This document shows positions 1-64,000 of a stretch of DNA of 64,000 nt, one piece after another. The notes beneath the pieces were generated by a model. The model was not told where the DNA came from. It ran no database searches and saw only the letters and a list, made by a program, of their open reading frames with translations. The position numbers and the translations under genes are program-made. Numbering within the stretch: the stretch's first letter is position 1; each line of letters begins with the position of its first letter. Source of the stretch: Roseiflexus sp. RS-1 (GTDB lineage Bacteria; Chloroflexota; Chloroflexia; Chloroflexales; Roseiflexaceae); NCBI RefSeq assembly GCF_000016665.1, contig NC_009523.1:2232001-2296000 (forward strand). The letters are read 5' to 3'.

Positions 1-589
1 TGGCAGCGTTGTGGCGCGCCAGGTCGATGCCCGCGATCCGCAGTCGGTTGATGCACTGGTCGATACCGTCGCCGGGGAGCACGGGCGTCTGGATATTGTC
101 GTGTTCTGCGCTGGCGCAATGCGCCTGATGCCGGTCGAAACGCTCGGCATCGCGCAGTGGAACGAGACGCTGATGCTGCATCTCGACGGCGCATACCATG
201 TGTGCCGTGCGGCGTTGCGTCGCATGATGCGGCGGCGCTACGGGCGGATCGTCAATGTTGCGGCGCTCCACGGGTTGGCAGGCGGTCCGCACCAGGCGGA
301 TTTTTCTGCGGCAACCGGCGGAATGCTGGGGTTGACGCGCACGCTGGCGCGGGAAGCGGCGCCCTGGAACATCACCGTCAACGCGGTCGCGCCTGGTCTG
401 ATCGAGACGCCGCAACTGGCGACAATCCCGGAGGAGATGCGCGCCTGGGGGGAGCGGGTCATTGCGTTGCGCCGCGTCGGGAAGCCAGAGGAAGTGGCGG
501 CGGCGATCGTCTTCCTGGCATCGCCGCTTGCGTCGTACATTACCGGGCAGACACTTGTGGTCGATGGTGGATGGCGGATGGCGCCGTAA
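1..589 (+). CDS. SDR-family protein, 5' end outside window, catalytic residues replaced
   Basis: This is the C-terminal part of a short-chain dehydrogenase/reductase-fold protein; the reading frame is open from base 2, so the start and the TGxxxGxG nucleotide-binding loop lie upstream. The fold is clear: a beta-strand ending in FCAG (normally NAG), the GRIVNV strand, the N-x-V-x-P-G segment (VNAVAPG) and the C-terminal [11 protein letters not shown] strand. The catalytic YxxxK motif is replaced by F-S-A-A-T at 302-316, and the catalytic Ser of the preceding strand is Ala. An SDR without Ser, Tyr and Lys should not catalyse normal hydride transfer, so this may be a regulatory or structural pseudo-enzyme or a gene in decay. 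The frame is intact to its TAA stop, which argues against simple decay. Confidence 0.85.
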
Positions 590-604
590 ATTAAAAATTA
601 AGAG

Positions 605-682
605 GATGTAGTGGCGCTCCAGCTCGACGAGCGACGGGGTGCGGCGGTAAACGGAGTAAGCCGTGCGGTCGATAGACGCCAT
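605..682 (-). pseudogene. Possible N-terminal fragment of a Tn3-like transposase
   Basis: Reading the minus strand from the ATG at 682 gives about 26 residues beginning MASIDRTAYSVYRR. From memory this resembles the N-terminus of some Tn3-family transposases (a MASI-RTAYP-like start), but no other part of such a gene is present. The frame runs into the tail of the SDR gene on the other strand, where similarity must end. If real, it is a short relic in the gap between the SDR gene and the IS5-type element. The match is short and unconfirmed. Confidence 0.25.
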
Positions 683-856
683 GCGGGGCGGCCTTTCAGC
701 TGTTGGATGCGAGGATGGGGAATGTCTGTGACGAGAGTACAGCAGACATGAACAGGCTAAACACGCGCTCTTCGTGTCTGCTAAGAGGGCGATCAGAAAA
801 CCGGATTTGTGGTATCATGATGGCGACCATGCCGTTCTGATGAGGAGCAATCTCGT

Positions 857-1682
857 ATGCCACGACGTGCACGTCGATCCTATCCAACCAAGGATGCGAC
901 CGATCTGACCGATGCGCAATGGGCCGCCATCGCGCCACTCGTCATCACCCCGTCGCCCAACGGCGGGCGTCCGACCGACATTGATCGCCGCGCGATCGTC
1001 AACGCGCTGCGCTCCAAAAATCGCACGGGCTGTCAATGGCGCATGCGTCCAAAAGATGTTCCGCCAATGAGTTCGGTTCGCTCCTCTTTCGACAAATGGA
1101 ATCGTGATGGAACATTCATCAAAATCAATAATACCTTGCGCAAACTGGCGCGACAAGCGTTGAATCGCGACCCGGAGCCGTCCATCAGCGTCCTGGACTC
1201 CCAATCCGTCAAAACGACCGAAGCAGGCGGAGAACGCGGCGACGATGGGGGAAAAAAAGGTCAATGGGCGCAAACGGCAATGCTGGGTTGATACAAATGG
1301 GTTCTTGCTGCGCGTGCTCGTCCATCCGGCAGACATTTCTGATACCGAAGGCGCGGAGTGGCTTTTGGCCGCGCATCATCAATCGTTTCCTCGGATGCAA
1401 GAAATTCGGGTGGATGAAGGCTACAAACAAGGGTTAAATGAATGGATGCAACAGAACACGACGATACGCCTGAATGTCATCGAAAAACCGCCTGGACAAA
1501 AGGGATGTGCGGTCATCCCGAAGCGATGGGTGGTAGAACGCTCGATTGCGTGGGCGGGACGCAATCGGTTGTTGCGGCGAATAATTATTCGCCGCAACAA
1601 CCGCAACCCAGAATCAAGCGAAGCCTTTCTTTATCTCGGTTCTATTGCAATGCTCCTGAATAGGCTTTATCCGAGGTTTTAG
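857..1682 (+). CDS. IS5-family DDE transposase, two frames joined at an A7 run
   Basis: Frame 1 covers 857-1291 and frame 2 covers 1245-1682. Frame 1 has the N-terminal helical region and the first catalytic Asp (LDSQSVKT). Frame 2 has the second Asp (VHPADISDTEGA) and the catalytic Glu in WVVERS. The frames meet at a G5-A7-GG run (1247-1260). Removing one A, or a +1 ribosomal shift, gives a continuous GGKKVNGRKR segment as in intact IS5 transposases. This may be programmed frameshifting, transcript slippage or an inactivating insertion. The C-terminal region after the catalytic Glu is unusual: the stretch RNRLLRRIIIRRNNRNPE is encoded by a perfect 38-bp palindrome and replaces the expected RRLSKDYE-type sequence. 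Confidence 0.8.
1566..1603. repeat. 38-bp perfect palindrome inside the transposase frame
   Basis: Each arm is 19 bases (CGGTTGTTGCGGCGAATAA and its reverse complement) with no spacer. It lies in frame in the C-terminal part of the transposase and encodes an Arg/Ile/Asn-rich stretch not expected in IS5 proteins. The symmetry was checked base by base. Confidence 0.95.
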
Positions 1683-1743
1683 TTTTTGATCACGCTCTTA
1701 CTGTTCGAGCCCCTCGTAAAGTTATGGCACTGTGTGTAGACAT

Positions 1744-2667
1744 TCACTTTTCATCCTTCAGTGGCGTAGGTGTAGGCTGAGGAAGTTGGGGACTCAGTCG
1801 CGAAAGTCCTTCAACCGTCTCAATAGCTGCTAATAAGTTTGGGACTTGTACCACACGAACCTCTACTGCTCGATCCTTATACGTATCGAGAATGTCGCTT
1901 ATCGGATCAACAAGCATGATGGCTTGCTGATCACTCAGCAGTGAAGCATCAGTTGCAGGTAAAGTACCTCGTAGCCAGGAGACTTTGAAGGAGGTGTTTT
2001 GCGCATGAATTCCCTTCTTCTCCAAAACAGGTGCGGGAAGTAGTTGCCACAATTGCTCCTCGAACTGATCTACAGAGGCATCGAAATCAACGATGCGCCG
2101 ATCATCTGGCTCTGTCGGGTCGCTCACATACAATACGCTGTGGCGTTCTCCATCGACAAACAGATGAAGCGTCATTTCATCGATATCGAGATTGTACTTG
2201 CGCTTCAACTGCAGTACATCGCTTAAGGGGGTGTACTCCTGAAGGGAGATTGACACCTCGATAGTGCCAGAGGGATTGCTTGAAACGACGTTTGCAAGCG
2301 CCTGCTCTCTCATAGCGATATACTCGCGGATCTGCTCGTGGGATTGAAATGTTATATTGTTGTAGAGCTTCAAGTAAAACGGTTCAAGTCCAACTGCCTC
2401 AATCTGTAAGTCCCCAATACGAGTGACGTGTTCTACCCGTCGCTCATTCACAACGCCAGGTGAGCCCTGACGCGTCACAAGAGCATCTACAAGCCGCACA
2501 AAGTCTTGGGCGCGCTTGTCACCCTGGGCAGCCATCAACATGAGGCGATTATAAAATGGCTCGGCTTCAGTTGTAGCAGAGGTTGCAGTTGCAGTAATGC
2601 CTGCTACTATCGTGGCAACAATAAGCAGTACGATCCCCAAAGCGTAATGTGCTCGCTGAGCGGACAC
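1744..2667 (-). CDS. Membrane-anchored hypothetical protein
   Basis: I do not recognise this family. The GTG start at 2667 is chosen because an AGGAGG ribosome-binding site sits 7 bases upstream on the minus strand; the frame is open for 35 further codons but without such a site. The 307-aa product has one N-terminal hydrophobic segment (ALGIVLLIVATIVAGI, about residues 8-24), giving a signal anchor with the rest outside the cell. The exported part is acidic and mostly soluble, with no evident catalytic motif, and ends in a Pro/Thr tail (PQPTPTPLKDEK). It stands alone between the IS element and the IS982-like remnant, so context gives no function. Confidence 0.7.
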   Translation of the reverse strand: MSAQRAHYALGIVLLIVATIVAGITATATSATTEAEPFYNRLMLMAAQGDKRAQDFVRLVDALVTRQGSPGVVNERRVEHVTRIGDLQIEAVGLEPFYLKLYNNITFQSHEQIREYIAMREQALANVVSSNPSGTIEVSISLQEYTPLSDVLQLKRKYNLDIDEMTLHLFVDGERHSVLYVSDPTEPDDRRIVDFDASVDQFEEQLWQLLPAPVLEKKGIHAQNTSFKVSWLRGTLPATDASLLSDQQAIMLVDPISDILDTYKDRAVEVRVVQVPNLLAAIETVEGLSRLSPQLPQPTPTPLKDEK

Positions 2668-2864
2668 AACAGGCCTCCTTTCCTCCCTCAGGGAACAGAG
2701 GGCGTCATCCGTCGCCACCCTGCTCTCTGCGAGCGTCACTGACACCCGGAGTCTATAACGATGGCAGAGCACTGTCTATCAGGGAACAACCCTGAATTGA
2801 GGCGAGTCTTTGCAGCACGCAGCGCGCACAAACCGGTCGGCGCGGTGCGCGCTTTCTCTCTCCG

Positions 2865-3007
2865 TTGAAGCGAGACATGGACACCACTTGGATGATAACC
2901 GCCTTTGTCGTGATTGACGCGCTGATGGAACGGCCGGGTCATCGCAGTGATGTGCGAGCGAGGGTTTCCGACTCCGAGATTGTGACGATAGCGGTCATCG
3001 TCGCCAA
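2865..3007 (+). pseudogene. Truncated IS982-like transposase
   Basis: The first ~45 codons after the ATG at 2877 resemble the N-terminus of IS982-type transposases, including the RVSDSEIVTIAVIVA segment (family: helical leader then LSDSE-(V/I)-(V/I)TIA). Similarity stops near 3007, where the frame runs into a dispersed intergenic repeat also seen near 16960 and 34060 (cagttctcacaaag). No catalytic residue remains, so the copy is dead. Confidence 0.6.
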
Positions 3008-3085
3008 TTCGGATAGGCTCTATGGCAGTTCTCACAAAGATTGCTATAGCATCGAATCAACCTTTACGAGAAACGCTCTGCAAAA

Positions 3086-3119
3086 TAAAAAAACCTGCAC
3101 AGCAGATGCTGCACAGGTT
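3086..3119 (-). terminator. Rho-independent terminator of the minus-strand RNA unit
   Basis: On the minus strand a 12-bp stem (AACCTGTGCAGC with GCTGTGCAGGTT, two G-U pairs) with a 4-base loop is followed by seven T. It lies about 407 bases downstream of a strong minus-strand promoter. Confidence 0.85.
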
Positions 3120-3493
3120 AGAGAGCAAAGCAATACCCCAGGGTATCTGAAAAGGCTCTGGTTCTCAACTCCTGGATCTACCGCCCGGCTACCGCGACAG
3201 CGCTTTGCAGACGGCCAGCTCCTCTGTCGGGGTCGCAACGCACCTCGCCTCTCATTCCCCCTGCGATGGTGCGAGCTTTACCGCTGGAATCCTGTGCCAG
3301 CTCACACAGCATCCGGTGTTTCATCAAACATCCGGCGCTTGCCTGTCGATCTCCATGGCGCTGATACTATGCCATTTCCCTCGACTTACGGTCGCCCCCG
3401 TCATCCCGACACCTGTGGGAAGCGCCGCTTGCTGTACAGGATCATCGATCCGTTTGTCAACGTCCAGTTATCCTTTTCGTTCCCTGGGGTGTT
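3087..3493 (-). ncRNA. Candidate structured non-coding RNA, about 407 nt
   Basis: A good promoter (3500-3527) and an intrinsic terminator (3086-3119) bracket a minus-strand segment without a convincing coding frame. Visible helices: 5' ACCCCAGGG (3490-3482) with CCCTGGGGT near the 3' end (3143-3135); GGCGCTT with AAGCGCC (7 bp, long range); CCGG-A-TGTTT/AAACA-CCGG hairpin; CGCACC-A-TCGC/GCGA-GGTGCG hairpin (10 bp with one bulge) with a purine-rich loop; CGACAG/CTGTCG; CGAC/GTCG. I could not find the universal RNase P core (GAGGAAAGTCC), tmRNA ends or a tag frame, or the SRP GGAAGCAGCC motif. It could be a lineage-specific structured RNA or a diverged known class. It lies 30 bases from the stop of the carotenoid desaturase on the same strand. 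Confidence 0.55.
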
Positions 3494-3499
3494 GGTTGC

Positions 3500-3527
3500 A
3501 TGATAGCATTCATGCGCCATAAGTCAA
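3500..3527 (-). promoter_or_regulatory. Sigma-70-type promoter for the candidate RNA
   Basis: On the minus strand TTGACT (3527-3522) and TATCAT (3505-3500) are separated by 16 bases. Transcription would start near 3493 and end at the terminator at 3086-3119. Confidence 0.7.
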
Positions 3528-3557
3528 GAGGTTCTTAAATCGTTTCTTAACGATATG

Positions 3558-5066
3558 TCAGGCGGAATCCGCCATGACACGCTCGGCGACGGCGCGCCCG
3601 GAAAGTAGTACCAGTGGAATGCCGCCGCCGGGATGGGTCCCGCCGCCGACGAAGTAGACGCCGCGCACGTCACGGGCGCGCAGCGGCGGACGCATGAATG
3701 CTGTCCACGGATTGTTCGATGCCAGTCCATAGATCGATCCCCCCGGCGCGTTGTAGCGTTGATTGATCGTTTCTGGCGTCCAGATCTGCTCGATGACGAT
3801 ATGCTGGCTCAGGTTCTCCAGTCCCATGCGCTCGAGTTTGTGCAGGATCAGATTGCGATACCCCTGCGCTTCGCGTGCCCAGTTGACCCGCGGATTGAGC
3901 ACCGGGGCGTTGACCAGAACGAACAGGTTCATATGACCGGGAGGCGCCAGGCGCGGATCGGTTACTGATGCTGCGCAAACGTAGATTGTTGGATCGGGTG
4001 CGGGAACCTGCATATCGACGATGGCGGCAAATTCGGCGCGATAGTCGGAAGAGAAAAAGATATTGTGGTGCGCCAGGTCGGGGTAGATGCGATTGATCCC
4101 CAGCAATAGCACGAATCCGCTGTACGATAGTTCCAGCTGTGCAAGGCGTGCGGCGGTTTTTTCATGTCCGGGCAACAACGTTGCATATGCGTAGCGTGGG
4201 TCGGCATTGACAATCACCCGGGAGGCAGCAAGTCGCTCACCGCCAGCCAGGATGACGCCGGTTGCGGCATTGTTGCTGACCTCGATGTGTTCGACAGGTG
4301 TGCAGGCGCGGATTTCGACCCCCAGTTCACGCGCCAGTTGTTCGAGTGCGCGTGCGATCTGATACATTCCGCCAGAAACATGCCACGCACCCTGAGCAAA
4401 CTCGACATAAGGAATGAGGTTGAACGTTGCCGGTGCGCGAAATGGCGATGATCCATTATACGATGCATAGCGATTGAATACCTGGCGCAGATACCGGCTG
4501 CGGAAAAAACTGCTGACTGCCTGATCGACCGTGCGGAAGGGGTCGATCTGCAACGTTCCGGTGAAGAGTTCAGGCGTGAGCAGACTTCGGATCCCGTCGA
4601 AGGGTCGGAGCAAAAATGGTCCTTCCGCCGCCCGATAAATCCGTTCAGCGTAGGCAAGAAAGCGGAGAAACCCCGAAACATCCGCCGGTTCGATCCGTTC
4701 GATTTCCTCGATGAGGCGTGGCAGATTCTGGTGAGCGTCGAACCGTGCACCGTCGGGCCAGCGGTACCGGCAGATGGGTTCGAGTTGCGTAATGGTCAGC
4801 GCTTCCTCCATGCGTCGCCCTGCGGCAGTAAAGACCGACCGTAACACCCAGGGCATTGTCAGCAGCGAGGGACCGGTATCGAACAGAAATCCATCCGCCT
4901 CGACCAGGTTCAGTTTGCCGCCGACCCGTTCGTTTTTTTCGAGCAGAACCACGCGCCGACCGCGCGCTGCCAGGTGAATGGCGGCGGATAGTCCGCCAAG
5001 CCCGCCGCCAATGATGATGATCGGGAGGTCCATATCTATCGGTATATCCTTTTCTAGAATGGTCAT
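3558..5066 (-). CDS. crtI: CrtI-type phytoene desaturase / carotenoid oxidoreductase
   Basis: This FAD-dependent amine-oxidase-fold enzyme of carotenoid synthesis introduces double bases' worth of desaturation, that is, double bonds, into phytoene or a later C40/C30 intermediate at the membrane. The 502-aa length is typical. Visible are the N-terminal dinucleotide-binding motif (IIIIGGGLGGLSAAIHL, residues 16-32), the ERVGGKLN segment, and the family C-terminal signature VYFVGGGTHPGGGIPLVLLSG. Start choice is unsure: ATG 5066 has no Shine-Dalgarno, while ATG 5033, just before the FAD motif, has AAGGA further upstream. The CrtI family also includes CrtN, CrtP/CrtO-like and CrtD-like enzymes, so the exact substrate cannot be read from sequence alone. 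It is not clustered with other crt genes here. Confidence 0.85.
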   Translation of the reverse strand: MTILEKDIPIDMDLPIIIIGGGLGGLSAAIHLAARGRRVVLLEKNERVGGKLNLVEADGFLFDTGPSLLTMPWVLRSVFTAAGRRMEEALTITQLEPICRYRWPDGARFDAHQNLPRLIEEIERIEPADVSGFLRFLAYAERIYRAAEGPFLLRPFDGIRSLLTPELFTGTLQIDPFRTVDQAVSSFFRSRYLRQVFNRYASYNGSSPFRAPATFNLIPYVEFAQGAWHVSGGMYQIARALEQLARELGVEIRACTPVEHIEVSNNAATGVILAGGERLAASRVIVNADPRYAYATLLPGHEKTAARLAQLELSYSGFVLLLGINRIYPDLAHHNIFFSSDYRAEFAAIVDMQVPAPDPTIYVCAASVTDPRLAPPGHMNLFVLVNAPVLNPRVNWAREAQGYRNLILHKLERMGLENLSQHIVIEQIWTPETINQRYNAPGGSIYGLASNNPWTAFMRPPLRARDVRGVYFVGGGTHPGGGIPLVLLSGRAVAERVMADSA

Positions 5067-5104
5067 GATATGAGTAGTGTATCATAGGTGGGGCGCGACG
5101 TAGG

Positions 5105-5241
5105 GGCGCAGCAGCGCTGCGCTCATACAGGGGGCGGCGGCGCGGGGCGATGAAGAGGCGCAGCAGCGCTGCGCTCATACAGGGGGCGGCGGCGCGGGGC
5201 GATGAAGAGGCGCAGCAGCGCTGCGCTCATACAGGGGGCGG
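5105..5241. repeat. 52-bp tandem repeat, about 2.6 copies
   Basis: Units begin at 5105, 5157 and 5209 and appear identical. Each contains GCGCAGCAGCGCTGCGC, a strong inverted repeat, followed by TCATACAGGGGGCGGCGG. It lies between divergently transcribed genes (desaturase and membrane glycosyltransferase) and replaces any obvious shared promoter region. Similar GGCGCAGCGGCGCTGCGCC hairpins recur at 44885-44955. Confidence 0.9.
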
Positions 5242-5299
5242 CGGGAGCGGAACGATACCCGATGCAAGCGCTTAGCGGTCTTGGGGGAAATGAACGACA

Positions 5300-6832
5300 A
5301 TGAACCATGCCAGCTCTTCCCCATCGAATAAGGTTGGCCATTCCTGGTATGTTCGCATTCGCGCAATAATCGGTTCGCGCACGGTTATTCTGGCGTTGCT
5401 GGCGGGTCAATTCGCGCTGGTGCAACTGCTCACGGGACCGCAGTATGGCGATGCGCCGCGGAATATGCATTGGGGAGTCCTGACCGTTGAGAATCCGGCA
5501 TTTCTCCTGGGTGCGCCGGATACCTACGAACGGATCAAGGGTTTTCCGCCCGATCCGCCCTCGCTGGCGCCGCTGGCGCTCTATCGGTTCCCGCAGGGAG
5601 GGTTGCATCGCTGGTGGGGTCCGGTTCCGCCACTGGTTTTTGCTCTTGCCTGGGCGATGACGCGCTCGTACACGGCGTTGCATCTGGTTGTTCCGCTTGC
5701 AGGCGCCGGAGTGGTGATCCTCACCTACTGGCTGGCAGGTCTCTGGTTGACACGACGAGAGGCGTTGATTGCAGCAGCGTTTCTTGCCTGTTTCCCTCTC
5801 TTTCGAGATTATGCGACGGTTGCCTATACCGAGGCGCTCTCCGCACTGGCGCTGACAGCAGCCGTGCTGGCGCATGTTCGCGGGCGCACGGTGGCAACCG
5901 TGATCCTCGGCTCTCTGGCGATCCTGATGAAACTGGACCTGCTGCTGATCTATTCTGGCATCATTGGCATCTCTGCTCTCTGGTTGATGATTGCACGACG
6001 GTTGCACCGTGAGGAGTTCGCTGTGCCGTTCTCTGGAACGCATGCAGTGGCTGCGCTGATCACTCCGGCGATGATAACGTCGCCATGGGTCTGGTACCAC
6101 TATCTTGGTCAGGGTGAGCGCACGCCGACAGGCGGATTGTCGCTACAGCAGTTCAGCCTGGTGGCGCCGCAGATGCTCGAGTTGTTGTTCTATATTCCGT
6201 GGTATGGTGCACTATTGACCCTGGCGGTCATCGGTGCTGTTGCAGCCTCCGGTGCGCGCAGCGGACGATTTCCTGCCGGTATTCTGGCGGTGCTGCTGGC
6301 ATGGCTCGGATTGGGAATCGTCGTGCTGCTGGTGTATGCGGCGACGCCTGGTTCTGGAAACAGTCCGCGGGTTGTCATTCCCGCGCTTCCGCCACTCGCG
6401 CTGTTGTTTGCCGCTGGCATCACGCGCCTGACGATCCCCTGGCGTCGGCGGGTTGCATTCTATCTGATCACCCTGTTTACTGTCATCAATCTGGTTGCCA
6501 TCGGATACCATGCCGTCGAGGGGGCGCGCCTCCGCGAGTATGCGCCGGTCTGGCAGGTGTTGCGCGAACAACCACGCGGCTATGTGCTGACCGAGGCGTA
6601 CTGGCATACCATTTTGTATGCGCGCCAACCGGCGACGTGGTTCGAGTTCGATGAGACATTTCAGCGGAACATTATGGAGAATGCCGATCATTTCGCGCGC
6701 TACCTGGATCGGCACCCGATTCGTTACGTTGTGTTGCCGGCGCATGGCGATGCGCTCGCTTCCCCGGATGTGCGCGCATACCTCGACCAGCACGCCACAC
6801 GGATCGAAGCAGGCGAGTTCGTGGTGTATGTT

Positions 6833-6844
<12 letters not shown>
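5300..6844 (+). CDS. GT39-like (GT-C fold) membrane glycosyltransferase
   Basis: This 514-aa integral membrane protein has roughly ten hydrophobic segments between residues 30 and 420 and an extracytoplasmic C-terminal part. The first loop has an acidic motif (YGDAPRN, about residues 51-57) where GT39/ArnT-like enzymes carry their catalytic Asp. Such enzymes move sugars from polyprenyl-phosphate donors to lipids or proteins outside the membrane. ATG 5300 follows a GGGGGAAATGAA stretch that may serve as ribosome-binding site. The stop codon lies inside a heptameric repeat (GGTTGAA units) that continues downstream. Substrate is unknown. Confidence 0.65.
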
Positions 6845-7027
<183 letters not shown>

Positions 7028-7064
7028 TAACCCCTGACCTCTGACCCCTGACCCTCACAGGGGT

Positions 7065-7304
7065 AGATGTTTTGGCACACCCCTGCGTGCCATCGCCCGT
7101 TTCAGCCATCAGGACGCCTGACTCCCCCTTCTCCCCGTGTGGGAGAAGGGGGCAGGGGGGATGAGGGGCAAAAGCGTACCGGAATGCGGAAAATCACGCA
7201 TCTCTCCCAAGAAATCTACCCTTGAGAGCAGGGGGGATGAGGGGCAACGGCGCACGGGAATGCAGAACATCGCGCATCTCTCCCAAAAACTCTACACGTG
7301 AGAG
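7065..7304. repeat. Dispersed hairpin repeat plus a 76-bp tandem duplication
   Basis: About 7065-7165 is an inverted-orientation copy of 59690-59795: both contain the CCCTTCTCCCAC-(loop)-GGGGAGAAGGG hairpin next to GGCGTCCTGATGGCTG and GCAGGGG. From 7153 a 76-bp unit (CAGGGGGGATGAGGGGCAA...TGAGAG) is repeated once from 7229 with about ten differences. The second copy overlaps the end of the hydrolase gene. The 447-base gap 6845-7291 holds only these repeats and the heptamers. Confidence 0.8.
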
Positions 7305-8155
7305 GACCCCTGACCCCCGTGCCTGGTCAGAAACTCCAGAACAACCGCGTTGTACGCCTGCGGTTGCATGACGTGCAGGAGATGAGAGGCGCCACGTATC
7401 TGCACCTGTTCGACGTTCGGCAGGTAGCGCGCCAGTTCCCGGCTGACGAGCAGGAACATCGGCGGACTTGCGTCGCCGGTGAGCAGGAGCGTCGGCGTCT
7501 GGATCGTCGCTGCTTCGCTGCGGGTGATGTCCTCCGCTCCCATCGCGTCGATCTCTGTCGGCTCGGCGCCGATCAGGCGGGCATTGTCCATGATACGCTG
7601 GCGGGCTGATGGCGGCAGTTGATCGAACACGCCGTTCCCCATCATGCCGTCGATAAAGAGCCGCGCGCCATGTTCCAGGTCGCCCTGCTGCACGGCGCGT
7701 TTCGCCGGAAGGATCGCTGCTGCGCGCTGCGCCAGGAGGTCGATCCCGCCGGGCAGCGCGGCGAGCCACGAGTGCAACGGCGGTTCTGTGATGGTAAGTG
7801 TACGCGCCAGGTCAGGACGATCCACTGCCAGACGTAGAACAATATCCGCGCCGAACGAAAAGCCGATCAGGTGGACACGTCCCAACTGGAGCGCAGTGAT
7901 CAGCGCAGCCAGATCACGCGCATGGGTGCGGGTTGAAGCACTATCGGCGTGATCACCGGCAGGCGGGTTTGGGTAGTGGCATCGTCGACTGTAGGCAATG
8001 ACGCGGAAGTGGGCGGCGAACGGCTCGATCTGCCGCTCCCATGTGCGCAGATCGGTCGGTCCGCTGCCGTGAACGAGAACCACCGGCGCACCATGCCCCT
8101 GATCGATGTATGTCAGCGTGGTGTTGTTCAGCCAGATGTGCTGGTAGTTGTCCAT
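7292..8155 (-). CDS. Alpha/beta hydrolase
   Basis: This 287-aa alpha/beta-hydrolase-fold protein has the oxyanion segment VVLVHGSG (residues 25-32), a nucleophile elbow GFSFG with Ser100, an acid-strand LLLTGDASPP and a C-terminal GASHLLHV that supplies the catalytic His. The triad is therefore intact, unlike the relative at 21352-22083. The C-terminus enters the 76-bp repeat, so the last residues may be recently acquired. Substrate cannot be predicted; esterases, haloperoxidase-like and acyl hydrolases share this pattern. No operon partner is evident. Confidence 0.8.
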   Translation of the reverse strand: MDNYQHIWLNNTTLTYIDQGHGAPVVLVHGSGPTDLRTWERQIEPFAAHFRVIAYSRRCHYPNPPAGDHADSASTRTHARDLAALITALQLGRVHLIGFSFGADIVLRLAVDRPDLARTLTITEPPLHSWLAALPGGIDLLAQRAAAILPAKRAVQQGDLEHGARLFIDGMMGNGVFDQLPPSARQRIMDNARLIGAEPTEIDAMGAEDITRSEAATIQTPTLLLTGDASPPMFLLVSRELARYLPNVEQVQIRGASHLLHVMQPQAYNAVVLEFLTRHGGQGSSHV

Positions 8156-8361
8156 AGCGGGTATCTGACAGGATCGCTAACAGGATCACTCGCCGGTATG
8201 CTCTCTGCTTCCGGCGCTGCGTTGACAGGCGCTCCGTGCGGACGGATCAACGCCACTGCCATCGGCGCAATGGCCATGTCGAAGATAAAGAATATCGACC
8301 GAACCCTGTGCGTTTCCAGGTCTTCGTGATCAAAACAGCCCGCCAGACTGCCACACGCTCT

Positions 8362-8429
8362 GGTTCTGGCTCTCAGTTCTCAGTTCCTGGTTCCTGGTTC
8401 CTGGTTCCTGGTTCTCGGTTCTCAGTTCT
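8362..8429. repeat. Heptameric GTTCCTG/GTTCTCA tandem repeat
   Basis: Seven-base units (GTTCTCA, GTTCCTG x4, GTTCTCG) run into the last codons and stop of the ABC permease gene on the minus strand, repeating the pattern seen at 6933-7027. Confidence 0.85.
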
Positions 8430-9063
8430 TAGTCCCCGTCACCCCCTGCGTCGCCTGGAAGACACGCTGCTCGATCAGCCACAGGATGCCGTTGGCGCTG
8501 ATCGCCAGTGCACTGACCGCCACCGCGCCAGCGATGATCTTCTCAGGATTGCTGCTGCGCACCCCATCGAACAACAGTAATCCTAACCCACCGGCGTTGA
8601 TGAATGCCGCAATTGTGCCAATGGCAATGATCGACAGCATCGCAACGCGCACTCCCGCCAGAATGATCGGCAGCGCCAGCGGTAGTTCAACCCGCCACAG
8701 GCGCTGCGCTGCCGTCATCCCCATGCCGCGCGCCGCTTCGACAATCGCCGGATCGATCCCGGTCAGACCAACGACGACATTGCGCACCAGAACAAGTTGC
8801 GCATACGCGACCAGAGCGATGACCGCCGGACGCAATCCCAGACCGGTGAACGGGATGAGGAGCACGAAGAGCGACAGACTGGGGATGGTGTAGATCACCC
8901 CCAGAATCCCCAGCACCAGGTTACGCAGGCGCGTCACGCGCGCGCAGACGATCCCCAGGGGCAGCGCAATCACAAGCGCGATTGCCAGGCTCAAGCCGGA
9001 CATCACCAGATGCTGCCCGATCAGGCTCAGAACATAGGGAAAGTTGTCAATCAGGTAGCGCAT
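8422..9063 (-). CDS. opuBB: Osmoprotectant ABC transporter permease (OpuBB/OpuCB type)
   Basis: This 213-aa inner-membrane protein has about five or six transmembrane helices and the permease EAA loop (VEAARGMGMTAAQRLWRVELP) that contacts the ATPase. It closely parallels the permease at 11013-11666, including the identical EAA-loop core, as in two-permease Opu systems for glycine betaine, choline, carnitine or proline. It overlaps the ATPase gene upstream by 17 bases and is the last gene of the operon. Its C-terminus lies against heptameric repeats. Confidence 0.9.
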   Translation of the reverse strand: MRYLIDNFPYVLSLIGQHLVMSGLSLAIALVIALPLGIVCARVTRLRNLVLGILGVIYTIPSLSLFVLLIPFTGLGLRPAVIALVAYAQLVLVRNVVVGLTGIDPAIVEAARGMGMTAAQRLWRVELPLALPIILAGVRVAMLSIIAIGTIAAFINAGGLGLLLFDGVRSSNPEKIIAGAVAVSALAISANGILWLIEQRVFQATQGVTGTKN

Positions 9064-10027
9064 GGGTTTTGCGCGTCAGCGCGGCAGCGATCGTGTCGGG
9101 CGAAATCCGCCCTAACTGCCGACCATTGTCAACCACCGGCAGCGGTTGCCCGCCGGATCGCAGCATGCGGATAAGCGCCTCGCGCAGATTATCGCCAGGA
9201 TTCAATGTCTCCTGGCTCCCGTGAGCGGTGTGATCGCCATTCATACCGTCGCTGGCAAGCGCATCGGCGACAGTGAGCAAACTGAGACGCCGCAGCACAT
9301 CGTCGGCGCCGAGCAGGTCACGCACAAAGTCGTCCGCCGGTTCCGCCAGCACTGCCAGCGGCGTATCGAACTGTACAATGCGCCCGGCGCGCATGATCAG
9401 CAGTCGATCCGCCAGGCGCAGCGCTTCATCGACATCGTGCGTCACGAACAGGATCGTTTTGTGGAGACGCTGCTGAATGCGCAACAACTCTTCCTGGAGC
9501 CGGGCGCGGGTAATCGCATCGAGCGCGCCAAAAGGTTCGTCCATGAGCATCAGCGAAGGGTCTGCGGCAAGTGCGCGCGCCAGACCGACACGCTGCTGTT
9601 CGCCCCCGGATAACTGCCGCGGGTAGCGACGGCGGTAGGAACGCGGCAGTTCCACCAGGTCGAGCAATTCGTCGATCCGCGCCTCGATCCGCGCGCGATC
9701 CCAGCGGAGCAGTTGTGGAACGACGGCGATGTTCTGTTCGATGCGCAGATGGGGGAACAGCCCCGTCTGCTGGATGACATACCCGATGCGACGGCGCAAC
9801 GCAGTTGCCGGCATCGAACGCACATCGACTCCGTCGATCAACAGGCGTCCGGATGTCGGCTCGTAGAGGCGGTTGATCATTTTGAGCAGCGTCGTCTTGC
9901 CGCAACCGGACGGTCCCAGCAAAACAACGAACTCACCCTGTTTGATCTCGAACGAGACCTGATCGACTGCCGGACGAGTCTCGCCAGGAAACGTTTTCGT
10001 CAGTCGATCGGCAATAATGAATGCCAT
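9047..10027 (-). CDS. opuBA: Osmoprotectant ABC transporter ATP-binding protein
   Basis: The 326-aa ATPase shows Walker A GPSGCGKTT, the ABC signature LSGGEQQRVGLARAL, Walker B LMLMDEPF and the switch His in LFVTHDVDEA. The C-terminal ~60 residues (LRSGGQPLPVVDNGRQLGRISPDTI) look like a single degenerate CBS module, the place where OpuA-type ATPases sense ionic strength. ATG 10027 is preferred; it lies only 4 bases after the stop of the binding-protein gene, and the open frame upstream of it overlaps that gene. It would power uptake through the two permeases. Confidence 0.92.
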   Translation of the reverse strand: MAFIIADRLTKTFPGETRPAVDQVSFEIKQGEFVVLLGPSGCGKTTLLKMINRLYEPTSGRLLIDGVDVRSMPATALRRRIGYVIQQTGLFPHLRIEQNIAVVPQLLRWDRARIEARIDELLDLVELPRSYRRRYPRQLSGGEQQRVGLARALAADPSLMLMDEPFGALDAITRARLQEELLRIQQRLHKTILFVTHDVDEALRLADRLLIMRAGRIVQFDTPLAVLAEPADDFVRDLLGADDVLRRLSLLTVADALASDGMNGDHTAHGSQETLNPGDNLREALIRMLRSGGQPLPVVDNGRQLGRISPDTIAAALTRKTHALPD

Positions 10028-10031
10028 GGAT

Positions 10032-10982
10032 CTACTTGATAAACCCTTGCTGTTGCAGGAAGGTGCGCGCCACGTCGGCGATCTCCTTCTTCTCCGGACC
10101 ATCGACCTGCCAGTTCAACCCCGACATGACGTCGTTGGTCAGGAGTGGCGCCAGTTTGTTGAGCGTCTCAGCGATGGCGGGATTTGCGGCGAGCGTATCC
10201 TGCCGGATGACCGGCGCAATCTGGTAGATCGGGTAATAGTTCTTATCGTCCTCCAGCAACGCCAGTCCCAGTCCATTGATCTGTCCATCGGTGCCGAAGG
10301 CGACGACCACATCGATATCGCCTTTCGTGAGCGCCTCGTAGCGCAGCGCGCCGGTATCGAGTTGTACAAAGTTATCGCCGATGAACTTGGGATCGAACCC
10401 ATACGCTGCCATCAACCCTTTGGTATCTTCACGCTCCGGGAACTCCGGCGGTCCGCCGAGTTTCAGTTCACCCGACCGCGCCACCAGGTCGGAGTAGGTG
10501 CGGATGCCCAGTTCTTCGGCGCGCTGGCGGGTCATCGCCAGGGCATTCGTATTGTTGAACGGCGATGGTTCGAGCCAGGTCAGTTTGAACTGTTCCTCAT
10601 ACCCCTTGCGCACTGCTTCCAGAATGCCCTTCGCATCGGCGATCGGCGCCTGCTTCAACACTTCGAGCAAACCGGTCGACGTATACTCCGGGTACAGATC
10701 GATCTCGCCGTTGACCAGCGCCGTGTGCGCCACCGGTGTTGCACCGAGGTTAAACTTGCGTTCGACGCGGATGCCAGCGTCTTCCAGCGCCAGCGCGTAC
10801 ATCTCGGCGACCAGAATAGCTTCGGTGAAGTTTTTCGATCCAATGCGGACCGGTGCGGCTTCTGCGGGGGCGGGCTGCGGTGCAGCGGTTGGTTGCGTCG
10901 TTTGCGCCGGAGCGCTACAGGCTGCGAGGAGAACACCGACCAGCGTGGTGAACGCCAACAACATTCGGATTGATCGCACCAT
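10032..10982 (-). CDS. opuBC: Osmoprotectant ABC transporter substrate-binding lipoprotein
   Basis: The 316-aa product has a signal peptide with lipobox LLAAC (Cys near residue 22), then a Thr/Pro/Ala-rich linker and an OpuAC-like binding domain beginning RIGSKNFTEAILVAEMYA, the typical start of this family. Conserved features include the YPEYTSTG segment. ATG 10982 is chosen because AAAGGAGG lies 5 bases upstream; eight codons further upstream have no such site. It would capture a quaternary-amine osmolyte outside the membrane and hand it to the permeases. Confidence 0.92.
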   Translation of the reverse strand: MVRSIRMLLAFTTLVGVLLAACSAPAQTTQPTAAPQPAPAEAAPVRIGSKNFTEAILVAEMYALALEDAGIRVERKFNLGATPVAHTALVNGEIDLYPEYTSTGLLEVLKQAPIADAKGILEAVRKGYEEQFKLTWLEPSPFNNTNALAMTRQRAEELGIRTYSDLVARSGELKLGGPPEFPEREDTKGLMAAYGFDPKFIGDNFVQLDTGALRYEALTKGDIDVVVAFGTDGQINGLGLALLEDDKNYYPIYQIAPVIRQDTLAANPAIAETLNKLAPLLTNDVMSGLNWQVDGPEKKEIADVARTFLQQQGFIK

Positions 10983-11012
10983 GAACCTCCTTTTGACTAT
11001 AAACACATATGC

Positions 11013-11666
11013 CTACGTTGCGGCGCCCAGATTGGATGCCAGGCGGCGCTGCGTCCAGCCGAGCATCAATTCGGCTGCCAGCGCCAGCAGGGCGACCGGT
11101 ATGGCGCCGACGAGCATAATCCGGGTATCGAACAGCGCATAGCCGCGGGTGATGAAAATGCCCAGCCCGCCCCCGCCGATAAATGCGGCAAGGGTCGCGC
11201 TTGCAATCACTTCAACCGCTGCTGTGCGCACGCCGCCAACAATCGAGGGCAGTGCGAGCGGGAGTTCCACGCGCCAGAGGATCTGCGCGGCAGTCATTCC
11301 CATGCCGCGCGCCGCGTCGCGCACGCCACCGTCGACTGCGCGAATGCCAGCATAGGTAGCGATGAGGATCGGCGGAATTGCCAGCAATGTCAACGCCACC
11401 AGCGCTGGCAATGCGCCGATGCCGAGGTACGGTTGCATCAGGAAGAGGATGGCAAGACTCGGTACCAGACGCAGCGCACCAAACGCATTGATTGCCCACT
11501 GACCGATGCGCACCTGATGTGCCGCCCAGATGCCGATCGGCAGCCCGGCGACCGTGCTGATCGCCAGCGCTACCGAACTGATCCAGAGGTGTTGGGTTGT
11601 GGCAGCCCAGAAACGCGATTGATTGGCGAGAAAGTACTGGTAGGCTTCAAACAGTAGTGAGATCAT
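11013..11666 (-). CDS. opuBD: Osmoprotectant ABC transporter permease (OpuBD type)
   Basis: This 217-aa permease has several transmembrane helices and an EAA loop (RDAARGMGMTAAQILWRVELP) almost identical to that of the permease at 8422-9063. It precedes the binding protein by 30 bases and follows the thioredoxin-like gene by 7 bases. The order permease-binding protein-ATPase-permease is a complete Opu-type importer. Confidence 0.9.
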   Translation of the reverse strand: MISLLFEAYQYFLANQSRFWAATTQHLWISSVALAISTVAGLPIGIWAAHQVRIGQWAINAFGALRLVPSLAILFLMQPYLGIGALPALVALTLLAIPPILIATYAGIRAVDGGVRDAARGMGMTAAQILWRVELPLALPSIVGGVRTAAVEVIASATLAAFIGGGGLGIFITRGYALFDTRIMLVGAIPVALLALAAELMLGWTQRRLASNLGAAT

Positions 11667-11673
11667 TCATCCA

Positions 11674-12570
11674 TTAGAACATTGCATTCGCCAGATCGCG
11701 TCGCCCCTGGACGGTGAGCGGGTGCTGATCGCCGAGTGCAGTGAACAGTGCGAGTAGCATCTTGCGCGCGCCGTCATCACGGAATGCGCGATTGCGCATA
11801 ACAATTGCCAGCAGGGTCTGGATCGCATCGGCGTAGCGTTGCCCGCGCAGTTGATGCGCCGCCAGCAACCAGCGCGCCTCGAGATCCGCTGGATTCTGCT
11901 CAATGCGCTCCAACAGCGTTGACGGATTGGTCTCTTCCGCTTCGGCGATCAGATCGGCGAGCGCCAGCCATGCCTGCGCCTGTTTCGCCTGTGGCGCGTC
12001 GGACGGAACCTTCTTCAACATTTCGGCGCCTGCCGGGTCGCCCGCCATGAGCATCAGGCGCCCCAACCCAAACAGGCTGGCGCTATGATTGGGATCGAAC
12101 GAGAGTGCGCTTTCATACCGCGCTTTGGCGCCGAGCGGATCACGCTCCTCAATCGCTGCCGCCTCCGCCGCCAGACGGTCGGCAGGCGAAGCGGGCGGCG
12201 GCGGCATGATGCGCTTCAGCCACGCGCGCACCTGCGATTCGGGCAGCGCGCCGGTAAATTCGTCCACCACCCGGCCATCGCGAAACGCTTTGACCGCCGG
12301 GATGCCCTGGACCTGGAACATCTGCGCCAGGCGCGGATTCTCGTCCACATTCAGTTTTGCCAGAATCCAGGCGCCTTTCGCCTCGGCAGCCAGCCGTTCC
12401 AGAATGGGACCCAGCACGCGGCAGGGACCGCACCAGGGCGCCCAGAAATCAACGACAACCGGAACCGTGCGTGAGCGTTCGAGCACCTCGGCGCGGAAGG
12501 TGCGTTCGTTGACATCGATGACAGAACCGCTCGCGCTTTTGTTGACGAGAGACACAGTCGTATCCTCCAT
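11674..12570 (-). CDS. Thioredoxin-domain protein with C-terminal TPR repeats (CnoX/YbbN type)
   Basis: Residues 20-115 form a thioredoxin domain with the redox motif WAPWCGPC (Cys47 and Cys50) and the cis-Pro segment GIPAV. Residues 130-290 are helical TPR-like repeats (YESALSFDPNHSASLFGLGRL; ADLIAEAEETNPSTLLERIEQNP). Length (298 aa) and order match CnoX/YbbN, chaperone-like proteins that protect substrates from over-oxidation. Unlike E. coli CnoX, this one keeps both CGPC cysteines and may be an active reductase. It is co-transcribed with sppA and the transporter genes. Confidence 0.88.
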   Translation of the reverse strand: MEDTTVSLVNKSASGSVIDVNERTFRAEVLERSRTVPVVVDFWAPWCGPCRVLGPILERLAAEAKGAWILAKLNVDENPRLAQMFQVQGIPAVKAFRDGRVVDEFTGALPESQVRAWLKRIMPPPPASPADRLAAEAAAIEERDPLGAKARYESALSFDPNHSASLFGLGRLMLMAGDPAGAEMLKKVPSDAPQAKQAQAWLALADLIAEAEETNPSTLLERIEQNPADLEARWLLAAHQLRGQRYADAIQTLLAIVMRNRAFRDDGARKMLLALFTALGDQHPLTVQGRRDLANAMF

Positions 12571-12592
12571 GACCCTGGAAAGGTCTGCAATG

Positions 12593-14308
12593 TTACGCGA
12601 TCTCCCTCAATTGTACCACACTCTCATCCTCGCTGAACGGCAACATTGCCCAGACGCGCGGTTGTCGCAGTTCCGTGATCAGCCCTTCCATCATATCTTT
12701 GGGGAAGGATTGGGGTGGCAGGCGCCCGCGCCCACTGCCGATCAGGATCAGCGGCGCCGTCCGGTCGCGCGGCAATCCGGCGAGTTCCTGCGCTTTCAGC
12801 AATGCTTCCGGAACCCCGCCGGACGCATCGATCAATCCGTATTCGTATGCTTCGCGTCCGCTCCAGACCCGCCCGCCCGCCAGCGGTTCGAGCGCCGGTT
12901 CTGGAATGTTGCGTCCGGTGCTGACCCGTTGTTTGAACAGGGCGTAACTGTCGTCGATCAGGGCGCGCACGGCGGATCGTTCCGCTTCAGCTGGCGCGTC
13001 GCTGACGAAGAAGGCGCTGTTCGCACCGCGCCCGATGGCAACCGTGTTTACCCCTGCCCGTTTCAGCAGCCCTTCTATCACCGGGCGAATGATCAGCACG
13101 CCAATGCTGCCGGTGACAGCGCCGGGTTGCGCCAGGATCGTGCGTGCGCCGGACGCGACGTAATAGCCTCCCGAAGCGGCAACATCGCCCATGACCGCCA
13201 CAACCGGCTTGCGGCGGTCGAGACGACGCACTTCGCGCCAGATCAGGTCGGAGTCGAAGGCGCTGCCACCCGGTGAGTTGATGTACAGCAGGACTGCGGC
13301 AAGGCGTGGATTGCGCTCTGCCTGACGCAACGCCTGGATGATGCTCTCGCTGCCCGCAATCAGCTCGCCGATCAACGGGATGGGCAGCGGGTTCTGACGG
13401 CTCGGACCGGCGGCGATGGTTCCTTCAATCGTGATAACGCCGACCAGTCGGCGGTGGGGGCGCAACATCGGCAGGCGGAGCGCGCGCCGTGCCTGCGCCC
13501 ATTCGACGATCTGCGGCTCCGATCCGGCGCCGCCGTCTTTCCCTGCCTGGGACGCCAGGAATGCCGGGAGTTCATCTTCATACAGCACTGCGTCGATGAG
13601 TCCGGCTTCCTGTGCTCGTTGGGCGCTCCACGGCGCTGTATCGATCAGCGCGCGCACCTCATCGGGAGTCTTGCGTCGTGCGGTGGCAATCGTTTCGACG
13701 ATTGCAGCGTAGCGCAGGTCGAGCAGACGTTCGATCTGCTCGCGGTTTTCCGGCGACATATCAGGGCGCGCCAGCGGATCGCCAGCTGTTTTGTACGGCG
13801 ATACCGCCGTCACCTCGACGCTCAGATCCACTTTCGCCAGCGCGTCTTTGAGGAAGCGCACCCCCGTGTACAGACCGGTAACGTTGAGCAGCGCTGCTGG
13901 GGGGGCAACGATCAGATCAGCGGCACAGGCGGCGACATACGTTTTCGTATCAGGATTCGTCAGACGCGCCACAACCCGTTTGCCGCGTTCGCGAAAGCGC
14001 CGGATCTCCTGATGCAGGCTCTCAATCGTCGCCCATCCACAGGTCAGCGTGTTGATGTCGAGCACGATTCCGCGTACCTGCGGGTCGGAGGCGAGCCATT
14101 CGAGACGATGGCGCAGATTACTCATGCTCAACGGCATCGAGGCGCCCAGGAATCGCCGCGCCCACCAGGGTGGCGGCAGCGCGAATTCCGGGAGCGCCCC
14201 ACCGATTGACAGGCGTACATACGCCACGCGGCGCCGTAATAATCGACGCCAGAGATTACGGGTGCGCCGCGTCAGGTTGATGAACCAGATGAAGAAGACG
14301 CTCAACAT
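12593..14308 (-). CDS. sppA: Signal peptide peptidase SppA, 67-kDa tandem type
   Basis: This 571-aa membrane serine protease cleaves leftover signal peptides. Two S49 domains are arranged in tandem. Lys173 (in VSPYKTAGDP) in the first and Ser379 (in GDVAASGGYY) in the second form the Ser/Lys dyad, as in the long E. coli-type enzyme. A short hydrophobic N-terminus ([11 protein letters not shown]) anchors it. The start ATG overlaps the purK stop by 7 bases (ATGTTGA), so translation is probably coupled. Confidence 0.92.
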   Translation of the reverse strand: MLSVFFIWFINLTRRTRNLWRRLLRRRVAYVRLSIGGALPEFALPPPWWARRFLGASMPLSMSNLRHRLEWLASDPQVRGIVLDINTLTCGWATIESLHQEIRRFRERGKRVVARLTNPDTKTYVAACAADLIVAPPAALLNVTGLYTGVRFLKDALAKVDLSVEVTAVSPYKTAGDPLARPDMSPENREQIERLLDLRYAAIVETIATARRKTPDEVRALIDTAPWSAQRAQEAGLIDAVLYEDELPAFLASQAGKDGGAGSEPQIVEWAQARRALRLPMLRPHRRLVGVITIEGTIAAGPSRQNPLPIPLIGELIAGSESIIQALRQAERNPRLAAVLLYINSPGGSAFDSDLIWREVRRLDRRKPVVAVMGDVAASGGYYVASGARTILAQPGAVTGSIGVLIIRPVIEGLLKRAGVNTVAIGRGANSAFFVSDAPAEAERSAVRALIDDSYALFKQRVSTGRNIPEPALEPLAGGRVWSGREAYEYGLIDASGGVPEALLKAQELAGLPRDRTAPLILIGSGRGRLPPQSFPKDMMEGLITELRQPRVWAMLPFSEDESVVQLREIA

Positions 14309-15429
14309 GCCAGAACATACCGTTCCACAACCGCCAATCGATCTGCCAGTTGTGTCACATCCCCGGCGCAGATGGTCACATGCCCCAGTTTGCGACCCGG
14401 TCGCGGCGCTTTGTCGTAGAGATGCACGTGCGTGTCCGGCAGCGCCAGCAGCATGGTTATATCGGGCAGACTGTCGATCAGATTGACCATCGCCGCATAC
14501 CCTCGCGCTGAGGTGGCGCCAGTTGGCAGACCGACGATTGCCCGCACATGGTTCTCGAACTGACTTGTGACTGCTCCCTCAATCGTCCAGTGACCGGAGT
14601 TGTGCACGCGCGGCGCCATTTCGTTTGCCAGCAGGCGAGCGCCTGTTGCGCGCGCGTTCGTTTCGTCGATTTCAAACAGTTCAATCGCCAGCACGCCGAT
14701 ATAATCGAGGGCTTCGAGAACACGGCGCGCATACGTCTCTGCCAGCATCTGCGTTTCGGCTGCAAGTCCGGGCGCTGGCGCGATCGAGCGGTGCAGGATG
14801 CCGTTCCGGTGAACATTTTCGACCAGCGGATAGCACGCGATGCCGCCGTCCTGTCCGCGTACCGCCAGCACCGATAGTTCGCGGTCGAACGCGATGAACT
14901 TTTCGAGGATCAACGGTTGCCCGCCGAGTGCGTGCCAGGCGGGATCAACGTCGGTGTGGGTATGGAGAATCACCTGACCTTTTCCGTCATACCCCAGGCG
15001 TCGCGTCTTCAGAACGGCAGGGAGTCCGATATGCACAACGGCTGCCTCAAGCGACTCGCGATCATCCACCGGCGCGAAAGGCGTGGTTGGAATGTTCAGG
15101 CTTGCGAAGAAGCGTTTTTCCTGGAGACGATCCTGCGCTGCCTCAAGCGCCTGCGGCGGCGGAAACACCGGTATGCGCCGCTCAAGTGCGCGTGCCGTTG
15201 TTACCGGCACATTCTCGAACTCATACGTCGCCACCGTTAACCCATGGCTGAACTGATCCAGCGCCAGATGGTCATCATAGGGGGCGACAACCTGTTCCGC
15301 CAGGTAGCGAACCGGCGCATCGGCGGAAGGATCGAAGAAGCGGAAGCGCAGACCGAGCGGATAGCCAGCAAGTGCCAGCATACGCCCCAACTGCCCGCCG
15401 CCCAGAATGCCAATCATAGTATTGTTCAT
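14302..15429 (-). CDS. purK: N5-carboxyaminoimidazole ribonucleotide synthase
   Basis: PurK carboxylates AIR with bicarbonate and ATP to give N5-CAIR in purine synthesis. The 375-aa ATP-grasp protein begins [12 protein letters not shown], a hallmark of PurK, and contains the ATP-grasp segments [14 protein letters not shown] and the metal-binding ELFEI...[14 protein letters not shown]. It overlaps purE by an ATGA, so the two are coupled and act consecutively. Confidence 0.96.
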
Positions 15430-15923
15430 TGGTGCTGCTCACGTGGATCAGGGTATTGAAGCACGCGACGGGTCTGCTGCTCGCGGAACTGTCGCAGCGC
15501 ATCGCGGATATGCGGGTATCGGTTGCCAAGGATTGCCGTAGCGAGGAGCGCAGCATTGATCGCCCCCGCCCGTCCGATCGCCAGTGTCCCGACCGGCACG
15601 CCTGCCGGCATCTGAACAATCGAAAGGAGCGAGTCCAGCCCGTGAAGGGCATGCGACTCGACCGGCACGCCGAGCACAGGCAGAACCGTTTTGGCGGCGG
15701 TCATGCCGGGGAGGTGCGCTGCGCCGCCAGCGCCCGCAATAATGACCTCGATGCCGCGTTCTTCGGCGCCTGCAGCATACTCGAAGAGCAGATCGGGCGT
15801 GCGGTGCGCCGAGACGATGCGCGTCTCGAAAGGGACGTGCAACTCTTCCAGCGTTTGCGCTGCATGACGCATCGTTTCCCAATCCGATTGTGATCCCATA
15901 ATGATGCCGACCAGCGGTTGCAT
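15426..15923 (-). CDS. purE: N5-CAIR mutase (class I PurE)
   Basis: The 165-aa protein carries [10 protein letters not shown] at the N-terminus, SAHRTP with the catalytic His, and [11 protein letters not shown], all typical of class I PurE, which converts N5-CAIR to CAIR. Partner purK follows directly. A separate purQ sits far away at 47926-48732. Confidence 0.96.
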
Positions 15924-15944
15924 CTCTGTTGTTCCTCCGCACTG

Positions 15945-16682
15945 CTACGCTGCAACGTGAGCGATGAAGCCGGTGAACAGTCGCGCCCAGCGCGTTTCGG
16001 CGGATCGCCACAATTCTTCGGGATGGCACTGGACGCCAACGATGAATGTGTCGCCTGTGCCCTCGACGGCTTCGATGATCCCATCGGGCGCGCATCCGAC
16101 CACGCGCAAACCTGGCGCGACATCACGCAACGCCTGGTGGTGCAGCGTATTGACCGCAATCGTGGTTGTTCCCAATTGTTCCGCCAGCCACGAAGCGCTG
16201 TCAAGTTCCAGCGTATGCGCCAGGTACGCCCGGTCGCCGCTCTTCGACGACGCGCGATGGTCGAGTGTTCCCGGCAGTTCATCGCTGATATCCTGGTAGA
16301 GTGTACCGCCGAGCGCGACATTGATCAACTGGATGCCGCGACAGATCGCAAGCACCGGTTTGTGATCAGCGACAGCCCGCCGCGCCAGCGTAAGTTCAAC
16401 TTCGTCGCGCAGTTCCTCCACCGGACCAAGGAGCGGATGTGGCGGATGTCCGTAGTGTTTTGGGGCGATGTCGCCGCCGCCGCAAAACAGCAAACCGTCG
16501 CAGTGTCGGTAATGCGTGTCGAGCACTGCCTGATCATCGGTCAGGTGGATCAGGAGCGGAATGCCGCCGCCGGCTTCAATTGCCTCCAGGTACGTTCGTC
16601 CGATGCCGCTGATCGGCGCGGCACCCTTCCGCTCGAACAGGGCGCCGACAACGCCGATGGTTGGGCGTTTCTGTTGAGTCAT
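15945..16682 (-). CDS. Class I glutamine amidotransferase-like hydrolase (PuuD/peptidase C26 type)
   Basis: This 245-aa protein has the nucleophile elbow LAICRGIQL (Cys114) and the catalytic HPEE (VQCHPEE), plus the GGGDIAP oxyanion loop typical of gamma-glutamyl-gamma-aminobutyrate hydrolases. Such enzymes cleave gamma-glutamyl amides, for example in putrescine breakdown. It is the first gene of the nine-gene minus-strand run and lies 21 bases upstream of purE. No other put/puu genes are nearby, so the substrate is uncertain. Confidence 0.88.
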   Translation of the reverse strand: MTQQKRPTIGVVGALFERKGAAPISGIGRTYLEAIEAGGGIPLLIHLTDDQAVLDTHYRHCDGLLFCGGGDIAPKHYGHPPHPLLGPVEELRDEVELTLARRAVADHKPVLAICRGIQLINVALGGTLYQDISDELPGTLDHRASSKSGDRAYLAHTLELDSASWLAEQLGTTTIAVNTLHHQALRDVAPGLRVVGCAPDGIIEAVEGTGDTFIVGVQCHPEELWRSAETRWARLFTGFIAHVAA

Positions 16683-16954
16683 GGCTGCTCGCTTTCGTCG
16701 ATTGTTTGGGCAGCGGCGCGTGTTGAATGTGACTTCTCCGCCTGCATCTGGCGAGCGGAACAGGTTTGCGCCGCCCGCCGCCCATCCATCCCCGGCAAAG
16801 AAGTATACCGCGTTTTCCCGATCCGGGATGTTCCTGCTACAGGTGAAGGGAAGTGTTCACATTTCTCCTGGGAGCGAGGGCATCTTGCCCTTGTAGACGC
16901 GATGAAGGCGGGAGGTCCTCGCTCCCAGATGCGTGTGTTACCCCAGGTATGAAC

Positions 16955-17130
16955 AGTTTATAGCAGTTCTCACAAAGGTTGACCCTCATGGACAGGGTTG
17001 AACACTCCTGGAAATGGCGCACCCCACGCGATGACCGAAATGAATTTCGGTCTACACTTCGCCGGAAGTGGGCGCCTCGCGCTACACGGCAGACCCGAAC
17101 AGGGATCAACGTATCTGAGAACTGCTGCAG
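16955..17130. repeat. Dispersed intergenic repeat with palindrome
   Basis: The reverse complement of about 17068-17130 (cagttctcagatacgttgat...gggtctgccgtgt...gcgaggcgccc) aligns with 34062-34125 at roughly three quarters of positions. A second, direct copy of the cagttctcacaaaggttga part is at 16963-16985, so the segment is partly inverted on itself. Between them GACCGAAAT-GA-ATTTCGGTC (about 17034-17053) is a palindrome that also matches the 45-bp units at 34132-34400. The rest of the 554-base gap 16683-17236 holds no gene I can support. Confidence 0.75.
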
Positions 17131-17179
17131 GATGAGCGGAGGCGCCGTCTTCACCCGCCCTTCTGACAGACAAAATATG

Positions 17180-17204
17180 AGGCGGACAGCGCATCTGTCC
17201 GCCT
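17180..17204 (-). terminator. Stem-loop downstream of the FHA gene
   Basis: A perfect 10-bp stem (AGGCGGACAG/CTGTCCGCCT) with loop of 5 lies 33 bases past the stop of the FHA protein gene; on the minus strand it is followed by CATATTTTG, a modest T-rich tail. Confidence 0.6.
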
Positions 17205-17236
17205 GTGAACCGTTGTGTCACGTGCTGCGAATGGCG

Positions 17237-19828
17237 CTAACGCCGCGACATGACGATACTGCTCGCGTACTTGTGGTTGTACGCCAGGACGGTGAGATTG
17301 CCGCTCATACGGTTCTGGTTCTCGAACTGAACATCGAACGTGATTGGGAAAAGTAATTCTTCGAGCGGCACCTGAGGCGCCTGGTTTGGATCGGAGGGTG
17401 GCGGCTGCACCTGCGGCGGGTGCAGTTCGGGCATCTGTTCCTGCAGAACAATCTGGTAACGCTTATCGCCCTGCGCCGTGCATGTGCCCCCGGCAGTCTG
17501 GCTTCGCCGACCGCCCTCCGTCCATTGTGCATACACTTTCTCATTCTCAACGCGCAGACTCAGCACCCCCTGTCTGGTCCCGCCGGTCGGAACGTTGGGA
17601 TTGGTCGATGAAACGAGGTTCATCGTCATGTCCCAATTGCCGGTCATCGCCGGGCAACTGTCGGTGAAGGTCGAAGGCTGATCACTGGGAGGCGACTGAC
17701 CCGATCCCGCCCGACGGGTCAATTCAGCGTCGGCAATCAGGTACATATCACCCTCAGAAACCTTGAGATCGCCGGTCATCCGGTCGTCGCCGCTGAATTG
17801 AAGCGTGAACACCATGGCTGCATTCGCGTCTGTTTGTGACAGGTCAATCACGTAGCGTCCATTCTGCACACTGCATGTACCGCGGGCAAAATCGCTCCGT
17901 TCCCCGCCTGGGTCGACGAGTTGAACCAGCGCTTCCGTGCCGTTGATCTGAAACGCGAAAATTGCCTCTTCTACATCGCCGATCTCATCCTGGGAATCTG
18001 GATCGTTGGTAGAGCGCAGCGTCAGGCGGGCATTCCACTCGCCGTTCATTTTCGCCAGGCAGAGACCGGTGTCAGCCGGTGGTTGATGCGGCGGCTGGGT
18101 TACTCCCGGCGGCGACGCAGGCGTGCCGGTGCACGTGCCTGGGTCGAACGAGTCCATATACACGCCATCTTCGGGTGCGAAGCGCTCAAACGTGATGGTT
18201 TGCCCCGCTTGAAGGTTGATGACCTGCGGCGGTTTCACCCACCATCCCCGGCACGGCACATAGAGCGGGTCGTTGTTGATCTCGCTCATAAAGATGTAGT
18301 GGACTACCCGGTAGGTTCCGGCAGGCAGCCAGACTTTCAGCGGGTCGAACGGTCGGTCGCTACCATAACGCTGTCCAATCGCAAGGAGATTATCGGGCGG
18401 CAGCAGATAGGCGAGTCCTGGGTCGGCCAATGTCGCGCTCTGGATGCAGACGTTGAGGTACAGCGAGCGCGGCTGTTGTCTACACATCGGATAGGGACTG
18501 TCGCCCCGAACTCCAGGATGTTCGAGGACGAACCAGCCGCCATTTTTGCGCTGCCAGGCGCCCGGATCGCTGCCGGTGTAACTGTACACGCCGTAGGGCG
18601 AGAAGTGGGTCACTTCCGCGCTCACGGTACGCGCAGCAGCGTCAACTGTGCCCGCAATCGTGACCCATTCGCCGCTCTGGGCGTCGCGCGTGACCAGCCC
18701 CATCACCCGCGCCGGGTCGGTTCCGGCGGGGATCGGGAGCGTGATGCGCACCGGCACGGCGAAGGTCACCCCTTCCGGCTCGAACTGATAGAGCGATCCG
18801 CTGAGCGCCATCTCATCGGGTAGACTGACCGGTTGATCCGGTGCGGGGGCGACCGAGAAGGTGAGCGTGCCAGGCGTGCCGTCGGGGTTGGGCGGCACGG
18901 CGCCGTGCGGCACTTCGATCATCGGTCCGTTGGGCATCGAGATCGCGGCGGCCTGACCGCTGCCGACGGTTGCGCTGCCGGTATGCACCGGCGGAGGAGC
19001 GATGCCCGACGGATTGCCGCCGATGCCCGGCAGATCGCTGACCCCCGGAATGTCGCGCAGGCGATCGCGGAAGACGAAGGCGCCTGCCACGCCTGCCACA
19101 CAGACCAGCGCTAGCAGGATGATGATCACCAGCAGGCAGGACCGTCCGCTGCTTTTCGTCCGGGGCGGCGGCGGCGCATACATGGAGGGGTGACCGGCGG
19201 GCGGACCGTACCCTGGATACCCCTGCGCCGGGGTCTGCTGGGGATATGATGGCGCTGCGCTCTGGGGCGGATAGGGCGGCGCCGGAGGACGCATCTGCGG
19301 CTGCGCCTGCGGTTGTGGCGGGTAGGCGGGGGGCTGCGCCTGCGGCGGGTAGGCAGGCGGCGCCTGCGGCGGCGAGTAGGCGGGCTGCTGCGCCTGCGGC
19401 GGGTAGGCGGCAGGCGCTGGCGGCGGCGAGTAGGCAGGGGGGGGCGTCTGCGGCGGGTAGGCAGGCGCCGTCGGCGGTTGTGACGGGTAGGCGGGCGGCT
19501 GCGCCTGCGGCGCACTCAGCAGGGTGGCGTCTTGCTGGTGTCCCGCCTCGAAGCGAAAGACTTCATCACCGATATCGATCAGGTCGCCGGGCTGCAGAAC
19601 GGCGCGTTGCACCCGCTGCCCGTTGACGAGCGTGCCGTTGGCGCTGCCCAGGTCGTAGATGACGAAAGCCGCGCCTTCACGTCGAATATGGGCGTGGTGG
19701 CGCGAGGCGCGCGGACTGGCGATCACCACGGCATTATCTGCTGCACGCCCGATGGTGAGCGGCTGGTCTCCCAGAGCGAAAGTGCGTCCGATCAGGGGGC
19801 CGCGAACGCTGGCAAGGTGTGGAGGCAT
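17237..19828 (-). CDS. FHA-domain membrane protein with large extracellular region
   Basis: The 863-aa protein has four parts. Residues ~10-80 are an FHA domain with the canonical GR-(x)-S-R-H-H pattern (TIGRAADN, PRASRHHAHI, DLGSANGTLVNG), which binds phosphothreonine. Residues ~95-220 are a Pro/Tyr/Gln-rich repeat linker (AYPPQAQPP-type). One membrane helix follows (CLLVIIILLALVCVAGVAGAFVF). The remaining ~600 residues are exported and contain a beta-rich, ZU5-like segment (SATVGSGQAAAISMPNGPMIEVPHGAV) and two related Cys-containing domains near the C-terminus (from CLAKMNGEWNARL and from CPAMTGNWDMTM). It may report an outside state to cytoplasmic phospho-signalling; the kinase at 46534 is a candidate partner by family only. 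Confidence 0.8.
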   Translation of the reverse strand: MPPHLASVRGPLIGRTFALGDQPLTIGRAADNAVVIASPRASRHHAHIRREGAAFVIYDLGSANGTLVNGQRVQRAVLQPGDLIDIGDEVFRFEAGHQQDATLLSAPQAQPPAYPSQPPTAPAYPPQTPPPAYSPPPAPAAYPPQAQQPAYSPPQAPPAYPPQAQPPAYPPQPQAQPQMRPPAPPYPPQSAAPSYPQQTPAQGYPGYGPPAGHPSMYAPPPPRTKSSGRSCLLVIIILLALVCVAGVAGAFVFRDRLRDIPGVSDLPGIGGNPSGIAPPPVHTGSATVGSGQAAAISMPNGPMIEVPHGAVPPNPDGTPGTLTFSVAPAPDQPVSLPDEMALSGSLYQFEPEGVTFAVPVRITLPIPAGTDPARVMGLVTRDAQSGEWVTIAGTVDAAARTVSAEVTHFSPYGVYSYTGSDPGAWQRKNGGWFVLEHPGVRGDSPYPMCRQQPRSLYLNVCIQSATLADPGLAYLLPPDNLLAIGQRYGSDRPFDPLKVWLPAGTYRVVHYIFMSEINNDPLYVPCRGWWVKPPQVINLQAGQTITFERFAPEDGVYMDSFDPGTCTGTPASPPGVTQPPHQPPADTGLCLAKMNGEWNARLTLRSTNDPDSQDEIGDVEEAIFAFQINGTEALVQLVDPGGERSDFARGTCSVQNGRYVIDLSQTDANAAMVFTLQFSGDDRMTGDLKVSEGDMYLIADAELTRRAGSGQSPPSDQPSTFTDSCPAMTGNWDMTMNLVSSTNPNVPTGGTRQGVLSLRVENEKVYAQWTEGGRRSQTAGGTCTAQGDKRYQIVLQEQMPELHPPQVQPPPSDPNQAPQVPLEELLFPITFDVQFENQNRMSGNLTVLAYNHKYASSIVMSRR

Positions 19829-19990
19829 GGCAGACGCTCCTGGTTGGTCTCTGTTTCGTTATTAGTGTACCGATGGAGTGTCATAGGGAAAAGATGCCTT
19901 TATAAGCGAGACGGTGAAGGAATCGCAATCCTTTTTCGGTGCGAAATAAAGACGGGGAGTGCGGGAGCGCGACAGTGACGCGCCATCTCG

Positions 19991-20746
19991 CTACAAACCG
20001 AGCAGCGCTTTGGCGATCAGGAGATAAATCGCCAATCCGCTGGCATCCACCAGGGTGGTAATGAGGGGTGCAGAGATCAGCGCAGGGTCGATGCCGAAGC
20101 GTCGCGCTGCCATCGGCACCATCGCACCAATAATATTCGCCCAGATGCAGATCGCCATCACCGATAGCGCCACCGTGATCGCCAGCGACGCCATCGGCAC
20201 TTCCAGGAACGCGCGCCCGAATGCGATAATCGCCAGCAGAAAGCCCAGAATGACGCCCACCAGCAATTCACGCGCCAGCACGCGCCATACATCGCGTAGA
20301 CGGACTTCATTGAGCGCCATAGCGCGAATCAGGGTCGAAACGGTTTGCGCACCGGTATTGCCGCCGGTGCCGATCAGCAGCGGAATGAAGAACGACAGCG
20401 CAACGACCTGTTCCAGCTCCGCCTCGAAGAGCCGCAGCACATTTGCCGTGATCGATCCGGCGACGAACAGGAACAGCAACCACACGATACGCCGGCGCAC
20501 CGACGCCGTGATCGGTGTCGTGAAGTAGGTTTCGTCCGCCTGTCCCTGCGCCACAGCGCCGAACTTCAACACATCTTCCGCGCCTTCTTCGACCAGCACG
20601 TCCATCACATCATCAACGGTAACGACGCCGAGCATGCGCCCCGCATCATCGACGACCGGCAACGCTGCCAGATCGTAGCGCGCCACCATGCGCGCCACCT
20701 CTTCCTGATCGGTTTCAGGATGAACCGCAATGGGTGATGGGCGCAT
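19991..20746 (-). CDS. mgtE: MgtE C-terminal part (second CBS and membrane domain), split by in-frame stop
   Basis: In the same frame as 20750-21355 and separated from it only by TAA at 20752-20750. It begins TTG-ATG right after that stop; ATG 20746 is used. It carries the second CBS domain (HPETDQEEVARMVARYDLAALPVVDD) and the five-helix membrane domain with the pore motif (GGNTGAQTVSTLIRA). MgtE is a homodimeric Mg2+ channel gated by Mg2+ binding to its N and CBS domains. Without the N-terminal part this half could still form a pore but would be misregulated. Re-initiation at the adjacent start could produce it. Confidence 0.8.
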   Translation of the reverse strand: MRPSPIAVHPETDQEEVARMVARYDLAALPVVDDAGRMLGVVTVDDVMDVLVEEGAEDVLKFGAVAQGQADETYFTTPITASVRRRIVWLLFLFVAGSITANVLRLFEAELEQVVALSFFIPLLIGTGGNTGAQTVSTLIRAMALNEVRLRDVWRVLARELLVGVILGFLLAIIAFGRAFLEVPMASLAITVALSVMAICIWANIIGAMVPMAARRFGIDPALISAPLITTLVDASGLAIYLLIAKALLGL

Positions 20747-20749
20747 CAA

Positions 20750-21355
20750 TTAAATGACCGGTCGATCCGGTTTCTCTACCAGCAGACGCCGCAGGCTGAC
20801 TGTGCCGATCAATCGATCACGCACATCGAGCACATATAGATAGACAATAACCGCTGCGTCGTGAACAATGCTCCGCAGGCGCGCCATCGCGTCGGCAACC
20901 GTATCGCTTTCGCGCAGTGCGACGAACTGATCGTTCAGGAGACGACCGGCGCTCTGCGGCGGATAGCGCAGCAGTTCACGAACATCGGCGGCCTCCTCTG
21001 GCGCCATTGCCGCCAGCAATTCGTGCTGACGCTCTGGAACGTCTTCGGTGAGAATGGCGGCGGCATCGTCGCTATCGAGTTCTTCCAGAATATCGGCAGC
21101 CTGTTCGACCGGCATCTGACCGATCAACTCGCGGGCGGTGTCGATGCTGGCTTCATCGAGGACATCAGCCGCCTGTTGTCGTTCGAGCAGGCTGAAAACG
21201 CGCTGCTGATCCTCATCGTCGAGCCGTTCGATAATGTCCGCCAGATCGGGAGGGTAGATGCGCGCCACCAGATCGCGGAGGGCTGCGATGTCGTCGGCTT
21301 CCAGGGCGGCGCGCACCTGTGATTCGAGCAGATCCAGATCGAGGGGGGCGGTCAT
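20750..21355 (-). CDS. mgtE: MgtE N-terminal part, ended by a nonsense codon
   Basis: The 201-aa product has the acidic alpha-helical N domain of MgtE (LARIYPPDLADIIERLDDEDQQRVFSLL) and the first CBS domain (LRRLLVEKPDRPVI). The expected next residue is Glu (family: V-x-E-(I/L)-M), so GAA to TAA explains the break; together the two parts give about 454 codons, the usual MgtE length. ATG 21355 overlaps the preceding hydrolase stop as ATGA. Could be a true mutation, a read-through site or a sequencing error. Confidence 0.8.
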   Translation of the reverse strand: MTAPLDLDLLESQVRAALEADDIAALRDLVARIYPPDLADIIERLDDEDQQRVFSLLERQQAADVLDEASIDTARELIGQMPVEQAADILEELDSDDAAAILTEDVPERQHELLAAMAPEEAADVRELLRYPPQSAGRLLNDQFVALRESDTVADAMARLRSIVHDAAVIVYLYVLDVRDRLIGTVSLRRLLVEKPDRPVI

Positions 21356-22083
21356 GCGGCGCACTCCTGCTGATCGAGCCATGGCGTCAGCACGTCGATC
21401 AGTGCGTCTGCGTGGGTGTGCAGCAGGCTGACGCCTCCTCCACTGACGATCGCCGGTGTGCCATGTCCAATGGTCTGCGCTATCTCGTGCGCCTGACGCA
21501 GGATCGGGGCGGGGTCGCGATCCCCGGCGATGATGAGCGTTGGCGCGGTTATCGAGCGCAGTTGCGTGCGGTAATCGGTATGCTGGAGCAGACGCTGGCA
21601 TGCCTGTGCGTCGTGGTCGCCAGCACTGGTTGAGCGGCTGAACGCTGCGCTCAACCCATCGCGCAGGCGCGCGCCGAGAGACCGCCGTCCACACGGCAGG
21701 ATCTCAGGTGGCGAGATCAGCACCAGCCCGGACACGCGCGTCGGCTGGTCGGCGGCGAGGTGGGCGGCAACCGCCGTTCCGCCTGCATGACCGATAATGA
21801 CGGTGCGCGACACGCCGAGCAGATCGAGCAGATCGCACACATCAGCTGCCAGACGCTCGATGCTATCGGCGAGCGGCAATCGACGACTCCGACCATGCCC
21901 GCGCAGGTCTGGCACGATGGTCTGATACCGGCTGGCAAGTTTGCTGGCGAGCGGTTGAAACACATCACCACAGGCGCCAAAGCCATGGATGAACAGTAGC
22001 GGAAACCCGCTGCCGCCGGTTGCGCAGTAGAGCGCGGATGCGCGCCTGGTTGCAGGAATGGCGCGCAGAGTGAGCGCAGTCAT
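21352..22083 (-). CDS. Alpha/beta-hydrolase-fold protein without the nucleophile Ser
   Basis: The fold is clear (LLFIHGFGACG, IVPDLRGHGRS, TLIIAGDRDP), but the nucleophile elbow reads GHAGG (residues 98-102) with Ala in place of Ser, and the region that should supply the catalytic His reads GGGVSLLHTH, with Val at the expected position. The acid residue of GDRD is kept. The 243-aa protein is thus probably not a hydrolase; comparable Ser-less members act as binding proteins or use other chemistry. It is coupled to mgtE through an ATGA overlap, a hint that the two are expressed together. Confidence 0.75.
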   Translation of the reverse strand: MTALTLRAIPATRRASALYCATGGSGFPLLFIHGFGACGDVFQPLASKLASRYQTIVPDLRGHGRSRRLPLADSIERLAADVCDLLDLLGVSRTVIIGHAGGTAVAAHLAADQPTRVSGLVLISPPEILPCGRRSLGARLRDGLSAAFSRSTSAGDHDAQACQRLLQHTDYRTQLRSITAPTLIIAGDRDPAPILRQAHEIAQTIGHGTPAIVSGGGVSLLHTHADALIDVLTPWLDQQECAA

Positions 22084-22218
22084 GGCAGTCCTCCGTTGAC
22101 AGAGTACAGGCGGATTGTCAATTGTCGATCGGAAGGCGCGGCAGTGAGCGGCGCAATCGCCGTGGCACGCGATAAGCCGCCAGTGTCAGGAGGACTGGAG
22201 CGTGAGGTGTCTCGCTCT

Positions 22219-22250
22219 AAAAAGCCCCCACAGCCTCAGACTGCGGGGGC
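22219..22250 (-). terminator. Rho-independent terminator
   Basis: On the minus strand GCCCCCGCAG and CTGTGGGGGC form a 10-bp stem (one G-U) with a 7-base loop, followed by five T. It ends the unit started by the promoter at 22589-22617. Confidence 0.8.
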
Positions 22251-22386
22251 GCATAACCAAAGGGGGGCGTACCGCTTATATGCGACCGCCTGCGCTGCAC
22301 TTCCCCGCAGCGTATGAGGTGACTGACGCGCAGATATCATTGTGCTGCCGCGCGCAACTATGACCAGAGTTAGCGTCCATATCCCT

Positions 22387-22482
22387 TCAATAGAACACTC
22401 TCTCGCCTGAGCCGGCTGGAAAACGTGTTGTTTCCTGACGCAACTCTGCGCTTTGACAATCGCTGCAGGTTCTTTCCTGCAT
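22387..22482 (-). CDS. Possible 31-aa small protein with one CxxC
   Basis: ATG 22482 opens a frame MQERTCSDCQSAELRQETTR... ending at TGA 22387. The CxxC followed by a Glu/Thr/Phe-containing strand looks like half of a zinc ribbon; the second CxxC pair is missing, as if the frame were cut short. There is no good ribosome-binding site (GGTGAAT). It lies within a transcript that may be non-coding. Confidence 0.2.
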   Translation of the reverse strand: MQERTCSDCQSAELRQETTRFPAGSGERVFY

Positions 22483-22588
22483 ATTCACCGTATGTTCGTG
22501 ACCGAACCTGGTGAACCTGGCGAGCATGCGAGCGCTGTATTTGGGCGAAAGAGCACAACCATATGACCGGTCACAACCGGCTTGAGCA

Positions 22589-22617
22589 AGTATACACCTT
22601 TGTGTGCAGCGCGTCAA
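22589..22617 (-). promoter_or_regulatory. Strong sigma-70-type promoter
   Basis: On the minus strand TTGACG (22617-22612), a 17-base spacer and TATACT (22594-22589), located just past the methyltransferase stop. No annotated long gene follows before the terminator at 22219-22250. Confidence 0.7.
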
Positions 22618-22621
22618 GTTG

Positions 22622-24004
22622 TCAAAATGTCAAAGTTTCACCGTCTGTTAGCATAACCATCCACGCTTCACCGCCGGTCACGTCGATGATCTTCACAGCA
22701 AGCAGTGCGCCAGTGGCGTGCCGATCCAGGGTGTAGACGCCGCTGACGAGCGTCCTGCGACGCAGTGGCGCATCCACAATCGTGGGGCGAAACAGTCTCC
22801 CGTCGTATGCGGGATCGATCAGAATCTCATCAACCATACAGCGCCAATCGGTCAGATCGCCTGAGACGTTTGTCAATGCGGGATTGATGTATCCCTCGAC
22901 CGTGATCGTGATCTGCGCATCGGTACGCACGATACGAACGGTCGCCTCGCCGCGCGGCGCTGGCGTCGTTTCCCCGATCTGCACAATGGTAAAGCCATCG
23001 GATGCCGGATCGCGCGGTTGAGGCATGCGGCGCAACCGACGGGCAGTGATCTGGATGGCGCCGGGATTGACATCACAGGCGATCCAGCGTCGTCCCAACT
23101 GCTGCGCGACGACTGCCGTCGTGCCCGATCCGGCGAAGCAATCCAGCACCAGGTCGCCTGGACGGGACGAAGCGCGCACGATGCGATCCAGCAGCGCCGG
23201 TGGTTTGGTGGTGGGGTACCCCAGGTCGCGCACGAGCGCTGCATTGATCGGGATGGTCCAGACATCATAGGCGCCGACGCCTGGTTTGCGCAGATAGGTC
23301 TTGACGCGCTCACCGCGCGGGTTGACGTTCCAGTAGTAGCGTCCATGCTCGTCCGCCTGCCGAAAACGGGCGAGTTGCTGTTGCGTGTAGGGGATGAGCA
23401 CCTGGTCGTAATTGAACGTCCAGCGATCACTGCGGGCATAGAGCAGGATGGTATCATGCTTGCGGTTGAACTGGCGTTCGCCATCGCCGCCGCTTGGGTA
23501 GAACCAGATGATTTCGTTGAGCATCCGTTCGGCGCCGAAGACTTCGTCCATGAGGCAGCGCAGCAGGTGCGCCTTGCGAAAATCGCAGTGCAGGTAGATG
23601 CTGCCATCGTCGGCGAGCAGGTCGCGCAGTGCGATCAGGCGTTCGTACATAAACTGGAGATAGGCGTCGTCGTCCCAGGTATCGCGGTATTCAGCATTGG
23701 GAACAGGAATGAGCCGCGCAGAATCGGAACCGCGCAGGCGTATGCGGCGCACACGGTCGATGCCGGCGCCGAATGGCGGGTCGATGTAGATCAGATTGAT
23801 GCGCTGTCGATACCCGTTCGCCAGAAGCCAGGTCAGCGCGGCGAGGTTCTCGCCGTGGATCAACATATTCGGACCGGTTGCACCCGATCGTTCCACTTCG
23901 ATAGCGGGCGGGACGGTGAGCGGCGCTGGCAATCGCTTTCCGTTCCATGTGAGCAGGGCGCGTCCCGCAGGCGGCGACAGGCGGATAACGGGTGGTGTGT
24001 CCAT
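22622..24004 (-). CDS. Site-specific DNA methyltransferase (amino-methylating, beta-class order)
   Basis: The 460-aa protein has catalytic motif IV YIDPPF (residues 73-78) ahead of the SAM-binding motif I LDCFAGSGTT (288-297), the order of beta-class N6-adenine/N4-cytosine methyltransferases such as type III Mod subunits. The PPF context favours adenine. The last ~130 residues are not part of the catalytic core and may be a target-recognition or accessory domain. No restriction endonuclease gene adjoins it, so it is an orphan here. It follows a small membrane protein gene by 29 bases and shares its promoter. Confidence 0.85.
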   Translation of the reverse strand: MDTPPVIRLSPPAGRALLTWNGKRLPAPLTVPPAIEVERSGATGPNMLIHGENLAALTWLLANGYRQRINLIYIDPPFGAGIDRVRRIRLRGSDSARLIPVPNAEYRDTWDDDAYLQFMYERLIALRDLLADDGSIYLHCDFRKAHLLRCLMDEVFGAERMLNEIIWFYPSGGDGERQFNRKHDTILLYARSDRWTFNYDQVLIPYTQQQLARFRQADEHGRYYWNVNPRGERVKTYLRKPGVGAYDVWTIPINAALVRDLGYPTTKPPALLDRIVRASSRPGDLVLDCFAGSGTTAVVAQQLGRRWIACDVNPGAIQITARRLRRMPQPRDPASDGFTIVQIGETTPAPRGEATVRIVRTDAQITITVEGYINPALTNVSGDLTDWRCMVDEILIDPAYDGRLFRPTIVDAPLRRRTLVSGVYTLDRHATGALLAVKIIDVTGGEAWMVMLTDGETLTF

Positions 24005-24033
24005 AGCAGAACCGTGGTCAGGCGCGAGCCGCG

Positions 24034-24408
24034 CTATGGTCGAGCCATCTCAACGGCACGCAGCGCAATGATGCACACGAACATACAGGCGAAGGCATAC
24101 ATCCATCCCTGGGATCGCGGCTCACGGTTGCGCGCCGAGGAGTGGGCAATCGGAATGGTAAGCAGTGCGATAATGCCATAGAGGATATGCATTTCCGGGC
24201 GGAGCGGCAGCAGCCCACGTACCAGCAGTATCACACCGAGGACGCATTCCGACAGCACGAGCAGCACCCCGATCGCCATGCCACTGCGGAGCCATACTCC
24301 AACCGGATGCCGCAACAGACCCAGGATCAGCGCCCAAAGCGCCAGCACGCTAAAGACCAGGAGAATGGTAAAGAGCAGATTCGCATGCAAACGCAGAATA
24401 TGTTCCAT
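24034..24408 (-). CDS. Small four-helix membrane protein
   Basis: This 124-aa protein has four hydrophobic helices (LLFTILLVFSVLALWALILGLL; GMAIGVLLVLSECVLGVILLV; ILYGIIALLTIPIA; WMYAFACMFVCIIALRAV) and short loops. I do not recognise the family. ATG 24408 is 9 bases from a good -10 box, so the mRNA may be leaderless. It is the first gene before the DNA methyltransferase. Confidence 0.7.
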   Translation of the reverse strand: MEHILRLHANLLFTILLVFSVLALWALILGLLRHPVGVWLRSGMAIGVLLVLSECVLGVILLVRGLLPLRPEMHILYGIIALLTIPIAHSSARNREPRSQGWMYAFACMFVCIIALRAVEMARP

Positions 24409-24417
24409 AGCGCCAGG

Positions 24418-24446
24418 ATTGTACCCTAGATAGATCGCACAGGCAA
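24418..24446 (-). promoter_or_regulatory. Promoter with TACAAT -10 box
   Basis: On the minus strand TTGCCT (24446-24441), 17-base spacer, TACAAT (24423-24418). The ATG of the small membrane protein follows 9 bases later, which places the transcription start at or next to the start codon. Confidence 0.65.
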
Positions 24447-24542
24447 TTCTATTGTACCGATAGACAGCAGCATACGATTGCAGGTTGTTGCGGTACGATG
24501 GATCAAAACGCGACCGGATGCAAACGAACAGTAGAGAAGTTT

Positions 24543-25874
24543 ATGAACTCCAATCTCATCGATGAAGCGCGCAACCGCGCAATGGACGTGCTCTCCCGTT
24601 GTTACACACCGCATGGCTTTCGCGCTTCGGCGCTCGCGGCGGGCTACCCGCAGATCTGGGCGCGCGACAACGGCATCATGATGCTGGGCGTCGTTGCCAG
24701 CGGCGATCCCGCCCTGATCGCGTGCAGTCGCGCAGCGCTCGAAACCCTGGGCGCAGCGCAATCGCGGCGTGGGCTTATCCCGCTCAATATTAACCCCGAC
24801 ACCGGCTATATCAGCACGGAGAACGCCGGTGCAGCCGACTCGAATCTGTGGTTCATTCTGGGGCATTACCTGCACTACTGCGCCACCGGTGACGCTGCTT
24901 TCGTGCAGGCGCACTGGAAGGAGATCGACAGGGCGATGGTATGGCTCGAATACCAGGATATGAACGAGTGCGGGTTGATCGAAATTCCGGAGGCGGGCAA
25001 CTGGATGGACCTGCTGGCGGTGCGTTACAACACGCTGTACGACAATGTGCTGTACTACGCAGCGGCGCTGGCGCATGAACAACTCCGCACCCTGGTGGCG
25101 CCGGAGATGCCGGCGCATCGGTTGACGATTGACGCTGCTGGTATTCACGAACGCATCAATCTGCTGTTCTGGATCGACCGCTGCTGGGTCGCCGAGCATT
25201 TTGCCGCTCATCTCGAACGTCTCAAGGCGATGCGGCTGGAATGGTTCATGCTGTACCACAATATCGGCATGATCTCCAGCCGACCGTTCTATCTGCCATG
25301 GGTCGCCTTCCGCGAATTTGGCGACTGGTGCGACAGTCTCGCCAATCTGCTCGCCATTTTGACCGGCGTGGCGGATGGGCATCGCACGGAACACATTCTG
25401 CGCTTCATGTACCAGGTCGGCATGGCGGAACCCTACCCGACGAAAGCCATTCACCCGCCGATCTATCCGGGCGAAGCGCACTGGCGCGAGTACTACCGCA
25501 GTCGGACGCTCAATCTGCCGCACCAGTACCACAACGGCGGCATCTGGCCCATGATCGGCGGCTTCCACGTGGCGGCGTTGGTGCGCCATCGCTGGCACAA
25601 TCAGGCGGAGCGATTGCTCCGGTCGCTGGCAGAGTGCGTCTATCAGGGATTGCACTGCGACTGGGAGTTCAACGAATGGATGCACGGAGAAAGCGGTCAT
25701 CCGATGGGGTATGCGCAGCAGGGTTGGTCGGCTGCAATGTATCTGTACGCCGACAACACGGTGCGAACCGGGCGGATGCCGCTGTTTGATCAACTGCTGG
25801 CGGTCAAGCCAGCAGCAGCAGTGTCGGCGGAGGTAAACGACGCCTATGTCCGCCCTGGCGGGGGACCGGTCTAA
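24543..25874 (+). CDS. Glycoside hydrolase-like (alpha/alpha)6-barrel protein
   Basis: The sequence has the look of glycogen-debranching/invertase-like (alpha/alpha)6 enzymes: YPQIWARDNGIMMLG near the N-terminus, GLIPLNINPDTGY, NSNLWF-like ADSNLWFILGHYL, IEIPEAGNWMDLL and the C-terminal HNGGIWPMIGGFHV. The RDN and EAGNWMD acidic residues are candidates for catalysis. About 443 aa, without signal peptide, so it acts in the cytoplasm, perhaps on sucrose-like or glycogen-derived sugars. ATG 24543 is preferred (GAGAAG upstream); the frame is open to ATG 24498. It faces the phosphofructokinase cluster tail to tail. Confidence 0.7.
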   Translation: MNSNLIDEARNRAMDVLSRCYTPHGFRASALAAGYPQIWARDNGIMMLGVVASGDPALIACSRAALETLGAAQSRRGLIPLNINPDTGYISTENAGAADSNLWFILGHYLHYCATGDAAFVQAHWKEIDRAMVWLEYQDMNECGLIEIPEAGNWMDLLAVRYNTLYDNVLYYAAALAHEQLRTLVAPEMPAHRLTIDAAGIHERINLLFWIDRCWVAEHFAAHLERLKAMRLEWFMLYHNIGMISSRPFYLPWVAFREFGDWCDSLANLLAILTGVADGHRTEHILRFMYQVGMAEPYPTKAIHPPIYPGEAHWREYYRSRTLNLPHQYHNGGIWPMIGGFHVAALVRHRWHNQAERLLRSLAECVYQGLHCDWEFNEWMHGESGHPMGYAQQGWSAAMYLYADNTVRTGRMPLFDQLLAVKPAAAVSAEVNDAYVRPGGGPV

Positions 25875-25900
25875 AGATGTTCCGGCAGTGAACCGTTGCC

Positions 25901-27019
25901 TCAGTCGCCGAAGACAATCCCCAGATCGCGCGCTGTCAGCATGGTATCCGAGTCGAGCGGAACGGTTTTCATACGCCGGGTCGCTTCTTCGAGCGGCACA
26001 TACCGCACCGTCGGCGGGTCGAGCGCCACCATCACGCCAGACTGCCCCTCTTCGAGCGCGCGCACGGCAGCGGCGCCGAAGCGCAGCGCCAGCAGGCGGT
26101 CGAATGTGGTTGGCGTGCCGCCGCGCAGCAGGTGCCCCAGAACGACAACGCGCGTTTCTTTGCCGGTCAGCGCCTCGATCTCACGCGCCACTCGTTCGCC
26201 GATGCCTCCCAGACGCTCGGCGCGACCGGCTTCTCTAGGGGCAATCAGCGAGACGCTGCCTTCAATCGGACGGGCGCCTTCAGCGACGACGACGATCGAG
26301 TATGGTCGCCCTTCGGCTTCACGGCTTTTGATCTTAGCGGCAACCTTATGGATGTCGTAGGGAATTTCGGGAATAAGGATAACATTCGCCGTTCCGGAAA
26401 CCCCGGCGTTGAGCGCAATCCATCCCGCATAACGCCCCATGACCTCAACTACCATGACTCGCTGGTGCGCTTCGGCGGTTGTGTGCAGGCGATCGATCGC
26501 TTCCGTCGCAAAGGCGACCGCCGTATCGAACCCGAAGGTCGCCACCGTTCCGTCCAGGTCGTTGTCGATCGTTTTGGGGACGCCGATCACGCGCACCCCT
26601 TTACGTGCCAGCGCCGCTGCGATCTCCATCGAGCCGTCGCCGCCGACCGAGATCAGGGCATCGATACCGTAGACTGCGAGACCATTCACAATCTCGTCGG
26701 TGCGGTCGCGCTCGATCACGGCGCCGTCAGGCAGTTTTGTAGGATAGCGCAGGGGATTCCCACGATTCGTTGTTCCGATGATCGTGCCGCCCAGGGGTGT
26801 AATGCCGCGCACCGTTTCGCGGGTCAGCGGGATCACGCCGCCCCGTGGATATTCTTTCGGTGAGAGAATGCCGTTGAAGCCATCGCGGATGCCATAGCAT
26901 TCCCAGCCGCGGTGAAGCGCACTCAGCACAACCGCGCGGATAACGGCGTTGAGCCCCGGAGCATCACCGCCGCCAGTGCAGATGGCAATGCGCAATCGTG
27001 AGGTCGAAGGGATCGTCAT
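25901..27019 (-). CDS. pfkA: 6-phosphofructokinase with GGDGS/PKTIDND signature
   Basis: This 372-aa group A phosphofructokinase phosphorylates fructose 6-phosphate. The phosphate-donor site reads GGDGS (residues 126-130), Gly at the position that is Asp in PPi enzymes, so ATP use is likely; the second site reads PKTIDND (148-154) with Lys, as in PPi-type and mixed enzymes. Substrate motif MGRYAGW is present. It ends the cluster PFK-aldolase-PFK on the minus strand, 210 bases after the aldolase gene. Confidence 0.92.
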   Translation of the reverse strand: MTIPSTSRLRIAICTGGGDAPGLNAVIRAVVLSALHRGWECYGIRDGFNGILSPKEYPRGGVIPLTRETVRGITPLGGTIIGTTNRGNPLRYPTKLPDGAVIERDRTDEIVNGLAVYGIDALISVGGDGSMEIAAALARKGVRVIGVPKTIDNDLDGTVATFGFDTAVAFATEAIDRLHTTAEAHQRVMVVEVMGRYAGWIALNAGVSGTANVILIPEIPYDIHKVAAKIKSREAEGRPYSIVVVAEGARPIEGSVSLIAPREAGRAERLGGIGERVAREIEALTGKETRVVVLGHLLRGGTPTTFDRLLALRFGAAAVRALEEGQSGVMVALDPPTVRYVPLEEATRRMKTVPLDSDTMLTARDLGIVFGD

Positions 27020-27229
27020 AGTGTTGCGTTCCTCTCTTCTCCTGAACCCGTTTGCCCATCAGCATGACCTGAAAAATACGACGCGCCGTCGCACCTGAGA
27101 CGCGACAGCGCGTAGACGGCATCGACCCTGTGCCCCGCCTTCTCTGGCATACATGCCTCGGCGCTTACACCGGTCAAGGGATGAGGCGCGCCCCATCCCC
27201 GGGTACGGACATCGGGTGCAAACGTATGG

Positions 27230-28270
27230 TTAGACCGGCAGATCGACCACCTTGATGGCGTCTTTGCCGCCATACATATCCCACCAGGGTTTCGCGCCTT
27301 TGTCCAGCACTTCATTCAGCGCGGTGATATTCTGCACACCGCGGTCGTTGAGCCATGCCTCGAGCGCGTCATACCCCTCGCGTGCATAGACAGGGATGCC
27401 ATCCTGCCAGGTTGCACGTCCGCACAGAACCCCGGCGAAGCGTGATCCGGCTTCGGCTGCCATTTCGAGCGACTCGCGGAATACCTCATCGGTCACACCG
27501 GCGCTCAGGTAGATGAACGGCTTGGTGGCGGCATCCGACGCTTCGCGGAACAGTTTCAGCGCCTCCTGGCGAGTGTATGCTTCCTGTCCGCCGAAGGCTT
27601 TGGTGCCCGACACGAACTTCATGTTGACCGGCACTTCGACTTTCAGCACATCGACGCCGTATTTCGGCTTGGAGAGTTCTTCCATATAGGCGGCGACATA
27701 CTTTGGCTTGACTTTGGCAAACTCGAAACTCTTCTCATCGCCAATGTTGTCATCGTATGCCAGCGGTTCGAGGAAGAAGGGAACATCAAGCCCCTTGCAC
27801 TCCGCGCCGACGCGCTCGAGGAACGCATGTTTACGCGCCAGAATGTCCGGCTCGTCGAACGGGTTGTAGTAAATCAGGATTTTGATGGCATCTGCACCGG
27901 CCTGGATCAGGCTGTAGACGCTCCAGTTGTCGAGCAGGTCTGGCAGGCGCCCCTTGATCGTAGCATCATACCCGGTCTTCTCATACGACATCAGCACGCC
28001 AGCATTTGGCGCTTTGTGCTGAAGGGCAGGCAACCCGTACTCCGGATCCATCAGGATCGCTGAAGCGTGCTTCGTCAAAACCTTCGTGACCGCTGTTTTG
28101 AACAGGGTCAGATCGTCGCTGGTCGCCGTTCCGCCTTCACCGCGCGCTTTGGCGATCGCCTTCTTGAGCGAGCCGCGCTGGTCCATCGCCGCTGCTGCGA
28201 TGACGCCGCGTTCATTGGCACACTTATTGATGCCATTGAATTTGCCGCGTGTCATTGTGACCGTGGCCAT
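27230..28270 (-). CDS. lacD: Tagatose/fructose 1,6-bisphosphate aldolase, class I LacD type
   Basis: The 346-aa protein matches LacD: MDQRGSLKKAI near the N-terminus, MDPEYGLPAL, IKILIYYNPFDE, and the Schiff-base lysine in VLKVEVPVN (about Lys210). LacD cleaves tagatose 1,6-bisphosphate and often fructose 1,6-bisphosphate as well. ATG 28270 is chosen since AAGGAGG, directly after the upstream PFK stop, lies 6 bases before it. Its position between two phosphofructokinases, with no lac/tagatose genes nearby, suggests that it serves as the glycolytic aldolase. Confidence 0.9.
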   Translation of the reverse strand: MATVTMTRGKFNGINKCANERGVIAAAAMDQRGSLKKAIAKARGEGGTATSDDLTLFKTAVTKVLTKHASAILMDPEYGLPALQHKAPNAGVLMSYEKTGYDATIKGRLPDLLDNWSVYSLIQAGADAIKILIYYNPFDEPDILARKHAFLERVGAECKGLDVPFFLEPLAYDDNIGDEKSFEFAKVKPKYVAAYMEELSKPKYGVDVLKVEVPVNMKFVSGTKAFGGQEAYTRQEALKLFREASDAATKPFIYLSAGVTDEVFRESLEMAAEAGSRFAGVLCGRATWQDGIPVYAREGYDALEAWLNDRGVQNITALNEVLDKGAKPWWDMYGGKDAIKVVDLPV

Positions 28271-28282
28271 TGTCAACCTCCT

Positions 28283-29440
28283 TCAGTACAAGAACATCGG
28301 CTTGCCAAGCGGGTGTTTGACCCGCGGCCGGTAGTTCTCTGCGTCGTATAACTCTTCGACATCAACCCGTTTGACTCCCTGCACGCAGGTATCGACCGGG
28401 ACGGTGGTGTACTGCCCGTTTTGGAGCGCCACCATGCGCCCGCTGTGTCCCTGGAGCAGTTGATCGACCGCCAGGTTACCGTAACAGATGGCGACCATCC
28501 GGTCGAGCGAGTCGGGTGCGCCAGCGCGCATCAGATATGACAGTTGCTGGTAGACGATGTCGATGCCGGTGATCTTCTTGATCGCCTCACCGGTGATCAT
28601 GCCGATGCCGCCGAGTTTCCGGTGCCCATAGGCGTCTTCCTGCCCATATTCGACCACCTGCCCGCCGATCATCGACGCGCCTTCCGAGATGACGCAGATC
28701 GAATAATTGCTGGGGTTGCGTCGGCGGTCTTCCACCAGGAAGCGCGCCAGTTTCTCAACGTCGAACGGCACTTCGGAGATGACAGCACGATCAACGTCCG
28801 CCAGGTATGCCGAGATCAGCGCCGTTTCCCCCGAATTGCGCCCGAACAGTTCAATCACGGCAATCCGCTCGTGCGAACCGGTCGGCGTGCGCAGGGCGTT
28901 GAGAAAGTCAACACTGCGGGTGACCGCGGTTGAGAACCCGATGCAGTAGTCAGTGCCGAACACGTCGTTGTCCATCGTTTTAGGGATAGCGATGACCCGC
29001 ACTCCCTCGCGGTGCATGCGAACTGCGTAGGAGAGCGTGTCGTCGCCGCCGATTGGAACAAGCGTGTCGATGCCGAGATGCTCCAGCACACGCAACACAT
29101 GCGGCGTGCAGTCAGCGGTTTTCTTTTCGCCGGTGAGTTCGAACTTGCCCTTGAGAAATTCGGGCATCTCCTTCTCGCGCACCCGCTGCGGGTTCGTGCG
29201 TGATGTGTGCAGGTGCGTTCCACCGTACCGGTCAATCGTGCGCACATCCGCCTTGGTGAGCGGTTGTACCCATTCCGACGCGCTCTCCGGGTCGTCCGGG
29301 TTGTAGTACAGCAAACCGGCCCACCCGCGCCGAATGCCGATGACCTCGATCCCGGCGTCGTTTGCGCGATTTACTACCGCCTTGATGCATGGATTCAAGC
29401 CGGGAACATCACCGCCGCCGGTCAGAATACCAATGCGCAT
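28283..29440 (-). CDS. Pyrophosphate-type phosphofructokinase
   Basis: The 385-aa enzyme has GGDDT (residues 131-135) and PKTMDND (153-159): Asp and Lys at the two diagnostic sites indicate PPi rather than ATP as phosphoryl donor, making the step reversible. The substrate motif reads LFGRNSGE. A good ribosome-binding site (GAGGAGAAAGGCT-ATG) supports the start. First gene of the cluster and 13 bases upstream of lacD. Confidence 0.9.
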
Positions 29441-29727
29441 AGCCTTTCTCCTCGCTAAACCAAGCAGTGCCTTTCACATCCAGTTATGGACGGTGTGTGA
29501 TTCACAGCGCTTGCCAGATTACGCACATCCGCGCGGAGATCAACAGGAATCAACCCAAAGTCTTAAGTAAGTTCGGCGCATGCCGCGATGATGCGGAGCA
29601 ATGTCACAGTCGCGCGATCTGGCTGATAACGTGTTGTGTGTGCAGTGCGATCCTGCCACTATTGTATCCATGGCTTAACCATCTGCGGTTATCAGGTTCC
29701 AAACAGCGCGTAAATATATCACAACCT

Positions 29728-29757
29728 TTGCCGGTTGGCGGATGCCGTTGATATAAT
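29728..29757 (+). promoter_or_regulatory. Promoter of the DUF4129-DUF58 cluster
   Basis: TTGCCG (29728-29733), 18-base spacer, TATAAT (29752-29757), a perfect -10. The first gene starts at 29786. Confidence 0.7.
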
Positions 29758-29785
29758 AGCACAGGAGTCGTCGCGCAGGATTGCT

Positions 29786-30766
29786 ATGCACCGACTATTA
29801 TACATCTGTCAGACGGTCTTGCATGTTCTGCTCTTGATCGTGATTGGCCTGTGGTTGGACGTTTCCCTGGTTTCCGCCACGGTTCAGTCTGATCCCCCTG
29901 ACCTGTCAGTGTACGAGTCCTGGTTGCGCGAGGCATTTGCTGCCGCTCAGCGCGGCGACCGCATCGGTCTCGAAGAGGTCGCCGGTCGTCTGACGGCAGT
30001 GACGGCGGTTCGTTTCCCTGATGGGACGGTTGTGCCGGTGGACAACGCCTGGTTGCGCGCGGCGCTCGCGTTGCCTGCTCCCGATCTCGCAGGGATCGGC
30101 GCGCACCTCGGTGCGCTGATCGATGCGCTGGCGCAACCGCCGTCATCGGCGCCGGCAGATGCGCTGGATCGATTGGAACGTATCCTCGATGCGCCACCGT
30201 TCAATCGTCCGACGTTCGAGCCGCCGCAATGGTTGATCGATGCGCTTGACTGGCTGGCACAGGTGATCGAAACGATCACCCGTCCGGTTGGAACCGTAGC
30301 GCCGCTGGCAACGAATGTGGTCGCCTGGATCATCATACTGGTCGGCGTTGCGCTGCTGCTGGCGGTGATCATCTATCTGGCAATCAATGTGCGACGCGGC
30401 ATTGTACGCGATGCACGGATCGCAACGGAAGGTGACGACCATGTGCCGACCGCGTCCGAAGCGTTCGATCAAGCCAGCGTCCTGGCGCACAATGGCGATT
30501 ATCGCGCCGCCGTGCGCAGCCTCTATCTCTCGGCGCTCCTCTGGCTCGATGAACAGAACCTGCTGCGTTATGATCGCGCGCTGACGAACCGTGAACATCT
30601 GGAACGGGCGCAGCGTCATCCTGACCTGTTGCGGCGCCTGAAGCCGGTGATCGAAACGTTCGATCAGGTCTGGTACGGTCATGCCCCGGTTGACGCTGCC
30701 CTATTCGCTGCGTACCGTCAACAGATCGAGACGTTGCGGCGCGAGATGGGAGCGAAGCGCATATGA
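29786..30766 (+). CDS. DUF4129-domain membrane protein
   Basis: 326 aa: an N-terminal signal or membrane segment (TVLHVLLLIVIGLWLDVSL), an exported region, a second helix (VVAWIIILVGVALLLAVIIYL, about residues 176-196) and a cytoplasmic DUF4129 domain (AFDQASVLAHNGDYRAAVRSLYLSALLWLDEQ, then a WYG-like VWYGHAPV). ATG 29786 has AGGA upstream and sits properly behind the promoter. DUF4129 genes usually neighbour MoxR and DUF58 genes, as here. Overlaps the next gene by ATGA. Confidence 0.8.
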   Translation: MHRLLYICQTVLHVLLLIVIGLWLDVSLVSATVQSDPPDLSVYESWLREAFAAAQRGDRIGLEEVAGRLTAVTAVRFPDGTVVPVDNAWLRAALALPAPDLAGIGAHLGALIDALAQPPSSAPADALDRLERILDAPPFNRPTFEPPQWLIDALDWLAQVIETITRPVGTVAPLATNVVAWIIILVGVALLLAVIIYLAINVRRGIVRDARIATEGDDHVPTASEAFDQASVLAHNGDYRAAVRSLYLSALLWLDEQNLLRYDRALTNREHLERAQRHPDLLRRLKPVIETFDQVWYGHAPVDAALFAAYRQQIETLRREMGAKRI

Positions 30767-31926
30767 GGCAATTGCGCGATCTGCTGCTGATAGCCACTCT
30801 TTTTGGGGTCTTGATCGCCTTTGTGGTTGTCAGTCCGGGTCGCGCTCCATCGCTGGCGCCGGATACTCCGACGACCTACTCGAGCGCGCCGACGGGAGCG
30901 CTGGCGCTGTACGAATGGACGCGCGCTATGGGGTACGATGCGCGTCGCCTCGAATATCGCCCTTTCGAGTTGACCGATGATGATGCTGTGCTGGTGATGC
31001 TCAATCCCAGCGCTGCGATCAGCAAGGATCATGCCCGCCACATTCGGACCTGGGTCGAGCGCGGGGGGACGCTGATCTTCGCAGAAGACACGCCGCATCT
31101 ATTCAGCATATCCGATGCGTTGTTTGATGAATTGCAGATGCGAATGACCGTCATCACCGGCACCCAGGAGATCGAGCGTGTGCCAGCGCTGCAACCGGTC
31201 TTCGATCAACCGCCGGTGCGTGAGTTGAATGTCCGTCCACGGCGCGCGCTCGCGCCGCAGCGCAACGATTATGCACCACTGTTTGGCGCAGCGGATCAGA
31301 TCTTGATCGCGGGCGTCCGAATCGGTCAGGGGTATGTGTATATCAGTGCAACCACGCACCCATTTACGAATAGGGGGTTGCGCGATCGGCAGCACGCCGC
31401 GCTGGTGCTGAATATGCTGCGGCGCGCGCCGCCCGGCGGTCGCGTTCTGTTCGATGAGTACCATCACGGACTGGTCGCGCCGCCAGCGCCGACTGATGGG
31501 TTGCTGCGCACGCCATGGGGATGGGCAGGGATCTATGCCGTGACCGTGACGGCGCTGTTTTTGTTGCTGGGCGGGCGACGCTTCGGGCGAGCTGTGCCGC
31601 TGAGGGAAGAGGTCGAACGTCGCAGCAGTGCGGAGTATGTCGAGAGCATCGCCGATCTGTATCAGCGCGGCGGCAAACGCGCGTATATGCTGCGTCACTT
31701 TTACGCCAGTTTCAAACGTCGCCTGGCGCAACCATACGGCATCAACCCGCAGGCGGATGATCGCGAGTTTGTGTATCAACTGGCGCGGCTGCGCCCAATC
31801 GATGAAGCGGCGTTGCTGGCGTTGCTGGCGCAACTGCGGGCGACTCCCGCTTCGGATGCTGAGTTGCTGCGCGTGGTTGCCGCTGCCGATGCGTTCATCC
31901 AGGCGCAGACCCACGAGCGGGGATAA
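30763..31926 (+). CDS. DUF4350-domain membrane protein
   Basis: 387 aa with an N-terminal membrane helix (LLIATLFGVLIAFVVV), the DUF4350 region (YSSAPTGALALYEWTRAMGYDARRLE...WVERGGTLIFAEDT), a second helix (GIYAVTVTALFLLLGG) and a basic cytoplasmic tail. Starts inside the stop of the preceding gene (ATGA), so it is translationally coupled. Role unknown; the cluster is thought to assist MoxR-dependent assembly or stress functions in other bacteria. Confidence 0.8.
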   Translation: MRQLRDLLLIATLFGVLIAFVVVSPGRAPSLAPDTPTTYSSAPTGALALYEWTRAMGYDARRLEYRPFELTDDDAVLVMLNPSAAISKDHARHIRTWVERGGTLIFAEDTPHLFSISDALFDELQMRMTVITGTQEIERVPALQPVFDQPPVRELNVRPRRALAPQRNDYAPLFGAADQILIAGVRIGQGYVYISATTHPFTNRGLRDRQHAALVLNMLRRAPPGGRVLFDEYHHGLVAPPAPTDGLLRTPWGWAGIYAVTVTALFLLLGGRRFGRAVPLREEVERRSSAEYVESIADLYQRGGKRAYMLRHFYASFKRRLAQPYGINPQADDREFVYQLARLRPIDEAALLALLAQLRATPASDAELLRVVAAADAFIQAQTHERG

Positions 31927-31947
31927 AGCCAACAAGGGGAGGAGTGT

Positions 31948-32922
31948 GTGAAACCGAACATCGCCGGGCGCCTGCACGCCACCCTCGATCTGCTTGATGA
32001 AGGGTTTGCTCTCTACCGTCGCTCGTTCACCAGTTTTGTCCTGGTGGGACTCGCATGGTTGACCCCGATTGCAATTGCGACAGGTCTGCTGATAGCAAAT
32101 GCGGAACGACTCGGTCCTGGCTGGTTCATCGTCATCTTTCTGGCGGGTCTGATCCTGATGCTGCCGCTGCTGATCTATCTGATCGGCGGATTGTCACGCG
32201 CGGCGAATGCGGCAATCGAGGGGCGTCCTATCGATCTGCACGAAGCGCTGGCGCTCCATCCTGGCGTGGTTGCGAAGGCTGGATGTTTTACCGTTACCTA
32301 CGGTATTCTGATGCAGTTCGTGTCATCTTTACTGGGCATTGTGTGCATCTGTCCGCTCTATGTTATGGGAGGGATCGCTTCGGTAGCGCTGGTTGCAGCA
32401 CCGGATAGCAGTGGCGTGGTGCAGGCAGTTTTGCTGATAGTCATCGGCTTGCTGTTCACGGGTATGTATCTGCTCGGGTTTATCATTGGCGGCATAGGGT
32501 ACAGCAGTCTGTTGTATGCGCTGCAACCATGGTTGATCGAGCGGTTGCGTTTTGGTGAGGCGATGGAGCGTAGTGTCGATCTGATCCGGTTTCGCCTGCG
32601 CAGGAATCTGCTTGCCTGGGGGCTGAGCGCGCTGCTGGTGTTTGCCGTGGGCATCCCGGTGAGTCTGGCAGTTGGTGTGTTGATTCCGCTGCCGGCGCTG
32701 CTCCTGCTCGGCGAGGAGTCGTTGTTTGCCCAGGGGATTGCTGGAACTGCGTGGTTGCTTGGTCTGGCGTTGGTGCTGCCACCCTGGCTCATCTCGATGA
32801 CGTTGCTGTACCGGCGGAATCTGGCGGCGCGCAGCGGCGCAGACCTGGCGCGGCGGATTGAGGCGTGGCGGGAGAAGCAGGAACTGAGAGCCGAGAGCCG
32901 AGAGCTGAGAGCCGATGGCTGA
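31948..32922 (+). CDS. Six-helix membrane protein of the MoxR cluster
   Basis: 324 aa with about six hydrophobic segments and the start LDEGFALYRRSFTSFVLVGL, a layout seen in membrane proteins of this cluster type. GTG 31948 is preceded by GGGGAGGAGTGT, a strong ribosome-binding site. The last ~12 codons (ELRAESRELRADG) are translated from a heptameric DNA repeat that continues past the stop, so the C-terminus is repeat-derived. Confidence 0.75.
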   Translation: MKPNIAGRLHATLDLLDEGFALYRRSFTSFVLVGLAWLTPIAIATGLLIANAERLGPGWFIVIFLAGLILMLPLLIYLIGGLSRAANAAIEGRPIDLHEALALHPGVVAKAGCFTVTYGILMQFVSSLLGIVCICPLYVMGGIASVALVAAPDSSGVVQAVLLIVIGLLFTGMYLLGFIIGGIGYSSLLYALQPWLIERLRFGEAMERSVDLIRFRLRRNLLAWGLSALLVFAVGIPVSLAVGVLIPLPALLLLGEESLFAQGIAGTAWLLGLALVLPPWLISMTLLYRRNLAARSGADLARRIEAWREKQELRAESRELRADG

Positions 32923-32970
32923 TGGCCGATAGCCGATAGCCGATAGCTGAGAACCGGGAACCGGGAACTG
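32880..32970. repeat. Heptameric repeat across a gene end
   Basis: Units such as GAGAGCC, GATAGCC and GAACCGG recur every 7 bases from inside the membrane-protein gene to just before the MoxR gene start at 32983. Confidence 0.85.
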
Positions 32971-32982
32971 AAATGGAATGCT

Positions 32983-33930
32983 ATGCTGACCCATGATATT
33001 GCACAGACTATGCGCTCCGAGGCGTCGAAAGCGGTCGTCGGGCAGGAAGAGGCATTCACGCAGATCCTGATCGCGCTGTTCAGCGGCGGTCACGTACTGC
33101 TCGAAGGCGTGCCGGGCACGGCAAAGACGCTGATGGCGAAGACGCTGGCGGCGCTGACCGGCGTGGAGTTCAAGCGCGTGCAATTTACACCCGACCTGAT
33201 GCCTTCTGATGTGATCGGCACGCAGGTTTTCGAGATGGGAACCGGGCAGTTCCGCCTTCGCAAAGGTCCGGTGTTCACCAACATTCTGCTGGGTGATGAA
33301 ATCAATCGTGCCCCGGCGAAGACGCAGAGCGCGCTGCTCGAAGCGATGGAAGAGCGCCAGGTGACCATTGAAGGCGAGCGGTTGCCGTTGCCGGAGCCGT
33401 TCTTCGTTATGGCGACGCAGAACCCGGTTGAATACGAAGGAACCTATCCGCTGCCAGAAGCGCAACTCGACCGTTTCCTCTTCAAGGTGATCGTCGATTA
33501 CGCGCCGCAAGAGGTCGAGATCGAAGTGCTGCGTCGCTATCATGCTGGCTTCGATGCCCACCGATTGGAGACGGTCGGGTTGCGTCCGGTGATGAACCCT
33601 GGGATCCTGGCGCAGTGTCGCGCTGAGATCCGTCAGGTGCAGGTGGACGATGGCATTCTGAAATATGTCACCGACATTGCTCAGGCGAGTCGCAAAAGTC
33701 TCGATCTGATCCTGGGCGGCAGTCCACGCGCGTCGATCAGCCTGTTGCTTGCCGCCAAAACCTGGGCGGCGATGCAGAATCGCGCATATGTCACACCCGA
33801 TGATGTCAAATTTCTGGCGCGACCGGTGTACCGTCACCGGATCATTCTCAAGCCGGAAGCCGAGATCGAGGGGTTGACGCCAGATACGGCAATGGCGCGC
33901 ATTCTGGCGCGGGTGGAGGTGCCGAGGTGA
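32983..33930 (+). CDS. MoxR-family AAA+ ATPase
   Basis: 315 aa. Walker [15 protein letters not shown] (about residues 41-54), Walker [22 protein letters not shown], sensor-1 [11 protein letters not shown] and a C-terminal lid ([18 protein letters not shown]). MoxR ATPases act as chaperones for cofactor insertion or protein-complex maturation, usually with VWA or DUF58 partners; the DUF58 gene is 632 bases downstream, beyond a repeat block. The stop lies at the edge of another heptamer repeat. Confidence 0.93.
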
Positions 33931-33968
33931 GAACCGAGAACCGAGAACTGAGAACTGAGGATCGGGAA
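33928..33968. repeat. Short heptameric repeat at MoxR gene end
   Basis: GTGAGAACCGAGAACCGAGAACTGAGAACTGAG pattern with 7-base units GAACCGA/GAACTGA, beginning at the stop codon of the MoxR gene. Confidence 0.8.
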
Positions 33969-34036
33969 ATGATGCTGCTTGTGAGCGACTGAGCATGTTC
34001 TTGCGTTGCCTGACCTCGGTTGCTGCTCGTAGACCG

Positions 34037-34420
34037 ACATTATGGTCTTCGACTAAATACAGCAGTTCTCGAATACATTGACCTTCGTGCGGGTCTGCCG
34101 TGTCGCACGAGGCGCCCGTTTTTGGCAGATCGTAGACCGAAATTCATTGCGGTCGCCGCGTGGGGCGCGCCAGAAGGTAGACCGAAATTCATCGCGGTCG
34201 CCGCGTGGGGCGCGCCAGAATGTAGACCGAAATTATGGAGATTGAGAAATACATCCGGTATGCGCCCTTGCCGTGGGGCTGAAGCCCTCGGCTATGGAAT
34301 GCAAAGCCCGCCTGCGCGGGCTGTAGCGGATTATTTACTCAACGACCATCATTTCGGTCGCCGCGTGGGGCGCGCCAGAAGGTAGACCGAAATTCATCGC
34401 GGCCGCCGCGTTGGGAGCGT
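34037..34420. repeat. 45-bp tandem repeat block with dispersed-repeat flank
   Basis: A 45-bp unit (GTAGACCGAAATTCATCGCGG...TGGGGCGCGCCAGAA) starts at 34132, 34177 and 34222, and another copy spans about 34351-34400 after a ~110-base insert. The upstream part (34060-34125) matches 17068-17130 in reverse complement. The 632-base gap between MoxR and DUF58 genes is filled mainly by this block. Confidence 0.9.
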
Positions 34421-34562
34421 GATGTTGATTGTGGTCGTCCGAGGAGGTTTTAACCGCTGTAAGATCTGCTGCGATGCACTGCTCTGGCGCCGTTCTGCTC
34501 GTCAGGTATAACCTTGTCACCACTCGTGATGCGTCAACCTGTTGAATTGAAATCTACAACAC

Positions 34563-35885
34563 ATGATCCCGACACTGCGCCTCTATCTCATACTCCTCGC
34601 CAGCGCTGTGCTGATCGCCGGAGCAGCGATCACGCCGCTGATGATCTGGATTGCCGTTGCGTACCTGACGGTTGTCGCTGTGCTGGCAAGCGCCGATTTC
34701 CTGCTCACTGACCGTCCGACTGTCCTCGATGTCGAGCGCATTAACGACTCGCGCCTCTCACTGGGCGCCAGTAACCCGGTGACCATCCTCATCGCCAGTC
34801 GCGCCCGTCGTCGGTTGATACTCCAGATCCGTGACGAGCATCCCGATGAAATCCCGGCTGATGTCACAGTTCTGAGCGGAGCAGTCGATCCGTTTGCGCT
34901 GCTTGAAGTGCGCTACCACCTGCGCCCGCTCCGTCGCGGCGACTATATGTTCGGCGACATCAACCTGCGCTATGTCAGCGCCTTTGGCACATTCGTGCAA
35001 CAGGCGCGCTATCCGGCTTCCGCGCCGGTGAAGGTCTATCCGAATGTGCTGGATATTCGCAAATACGACCTGTTCGCACGCAAAGGGTTACTGCTCGAAA
35101 TGGGGTTACGTCCGGCGCGCATCTTTGGGCAAGGGGTCGAGTTCGAACGGCTACGCGAATACCGTCCCGACGACGAGTTTCGTCGTATCAACTGGAAAGC
35201 GACCGCCCGACGGGGCAAGCCCATCGCTGCCGAGTATGAGACCGAACGCAGCCAGTACGTTGTCAGCGTGATCGATACAGGTCGCCTCATGCGCGCGCCG
35301 GCGGATGGTAGTGCGGGAGGACTTGCCCGGCTCGATTACGCCATCAACGCCACGTTGCTGCTCTCCTACGTGGTCACCCTCAAGGGGGATCATGCCGGTC
35401 TCTTGACCTTTGCCGATGATGTTCGCACTTATCTGGCGCCGAAGCGCGGCAAGAGCCAGTTCTATCGCATGCTCGAGACGCTGTACAACGTACCGTTCGA
35501 GCCGGTCGAATCCGACTATGCGCGCGCACTCACCTATCTGAGCGCCAGGCATAAACGCCGTTCGTTGATCATCGTCTTCACCGATCTCGTCACGCTCGAC
35601 GCCGCACGCGATCTGATCGCGCACATGGCGCGTCTGGCGCGGCGTCATCTGCCGTTGTGCGTCGTTCTGTCCGACCCGAATATCACCCGGCTTGCCGGGC
35701 GCGCGCCAACCGAAGCGACCGATGTTTACCGGCGTGGTGTGGCTGAAATGCTTCTGGCAGAACGACGGGTTGTGCTCGAAACCCTGCACCGCAATGGCGT
35801 CCTGACCCTTGACGTTCCCGCCGATCGTCTGAGCGTGGCGGTTATCGAAAAATATCTGGAACTTAAGGGGCGGGGGATGATCTAA
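34563..35885 (+). CDS. DUF58-domain protein
   Basis: 440 aa: two N-terminal membrane helices (residues ~6-40), then a beta-rich region and the DUF58 signature FERLREYRPDDEFRRINWKATAR, followed by a VWA-like fold (VVSVIDTGRLM ... SLIIVFTDLV). DUF58 proteins are habitual partners of MoxR ATPases. The start has only a weak ribosome-binding site; it may depend on cluster transcription through the repeats. Confidence 0.88.
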   Translation: MIPTLRLYLILLASAVLIAGAAITPLMIWIAVAYLTVVAVLASADFLLTDRPTVLDVERINDSRLSLGASNPVTILIASRARRRLILQIRDEHPDEIPADVTVLSGAVDPFALLEVRYHLRPLRRGDYMFGDINLRYVSAFGTFVQQARYPASAPVKVYPNVLDIRKYDLFARKGLLLEMGLRPARIFGQGVEFERLREYRPDDEFRRINWKATARRGKPIAAEYETERSQYVVSVIDTGRLMRAPADGSAGGLARLDYAINATLLLSYVVTLKGDHAGLLTFADDVRTYLAPKRGKSQFYRMLETLYNVPFEPVESDYARALTYLSARHKRRSLIIVFTDLVTLDAARDLIAHMARLARRHLPLCVVLSDPNITRLAGRAPTEATDVYRRGVAEMLLAERRVVLETLHRNGVLTLDVPADRLSVAVIEKYLELKGRGMI

Positions 35886-36054
35886 ATTGTTCACGATATG
35901 ACTTCGCTGCACAAACGCACCACTGAGACGTCGAGCGCACAGAGAGATCCAAAAGCCAACCATGTTTATGGATGGCGAAGCATGCGTTGCGTGTGCGTGA
36001 CGCGCTATGGAATCTGCCTCAGCGAACGCTGCGCCGCTGCGGTGACATACCTTC

Positions 36055-36081
36055 TTGCAGTGGACTCAGATATGGTACAAT
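36055..36081 (+). promoter_or_regulatory. Possible leaderless-type promoter
   Basis: TTGCAG (36055-36060), short 15-base spacer, TACAAT (36076-36081). GTG 36089 follows after 7 bases, close to the expected transcription start. Confidence 0.4.
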
Positions 36082-36088
36082 CCCTGCC

Positions 36089-36880
36089 GTGATCGTCCGA
36101 AACCACATCAACCGGATCCTTGCCGATGTCGGAGCTGCCATTCCGCCGGATGGCAAGCATGACTACTTCCGATTGCACCGCGATCGTTTTGCAATGATCC
36201 TCGCCGCGCTACCGACGGATGCTGGCAATCGCGCGCTCGAAATCGGCGTCAATCCGGGTCTTTTCACACAGGCGCTCGTTCGCGCCGGGTATCGGGTCAG
36301 CGGCACCGACCTGTTTCCGGAACATCGTGCATCATTGTGGCGCGACCTGGGGGTTGACGTGCGGCGCTGGAATATTGATACTGAACCGCCGCCATACCCG
36401 CCTGCATCATTCGATCTCATTATCTTCTCGGAAGTCATTGAGCATCTTGTGAATCCGCCGCTGGATGCGCTGGCGGCAATGCGAGAACTGCTTGTTCCAG
36501 GAGGATACCTCCTGGTTTCGACACCGAACCAGTTCTATCTGAAAAGCCGGTTGCGTGTGCTGGCAGACATTCTGCTGCTGCGTCCCTTCGAGCATGATGA
36601 TGAATTCCGCCGTTGGGCGAGTCTCAAGGCAGAAGCGCGCTACTACACCCACAGTCGATTGTACAGTATGGATCAGCTCTGCTGGATGCTGGATCAGGCA
36701 GGTTTCATCGTCAAGAGACGCATATACGGCGATCCATGGGAGCGTGTCGGTCTGGAATGGCAGCGTCTGTTGCGCCACCCCCATCGCTGGCTGGTCAAGG
36801 CATTGCTCTGGAGCGCAACACGCGCGATTCCGCCAGCGCGATCAATGCTGCTGGTCGTCGCGCAGCGTCCGACAGGGTGA
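36089..36880 (+). CDS. Class I SAM-dependent methyltransferase
   Basis: 263 aa from GTG 36089. SAM motif I is ALEIGVNPGLFTQAL, motif II region VSGTDLFPEH, and the post-I FDLIIFSEVIEHLVNP is typical of methyltransferases such as the type-11/23 groups. The frame is open to 35972, but a -10 box at 36076-36081 favours the GTG, giving a nearly leaderless mRNA. It precedes a large membrane protein by 9 bases, so it may modify a cell-surface glycan or lipid. Confidence 0.82.
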   Translation: MIVRNHINRILADVGAAIPPDGKHDYFRLHRDRFAMILAALPTDAGNRALEIGVNPGLFTQALVRAGYRVSGTDLFPEHRASLWRDLGVDVRRWNIDTEPPPYPPASFDLIIFSEVIEHLVNPPLDALAAMRELLVPGGYLLVSTPNQFYLKSRLRVLADILLLRPFEHDDEFRRWASLKAEARYYTHSRLYSMDQLCWMLDQAGFIVKRRIYGDPWERVGLEWQRLLRHPHRWLVKALLWSATRAIPPARSMLLVVAQRPTG

Positions 36881-36889
36881 AGGCGCGAT

Positions 36890-39028
36890 ATGTGGCAATT
36901 TCTCAAAAAGAGCGCATATATTCTACCGCTGTCTGGCTATCTTGCACTCAGCCTGATCGTCATGGCGCCGGTGCTGCCGGTATTCACCACTGCCCTTCCG
37001 GGCGGTCCGATTGCCGACGTCGATGGATGGCAAAATGTCTGGAATCTGTGGTGGGTGCACCGCGCAGTGACGACCGCCACGAATCCGTTCTTCACGCCGT
37101 TGCTGTTCTATCCGCAGGGTGTCGATCTGACGCTGCAAACATTGAACATCAGCAATGGCATCCTTTTTCTCCCGATCACGGCGCTTGCCGGTCCCATTGC
37201 TGCATACAATGCCGCCGTCATAACCGCGCTGACTCTGTCGGGGATTGGCGGGTACGCCCTGGCGTTGCGGGTCAGCGGCGACCGCCTGGCGGCATTTGTT
37301 GGCGGCGCCGTGTTTACCTTCTCGCCGTTTCACCTGACCAAAGTGTGGGACGGGCAACTGGAGCTTATCGCCCTGCAATGGGTCGCACTGTATGCGTTCT
37401 TCCTGCTGCGCGCTGTGGAGGAGGCGCAGCGACGCGACGCGCTGATCGCCGGGGTCTTTCTGGCGCTGATCGGGTACACCAGCTGGTACTACCTGTTCTT
37501 CTTTAGCGTCTATAGTGTGCTTTTCGCGGCGATCTGGCTGGCGCGAGTGCAACCCTGGCAGCGATGGGGTATGATGCGTCAGTTCGTAACTGTAGCAGCG
37601 TGTGGGCTATTGTTCCTGGCGCCGCTGCTTATAGCGGCGCCACGAGCAGCACAGGCAATGCTGGTGATCAGCAGTCCGTGGTTCGATCCCGCTCATCCGC
37701 TCGATAAGATACTCACGCGCTCCGCCAATGTGTATGATCTTGCTCTTCCCAATGGTCTGCATCCACTCTGGGGAAGCGCAGTGGAGATGCTGGTGCGCAC
37801 CTGGCACCCGTATATTGGCGCGTGGAATATTGCACCGGGGTATGTTGCGCTGGCGTTGTCCATCGTCGCATTGATCATGAATCGCCGTGAAGCGTGGTGT
37901 TGGGCAGTCATCGGATTGATAGCGATCGTGCTCTCGTTAGGTCCGATTGTCCAGATCGGCGTGATGCGAACGTCGATACCGCTGCCGTATCAGATGATTC
38001 TGGCGATCCCGGGGCTGGAACTCGCGCGACGTCCCAGCCATTTCATTGTTATCACCACGCTGATGCTGGCGCCGCTGGCGGCGCTTGGTCTCCGGGAGTT
38101 GCGGAGGCGAGTGCCGCCGCGACAGGGGTATGCGATTATCGGCATATGCGCAGCGTTGATCGCGGTTGAATTCGCCCCGCCGCGCTGGTCGCTGCATCCA
38201 TTCCGGGTGCATCCGTACTATGAGCGCATTGCCGGGCAACCCGGCGCTGTGATGGAACTGCCGCCGCCATTTGAAGAAAGTGAGCCGCTTATGGCGCAGA
38301 TTATCCATGGTCAGCCGTTGATAGGCGGATTTGTGTCGCGTATTCCGCTGTATCCGTTTGTCGAGCAGGCGCCAGGTGTGCGGCAGTTGTGGCGGATGCG
38401 TCCAGATACGACCCGATTGTTTGTCAACCCCGCAGACGATCGCCTGCTGGAACTGAATGCTTACGGGATTCGTCACATTATTGTCCACTGGGGTCGAATT
38501 CCTGTTGAACGCCATACAGAAGTGAGAGAATCGCTGCACCAGGTTCTCGGATCATTGTCACCGATCTATGTCGATCAAGACCTGAGCGCATATGTTGTTC
38601 CATATCGTGAAGCACAGCCGTTTGTCTATCCTGCTTTCGGCAAAGGCTGGCATCCCGAAGAGTACGATGGTGATCATCGATGGCGCTGGATGGGCGAAGA
38701 AGGAGAGATTGTGCTGGTCAACACCAGTCAGGAGGACATACCGGCACACATCCTCCTTTACCTGCAATCCTATCGGGCGCCGCGTCACGCAACCGTGATG
38801 TTCGATCAGCAATCGGCAGGTTCGCTCCTGGTTTTGCCGAAAGCGTCAGGCATAGCGCTGCGTTTGCTCATACCGCCCGGTGAACATCGTCTTGTTCTGC
38901 GTGCATCCGTTGATGTGGATCCAAACGTGCCAGATCGCAGCGTGAGTATTGCGGTTTTCGATGCACGTCTGTTTACATCTGCCGAGGTGGAACGCATCCA
39001 GCGGTCACTTCTCCCAATCGTGCCCTGA
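36890..39028 (+). CDS. Large polytopic membrane protein, GT-C-like
   Basis: 712 aa: about eleven transmembrane helices in residues 10-420 and an exported ~270-residue C-terminal part. The first outside loop has acidic motifs (PIADVDGWQNVWNLWW) at the place used by GT-C glycosyltransferases. YfhO- or DUF6541-like relatives are possible. No donor or acceptor can be named. Likely co-transcribed with the preceding methyltransferase. Confidence 0.7.
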   Translation: MWQFLKKSAYILPLSGYLALSLIVMAPVLPVFTTALPGGPIADVDGWQNVWNLWWVHRAVTTATNPFFTPLLFYPQGVDLTLQTLNISNGILFLPITALAGPIAAYNAAVITALTLSGIGGYALALRVSGDRLAAFVGGAVFTFSPFHLTKVWDGQLELIALQWVALYAFFLLRAVEEAQRRDALIAGVFLALIGYTSWYYLFFFSVYSVLFAAIWLARVQPWQRWGMMRQFVTVAACGLLFLAPLLIAAPRAAQAMLVISSPWFDPAHPLDKILTRSANVYDLALPNGLHPLWGSAVEMLVRTWHPYIGAWNIAPGYVALALSIVALIMNRREAWCWAVIGLIAIVLSLGPIVQIGVMRTSIPLPYQMILAIPGLELARRPSHFIVITTLMLAPLAALGLRELRRRVPPRQGYAIIGICAALIAVEFAPPRWSLHPFRVHPYYERIAGQPGAVMELPPPFEESEPLMAQIIHGQPLIGGFVSRIPLYPFVEQAPGVRQLWRMRPDTTRLFVNPADDRLLELNAYGIRHIIVHWGRIPVERHTEVRESLHQVLGSLSPIYVDQDLSAYVVPYREAQPFVYPAFGKGWHPEEYDGDHRWRWMGEEGEIVLVNTSQEDIPAHILLYLQSYRAPRHATVMFDQQSAGSLLVLPKASGIALRLLIPPGEHRLVLRASVDVDPNVPDRSVSIAVFDARLFTSAEVERIQRSLLPIVP

Positions 39029-39077
39029 CGTGCGATGAGTCTCAACCTGATATGTTTCTGAAAAAAGCGTCTGCTGT

Positions 39078-39106
39078 TTGCCAGGAAGAAACGAATACGA
39101 TACAAT
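39078..39106 (+). promoter_or_regulatory. Promoter upstream of the secreted-protein genes
   Basis: TTGCCA (39078-39083), 17-base spacer, TACAAT (39101-39106). It would give a leader of about 250 bases before the 17-codon frame at 39362. The rest of the 39029-39361 gap shows no gene. Confidence 0.6.
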
Positions 39107-39361
39107 GGCATGCTGGCGAGAGCAATAATGATCAAATGTTCAAACATTTTTTATCGTCCGGTCTGGAGCTGTTTCTTATCATCAGGTTTACCTGACCACA
39201 CGATGTCCGCTTGCGCTTGAGAGTTGCTCTAATGTGGCACGTTCGTCGTGCGTTTTTACGTCATAAGAAGCAACGATGTGATGCATATGCTGCATCGATT
39301 GCATTGCTGGCACAATGACTCACCTTCCAATGCGAACCCGGCAACGAGTGAAAGGAGGAGC

Positions 39362-39415
39362 GTGAAGCGCTTCGTACCTGGGATGCAGGCGGAGCGATTC
39401 ACCAGACAGGTATGA
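39362..39415 (+). CDS. 17-codon leader frame coupled to the next gene
   Basis: GTG 39362 stands 4-5 bases behind AAAGGAGGAG, one of the best ribosome-binding sites in the window, and encodes VKRFVPGMQAERFTRQV. Its TGA overlaps the ATG of the secreted protein gene (ATGA), which lacks its own clear site. This looks like translational coupling through a short leader. The alternative is that the Shine-Dalgarno serves a longer, frameshifted start of the main gene. Confidence 0.5.
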   Translation: MKRFVPGMQAERFTRQV

Positions 39416-40200
39416 AATCACAACGCATTTCTTTGTTCCTCGCAGGCGCGTTGGCGTGCGCGTTTGTCATCTTCCTGGTCATGAGTGCGCCAGGGACGCG
39501 CAGTCGCGCCGAAGAACAGGCGCCGATCTTCTTCGACCCGCCGCCAACGCCAATGCCGACGGTTGCACCCCTGCCAGCGCCGTCTGGTCTTGCAGGAACG
39601 CAGGAGAGCGGCGCTCTGCTCTTCGCCGATTCGTTCGAGACGCCGTATGGCGACGGAACCCAAACCGGTCCGGCATGGGACATCGTCGATGTCGGGGTTG
39701 TTCTGCCGGAAGATCGCGCTGCCTGGGTCGTCCGCGATGGACGGTTGGTTCAAAACGGCACCGCGGGTCCGACAGGCGATCCGCGCCCGAACGAGACGCT
39801 GGCGCTCGTTGGATCACCGGACTGGACGGATTACACGGTCAGCGCATGGTTTTACGATCGGTTCAATGCAGCGGCGGGATTGGTTGCGCGTCGGCAGGGA
39901 AACAGTTTCTACCGTTTCATGATCATCGCGAATGACTACCCCGTCGCTTCGCACATGATCCTGGAGCGCGTGGTCGATGGTCAGGCGACCGTCCTGGCGA
40001 CGCGTGAGGCGCCAGGGTATGATCGATGGCGCTGGCACCGTATCAGCCTCACCGTGAATGGCGCCCACATCCGTGCTGCGCTTGACGGCGTTCCGATGCT
40101 GGAAGCCAGCGACTCGACTCTCACGAGCGGTCAGGCCGGGCTTTTCACCTATGCGCTTGGCGGACTGCTCTTCGATGATGTTCGCGTGACCACGCCGTAG
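39412..40200 (+). CDS. Secreted LamG/DUF1080-like beta-sandwich protein
   Basis: 262 aa: signal peptide or anchor (SLFLAGALACAFVIFLVMSA), a Pro-rich linker (PPPTPMPTVAPLPAPSG) and a concanavalin-like fold (FADSFET..., TDYTVSAWFYDRFNAAAGLVARRQGNSFYRFMI ... WHRISLTVNGAHIRAALDGVPMLEA ... GQAGLFTYALGGLLFDDVRV), the pattern of DUF1080/LamG carbohydrate-binding domains. No clear hydrolase residues. Followed 28 bases later by a second large secreted protein. Confidence 0.75.
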   Translation: MKSQRISLFLAGALACAFVIFLVMSAPGTRSRAEEQAPIFFDPPPTPMPTVAPLPAPSGLAGTQESGALLFADSFETPYGDGTQTGPAWDIVDVGVVLPEDRAAWVVRDGRLVQNGTAGPTGDPRPNETLALVGSPDWTDYTVSAWFYDRFNAAAGLVARRQGNSFYRFMIIANDYPVASHMILERVVDGQATVLATREAPGYDRWRWHRISLTVNGAHIRAALDGVPMLEASDSTLTSGQAGLFTYALGGLLFDDVRVTTP

Positions 40201-40228
40201 CGCATCCACGACAATGGAGGTTTCTGGC

Positions 40229-42721
40229 ATGCTGCGCATTCTCAATTTTTTCCTGATCGGTCTCTTGCTGACGTCCATGACCGTGACGTCCTCCGCGCCG
40301 CCGGTGCGTGCGCAATCAGTTAATCCTGTCCTGGTTGGAACTGCCGATCTTCCACGGAGTCGGCACACCAAATATGGTGAACTTGCCGCGTCGTGGAATA
40401 CCAATACCGTGCACGCTATTGCGGTGAACGGTGATAATCGCAAGAACGATACGTTCTACTGGCGAAAGTCTGACTCGTCGCTCACGTTCCCCGAACCGGT
40501 CGATCTTGGCGATGCTGGCGGGCAGACCGACTATACCGGCGCCGATGTCGCAACCGCCTGGCATAATCAGAATGTGGTGGTTGCGGTCTGGCTCGATCAG
40601 GATACGGATCGGATTTACTTTCGAAGGAGTGATGATGGCGGTCAGACGTGGGGCGGCACGCGCGTCGTCCATCAGGGCGGCGGCTTTCCGGTGACGCCGA
40701 AAGTTGGCATTCGTTCCTTCCCCGGCGGCGGACTTGGCGAGGTGGTCATCACGTGGCGCGATCCCGAGTCCTTCTTCTATACGATCTGCAATGCCCAGGG
40801 TGAGGGATGTATCGGACGTCAGTACCTTGACGGCGACAATCGGGCGAAAGCGTATGGTCAGGCAGCGATATCAGTCGGACCGAACGGCGCCCTGGGTATT
40901 GCATATGTCACCGGCGCCACGGTCTATGCACGCATCTGGGATGCGACGAAGAGCGGAGCGGAGGCGCTGGCGACGCGTGAAACCGTCGCCGCCCAGAATG
41001 GGTCCATCGATCGCTACTTCGACACAACGATGGCAATTGACCGGAACGGCGAAATCTTTGTCGCCTATCGTCGTCTTGATCGCAAACTGGAAACCGGCGG
41101 CGCCGATCAGGGTGACGTGTTCTTCTCACGGCGGACAGGGTTCAACTCCTGGCCGCGTTCACGGATCAGCAATGTGCAGTCCCGTGGCACGGTTGCCGTT
41201 GCGACCGATCCGATCGGCAACCTCCATTTCTTTTGGGTGCGTGCGCGCGACGGCGCCAACGAGTACTTCTATACCAAACGCCTGCCGGACGGCGGGTTTA
41301 CGAACAATTACATCGGCAGCAGTCCGGTCTTCATCGCGAACGGCATGGTGACTGGAACCCTCTCGGACTGGTCCTACGGGCATGGCGCCCTCGAAGCGTT
41401 TGTCCCCGGCGGGCAAATCATGCGGTACTACCTGTTCCGTACTCCGGGCGACAACTGTGTCGCGCAGACGATCACGATTGGCAATGCGATTACCGTCGTG
41501 GATCGGCTCGTTGTGCGTGATTCGTCGGTTGTCGGGACGATAACGCCGTCCACTGGATGTACGCCAGCCGAACAGCGGGTGGTTCTCAATGCTCAGGATG
41601 CAAATGCGCCAGCGGCGCCGTGGAGCGGAACGTACAATGTGCCGATCACGAATCTCGAACAGTGCGTGCAGACGCTCCATGTGCAGTTGCGCGCCAATAA
41701 TCGCGCGCAGTTCGACCCGCAGTGGCGCAGCGTCACCTTTATCGCCGATCCGCAGGCTGCCGATACGCCGGTTGATGCCGCTGTCGAGGTCATGAATCCG
41801 AAGATGTTCGGTCTCATTCCGCCGGTCTTTTCTCCGGTGTCACCAGCAGGTGACATGATGAGTGAAGGAGGAGCGTCGAACGGCGATCCAGGTTACACAC
41901 GGATTCCCCAGATGCACATGCGGATTGCCGACATCGGCGACTGCACCGGTATCATCGAGTATAAAGTGCGGTTCGACAACGACGCTTTGTTCCAGAGCGG
42001 GACGATCACCGGCACGTTCGCCAGCAATCTGCCGTTGCCGCCGCAGGTACAAGACCAGTCGCTCCAGGTCGGCGAGACGCTCTTCAGGATTCAGGTGTTC
42101 GACCGCGCCGGGAACAGTGTGACGCTGCCGCGCCGCATGGTGTACGACCCACCCGGCACGAATGGCGAAGGACGCCCGGTGATGGATCTGAGTCAGACCA
42201 ATCTGACGACTGATACAAATACGCTGACGATCCTGCGCTCGCTGATCATCAATACGATTGTTGTGACCGACAATCTCTATCGTCGGGGCGAATCGGTTCC
42301 GGATCGCGGGTACACGAACAATCAGACGCCGCCGAACTCCAGCGACGCGACCAAACAGTTCTGGGGGCTCTGGATTGCGGTTGAGTATCTCGGGAAAGAG
42401 GCGAATGCAGAAACCCTGCGCCCGCCGCTCCCTGCCGGTGGATTGACGTTCGACAATCTGCGCTGGCAGCCAGTTGAAGTGCCGAATGCTGCGGCTGGCG
42501 CTCGTGTGCGGTTCAACCTGTTCGAGGGCGTGCTGGATCGGACGGCGTCATCGCCAACGAATGGTTTCGGACCAGACCTGACGAAGGATGGAACCTATCG
42601 GGTGTATGTCAAGGCGCTCGATGGCGCCGGCAATGCCAGCACTGCGACCTATAGCACGACTCTGCGCCTCGATCCGGGGTATGAGGTGGTGACGATTCGG
42701 CTGCCGATCATCAGAAGATAA
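40229..42721 (+). CDS. Large secreted BNR/sialidase-like repeat protein
   Basis: 830 aa from ATG 40229, which follows ATGGAGG. N-terminal signal peptide (ILNFFLIGLLLTSMTVTSSAPPVRAQS). Residues ~30-400 look like a beta-propeller with one clear Asp-box (SDDGGQTW). The C-terminal half has Ig-like features (VEYLGKEANAETL; AGNASTATYSTTLRLDPG) and ends without anchor. Sialidase catalytic residues are not evident, so binding rather than hydrolysis is possible. A strong hairpin ends the unit at 42732-42767. Confidence 0.7.
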   Translation: MLRILNFFLIGLLLTSMTVTSSAPPVRAQSVNPVLVGTADLPRSRHTKYGELAASWNTNTVHAIAVNGDNRKNDTFYWRKSDSSLTFPEPVDLGDAGGQTDYTGADVATAWHNQNVVVAVWLDQDTDRIYFRRSDDGGQTWGGTRVVHQGGGFPVTPKVGIRSFPGGGLGEVVITWRDPESFFYTICNAQGEGCIGRQYLDGDNRAKAYGQAAISVGPNGALGIAYVTGATVYARIWDATKSGAEALATRETVAAQNGSIDRYFDTTMAIDRNGEIFVAYRRLDRKLETGGADQGDVFFSRRTGFNSWPRSRISNVQSRGTVAVATDPIGNLHFFWVRARDGANEYFYTKRLPDGGFTNNYIGSSPVFIANGMVTGTLSDWSYGHGALEAFVPGGQIMRYYLFRTPGDNCVAQTITIGNAITVVDRLVVRDSSVVGTITPSTGCTPAEQRVVLNAQDANAPAAPWSGTYNVPITNLEQCVQTLHVQLRANNRAQFDPQWRSVTFIADPQAADTPVDAAVEVMNPKMFGLIPPVFSPVSPAGDMMSEGGASNGDPGYTRIPQMHMRIADIGDCTGIIEYKVRFDNDALFQSGTITGTFASNLPLPPQVQDQSLQVGETLFRIQVFDRAGNSVTLPRRMVYDPPGTNGEGRPVMDLSQTNLTTDTNTLTILRSLIINTIVVTDNLYRRGESVPDRGYTNNQTPPNSSDATKQFWGLWIAVEYLGKEANAETLRPPLPAGGLTFDNLRWQPVEVPNAAAGARVRFNLFEGVLDRTASSPTNGFGPDLTKDGTYRVYVKALDGAGNASTATYSTTLRLDPGYEVVTIRLPIIRR

Positions 42722-42731
42722 CGGGAGTTGG

Positions 42732-42767
42732 CCGGAGCGTTGAGGAATCCGCTCCTCAACGCTCCGG
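42732..42767 (+). terminator. 15-bp stem-loop after the secreted protein genes
   Basis: CCGGAGCGTTGAGGA and TCCTCAACGCTCCGG form a perfect 15-bp stem with a 6-base loop. It lacks a U run but sits 10 bases after the stop codon. Confidence 0.6.
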
Positions 42768-42776
42768 GTTGCATGC

Positions 42777-44294
42777 ATGTCAGCGCCTGTCATCTATGCG
42801 CGGTTGGCGGCAGCGCATCTGCGCGGTGATCGCGGTCTGATCGTGATCATGGCGTTGTTTGTGCTGCTGCTGCCTCTGGCGACGCCTCGGGTCTATGCGA
42901 CCGATGAGGTGCAGTACTACGTCTATCTGCGCTCGCTCCGCTTCGATGGCGATCTCGATTTCGCCAACGATTATCAACGCTTCGCTGAACTGAACCCGCG
43001 TTCAGGCATCGAGGGGAGCCTGCTTCAACCCAACCGCATCCGTCCGAAAACCGGTCGGTATGGCAATATCGCTCCGGTTGGCGCTGCGATCATGTGGGCG
43101 CCGTTCTTTTTGCTGGCGGATGCGCTGGTGCGTATTGCCAATGCCTCTGGTATGCGTATTCCAGCGGATGGGTTTTCGGCGCCGTATATCTATGCCGTCT
43201 GTTACGCTTCGGCGCTCTACGGTCTGCTGGGGGTGATCCTCTCGTATCGGCTGGCGCGCCGTTTTGCTTCAGGCTTTGCGGCAACCCTCGCCAGCGTCAC
43301 GATCTGGCTGGCGTCGCCGCTCGTGTTCTATATGTATGTTCAGATGCCCTTTGCGCACGCGACAGGCCTGTTCCTGACGGCGCTGTTCCTGACGATCTGG
43401 TATGAAACGCGGGAATGGGGGCGCGATGACGCACAAGGGCACGCTGAACGCAGCTGGCGGGCATGGCTGGCGTTGGGGTTGATTGGCGGGTTGATGACGA
43501 TCACCCGCGAGCAGTTGGGGTTGTTCCTGCTGGCGCCAGCGATCGAGGCGCTCTGGCGCTACGCGCGCCTGGTGCGACTGCCGCGCGCTGTCGGGCGACT
43601 GGCGGTGCGTCATGCGCTCTTCGTTGGGGCGTTCGTGGTTGCGTTGACGCCGCAACTGATCGTGTACCAGATTCTCAACGGTGAGCCGCGACCGGCGAGC
43701 GAGGTGAGCGGTAAGTTGAACTGGTGCAGCCCGCATTTTCTCGATACCCTGATTGACGTTGATCCTGCGCCCGATTTCTGGTGCCCCGGCGCCAGTGACT
43801 TCACAGCGACCTTTCCGCCGTTCAGTCGTGGGGCGCTGGTCTGGAGTCCGGCGCTGGGGTTGGGGTTGATCGGGCTGGCGCTGCTCTGGCGGCGCGATCG
43901 TCTGCTGACGATGGTGCTGCTGACGGCGTTTCTGGCGCAGACGTGGATTAATGGCGCGTTTGGCACCACGTGGCACCTGACCGGGGCGTTTGGATTTCGT
44001 CGCCTGATCGAGTGTACGCCGATCTTCGTCGTTGGTCTGGCGCTGGTGAATGACTATCTCATCAAACGGATCGGAAGGGTAGGGGTGATCATTCCTGCCA
44101 TTGTGCTGATCGGGTGGAACGCTGGGTTGGTGTTGAATGCGACGGTCTTCAATGCCGAGACGAACCTGCGACGCGGGTTGACCTGGCCCGATGTGTGGCG
44201 CTGGCAGATGGAAGCGCCGCTCCGTGTGGTTGAGAAGGCGGGCGATCTGCTGTTTCGGCGTTGCCGTTTTTTTGAGAACCAGCGGTGTGACTGA
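42777..44294 (+). CDS. Polytopic membrane protein, GT-C-like
   Basis: 505 aa with about ten transmembrane helices. The first loop has an acidic motif (ATDEVQYYVYLRSL) as in GT-C glycosyltransferases and mannosyltransferase-like proteins. A short exported loop near residue 310 contains two Cys (LNWCSPHF, DFWCPGASD) that could form a disulfide, and two more are at the C-terminus. The gene follows the terminator hairpin, so it probably has its own promoter, not seen. Confidence 0.7.
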   Translation: MSAPVIYARLAAAHLRGDRGLIVIMALFVLLLPLATPRVYATDEVQYYVYLRSLRFDGDLDFANDYQRFAELNPRSGIEGSLLQPNRIRPKTGRYGNIAPVGAAIMWAPFFLLADALVRIANASGMRIPADGFSAPYIYAVCYASALYGLLGVILSYRLARRFASGFAATLASVTIWLASPLVFYMYVQMPFAHATGLFLTALFLTIWYETREWGRDDAQGHAERSWRAWLALGLIGGLMTITREQLGLFLLAPAIEALWRYARLVRLPRAVGRLAVRHALFVGAFVVALTPQLIVYQILNGEPRPASEVSGKLNWCSPHFLDTLIDVDPAPDFWCPGASDFTATFPPFSRGALVWSPALGLGLIGLALLWRRDRLLTMVLLTAFLAQTWINGAFGTTWHLTGAFGFRRLIECTPIFVVGLALVNDYLIKRIGRVGVIIPAIVLIGWNAGLVLNATVFNAETNLRRGLTWPDVWRWQMEAPLRVVEKAGDLLFRRCRFFENQRCD

Positions 44295-44448
44295 ACGCGA
44301 ACCTGCGGAAACATGCCGACTTCGCTGCAAAAACGCACCGTAGAGATGCCAGAAGCGCGGAGTTTGCCGTCAATCGCACGCTACGCCTCTGCAATGAAAT
44401 GATCTCTTTGCAGGATACTCACTATTCGCAGACCGGAGACCTGCGAGG

Positions 44449-44523
44449 TGGTGGGCCGCCCAGGACTCGAACCTGGAACCCAGTCGTTATGAGCGACGCG
44501 CTCTGCCATTGAGCTAGCGGCCC
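44449..44523 (-). tRNA. tRNA-Met (anticodon CAT)
   Basis: On the minus strand a complete cloverleaf reads from GGGCCGC: acceptor stem GGGCCGC/GCGGCCC, D stem GCTC/GAGC, anticodon loop CTCATAA with CAT, T arm CCAGG-TTCGAGT-CCTGG, discriminator A and an encoded CCA. The paired first base and absence of three G-C pairs in the anticodon stem exclude the initiator. It is elongator Met, or Ile2 if lysidine-modified. Confidence 0.93.
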
Positions 44524-44567
44524 GCTGGCGAATATGGTACCACGCACGGCGCTCTGATGCAAGCGGA

Positions 44568-44858
44568 TCAGGCGACGAGCGAGTAGAACTCGCGCTCGCG
44601 CTGCTCCAGCATCGGAACGATTTCCCTTTCGATAATCGCCTGGAAGTATGGCGTTTCGCGGTGCGCTGCCAGCGCTGCGTGGGTTTCATACTGCTCGTAC
44701 AGGAGAAAAACATCCGGGTTCGATTGGGAGCGGCAGCACTGATAGAGCACACATCCCGGCTCATTGCGCCGTACCAGCGCCGCCATACGGCGTAACGCCT
44801 CTTCGACGGCGTCACCCAGTCCGGGTTTGCATACATAGCGGGCAACCAGCACGATCAT
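44568..44858 (-). CDS. Antibiotic biosynthesis monooxygenase (ABM) domain protein
   Basis: The 96-aa protein has the ferredoxin-like ABM fold: VLVARYVCKPGLGDAVEEALRRM, EPGCVLYQCCRS, DVFLLYEQYETHAALAAHRETPYFQ. Members include quinol monooxygenases (YgiN) and dimeric stress-binding proteins. No operon partner; it lies between tRNA-Met and GC-hairpin repeats. Confidence 0.88.
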   Translation of the reverse strand: MIVLVARYVCKPGLGDAVEEALRRMAALVRRNEPGCVLYQCCRSQSNPDVFLLYEQYETHAALAAHRETPYFQAIIEREIVPMLEQREREFYSLVA

Positions 44859-44884
44859 AGATGTTGTTCCTTTCTACGGCGCTA

Positions 44885-44955
44885 TAGGAGGGCGCAGCGG
44901 CGCTGCGCCCTTACAGCGCGCCGTGGGGGGCGCAGCGGCGCTGTACCCCTACGGC
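44885..44955. repeat. GC-rich inverted repeats
   Basis: Two similar hairpins, GGGCGCAGCGGCGCTGCGCCC and GGGGCGCAGCGGCGCTGTACCCC, in a row. The core recalls the 52-bp repeats at 5105-5241. Confidence 0.7.
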
Positions 44956-44962
44956 GCCCATG

Positions 44963-46225
44963 TCAGGGTTCATCTTTCTTGATGTCGCTCAGGCGAACGG
45001 TTTTCTGTACTCCAAACTTGATCGTCTTCTGTCCTTCGCTGGAGAGTTTGCCTGTCTGTTGCAGGTGCTGGATTTCGCGCTGCATCGTCTGCGCCAGTTC
45101 GACTTCGCCCTGGTTGAGCAGACGGGTCACGGCGCTCTGCAATTTTTGCGTCGCGCTGGTGACATCGCCGGCCGCCAGGTCTTGCAGCGCTCGCGTTTGC
45201 AGTTTGAAGGCGCTGACCTTTTCAACAATGTTCATGACGCTGGCATTTACCTGACTCGCAAGCGCAGCGTCGGTCGTAAACGTGAGCATGATGTCGGCGC
45301 GGGTCTTTTCATCGCGCAGGTTCAGCAGCGGAATGTCGTAACTCACTTCCGCCTGCCCGATGCGATATTCACCTGCCGGGCGCGGCTCGACCAGCACTTC
45401 GATCAGCAGGGTGCGACCGCTGCCGGTTTCCAGTTCACCGAGCGGCACGCTGACATCACGGTCGGAGATCGGGCGGTAGCCGAGATTGTTGATCAGCGGG
45501 TAGACCTGCCATACTGCGCGTGGCAGCACTCCCTGCACCAGTCGCAGCGTCAGGTTTGCATTCTGCACCGCAGTCGCCTGGGCGCGCTGGATGGTGCTCT
45601 GGAAGTACTCGACGATCTTTTCCGGACGATCAATGTAATCGGCAGTTCCGCCTGAACGGTTCGCCATTTCGATCAGCAGGTCTTCGTTCCAATCCTTGCC
45701 CACACCGAGTGCCGTGATCGGCACATTGCGTTGCCCGGCATCCGTAGCACGGCGCAGGCAGTCGGACTCGTTCTCGGTCTGACCGTCGGTGAGCAAAATG
45801 AGCCGCCGCACCATCTGTGGCGGTCCCTTCTCGATCTCGCGCAATCCCGCTTCGATGGCCGGTGCGATCCGGGTGCCGCCACTGTCGCGCACACGATTGA
45901 TACGGTCGATCAGTTCGGCAGGTCTGGTCACCGGCGTGGCAGGGATCAGCACCTCGGTTCGATGATCGAAGATGACCACCGAGACGACATCCTGCGCATC
46001 GAGCATCTCAATGGCGCGGATCGTCGCCCGTCGCACCCGGTCGATCTTCTCGCCCTTCATCGAGCCGCTCCGGTCAATCACGAAACAGACATTGACCGGT
46101 GCACGCACCTGCGTCATCACCTGACCAGGCGTGATTTCGATCAGCATATAGGCAACCTGCGGCGTCGCCGCTGCTGCCATGTATGGGCGCGCCAGCGACG
46201 CGCGAATTGTGACCTCGCCTGCCAT
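44963..46225 (-). CDS. VWA-domain protein with C-terminal helical region
   Basis: 420 aa from ATG 46225, supported by AGAAGGAG 8-9 bases upstream; the frame is open 30 codons further. The VWA domain has a complete metal site: DRSGS (residues 51-55), the Thr segment SGGTRIAP and LLTDGQTEN. After about residue 230 a beta-sandwich-like part and a Gln-rich helical tail follow. There is no signal peptide, so it is cytoplasmic. Divergent from the FHA kinase gene, it may be part of the same phospho-signalling group, but this is inference. Confidence 0.88.
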   Translation of the reverse strand: MAGEVTIRASLARPYMAAAATPQVAYMLIEITPGQVMTQVRAPVNVCFVIDRSGSMKGEKIDRVRRATIRAIEMLDAQDVVSVVIFDHRTEVLIPATPVTRPAELIDRINRVRDSGGTRIAPAIEAGLREIEKGPPQMVRRLILLTDGQTENESDCLRRATDAGQRNVPITALGVGKDWNEDLLIEMANRSGGTADYIDRPEKIVEYFQSTIQRAQATAVQNANLTLRLVQGVLPRAVWQVYPLINNLGYRPISDRDVSVPLGELETGSGRTLLIEVLVEPRPAGEYRIGQAEVSYDIPLLNLRDEKTRADIMLTFTTDAALASQVNASVMNIVEKVSAFKLQTRALQDLAAGDVTSATQKLQSAVTRLLNQGEVELAQTMQREIQHLQQTGKLSSEGQKTIKFGVQKTVRLSDIKKDEP

Positions 46226-46479
46226 ACGAATACTCCTTCTGCAACGTTCTGCATCAGACCCTGGTTTTGCGTGAGGTCGTCGTTTTCTCTTTCGAATGCG
46301 CAACATGCCCGGCATTCATTCATAATGGACGAAGCGCATCGTGCAACTGTTGCTCTGACGCCGGTATCGGCAGCATCGTTCCGACACGTGATCGCTTTGT
46401 GCGGAGACAATGACTCCGCGAAAACAACCGTATCACGTGCATCAAGTATAGCACAGCGCCATCGATGCGCATCCTGTGG

Positions 46480-46485
46480 TACAAT
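46480..46485 (+). promoter_or_regulatory. Candidate -10 box (TACAAT) for the kinase gene
   Basis: GGTACAAT matches the -10 boxes at 36076 and 24418. No good -35 is seen at 17 bases. Transcription would start near 46492, which favours ATG 46534 over ATG 46465 for the kinase. Confidence 0.35.
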
Positions 46486-46533
46486 TTGCGGCGAAATGCG
46501 ATTCCGCTGCACGGAGTGCACGCTCGGCGCCGT

Positions 46534-47922
46534 ATGTCTGATCTGCTGGCTCCGGAAACAACCATCCACGGCACACACGCCGAATATCGTATTATCTCAC
46601 TGATAGGTCGCGGCGGGATGGGTGCGGTCTATCGTGCGCTTCGGGTTGCCGACTCGACAATCTGGGCGTTGAAGGAGATGCGCCCGGCGGAAGATGTGCC
46701 GCCAGGCGAACTGGAAGAAAACCGGCGTCTCTTTTTGCAGGAAGCCGAACTGCTCGGCAAGCTCAGCCATCCAGGTCTGCCGGTCGTCGCCGATCTGTTT
46801 GAGTACCAGGGTCGCCCGGTGATGATCATGGAGTTCGTGCCGGGTCAGACGCTGGAGCATCGCATCCGCGACGCCAATGCCCCGCTGCTAGAGCAGCAGG
46901 TGATCGGGTATGGCATTCAGATTGCACGCATTCTGCACTACCTTCATACGCGCACCCCGCCGATCATCTATCGCGATCTGAAGCCGTCGAATGTGATGCT
47001 GACGCCGGAAGGAGTGCTGAAACTGATCGATTTCGGCGTTGCACGGACGTACAAGGCGCGCAAGGCGAAAGACACGATTGCGATGGGATCGGCGGGTTAT
47101 GCGCCGCCGGAGCAGTATGGCAAAGGGCAAACCGATGCGCGGTCCGATGTCTATGCGTTGGGCGCAACACTGCTCCATCTGCTGACCAACCTGCCGCCAA
47201 TCCCGTTGCAGACGCCGGCAAAAGGAAGCATTCGCAAACTCAACCCCTCGGTCGATGCCCGTACCGAGGAGGTGATCATCAAAGCAATGAACCTGGAACC
47301 GTCCAGACGGTTCAGCAGTGCGCTCGAGTTCGAGCAGGCGCTCCACCGTTGCCTGGATGCGCCCTATGTCGATCCGGTCGCTCGTGCCACGCCGCCCCCG
47401 CCGATCATTCCGCCCGTCGTGTCAATCCCGTCGCCGGAAATCATCCTTCAGGCGCCATCCGCCCCTGTAGCGCCGGTTGCACCTCCTGCACCTCCGACCG
47501 ATGTTCCAGCGTCGGGGGCGGCATGCGCGCGTTGTGGGCGGATCAACAAACCGAACGCACGCTTCTGCGCCGGATGCGGTGCGCCGCTCAGCGCTGCGCT
47601 GACCGTGCCGCGCCTGATCGTTGTGTCACCGCGCAGCACCTTCGAGCAGAAGATCGAACGCACGCCGCTCCGCATCGGTCGCCGTGACCCGCGCCAGCAT
47701 CACTACCCCGAACTCGACCTGGCGGAGCACGACCGGGGCATTGCGTCGCGCCACCACGCAATGATCGACCGGAACGGCGATCACTATACGCTGGTTGACC
47801 TCGGATCAACAAATGGTACGCTGGTCAATGGATCACCGCTCCCTCCTCACCAGAAGCATCATCTGCGCTCCGGCGACCGGATCAAGATTGGCGAGGTGGA
47901 GATTGAATTTCGTTGGGGATAA
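46534..47922 (+). CDS. Ser/Thr protein kinase with zinc ribbon and FHA domain
   Basis: 462 aa from ATG 46534. Kinase domain (about residues 18-275): GRGGMGAVY glycine loop, Lys in WALKEMRP, catalytic loop YRDLKPSNVM (Tyr for the usual His), DFG in LIDFGVA and SAGYAPPEQ activation segment. A Pro-rich linker follows, then a zinc ribbon (CARCGRINKPNARFCAGCG) and a C-terminal FHA domain (IGRRDP, ASRHHAMI, LGSTNGTLVNG). There is no membrane helix, so it is a soluble kinase able to bind its own or another phosphothreonine. The purQ gene starts 3 bases after its stop. Confidence 0.92.
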   Translation: MSDLLAPETTIHGTHAEYRIISLIGRGGMGAVYRALRVADSTIWALKEMRPAEDVPPGELEENRRLFLQEAELLGKLSHPGLPVVADLFEYQGRPVMIMEFVPGQTLEHRIRDANAPLLEQQVIGYGIQIARILHYLHTRTPPIIYRDLKPSNVMLTPEGVLKLIDFGVARTYKARKAKDTIAMGSAGYAPPEQYGKGQTDARSDVYALGATLLHLLTNLPPIPLQTPAKGSIRKLNPSVDARTEEVIIKAMNLEPSRRFSSALEFEQALHRCLDAPYVDPVARATPPPPIIPPVVSIPSPEIILQAPSAPVAPVAPPAPPTDVPASGAACARCGRINKPNARFCAGCGAPLSAALTVPRLIVVSPRSTFEQKIERTPLRIGRRDPRQHHYPELDLAEHDRGIASRHHAMIDRNGDHYTLVDLGSTNGTLVNGSPLPPHQKHHLRSGDRIKIGEVEIEFRWG

Positions 47923-47925
47923 CCT

Positions 47926-48732
47926 ATGAAGAAAACGCCGCGCGTTCTTATTCTGCGCGCTGCGGGTATCAACCGCGACAGCGACGCCGCTACCGCCATC
48001 GAACTTGCGGGCGGGCGCCCGGAGGTGGTGCATATCAACCGGCTTATCAGCGGTGATCGACGCCTGATGGACTATGCGATGCTGGTCGTTCCCGGCGGCT
48101 TTTCGTATGGCGACCATCTCGGCGCAGGGAAATTGCTCGCGGTCGATCTCATCCACTGTCTGGGCGATCAGATCACACGCTTTATCGCCGACGGTCGCCC
48201 GGTCATCGGCATCTGCAACGGCTTCCAGGCGCTGGTGAAGGCTGGCATTCTGCCTGGCACGCCTCTGACGGAAGCATCCACCCCGTCACCTGCACAGTCG
48301 GTCACCCTCACCGATAATGCGTCCGGTCGCTTTGAGTGCCGCTGGGTGCGCCTGGCTGCTGACCCTGGCAGCGTGTGCGTTTTTACACGCAGCATTGATC
48401 GCCCAATCGAAGTACCCGTTGCTCATGGCGAAGGACGTTTTGTGACCCGGAACGCTGCCGCGCTCGCGGCACTGCGCGCCGCCGGACTGGTCGCGCTGCG
48501 CTACGTCGCCGCCAATGGCAGTCCGCCGTCGTACCCGGAGAACCCGAACGGCTCGGAGGACAATATTGCCGGGATCTGCAACCCTGGCGGAAATGTGCTT
48601 GGGTTGATGCCTCACCCCGAAAATGCTGTGTTCCCCTATCAACACCCGCGCTGGACGCGCGAACCGCTGCGGCAGGAGGGGGATGGGTTGGTCATCTTTC
48701 GCAGCGCGATCCGATATGCCGCCGGGATATGA
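47926..48732 (+). CDS. purQ: Phosphoribosylformylglycinamidine synthase subunit PurQ, long form
   Basis: 268 aa. Class I glutaminase with RAAGINRDSD at the N-terminus, PGGFSYGDHLGAGK, nucleophile Cys97 in GICNGFQ and the His of LMPHPENA. PurQ supplies ammonia to PurL for FGAM formation. It is tightly behind the kinase gene, an unusual pairing; purS and purL are not here. Confidence 0.95.
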   Translation: MKKTPRVLILRAAGINRDSDAATAIELAGGRPEVVHINRLISGDRRLMDYAMLVVPGGFSYGDHLGAGKLLAVDLIHCLGDQITRFIADGRPVIGICNGFQALVKAGILPGTPLTEASTPSPAQSVTLTDNASGRFECRWVRLAADPGSVCVFTRSIDRPIEVPVAHGEGRFVTRNAAALAALRAAGLVALRYVAANGSPPSYPENPNGSEDNIAGICNPGGNVLGLMPHPENAVFPYQHPRWTREPLRQEGDGLVIFRSAIRYAAGI

Positions 48733-48905
48733 GCGAGGCGCAAGGGGATGAGGCGTGAGGCGAGAGGGCGCGAGGAGTTGAAGGTTGCACGTTGAACGTG
48801 GGATGGCAACGTGTAGGGGCGCACCTGCGTGTGCGCCCGCACCGGGGATCCCGCCCGACCTCAAGGGTCTTGGGCGAGAGAGGCACGAGGCGCGTGGGTT
48901 GCTGT

Positions 48906-48930
48906 AGAGACGTTGCACTGCAACGTCTCT
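48906..48930. repeat. Hairpin AGAGACGTTGCA/TGCAACGTCTCT
   Basis: A near-perfect 25-base inverted repeat between purQ and the convergent binding-protein gene; it could end transcription from both sides. A close variant serves as terminator at 54500-54534. The rest of the gap (48733-49002) holds GAGGCG-type short repeats. Confidence 0.8.
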
Positions 48931-49002
48931 CCTGGGGCGCCGGGCAGGTGGCGCGAGGGGACGAGGCGCGTGGGGCGAGGCGTGAGACGCCAAAAACCCT
49001 CT

Positions 49003-49836
49003 CTACCTGAACCACTTTTCCCGCAACGCATCAAAGAATCCCTCAGCGCGCAGATCATCCAGCGCCTGATTGACCGCCTCGTGAAGTCGGTACGCCTCCG
49101 GCGCAATTGCGATGACATACGGCTCGAACGTCAGTGCCTGTGCGATGCGCAACTCTGGCGCGTGCGCCAGAGCGATCAGCGCCGCAGCATGATCGACCGC
49201 AACGGCGTCCACGTCGCCGCGCCGTAACGCTGCCAGCGCCTCGTCCGGCGTATCGTAGTCGGCGCGCAGAACAAACGACGCCCCTTCCATCAGGCGTCGT
49301 CGCGCCCAGGTGTCGGCGTCGGAACCGAGCGCCACACCAACCACGCGCCCGGCGAGGTCGGCTTCTGTGGCGATTGGCGTATCACTCCTGACAACCAGCA
49401 TCTGCCCGGCGTCGAAGTAGAACTGCGAGAAGCGCGCGCGCCAGCCGAGTTCCGGCGCGTAGGGGAGTGCGGAGATCGCAACATCAGCACGTCGTGCCGC
49501 CAGATCATCATAGATTGAGTCCAGTCCAACCGGCACGAATTCGACCTGCATGCCCAGACGTGTCGCAATTGCGCGTGCCAGGTCGATGTCGTACCCTGCT
49601 GGCTGCCCATCCTCCATCCAGGTGAACGGGTAGAAACCGAGATCGACCGCCACCCGCAGCGTGCGTCGCTGCTGCGCCGCTGCCCACACCGGGTCGAGAC
49701 CCTGCCCGGCGACGTTCAACCCCGTTTGAGCGCTCACTGCGAGCGCCGCATACCCGATGATCACCAGCAGCGCCACTTTGTCGAGCCAGCGCAATCCGGC
49801 GTCCCATCGCTGCCACATCCGGTGTATCTCTCTCAT
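49003..49836 (-). CDS. Membrane-anchored family 3 solute-binding protein
   Basis: 277 aa with an N-terminal helix (VALLVIIGYAALAVSA) lacking a lipobox, then an SBP_bac_3 domain: LRVAVDLGFYPFTWMEDGQPAGYDIDLARAIATRLG, DVAISALPY, DTPDEALAALRRGDVDAVAVD. Such proteins bind amino acids or related polar solutes. No permease or ATPase gene adjoins, so it may work with a distant importer or as a sensor. Confidence 0.83.
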   Translation of the reverse strand: MREIHRMWQRWDAGLRWLDKVALLVIIGYAALAVSAQTGLNVAGQGLDPVWAAAQQRRTLRVAVDLGFYPFTWMEDGQPAGYDIDLARAIATRLGMQVEFVPVGLDSIYDDLAARRADVAISALPYAPELGWRARFSQFYFDAGQMLVVRSDTPIATEADLAGRVVGVALGSDADTWARRRLMEGASFVLRADYDTPDEALAALRRGDVDAVAVDHAAALIALAHAPELRIAQALTFEPYVIAIAPEAYRLHEAVNQALDDLRAEGFFDALREKWFR

Positions 49837-49856
49837 CGTATCTTCATACAGATGGC

Positions 49857-49885
49857 TTGATCACATGTCTTTGTTCAAGTATACT
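49857..49885 (+). promoter_or_regulatory. Promoter of the FtsH-like operon
   Basis: TTGATC (49857-49862), 17-base spacer, TATACT (49880-49885). It lies in the divergent gap and points toward the gene at 49999. Confidence 0.6.
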
Positions 49886-49998
49886 TTAACCAATCCTGAT
49901 ACAATTCCTTCACGCATGCGCCAAATTCTCCTGGTGAGTGTTTATATCGACGAAACCTGGCGCTAACCGCCGAATATGGGCGCCAGTTTCAGGGAAAT

Positions 49999-50673
49999 GT
50001 GGTGACACCTATGCAGGACCCGCGTCATATGTCGCAACCTCCGGCTCAGCAAACGCCTGCGCCGCCGTCATATCCCGTGCAATCGCCGTACCCATACTAT
50101 GCCCAACCGCCGCGGGTGGGCCCGGCCGGGCGCTTCGCGCGATTGATGCGTCTGCTGCTGCGGCGCGTCCTGTACGGGATGGTTCTCCTTGGGCGTTCGC
50201 TGCGACCGTATGCCCTGACCCTTGTTGTTGCATTCGTGCTGTTGAGTGTCATCGGCTGGATGAGCTGGCAACTGTGGGGACCGAAACCGGGCGATCCCGG
50301 TTTCACCCGCGCCGAGTCGATCCCGCCTGCGCCAGCGGTGCTCAACTACCTTCAGGGGCGCAAGACATTCAACGCCGACCTGATGTGGGATTCATTCAGC
50401 ACCGAGTATCAGACGGCGCGTCTCAATGCGGGCGCATCGAAAGCGACGCTGCAATCGCAGGCGAATATCGAGAAGAATATGGGGCTGGTGTACAATCGCT
50501 ACGACTATATCGGCGGCATTCCGCTCGATGACGGTGGTTCGATGTACTTCTACGCCGTCCAGGTGTCGCTCCAGAGTCAGCGAGCCAAAGTTCCGCTCAT
50601 TATCACCGCCAATCCAGACGGCAAGATTATCAATATCATCTCGCCCCTTGATCGGCTTTCACAGAACAACTGA
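49999..50673 (+). CDS. Membrane protein with Pro/Tyr/Gln-rich N-terminus
   Basis: 224 aa: a disordered, cytoplasmic N-terminus (QPPAQQTPAPPSYPVQSPYP), one membrane helix (YALTLVVAFVLLSVIGWMSWQLW, about residues 71-93) and a soluble ~125-aa exported domain with alpha+beta pattern (NADLMWDSFSTEYQTARL...VSLQSQRAKVPLIITANPDGKI), reminiscent of NTF2-like/DUF4878 domains. Start is GTG 49999 or ATG 50011. It precedes the FtsH-like gene by 63 bases, and may be its membrane partner. Confidence 0.75.
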   Translation: MVTPMQDPRHMSQPPAQQTPAPPSYPVQSPYPYYAQPPRVGPAGRFARLMRLLLRRVLYGMVLLGRSLRPYALTLVVAFVLLSVIGWMSWQLWGPKPGDPGFTRAESIPPAPAVLNYLQGRKTFNADLMWDSFSTEYQTARLNAGASKATLQSQANIEKNMGLVYNRYDYIGGIPLDDGGSMYFYAVQVSLQSQRAKVPLIITANPDGKIINIISPLDRLSQNN

Positions 50674-50736
50674 TGGATGGATGTTGGAGAAGCGTAACAG
50701 TGAGCGGCGCACACGCGCCTGAGATGGGAGTTGAGC

Positions 50737-52719
50737 ATGGCACTTGAACCGTATCGTCCCAGTGTCGATCCACACTATCGCGACGAACTCGATCGCGAAC
50801 TGGACCAGAAAATCGATCAGGCGTTCCACCGCTGGCCCTGGAAGGTGCGCCGCTTCATCTGGCGCATCCTGATCGCCGTCGCCGCCGTCTGGCTGGTGAT
50901 CAATCTGGCGCCGCGCGCCGTTGAGTTCGTTATGACGAATGATATGGGCGCCGCAATCATTCAGGTGCTGCTGATCGGCGCCTATCTGTTCTTCTTCATC
51001 GGGTTCCAGTTCTTCCTGATGTTCTACTTTATGGGCCGCACCCGCATCTACTGGCTCAAACCGGGTGAGACGGGCATCGGCTTCAAAGACTATAAAGGCA
51101 ACCCGGAGGTGCTGGAAGCGGCGCGCCGGATTGTGACGCTGCTCAAGGGCGCTAAAGAGTTCAAAGAGATGGGTGGCGAAGTGACCCGTGGCGTGCTCCT
51201 GATCGGTCCGCCCGGAACCGGCAAAAGTTATATGGCGCAGGCAGTGGCGACCGAGGCGGGTGTGCCGTTTGGGTATCTGAGCGCCCCGTCGCTAACATCC
51301 GCCTGGATGGGCATGGGCAACATGAAGGTCATGTTGCTCTACCGCAAGGCGCGCAAACTGGCGCGTGAGTATGGCGCCTGCATCCTGTTCATCGACGAAA
51401 TCGATGCAATTGGCATGGCGCGCAGCCCGAACCTTGCCGGTCAGGGTGCGATGGGCATGTCTCCCGATCCGAACCATGGCGGTCGCGCCAATGTGGTGAT
51501 GGGGATGGGCATGGGGATGGGTGCGGGGAGTGGTCTGCTCAATGAACTGCTTATCCAGATGGACCCGCCGCCGCACGAGCAGTCGCTGACCGGTAAAATC
51601 CTGCGCTTCTTCGGTCTGCGCCGCAAGAAGGCGGAAATGCCGCCAGTGCTCACTATGGCGGCGACCAACCTGGCGGAAACGCTCGATGCGGCGTTGTTGC
51701 GACCAGGACGCTTCGACCGCAAGATCGTGGTCGATCTGCCTGATGCCGATGGGCGTCGAGAGATTATCGAGTACTACCTGGCAAAGGTGAAGCACGAGCC
51801 AATGCCGATTGATCGCATGGTCTCCGATACGATTGGTTACTCCCCGGTGGCGATCAAGTTTGTGATCAACGAAGCGGTCATTCACGCTCATTTCGATGGT
51901 CGATCATCGATCAACTACTGGGATTTCACCCGCGCCCGTGAGACGCACGAGTGGGGTCTGCGCCAGCCGATCCGCAACATGTCGTATGAAGAGCGCCGCC
52001 GCCTTGCGTACCACGAAGCGGGTCATGCCTACGCTGCGGTCAAACTGCTGCGCAAGGAGCGCCTGACGAAGGTGACAATCGTGCGCCACGGTTCGGCGCT
52101 TGGCTTCGCCGCCTGGAAACCGGAAGAGGAGATCCATACGCGCACAAAGGACGAACTCCTCGACCGGATCAAAATCTCGCTCGCCAGTCGCGCTGCTGAG
52201 GAAATTTTCCTCAATATCCAGATGAGCGGCGTAACGAGCGACCTGCAGAGCGCCACCGGTCTGGCAACCTTCATGGTCGGCGCGTATGGAATGGACAACA
52301 GTCTGTATTCGCATCTGACGTTCGGTATGCAAGGGCTGGCAAGCCCCGACATCAAAGTGCGCGTCGAGGCTATTCTGAACGAGCAGTACCGGCAGGTGAA
52401 GTCACTGCTCGAAAATAATAAGGAAGCAGTGATTGCGATTGCCGAGGCGCTGATCCTGCGTAACGAACTGACCGACATCGACGTGAATGAGATCCTGGCG
52501 CGTGTTGAAGCCGAGCATCCATTCACTGATCCGCGCACCGTGCAGCGTCAGCAGTTCGGCTTTGTCACAAGCCGCCCGCTTCCGGAGCCGGTCAGCGTCA
52601 GCCGCCGTCTCCCCGGTGCCCGCCGTCCCTCAGACGCGATCAATGTGCCTGCCGCCAACCAACCACCATCATCGCAGAAGCCGCAGGCATCGACCGATCA
52701 GACCGACGACCAATCGTAG
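50737..52719 (+). CDS. FtsH-like AAA protease (M41) with unusual inserts
   Basis: 660 aa from ATG 50737 (GGGAG upstream). Two N-terminal membrane helices (~residues 40-60 and 70-100), then AAA: Walker A GPPGTGKS, Walker B CILFIDEIDA, arginine finger region LLRPGRFDRKIVVDLP. The M41 protease site YHEAGHA (HExxH) follows, with a third-ligand region TSDLQSATG. Two inserts are not found in ordinary FtsH: a Gly/Met-rich stretch after Walker B (VVMGMGMGMGAGSG) and about 20 residues after the NELLIQMD helix (SLTGKILRFFGLRRKKAEMP). Probably a membrane ATP-dependent protease of a distinct FtsH branch. Confidence 0.88.
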   Translation: MALEPYRPSVDPHYRDELDRELDQKIDQAFHRWPWKVRRFIWRILIAVAAVWLVINLAPRAVEFVMTNDMGAAIIQVLLIGAYLFFFIGFQFFLMFYFMGRTRIYWLKPGETGIGFKDYKGNPEVLEAARRIVTLLKGAKEFKEMGGEVTRGVLLIGPPGTGKSYMAQAVATEAGVPFGYLSAPSLTSAWMGMGNMKVMLLYRKARKLAREYGACILFIDEIDAIGMARSPNLAGQGAMGMSPDPNHGGRANVVMGMGMGMGAGSGLLNELLIQMDPPPHEQSLTGKILRFFGLRRKKAEMPPVLTMAATNLAETLDAALLRPGRFDRKIVVDLPDADGRREIIEYYLAKVKHEPMPIDRMVSDTIGYSPVAIKFVINEAVIHAHFDGRSSINYWDFTRARETHEWGLRQPIRNMSYEERRRLAYHEAGHAYAAVKLLRKERLTKVTIVRHGSALGFAAWKPEEEIHTRTKDELLDRIKISLASRAAEEIFLNIQMSGVTSDLQSATGLATFMVGAYGMDNSLYSHLTFGMQGLASPDIKVRVEAILNEQYRQVKSLLENNKEAVIAIAEALILRNELTDIDVNEILARVEAEHPFTDPRTVQRQQFGFVTSRPLPEPVSVSRRLPGARRPSDAINVPAANQPPSSQKPQASTDQTDDQS

Positions 52720-52740
52720 CCTTACAGAACCGGTAGAAGA

Positions 52741-52774
52741 CCGCACGAGTCAATGCGACTCGTGCGGTTTTTTT
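52741..52774 (+). terminator. Rho-independent terminator
   Basis: CCGCACGAGTC and GACTCGTGCGG form an 11-bp stem with a 5-base loop followed by seven T, 22 bases after the FtsH-like gene. Confidence 0.95.
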
Positions 52775-52945
52775 GTTGTCGTCTCGAAGTTCCACAAAAA
52801 AGAAGGACTCTTCTCCTACTGCATTTCGCGCCGACAGACTGTATGATACAGAGAGGGGCGCGCTGCTGCACACAACGTTGACCAGCCTCGGATCGGTACG
52901 CATTCTTCCGCGAAGGATATCGGAGCAGACAGGCGTCAACAGACT

Positions 52946-53485
52946 ATGGAAGCGCTGATCTACGCCCCAACCGCTCACGCGCTGATGTGGCGCATGGCCG
53001 AGTCCCACCGGTCGATGATCGCCGACATCCTGCGCGCTGCTCAACCACTGCGCGCCTTCACGATCTATGCGCGCGTCAGTATCGATCCGGATTTTGGCGC
53101 CCTGTCGATTGGTCGACTGAACGTCGAACAGCCGCTGTCTTTCTTTGACGCGCTGGAGCGTCCGCTGCCGCTGATTGCGCGACCACGCGAATTCTGGTAC
53201 CCGCACCTTACCGGTCTTATTCGTCCCGAACGTCATCCACGTCAGGCTCGTCCCGACACGCTGGTGGTCTGGGGACCGCCGCGTGCTCCGCTTTCTTCCA
53301 TCCGCGATAGCGTTCCTGTCCATGATCCGCGCACCGGTCACTACCTGGGGCGTGCGTTCTGGCGGGTCGATCGTGAGGGGTACTGGGGATGCTGGAGTGA
53401 CTCGACCGAGAATATCGGTCCGGCGCTCACGCTGGCTGAACTGGTGGCGCTCCTCAATGCCGCACGAGGTATTTTCGCCGACTGA
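52946..53485 (+). CDS. Hypothetical protein, 179 aa
   Basis: I do not recognise this family. It is soluble, without signal or membrane segment, rich in Arg, Pro and aromatic residues in the middle (PREFWYPHLTGLIRPERHPRQARPDTLVVWGPP), and ends in a short helix (TLAELVALLNAARGIF). It stands alone between two terminators, with no clear Shine-Dalgarno. Codon use looks like its neighbours, so it is probably real. Confidence 0.65.
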   Translation: MEALIYAPTAHALMWRMAESHRSMIADILRAAQPLRAFTIYARVSIDPDFGALSIGRLNVEQPLSFFDALERPLPLIARPREFWYPHLTGLIRPERHPRQARPDTLVVWGPPRAPLSSIRDSVPVHDPRTGHYLGRAFWRVDREGYWGCWSDSTENIGPALTLAELVALLNAARGIFAD

Positions 53486-53697
53486 TTTCAGCAAAGGTGA
53501 AACTGTGTCTGGGTGCTGTCGTCCGTCGAAAAAGTTAAAACGCATTACACCTCGGTTAAGGATTTCTTTATTCTATTCGGGTATTACCACTGTGAATCGT
53601 AAGCCTGTCATCCGGTTCTCATCCAGGAGTCATTCTCGCCGGGCGGGCTACCGCCTAGAATAGTCTACGGAAGCCAGCGATCTACGAGGAGGCATGA

Positions 53698-54492
53698 ATG
53701 CAGCAGAGCCATACGGACATTCCTCGTCCGCTGCCGGATGCGCCGGTACGCAGCATCCGCAGACAGTCTGCCACGTATGAGCATGCGAACATCGACGCGC
53801 AGACGATTGTCGGCATGGATCTTGCGACACTCCAGCGGCACTGTCGAATCGAGAGTGAACGCTTTTTTCGAGGTCAACCGCACGACACACGCTTTGCCTA
53901 CGAACTGTTCCGGCGGGCGCTGGTAGAACGGTGCGACGCGGCGTGGGAGTACCTGTTTCACCAGTACCGCGCGCTGGTCGAGAGTTGGGTGCGGCGGAGC
54001 AGTGCATTCAGCAGCACTGGCGAGAGCAGCGAATACTTCGTTGGTTCGGTATTCGCCCGTTTCTGGCAGGCGATCACGCCAGAGCGTTTTGCTGCATTTC
54101 CGACGCTTGGATCGTTGCTGCATTATCTGCACCTCTGCGCCACGTGCGTGGTGATCGACTGCGCACGCGCACAGTCCTGGGCAGAGATCGTGCCGGACGA
54201 GCGTGCACGCGCCCGAGATCAGATGCTCGATGCGCCGGACGAGGAGGCGATCAACCGGGTAACGCGCGAGGAGTTCTGGCGCTCAATCGACGCGCTGCTG
54301 ATGTGCGACGCCGAGCGGTTCGTGCTCTACCACTCGTTCATTATGGGGCGCAAACCGGGGGAAATCTACAAGATGCGCCGTGATCTGTTCGGCAGCGTTG
54401 CAGAAGTGTATAACGTCAAGCGGAATATTCTGGGGCGCCTGAGCCGTAATCGTGAGCTGCGTCGCCTGGCGGGGATGCCAGCGTCTTCGTAG
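53698..54492 (+). CDS. ECF-like sigma factor
   Basis: 264 aa. Residues ~75-150 resemble sigma-70 region 2 (AWEYLFHQYRALVESWVRR...FARFWQAITPERFAAFPTLGSLLHYLHLCATCVVIDCAR) and residues ~195-255 region 4 (SIDALLMCDAERFVLYHSFIMGRKPGEIYKMRRDLFGSVAEVYNVKRNILGRL). A ~70-residue N-terminal extension precedes region 2. Strong ribosome-binding site (GAGGAGGCATGA-ATG). No anti-sigma gene is adjacent. Closed by a strong terminator. Confidence 0.75.
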   Translation: MQQSHTDIPRPLPDAPVRSIRRQSATYEHANIDAQTIVGMDLATLQRHCRIESERFFRGQPHDTRFAYELFRRALVERCDAAWEYLFHQYRALVESWVRRSSAFSSTGESSEYFVGSVFARFWQAITPERFAAFPTLGSLLHYLHLCATCVVIDCARAQSWAEIVPDERARARDQMLDAPDEEAINRVTREEFWRSIDALLMCDAERFVLYHSFIMGRKPGEIYKMRRDLFGSVAEVYNVKRNILGRLSRNRELRRLAGMPASS

Positions 54493-54499
54493 GGGTCGG

Positions 54500-54534
54500 G
54501 GGAGAGACGTTGCCGTGCAATGTCTCTCCCTTTT
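54500..54534 (+). terminator. Rho-independent terminator
   Basis: GGGAGAGACGTTGC and GCAATGTCTCTCCC pair over 14 bases (one G-U), loop CGT, followed by TTTT. The core is the same repeat as at 48906-48930. It lies between convergent genes. Confidence 0.85.
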
Positions 54535-54548
54535 CTGCGGGAATGCCG

Positions 54549-55592
54549 CTACACCTCCATTTCATCGGCGATGAACGCTGTCAGGTCGGCGACACGGGTT
54601 GCGTACCCCCACTCATTATCGTACCAGGCAATGACCTTGATCAGATTGCCCCCCAGCGCCATTGTGAGCGGCAGATCGACAATCGCCGACGCAGTGGAGC
54701 CGATAAAGTCGCTCGATACCAGTTCCTCGTCGGTCACTTCCAGAATGCCTTCCAGTTCCTTACTCTGCGCCGCTTCGCGGAACGTTTCGTTCACTTCATC
54801 GACCGAGACGGTGCGCTCCAGTTCGACCACGAAGTCGATCATTGAGACGGTTGGCGTCGGCACGCGCACGGCAAACCCATCGAACTTGCCTTTGAGTTCG
54901 GGAATCACGAGCGCCACCGCCCGCGCTGCACCGGTAGTTGTCGGTACGATGTTCATTGCAGCCGCCCGCGCACGTCGCAGGTCTTTGTGCACATTGTCCT
55001 GCAGGTTCTGATCCATGGTATAGGAATGAACCGTTGTCATCATCCCGCGACGGATGCCGAAATTGTCGTTGAGCACCTTTGCCACCGGCGCCAGACAGTT
55101 GGTGGTGCAGGAGGCGTTGGAGATGATATGGTGGACAGCGTTATCGTAGCGATCTTCGTTGACGCCCAGGCAGATGGTAATGTCCTCGCCCTTAGCAGGC
55201 GCCGTGATGATAACCTTGCGCGCGCCCGCCTGGAGGTGCGCACGCGCCTTCTCCGCCTCGGTGAAGCGCCCGGTCGACTCGATCACAATGTCGATGCCCA
55301 GGTCGCGCCACGGCAGTTTCGCCGGGTCACGCTCCTCCAGCGCCACAATGTCGATCTGACGTTCATCCCCTTCTTCGCTGTAGAACGTTACGCTGATCCG
55401 GTCGCTGGTTACGCTGACATCGCCATCGAACGCGCCATACGTCGAGTCGTGGCGCAACAGATGCGCCAGTGTTTCATTATCGGTCAGGTCGTTTATTGCC
55501 ACGATCTCCAGGTCGTCCGGGTAGTGCTCGAGCATTGCTTTGAAGCTCTGGCGGCCGATCCGACCGAAGCCGTTGATTGCGACACGTGCCAT
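54549..55592 (-). CDS. gap: Glyceraldehyde-3-phosphate dehydrogenase, type I
   Basis: 347 aa from ATG 55592, with GGAAGGAG upstream; an open extension of 58 codons is ignored because the family starts at [13 protein letters not shown]. Active site SNASCTTNC (Cys152), Asp35 in AINDLTD suggests NAD preference. Acts in glycolysis and gluconeogenesis. It is not linked to pgk or tpi here. Confidence 0.97.
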
Positions 55593-55678
55593 CGTCGTGC
55601 TCCTTCCGCATCTGTACCGGTGCGCTCCGGCGTTCGGAGCGCGCCGTGTCATTATAGCATGGCTCCCGCCATGCCTTT

Positions 55679-56791
55679 TCAGAAGGAGATCGAGCGCTCT
55701 TTCAGATGGGTTTCGGGCCAGACGCGGATGCCGCGCTCCAGGCGATTGTCGGCTTCGATAGTGCACGCATCACTGACGACTGCGCCGTCGCTGATGTGGG
55801 TGCGCGCGCCGATCTGATTGCGACTGCCAACAACGCACGACCGCAACGCGACCCCTTCTTCGATCTGGTTTTCTTCCCACAGGACGGCACCCTCGATCCG
55901 CGCATTCGCGCCGATGATGCATCCTGCACCGATAACGGTCGGTCCGATGATCTGCGCGCCAGCGCTGATCTTCACTCCCGGACCGATGACGACAGGACCG
56001 ATGATCTGGGCGCGCGGGTGAATGTCGGCATCGCCGACCAGCCATACCCGGTTGCCGATCTCTTTGCCGTGAAAGCGGTAACGCACCTTGCCGACCAGGA
56101 TGTCGTGGTGCACCTCCAGATATGCCGACGGTGTGCCGATGTCGGTCCAGTAGGCGGACGACGGGTAGCCGTACATGGGATCGCGGGTCTGGAGGACGAC
56201 AGGGAACAACCCGCGCTCGAACATGTAGTGTTGTTTGGGTGGCACATAGCGGAACAGTTCCGGCTCGATGATGTAGGTGCCAGCGTTGATCAGGTTCGAG
56301 GTCACTTCATCGACGCGCGGTTTTTCGGTAAACCGGCGGATGTGTCCCGTTTCGTCCATTTCGACCAGACCATACGCCGTCGGGTCTTCGACCGGTGTCA
56401 GCGCAATGGTCAACTTGCTGCCGCGCTCGCGGTGGAACGCCATCATCGCCTGCAGGTCGAGGTCGGTCAGCACATCGCCGTTGAAGACGAAGGTCGATCC
56501 ATCGAGCATGTGTTCGATATTCTTCACTGCGCCAGCAGTCCCCAGCGGCTCCGGTTCTTCGATCACGTGGATCCTCAGACCAAGCGCCGAACCATCGCCA
56601 AGCGCCTCACGGAACCGCCCGGCGAGGTACTGCACGCACAGGATGACCTCTTCAATCCCCTGATTGCGCAGATTTTCCAGGACGTGGACGATGAACGGTT
56701 GATTGACCACCGGGATCATCGGCTTGGGTGTGTTGCACGTGAGCGGTCGCAAACGGGTGCCAAGCCCGCCAACCAGAATGACTGCCTTCAT
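55679..56791 (-). CDS. NDP-sugar (mannose-1-P guanylyl / glucose-1-P thymidylyl type) transferase
   Basis: 370 aa. N-terminal nucleotidyltransferase with [12 protein letters not shown] (residues 7-18), [17 protein letters not shown] and EKP; C-terminal left-handed beta-helix hexapeptide repeats ([35 protein letters not shown]). Makes an activated sugar such as GDP-mannose. Its start overlaps the stop of the epimerase-like gene (ATGA), and the pair could make GDP-rhamnose or a related deoxysugar. Confidence 0.9.
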
Positions 56792-57747
56792 AACTGCTCC
56801 TGTACCCGGAAACGCCAGTACTCAAGCGTGTCGAACAGGGTCTGTTCCAGCGGAATGCGCGGCGTCCATCCGGTATCGGCGTGGAATCGCGATGCGTCGC
56901 ACACCACGCGCGGCACATCGGAGGGGCGCATCCGGGATGGATCCGGTTCGATCTGAATATCGTGCGTGCTGAAGGTCAGCAGAATGTCCAGAATGCGCTG
57001 CACGCCGACTGCCTGCCCGCTGCCGACGTTGTACGCCGCGCCGACTTCGCCGTGCAGTGCAGCGAGTTCATAGGCGCGGACAATATCGCGCACATCGCTG
57101 AAATCACGTTCCGCCGCCAGATTGCCGACGCGCAGCACCGGTGGTTGCAGTCCGGCTTCGATCCTCGCGATCTGCGCGGCGAACGCCGGTACAACGAACG
57201 CTTCCGTCTGACGCGGACCAATATGGTTGAACGGTCGGAGGCGGACGGTGCGCATCCGGTGACTGATATGGTACTGGTAGGCAAACAGGTCTTGCGCCGC
57301 TTTACTCACGGCATATGGGTTAACCGGGCGCAGCGGCGTTTGTTCGTTGACCGGCAGGTCTTCAGGGCGCACCAACCCATAGATCTCGTTGCTGCTGGCA
57401 ACGATGATCAGCGGGTCGATCCGCAGTTGCAGCACACTGAGAAACAGGTTGAGCTGTGCGCCGATATTCATCTGAACCGTGGTGTGCGGGTCGGCGAATG
57501 CGTGCGGGACGTTCGATTGACCGGCGAGGTGGAAGATGACGTCGGGTCGGATACTGGCAAGCGCTCTCAGGGTTTGTTCGCGGTCGCTGAGATCGGCGGC
57601 GACATAGGTCACCCGTCCGGTGAGGGTTTCCAGGGCGAGCGCTGGCTGCCGCGCAATGCCAGCGACCTCCCACAAGCCACTGGAGAGGAGATGCTCAGCC
57701 AGGTGCCCGCCAACGAATCCATTGATGCCGGTGATCAGCGCGCGCAT
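56788..57747 (-). CDS. NAD-dependent sugar epimerase/dehydratase, Rmd/GMD-like
   Basis: 319 aa extended SDR: TGINGFVGGHL at the N-terminus, Ser in VASSNEIYG, YAVSK catalytic motif (NPYAVSKAAQDLFAYQY), and the sugar-binding FNHIGPRQ and RDFSDVRDIVRAYELA. Closest in feel to GDP-6-deoxy-mannose reductase and GDP-mannose dehydratase. Coupled to the nucleotidyltransferase gene. Confidence 0.9.
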   Translation of the reverse strand: MRALITGINGFVGGHLAEHLLSSGLWEVAGIARQPALALETLTGRVTYVAADLSDREQTLRALASIRPDVIFHLAGQSNVPHAFADPHTTVQMNIGAQLNLFLSVLQLRIDPLIIVASSNEIYGLVRPEDLPVNEQTPLRPVNPYAVSKAAQDLFAYQYHISHRMRTVRLRPFNHIGPRQTEAFVVPAFAAQIARIEAGLQPPVLRVGNLAAERDFSDVRDIVRAYELAALHGEVGAAYNVGSGQAVGVQRILDILLTFSTHDIQIEPDPSRMRPSDVPRVVCDASRFHADTGWTPRIPLEQTLFDTLEYWRFRVQEQL

Positions 57748-57875
57748 AGGACCAGAGTCTGCTCAATGGTTTCTCCTTGCGCTACTATAGCGGAAGGCGC
57801 GGTATCGCGCAAGATGCGAGGATAGCAATCCTGTCATCCGGTGATGACACGTTGGTAAGCCTGGGGAAGGCAACA

Positions 57876-57901
57876 TCAAGCCCCCAGGTTTGGGGGCTTG
57901 A
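57876..57901 (-). terminator. 11-bp perfect stem-loop
   Basis: TCAAGCCCCCA and TGGGGGCTTGA with a 4-base loop, 62 bases past the stop of the repeat-containing protein gene; on the minus strand no strong T run follows. Confidence 0.55.
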
Positions 57902-57962
57902 TACTGCGGTGATCTCTGGAGACGGACAACAGGAAGAGCGCCCTGCGAGTAGGGGCAGGCAG

Positions 57963-58844
57963 TTACGACTCACCGCGATGGCGGGCAAGCGCCGCTTCGA
58001 TAGCGCGCAGCACGGTGATGCGGTTGCGATGCGCCTGTTCATACTGATAAAGTGCGAGTAGATCGGCTTCCTCAAGTTCGGCGACAATTGCAGCTGCCTG
58101 TTTTGCATTGAGCGCGTCGTACCCGGCAACCGGGGCAGTCATCGTGGATGCAGACGGCTCACTCACCTCCGGTTGAGTGACAGCGGTTGCGGCGGCGGGC
58201 GCTTCGACCGCATCGGGTTGGGGGACAGCGGCGGCGGGCGCTTCGACCGCATCGGGTTGGGGGACAGCGGCGGCGGGCGCTTCGACCGCATCGGGTTGGG
58301 GGACAGCGGCGGCGGGCGCTTCGACCGCATCGGGTTGGGGGACAGCGGCGGCGGGCGCTTCGACCGCATCGGGTTGGGGGACAGCGGCGGCGGGCGCTTC
58401 GACCGCATCGGGTTGGGGGACAGCGGCAGCGGGCGTTGGAGCAGGCGTCTGTCCATTGTCTATCGGGGCGATAACCGGCGTGTGCTGTGTGACGATCTGG
58501 TCGATAGCCAGACTGATCTGTTCAATCTGCTCACGCAGAAGATTGATCGAATCACGGGTCGGCAGATCGAGCGCTGCGGCGAGCAAACGCCCCTGCCGTT
58601 CAATCTCTTCCCGAAGCGTCTGCCGGAGCAGCGCGCCTTCGTACAGCCCTTCACGAGCCGCTCCTTCGCTCCCGGTCAACCGGTTGCGCAACGCTTCGAT
58701 ATGACTGAAGCGGTCGCGCGCAACCTGTTCGCCACGCGCTGCCAGGCGATCAAGGAGTTGCTCCAGTTCATCATCCGCCAGCGTGATGGCGCCCAGCATC
58801 GCCAGCAGGCTCTTGCGCACGACATCGCGGGTTGTATCGAGCAT
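57963..58844 (-). CDS. Coiled-coil protein with VPQPDAVEAPAAA repeats
   Basis: 293 aa from ATG 58844, with ACAGGAGG upstream. Residues 1-~110 are charged helices (DELEQLLDRLAARGEQVARDRFSHIEALRNRL), phasin-like in style. The middle has six near-identical 13-residue repeats (VPQPDAVEAPAAA), disordered. The C-terminal ~45 residues form a small helical module (ELEEADLLALYQYEQAHRNRITVLRAIEAALARH). Possibly a granule- or surface-associated scaffold; function unknown. Confidence 0.75.
   Translation of the reverse strand: MLDTTRDVVRKSLLAMLGAITLADDELEQLLDRLAARGEQVARDRFSHIEALRNRLTGSEGAAREGLYEGALLRQTLREEIERQGRLLAAALDLPTRDSINLLREQIEQISLAIDQIVTQHTPVIAPIDNGQTPAPTPAAAVPQPDAVEAPAAAVPQPDAVEAPAAAVPQPDAVEAPAAAVPQPDAVEAPAAAVPQPDAVEAPAAAVPQPDAVEAPAAATAVTQPEVSEPSASTMTAPVAGYDALNAKQAAAIVAELEEADLLALYQYEQAHRNRITVLRAIEAALARHRGES
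58200..58433. repeat. 39-bp tandem repeat, 6 copies, in coding sequence
   Basis: Units start at 58200, 58239, 58278, 58317, 58356 and 58395 and are almost identical at the DNA level (the last differs by one base). They keep frame and encode the 13-residue Pro/Ala repeats. Confidence 0.95.
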
Positions 58845-59041
58845 ATGTATGCCTCCTGTATGCTCCTCCTGCGCACGAGTCGCAGGTGTAACGCGGTGCG
58901 TCATATTTTCAGTATATCACAGATCGTCAAGCAGCGGATGCAAGGGTGTCAGCCTTGTTCAAACCGCAGCGTCCGCCAGGAGCGACCTGCGCACCGTCTG
59001 TCGCCCCCAACCTGCCGCCTACCCATGTTCCAGTCGGAACC

Positions 59042-59050
59042 TGATATAAT
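59042..59050 (+). promoter_or_regulatory. Extended -10 promoter for ferritin
   Basis: TGATATAAT (TG-n-TATAAT) at 59042-59050; no good -35. The ferritin ATG is 32 bases further on. Confidence 0.55.
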
Positions 59051-59082
59051 GCTACCATGCCGTAGCGGAAAGGAGTATCCAT

Positions 59083-59586
59083 ATGCTCAGCGAGAGCATT
59101 CAGCAGGCGATTAACAAGCAAATCACCTACGAGTTTTCCGCATCCCACGCCTACATGGCAATGGCGGCTTACTTCGAGTCGCTGTCACTGACCGGGTTTG
59201 CCCACTGGTTTCGGTTGCAGAGCGAGGAGGAGCGTGAACATGCCCTTCGCTTCTTCGACTACGTGAACGACCGTGGCGGGCGCGTGACCCTCGGCGCTAT
59301 CGACGAGCCGCAGAACGAGTTCGCATCGCCGCTCGACGTGTTCGAGCACGCGCTGGCGCACGAGCAGCGGGTCACTGCCGCCATTCATGCCATCTACGCC
59401 CTCGCTGCGCAGGAGAATGATTACCCCACCCTCAGCATGCTTCAGTGGTTCATCGATGAGCAGGTCGAAGAGGAGAAGAGCGCCCAGGAGATCATCCAGC
59501 ACCTGAAACTCATCGGCGACGATGGTCCTGGCTTGCTGGCGCTCGACCGGCGTCTGGCGGAGCGCGAGGAGGAAGAGGAGGAGTAG
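59083..59586 (+). CDS. ftnA: Bacterial non-heme ferritin
   Basis: 167 aa. All ferroxidase residues are in place: Glu17, Glu50, His53, Glu94 and Gln127. It forms a 24-subunit iron-storage shell and has no heme-binding Met as in bacterioferritin. The C-terminus is unusually acidic (six Glu in a row, EREEEEEE). AAAGGAG lies 8 bases upstream of the ATG. Confidence 0.96.
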   Translation: MLSESIQQAINKQITYEFSASHAYMAMAAYFESLSLTGFAHWFRLQSEEEREHALRFFDYVNDRGGRVTLGAIDEPQNEFASPLDVFEHALAHEQRVTAAIHAIYALAAQENDYPTLSMLQWFIDEQVEEEKSAQEIIQHLKLIGDDGPGLLALDRRLAEREEEEEE

Positions 59587-59639
59587 GTGCGGGGGTGATG
59601 CTCGTGCTGCTCCCCCTGGTGTGTTCTGACGCGCTGTTG

Positions 59640-59795
59640 CTCCTCATCCCCCTGCCCCCTTCTCCCACAAGGGGAGAACCTGCCCTTTGCCCCCTCATCC
59701 CCCCTGCCCCCTTCTCCCACAAGGGGAGAAGGGGGAGTTTGGGCGTCCTGATGGCTGGAACGAGAGATAGCATGCAGGGGATTGCCAAAAAACCT
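59640..59795. repeat. Dispersed hairpin repeat
   Basis: Two copies of a CCTGCCCCCTTCTCCCAC-AAGGGGAGAA unit (from 59650 and 59706); the second extends into TTTGGGCGTCCTGATGGCTGGAACG and matches 7065-7165 in reverse orientation. The 413-base gap 59587-59999 contains this, a possible gene remnant and nothing like a CRISPR array. Confidence 0.8.
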
Positions 59796-59807
59796 TAACA
59801 ACCGTGC

Positions 59808-59969
59808 TCATTCGCTTGCATCTTCAAAGCGCACGAAGTGGTCAGCGCCCACTGTCCAGTCAAGCAGATCTACGAAGTGTGTCAGATCGATAACCGGTGT
59901 TTGATTTGGAGTCACCGACTGATCGCGTGCTTCGAAGTTACCGTAATAGCCCCCCTTTAGCTGGATATC
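59808..59969 (-). pseudogene. Possible C-terminal remnant of an unknown gene
   Basis: On the minus strand 53 codons are open from just after a TAA at 59970, with protein-like content (PVIDLTHFVDLLDW, GADHFVRFEDASE) and a TGA at 59808. There is no start codon near its beginning and no ribosome-binding site. It directly follows the CRISPR RAMP operon, so it may be the tail of a deleted operon gene. I cannot assign a family. Confidence 0.35.
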
Positions 59970-59999
59970 TTAACCACACGCAAACAGGCCACAGCTCTA

Positions 60000-62138
60000 T
60001 TATGCCTGTCTGTCCTTTTCCAGCAATACCAGTCCTTTTTCCACATCCGGCATTTCCAGCGTTAAGTTTGGTCCGGCCTGATCCACTTTGGTCGATTTGG
60101 CTTTGTTCGCCACAAACCACTCAAAGTTCTTTCCGTCTGGATCAGGTTGCAGATTGGTACGCGGATAGTGGATATGCTGCGGTTGACCCTTTTCAGGACC
60201 CCTGAGCAGTTTGATCAGGTCGACGATATTGGGCAATTCATAGAGTGGTTTCCCGTAGCAACGTCGCATTGCCGTTGCGAAACGCTCCAGCCACCGACTA
60301 CGCTCTGAGAATGTAGCAGTACGCCAGCCAGATGTTTGCAATGATCGGTAGCGAGTACCTGGATCGAGCAGTTCAACCTGAACCACGGAAAGCCTGACGC
60401 TGCCAAATCCCAACGGTTTGGCGTATCCTAACCGGAAGAAACATTGTTCGTTGTCGCTCAGATTGAGTGTCCATAGCAGTGCTCCCAGCTCCACCGGCGC
60501 CAGGTTGTGGAAGTCAATGGTGAACTCGAAGACGTTTCCCGGCGCCCGCACTCCGCGTACCGTGCGGTTTTGGTGATCTTGGCGACGTCCAGCACGCTCA
60601 TATTCCAGACGGTTGAGGGCTTTTCCGTGGTGGCGGTAGAACTTGCGCCCACGCAGTATGTTGGGACCATCATAGCCGATTGTGGTGGCAGCGCCGGGTT
60701 GCTTACGTTCCGCTTCACTCCATTCACCTTCGCGCTTGCGCAGGTAGAAGAGGGTTGTCGTTGGCTTGGGCGATCCCAGGATTGCCAGCGGCATCTCACC
60801 ATCATAGACGCCCTTATCTCCGTCCTCTGTCAGCACAGCGTGGCTGAAGCGCACTCGCCCGGCGTAAGCAATGCGCACCTTGTAGTCTTCGGTTGGTGTA
60901 GCCTTGACCCAGCCAAAGACGCGCGAGGCAATATCCAGGTGTTCATAGTCCTCACCAGGCTTCAGGTGATCGGGCAGCAAATTGCCGATAGCGTTACGGT
61001 AGCGCAGCCGTGCTACCCGTGCCAGCGCGATATTGCGCACGCGACCGGCATCCTCTGGCTCAAGCTCGACGTAGACCAGATTGTTCGGTTCCAGTCTTTC
61101 GCTCTGCACCTGACTGTGGAAATTCTCTCTGCGTTCGTACAGTTGGGCGTGAAGCACAGCATTGAAGTCGGCTTCCCGTTCAACGTCGAAGTAAACTCTC
61201 TGCGCTTTCGTGCGGTCGCCGTGTTTGAAGTAAAAGAAACTTTCATTGCGCTTCGTTTCAATGGTCTGACCGGTGACTTTAACCCAGCCGTGATATATTT
61301 CTCCATCAGCAGGCAAATCTTCGGGTCGACGGGCAAGCGCTTTGACCTTTGCTGTATTGTTCTTTGTAATGATCGCATACGCCTCCTCACCGCACCGCCA
61401 GTTTCCTTTGAGAACATTGAGTTTTCTGTCTTCATAATACGCACCGATTTTCGCCTCTTCACAGAGCAGAATGACGCCCGGCTGATCACCATTTGGCAGA
61501 CTCTCCACAATACCTGGCCTGAAGCGACGCGCCTCGGCCGGGTCGATGCGATACTCCAGACGTTCGTCACCGTTGAAGACGCCGAAGGGTGAGTTGGTAA
61601 CAGCCTCAAACGTGGAGCGGATCATCCCGCGCAGACTGGCGGCCGGGATAGCGTCTCTGCCCTCGTACTGGAAGAAGCGGTAGCTTTTGTACTGGACTTC
61701 TCTGCCATCACGGAGAGTGGTAGTCACGTTGATATCGTGACTATCAGAGATAAACAGCGGTGTCACCGCCTCCAGTGTGCAAACGATGCGCCCCGTTAAG
61801 CCAATATAGCGATCATGGGGCGGTGGTGCACAGCGACCGAGCAACTGAGCATCGACATCGCCAGGGGGGATAGCTGGTTCGGGCAAGTAACGCACGAAGT
61901 TGTACGGGTTGAGAAAGCGATAGTTCTCTCTTGTCTCAGTCGGTTGCCGGGGCGCGGGCCAGGGAATCTTTAGCGTTTTCTGTGCTTTGACGGCCTGAGC
62001 CTGTTTGGACACTGCCTCCTGGCGTTGATGTTCTCTGGTGTGTCCGGATTTCGCCACCTCTGGAAGTCTGAATTTCTGAGCCGCTTCTTTCTGGCGCTGA
62101 CGATTCTGGTTGTTGGGTTTGCCTTTGTGCTTCGCCAT
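60000..62138 (-). CDS. Very large type III CRISPR RAMP protein (TIGR03986-like), paralog A
   Basis: 712 aa from ATG 62138, 4 bases past the stop of the upstream paralog and 8 bases after GGAG; an upstream in-frame start would overlap that gene. A basic Gln/Lys-rich N-terminus (~residues 1-65) is followed by Cas7-like RAMP parts: LTGRIVCTLEAVTPLFI, the AIPAASLRGMIRSTFEAVTNS element, RVRFSHAVL, GYDGPNILRGRKFYRHHG, and the glycine-rich loop RLGYAKPLGFGSVRL near residue 590. RAMPs bind crRNA or target RNA in type III complexes. Compared with paralog B it lacks the CPAC cysteines (IASRVFGWV instead of CPACRTFGWV). Last gene of the operon. Confidence 0.85.
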   Translation of the reverse strand: MAKHKGKPNNQNRQRQKEAAQKFRLPEVAKSGHTREHQRQEAVSKQAQAVKAQKTLKIPWPAPRQPTETRENYRFLNPYNFVRYLPEPAIPPGDVDAQLLGRCAPPPHDRYIGLTGRIVCTLEAVTPLFISDSHDINVTTTLRDGREVQYKSYRFFQYEGRDAIPAASLRGMIRSTFEAVTNSPFGVFNGDERLEYRIDPAEARRFRPGIVESLPNGDQPGVILLCEEAKIGAYYEDRKLNVLKGNWRCGEEAYAIITKNNTAKVKALARRPEDLPADGEIYHGWVKVTGQTIETKRNESFFYFKHGDRTKAQRVYFDVEREADFNAVLHAQLYERRENFHSQVQSERLEPNNLVYVELEPEDAGRVRNIALARVARLRYRNAIGNLLPDHLKPGEDYEHLDIASRVFGWVKATPTEDYKVRIAYAGRVRFSHAVLTEDGDKGVYDGEMPLAILGSPKPTTTLFYLRKREGEWSEAERKQPGAATTIGYDGPNILRGRKFYRHHGKALNRLEYERAGRRQDHQNRTVRGVRAPGNVFEFTIDFHNLAPVELGALLWTLNLSDNEQCFFRLGYAKPLGFGSVRLSVVQVELLDPGTRYRSLQTSGWRTATFSERSRWLERFATAMRRCYGKPLYELPNIVDLIKLLRGPEKGQPQHIHYPRTNLQPDPDGKNFEWFVANKAKSTKVDQAGPNLTLEMPDVEKGLVLLEKDRQA

Positions 62139-62142
62139 TGCT

Positions 62143-64000
62143 TTACTCCACGACGTTGCCATCTTTGTCAATCAACGGTAGACCTGTCTGATCGTCGTCG
62201 GCAAGAGACAGGGCAAGCCTTGGTGCTGGACTCTGACCGCCGCGCTTGTTGCCGACGAACCACTCGTACTGCTTTCCTTGTGCCTGTGGTTGTCGTGTTG
62301 GACGTGGGTAGTGGACAGGCAGGGGCGGCGTATCAGCCAGCAGCGCTTTCAGGTCGCGGATGTTTGCCAGTTGATCAAACGCGGCGCCGTAGCGCGCTGC
62401 CATTGCCCGTTTGAAATTATCGATCCAGACATCTATCTGGTCGGTTCGATCAATCCAGCCATCGGCTGTATCAGACAACGAGGCGTAGCGCACCTCAGGG
62501 TTGAGGATGCTGACCGACAGAACTTCGATCCGGGCAGAGCCGAAGCCCAGGGGTTTGGCATAGCCGATACGATGATGCCATCCCTCCAGGCGCAGACTCC
62601 ACAGCAGCGCACCTAACTCCACCGGCGCCAGGTTCTCAAATTCTACGGTAAATTCAAAGCGGCTGCCTGCCTTTTGGACGCCGTGCACAGTTCGGTTCTG
62701 GTCACTCTTGTTCCCGTTTACACTCTGGTATTCCTGCGGATCGAGACGGCTGCCGTGATGCCGATAGACTTTGCGACCACGCAAGATTTGTGCGGGGTTG
62801 TCGTAGCCTACCTGCTGATCGCACAATCCATCCTGAGGTTTGCCACTACGAGGCCGCAGGTAAAAGCGATAGGTCGTTGGCTTGGGTGTAGACAGGATCG
62901 CCAGTGTGGCGTCGAACGTGCCTGCATCGTGTGTCAATCGGGCATGACTGAACCTCACGCGGCCGGCGCAGGCAGTGGGTTTGGATAGCTCAGGGCGCTG
63001 TTGCTCTAGATCATCGCCCCATACCCAACCGAAGGTGCGGCAGGCGGGGCAGAGCCTGTCGTAGTCTTCGCATTTTGCCAGATCAGACGGATGCAGCAGA
63101 TCACCGATCTTGCGCTCAAAGCCTACACGCGGAACAGAGACCGGCACGATAAATTTGACGCGGTAGCCTCCAGAAGCGCTTTCCAACATCGCATACACCA
63201 GATCGCCATCCCGCAGTTTTGCCTCGTTGCGGCCAGTGCGCTCCAGGATAAAGCGACTGAAGGCAGGTTCTCCACCCTGGGGTTGATCAGGATGCTGGCG
63301 CTTGCGCACCGCGTCGCTGTGGCGCTCCTGGTAGTCGGCGATCAGTTCTTCGTAATGCTTACGAACATCCGCTGGTAACTGAATTGACGTTACCTGATGC
63401 TCAGCAAAGAAAAAGCGCTCGTCGTGCTTGTTTTCGATGTTTTGATTAGTCAAGCATAGATAGCCCTCTACTATCTTTTGTCCCTTTTTAGGAGATGGCA
63501 GGTCATCTTTCTGTGAGGCGAGTTGAATCACATTCCAAAAGAGGAAATACCCTTGTTCACGTCCTCGAACCCTGCGAGGAGGATGTTCCATCTCCTCGAT
63601 AAGAGCCCAGCATTTATCTCCATGCCCTTTCGACTGGGGCAAAGAAACCTTCGTTCGTCGGGCGTATGGAGAGCCAGGATTTGCTTGTTCGGTAGGGCTT
63701 GAACGCAATGGGGCATATCGCTTGATCCAGGCTGCATACATTCGATCATCAGGTTCCAGACCGTCTAAAGGGTTCTTCTTGGTGCCTGGAAGCAAGTCAA
63801 GCACCCACTCCTGTTGTTCAGTTATGCGAACGCGGGCGGGGATTAACTTGCTGGCGTCTCCTGCTGGCAGGTGATAACTCAATCGTTTCTCACCTGCGAA
63901 ATGGGCAAAACACGAGTTGGTCACCGCCTCGAAGATTGAGCGCACTGCTCCGCGCAGGCTTGTACCAGGAATGGCGACATTGCCGTTGGGGTCGCGGAAG
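62143..64000 (-). CDS. Very large type III CRISPR RAMP protein, paralog B, N-terminus outside window
   Basis: At least 618 aa; the frame is open to the window edge and includes the RAMP element VAIPGTSLRGAVRSIFEAVTNS, so the real start is beyond 64000. Shared with paralog A: RVRFSHARL, PKPTTYRFYLRP, GYDNPAQILRGRKVYRHHG, NLAPVELGALLWSL and the glycine-rich loop RIGYAKPLGFGSARI, then HYPRPTRQPQ...YEWFVGNK. The CPACRTFGW motif (a zinc-binding or structural Cys pair typical of Cas7-like RAMPs) is kept. Forms the same transcript as paralog A; further type III genes should lie upstream. Confidence 0.85.
   Translation of the reverse strand, partial: FRDPNGNVAIPGTSLRGAVRSIFEAVTNSCFAHFAGEKRLSYHLPAGDASKLIPARVRITEQQEWVLDLLPGTKKNPLDGLEPDDRMYAAWIKRYAPLRSSPTEQANPGSPYARRTKVSLPQSKGHGDKCWALIEEMEHPPRRVRGREQGYFLFWNVIQLASQKDDLPSPKKGQKIVEGYLCLTNQNIENKHDERFFFAEHQVTSIQLPADVRKHYEELIADYQERHSDAVRKRQHPDQPQGGEPAFSRFILERTGRNEAKLRDGDLVYAMLESASGGYRVKFIVPVSVPRVGFERKIGDLLHPSDLAKCEDYDRLCPACRTFGWVWGDDLEQQRPELSKPTACAGRVRFSHARLTHDAGTFDATLAILSTPKPTTYRFYLRPRSGKPQDGLCDQQVGYDNPAQILRGRKVYRHHGSRLDPQEYQSVNGNKSDQNRTVHGVQKAGSRFEFTVEFENLAPVELGALLWSLRLEGWHHRIGYAKPLGFGSARIEVLSVSILNPEVRYASLSDTADGWIDRTDQIDVWIDNFKRAMAARYGAAFDQLANIRDLKALLADTPPLPVHYPRPTRQPQAQGKQYEWFVGNKRGGQSPAPRLALSLADDDQTGLPLIDKDGNVVE

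Follow-up and report, generated by a model that had tools for sequence, protein, structure and literature searches.

A locus beside crtI in Roseiflexus very probably holds an autonomous gene for a structured noncoding RNA absent from Rfam

What is encoded in the DNA directly downstream of crtI in Roseiflexus sp. RS-1, where a promoter, several helices and a terminator follow each other closely on one strand? We addressed this in a window of 64,000 nucleotides, by which we mean the whole stretch of DNA that was analysed. It spans positions 2232001-2296000 of a single contig of 5,801,598 bases. Sequence comparison makes it very probable that the locus is an autonomous gene for a structured noncoding RNA, which would found a family absent from Rfam. 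The features are listed below.

3558..5066, minus strand: neighbouring gene outside the RNA gene, crtI-family carotenoid desaturase (TIGR02734, 449.9 bits)
3539..3554, minus strand: conserved 16-bp palindrome ATCGTTAAGAAACGAT upstream of the promoter
3522..3527, minus strand: -35 box TTGACT; 34 of 34 homologues checked have TTGAxx or TTGCxx here
3500..3505, minus strand: extended -10 box TATCAT with TGC ahead of it, as in 33 of 34 homologues
3134..3491, minus strand: predicted body of the structured noncoding RNA, about 360 nt, from homologues and covariation
3482..3490, minus strand: 5' strand of terminal helix P1, ACCCCAGGG, pairing with 3135-3143
3135..3143, minus strand: 3' strand of P1, CCCTGGGGT
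3297..3433, minus strand: conserved core (models R1-R3) with closing pairs and helices a, b and c; 132.1 bits with R3, E 1.2e-36
3345..3385, minus strand: helix b, whose purine-rich internal loop is conserved
3308..3340, minus strand: helix c, AAGCGCCGG...CCGGATGCT
3085..3119, minus strand: intrinsic terminator, 12-bp stem (3119-3092) followed by 7 T
G000:C1:3251471-3251589 (L105:5472-5590, plus strand): diverged second copy of the RNA core, within the window's own genome

The first-pass annotation of this DNA had described a promoter TTGACT-16-TATCAT, a 12-bp terminator stem with T7, a 9-bp pairing of the two ends and several long helices. These elements are indeed present: the two promoter boxes (3527-3522 and 3505-3500) are separated by 16 nt, which would place the transcript start at about 3493, the ends pair as ACCCCAGGG (3490-3482) with CCCTGGGGT (3143-3135), and the stem with its seven T follows. 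For the 414 nt of the minus strand, the folding energy is -171.5 kcal/mol, compared to -145.0 +/- 6.4 for shuffled sequences (z -4.2; none of 100 as good). Taken alone, promoter and terminator would be weak evidence, as chance alone would give 0.6 promoter-like and 0.8 terminator-like sites in the 1.2 kb scanned. The evidence is no longer weak because promoter and spacing, together with the terminal and internal helices, recur in dozens of homologues. Three other Roseiflexus copies also possess a T-run terminator, differing in sequence and located equally far from P1 (40-41 nt beyond it), while in many Chloroflexaceae copies the 110 nt that follow the body contain no recognisable T-run; the terminator is thus clear in Roseiflexus. 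A repeated mobile element as its source was rejected, since it has no second copy in the window and occupies the position of the other Roseiflexus terminators. Hence, at the level of sequence, the RNA gene has a promoter and a terminator of its own.

Homologues were collected in several rounds. A DNA search returned eight relatives with the RNA besides the window's own genome. R1, a covariance model of the ~140-nt core, was run over 400 genomes of the phylum and gave 28 positives; these fall into two family groups, both within the order Chloroflexales. With R2, 48 of 82 genomes of the order were positive, newly including the second Roseiflexus copy and genus g14 (family group f2), and the later model R3, run with laxer filters, added G024 and G033 (both f2) as well as G438 (family group f3). 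Altogether, an RNA copy of either type occurs in 51 of the 82 Chloroflexales genomes, spread over four family groups, and R3 found nothing outside the order in the 400 sampled phylum genomes. The weakest positive genomes are G024 (50 bits) and G438 (49 bits); G024 is supported by the palindrome and by a matching terminal helix formed by AGCCCTGA and TCAGGGCT, as judged by eye. In a pattern scan of 84,980 species, convincing matches were restricted to Chloroflexales-type records (Roseiflexus, Chloroflexus islandicus, Oscillochloris, Kouleothrix and further Chloroflexi relatives). Five other pattern matches scored 12-19 bits (E 0.02-0.7) after pattern selection and were taken as chance, so that a spread beyond the order was rejected; likewise, a phage origin was dismissed, as the single IMG/VR pattern match fails the model.

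Besides the copy at crtI, the second, diverged copy is found in other Roseiflexus genomes and in G009, and G001 carries this second copy only. It is flanked by an SDR gene on one side and the gene of a large membrane protein on the other, has a different promoter (TTGTAA-17-TATACT) and is about 337 nt long in G001.

The compensatory changes go beyond chance, and covariation is strong in both the core and the full-length alignments. In the consensus on 37 full-length copies, 94.9% of the cells of 50 pairs are paired and 37 of the 50 pairs exhibit double changes; the core alone has 39 pairs (92.6% paired; 27 of 39 with double changes). The full-length alignment holds 322 double-change cells versus a mean of 93 in shuffles, and its covariation score is 0.52 versus 0.22 for shuffled and 0.07-0.13 for slid structures. 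Slid structures were only 31-41% paired, and none of 500 shuffles was as good by any measure; neither control is complete, as shuffling takes no account of relatedness, and sliding gives an advantage to a structure that was itself derived from this alignment. However, both controls together, and helix sequences that are wholly different between families, leave little doubt that P1 and helices a-c are real. The terminal helix is present in 38 of 38 full-length copies searched, and 8 of the 10 consensus P1 pairs show double changes. P1 reads GCCTCGAGAG/CTCTCGAGGC or GCCTCAAGGG/CCCTTGAGGC in Chloroflexaceae, GCTCCAAGATG/CATCTTGGAGC in AL-N1 and, by eye, AGCCCTG/CAGGGCT in f2. In helix b, the outer 5 pairs are standard in 100% of the sequences (4 of 5 with double changes), and the internal loop is GGGAAA opposite GGGAGA in most homologues, with an invariant AAA. 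Helix c is paired in 97.9% of cells, and 7 of its 13 pairs show double changes. Outside the core, the body aligns poorly between Roseiflexus and Chloroflexaceae. A covariation scan for further contacts gave additional, less certain nested helices, by which two domains would be connected beneath P1, and no convincing pseudoknot.

In each of the 34 crtI-linked copies checked, a palindrome of the type ATCGT-CGAT (also written ATCGTTAAG) lies upstream of the promoter and begins 59-63 nt ahead of the RNA, and by eye it was seen in at least 11 further copies, both crtI-linked and from f2. The spacing of -35 box, 16-17-nt spacer, -10 box and RNA start is constant in the 34 copies examined. A search for the strict form ATCGTTAANNNNCGAT in ten genomes gave 0-2 matches in each, against 0 for the reversed pattern, and in most of these genomes its only copy is the one at the RNA gene. 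G000 and G147 have one other match each, G163 has its single match away from the RNA gene, and the only form in G009 is a looser one; a regulator dedicated to this gene is therefore only a suggestion. The palindrome is probably a regulator site of the RNA gene. It belongs to the RNA gene and not to the end of crtI, since it stays with the RNA in G024, where crtI is separated. By eye, it is absent from all seven second copies.

As the folded shape and the control region are conserved across relatives, the RNA almost certainly has a function. We envisage that it acts in trans from a stand-alone gene with its own promoter, preceded by the rare palindrome, where a DNA-binding protein would control transcription. 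The body of 350-420 nt, closed by the end-to-end helix and followed by a terminator in Roseiflexus, may then work as a protein-bound particle, with the invariant purine loops and AAGC motifs as putative contact sites. A role as protein-bound scaffold or decoy has about an even chance, and catalysis appears unlikely. Equally doubtful is the most far-reaching version, in which the RNA would form a lineage-specific machine, either a ribozyme or the core of an RNP, and a transcriptional regulator dedicated to it would have the RNA gene as its chief target. A base-pairing sRNA is somewhat less improbable than these two, although clearly behind the scaffold or decoy; here, the fold would mainly confer stability and unpaired stretches would pair with mRNAs. 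This explanation differs from ours in mechanism only and is counted within the probability of the autonomous RNA gene. It fits the regulated-looking promoter, the terminator, the restriction to one lineage and the frequent loss, and within Chloroflexaceae some unpaired stretches, for example UGUAAAG, are conserved. However, conservation resides mostly in helices and internal loops, which is unusual for sRNAs, and no unpaired seed shared by all families was seen.

The RNA lies downstream of a crtI orthologue in Roseiflexus, Chloroflexus-type and f2 genomes. Most copies come just after crtI and share its strand, and an SDR gene often lies further along. This conserved place could suggest a cis element, i.e. 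a crtI 3' UTR or the leader of a downstream gene, which we consider very improbable. The region has its own conserved promoter and palindrome at nearly fixed spacing, in Roseiflexus its terminator is followed by an SDR gene on the opposite strand, two opposite-strand genes split crtI from the RNA in G024, and in Roseiflexus the second copy is found away from crtI. In the window, a stretch without counterpart in other Roseiflexus (594-3085) is located between the RNA and the SDR gene. Its part at 857-1682 holds pieces of IS4/5-type transposases (PF13340, PF01609), an orphan ORF that matches no family takes up 1744-2772, and near 2860-3060 there may be the remnant of a transposase. Short repeats, among them GGAACTGTACGCACGTCGGTAACC and CGGAAGACGGAC, directly follow the RNA in several Chloroflexaceae (L027, L028, L037, L040).

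Many near-complete relatives (most f3 genomes, g8, G233 and G010) do not have the RNA, which makes it dispensable when the order as a whole is considered. At the crtI loci of RNA-negative relatives, a model search with filters off gave no RNA, and no palindrome was seen wherever the downstream stretch was readable, which indicates loss or divergence beyond the model. Judged from the sequences, the RNA has descended vertically beside crtI and has been lost repeatedly. A link to photosynthesis was rejected, as the RNA and reaction-centre genes do not coincide: PF00124 is present without the RNA in g8, G007 and G010, and the RNA without PF00124 in G006, G433 and g14.

The first-pass annotation had further held that the region lacks coding potential, that core motifs of RNase P RNA, tmRNA and SRP RNA were not to be seen and that the RNA could not be assigned, all of which agrees with our searches. 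A small-protein gene on either strand is hardly credible: antisense ORFs of 212 and 105 aa do overlap the region in the window, but neither has a Pfam match, and the longest ORFs vary in place and size among homologues, whereas the base pairing is kept. When the whole window was compared with Rfam 15 by cmscan, the sole match at or above the gathering threshold was a tRNA at 44.4 kb. At E<=10, the region gave sub-threshold matches to OmrA-B (22.7 of 40 bits) and Esr41 (18.8 of 102 bits), both on the terminator hairpin, and to sR44 (10.6 of 45 bits) outside the RNA. A highly diverged housekeeping RNA, which size and an end-to-end helix like those of RNase P RNA and tmRNA might suggest, is just as implausible as a small protein, being contradicted by separate copies of all four candidates at other loci of the same genome and by distant family members that also match no Rfam family within the RNA. 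These copies, none of which has a match in the RNA region, are RNase P RNA (RF00010; 503697), tmRNA (RF00023; 4593759, 170 bits), 6S RNA (RF00013; 3863934, 57.1 bits) and SRP RNA (RF00169; 208798, 55.9 bits). The RNase P RNA (L010:1380-1860) matches part of the model with 62.6 bits against a cut-off of 100 bits, and would thus be missed at the gathering threshold; by eye, its locus shows the expected conserved motifs. A SAM riboswitch (92 bits) is located at L073:3879-3987 in the Chloroflexi bacterium AL-N1 locus, apart from the RNA.

OLE, GOLLD, ROOL and raiA are orphan large structured bacterial RNAs. The Chloroflexales RNA resembles them in being stand-alone, several hundred nucleotides or so in length, heavily covarying, limited to a lineage and without a known function at discovery; unlike them, it has no match in Rfam 15 and is not phage-associated. 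With RNase P RNA it shares a similar length and the end-to-end helix, but RNase P RNA has its own locus at 503.7 kb. The Chloroflexi-1 motif (RF01698, an Rfam family by accession), a candidate structured RNA from Chloroflexus aggregans (PMC2864571), differs in that it is unmatched in the window and in the Chloroflexaceae copies scanned. Among the papers searched, none describes the RNA. Accordingly, orphan structured bacterial RNAs are known as a kind, and the family is new as far as the searched databases and papers show. A well-studied group of phototrophs would thereby gain a new RNA family whose fold is defined, whose gene has clear boundaries and whose upstream element is rare, and these features make searches for its expression, its regulator and its partners direct experiments.
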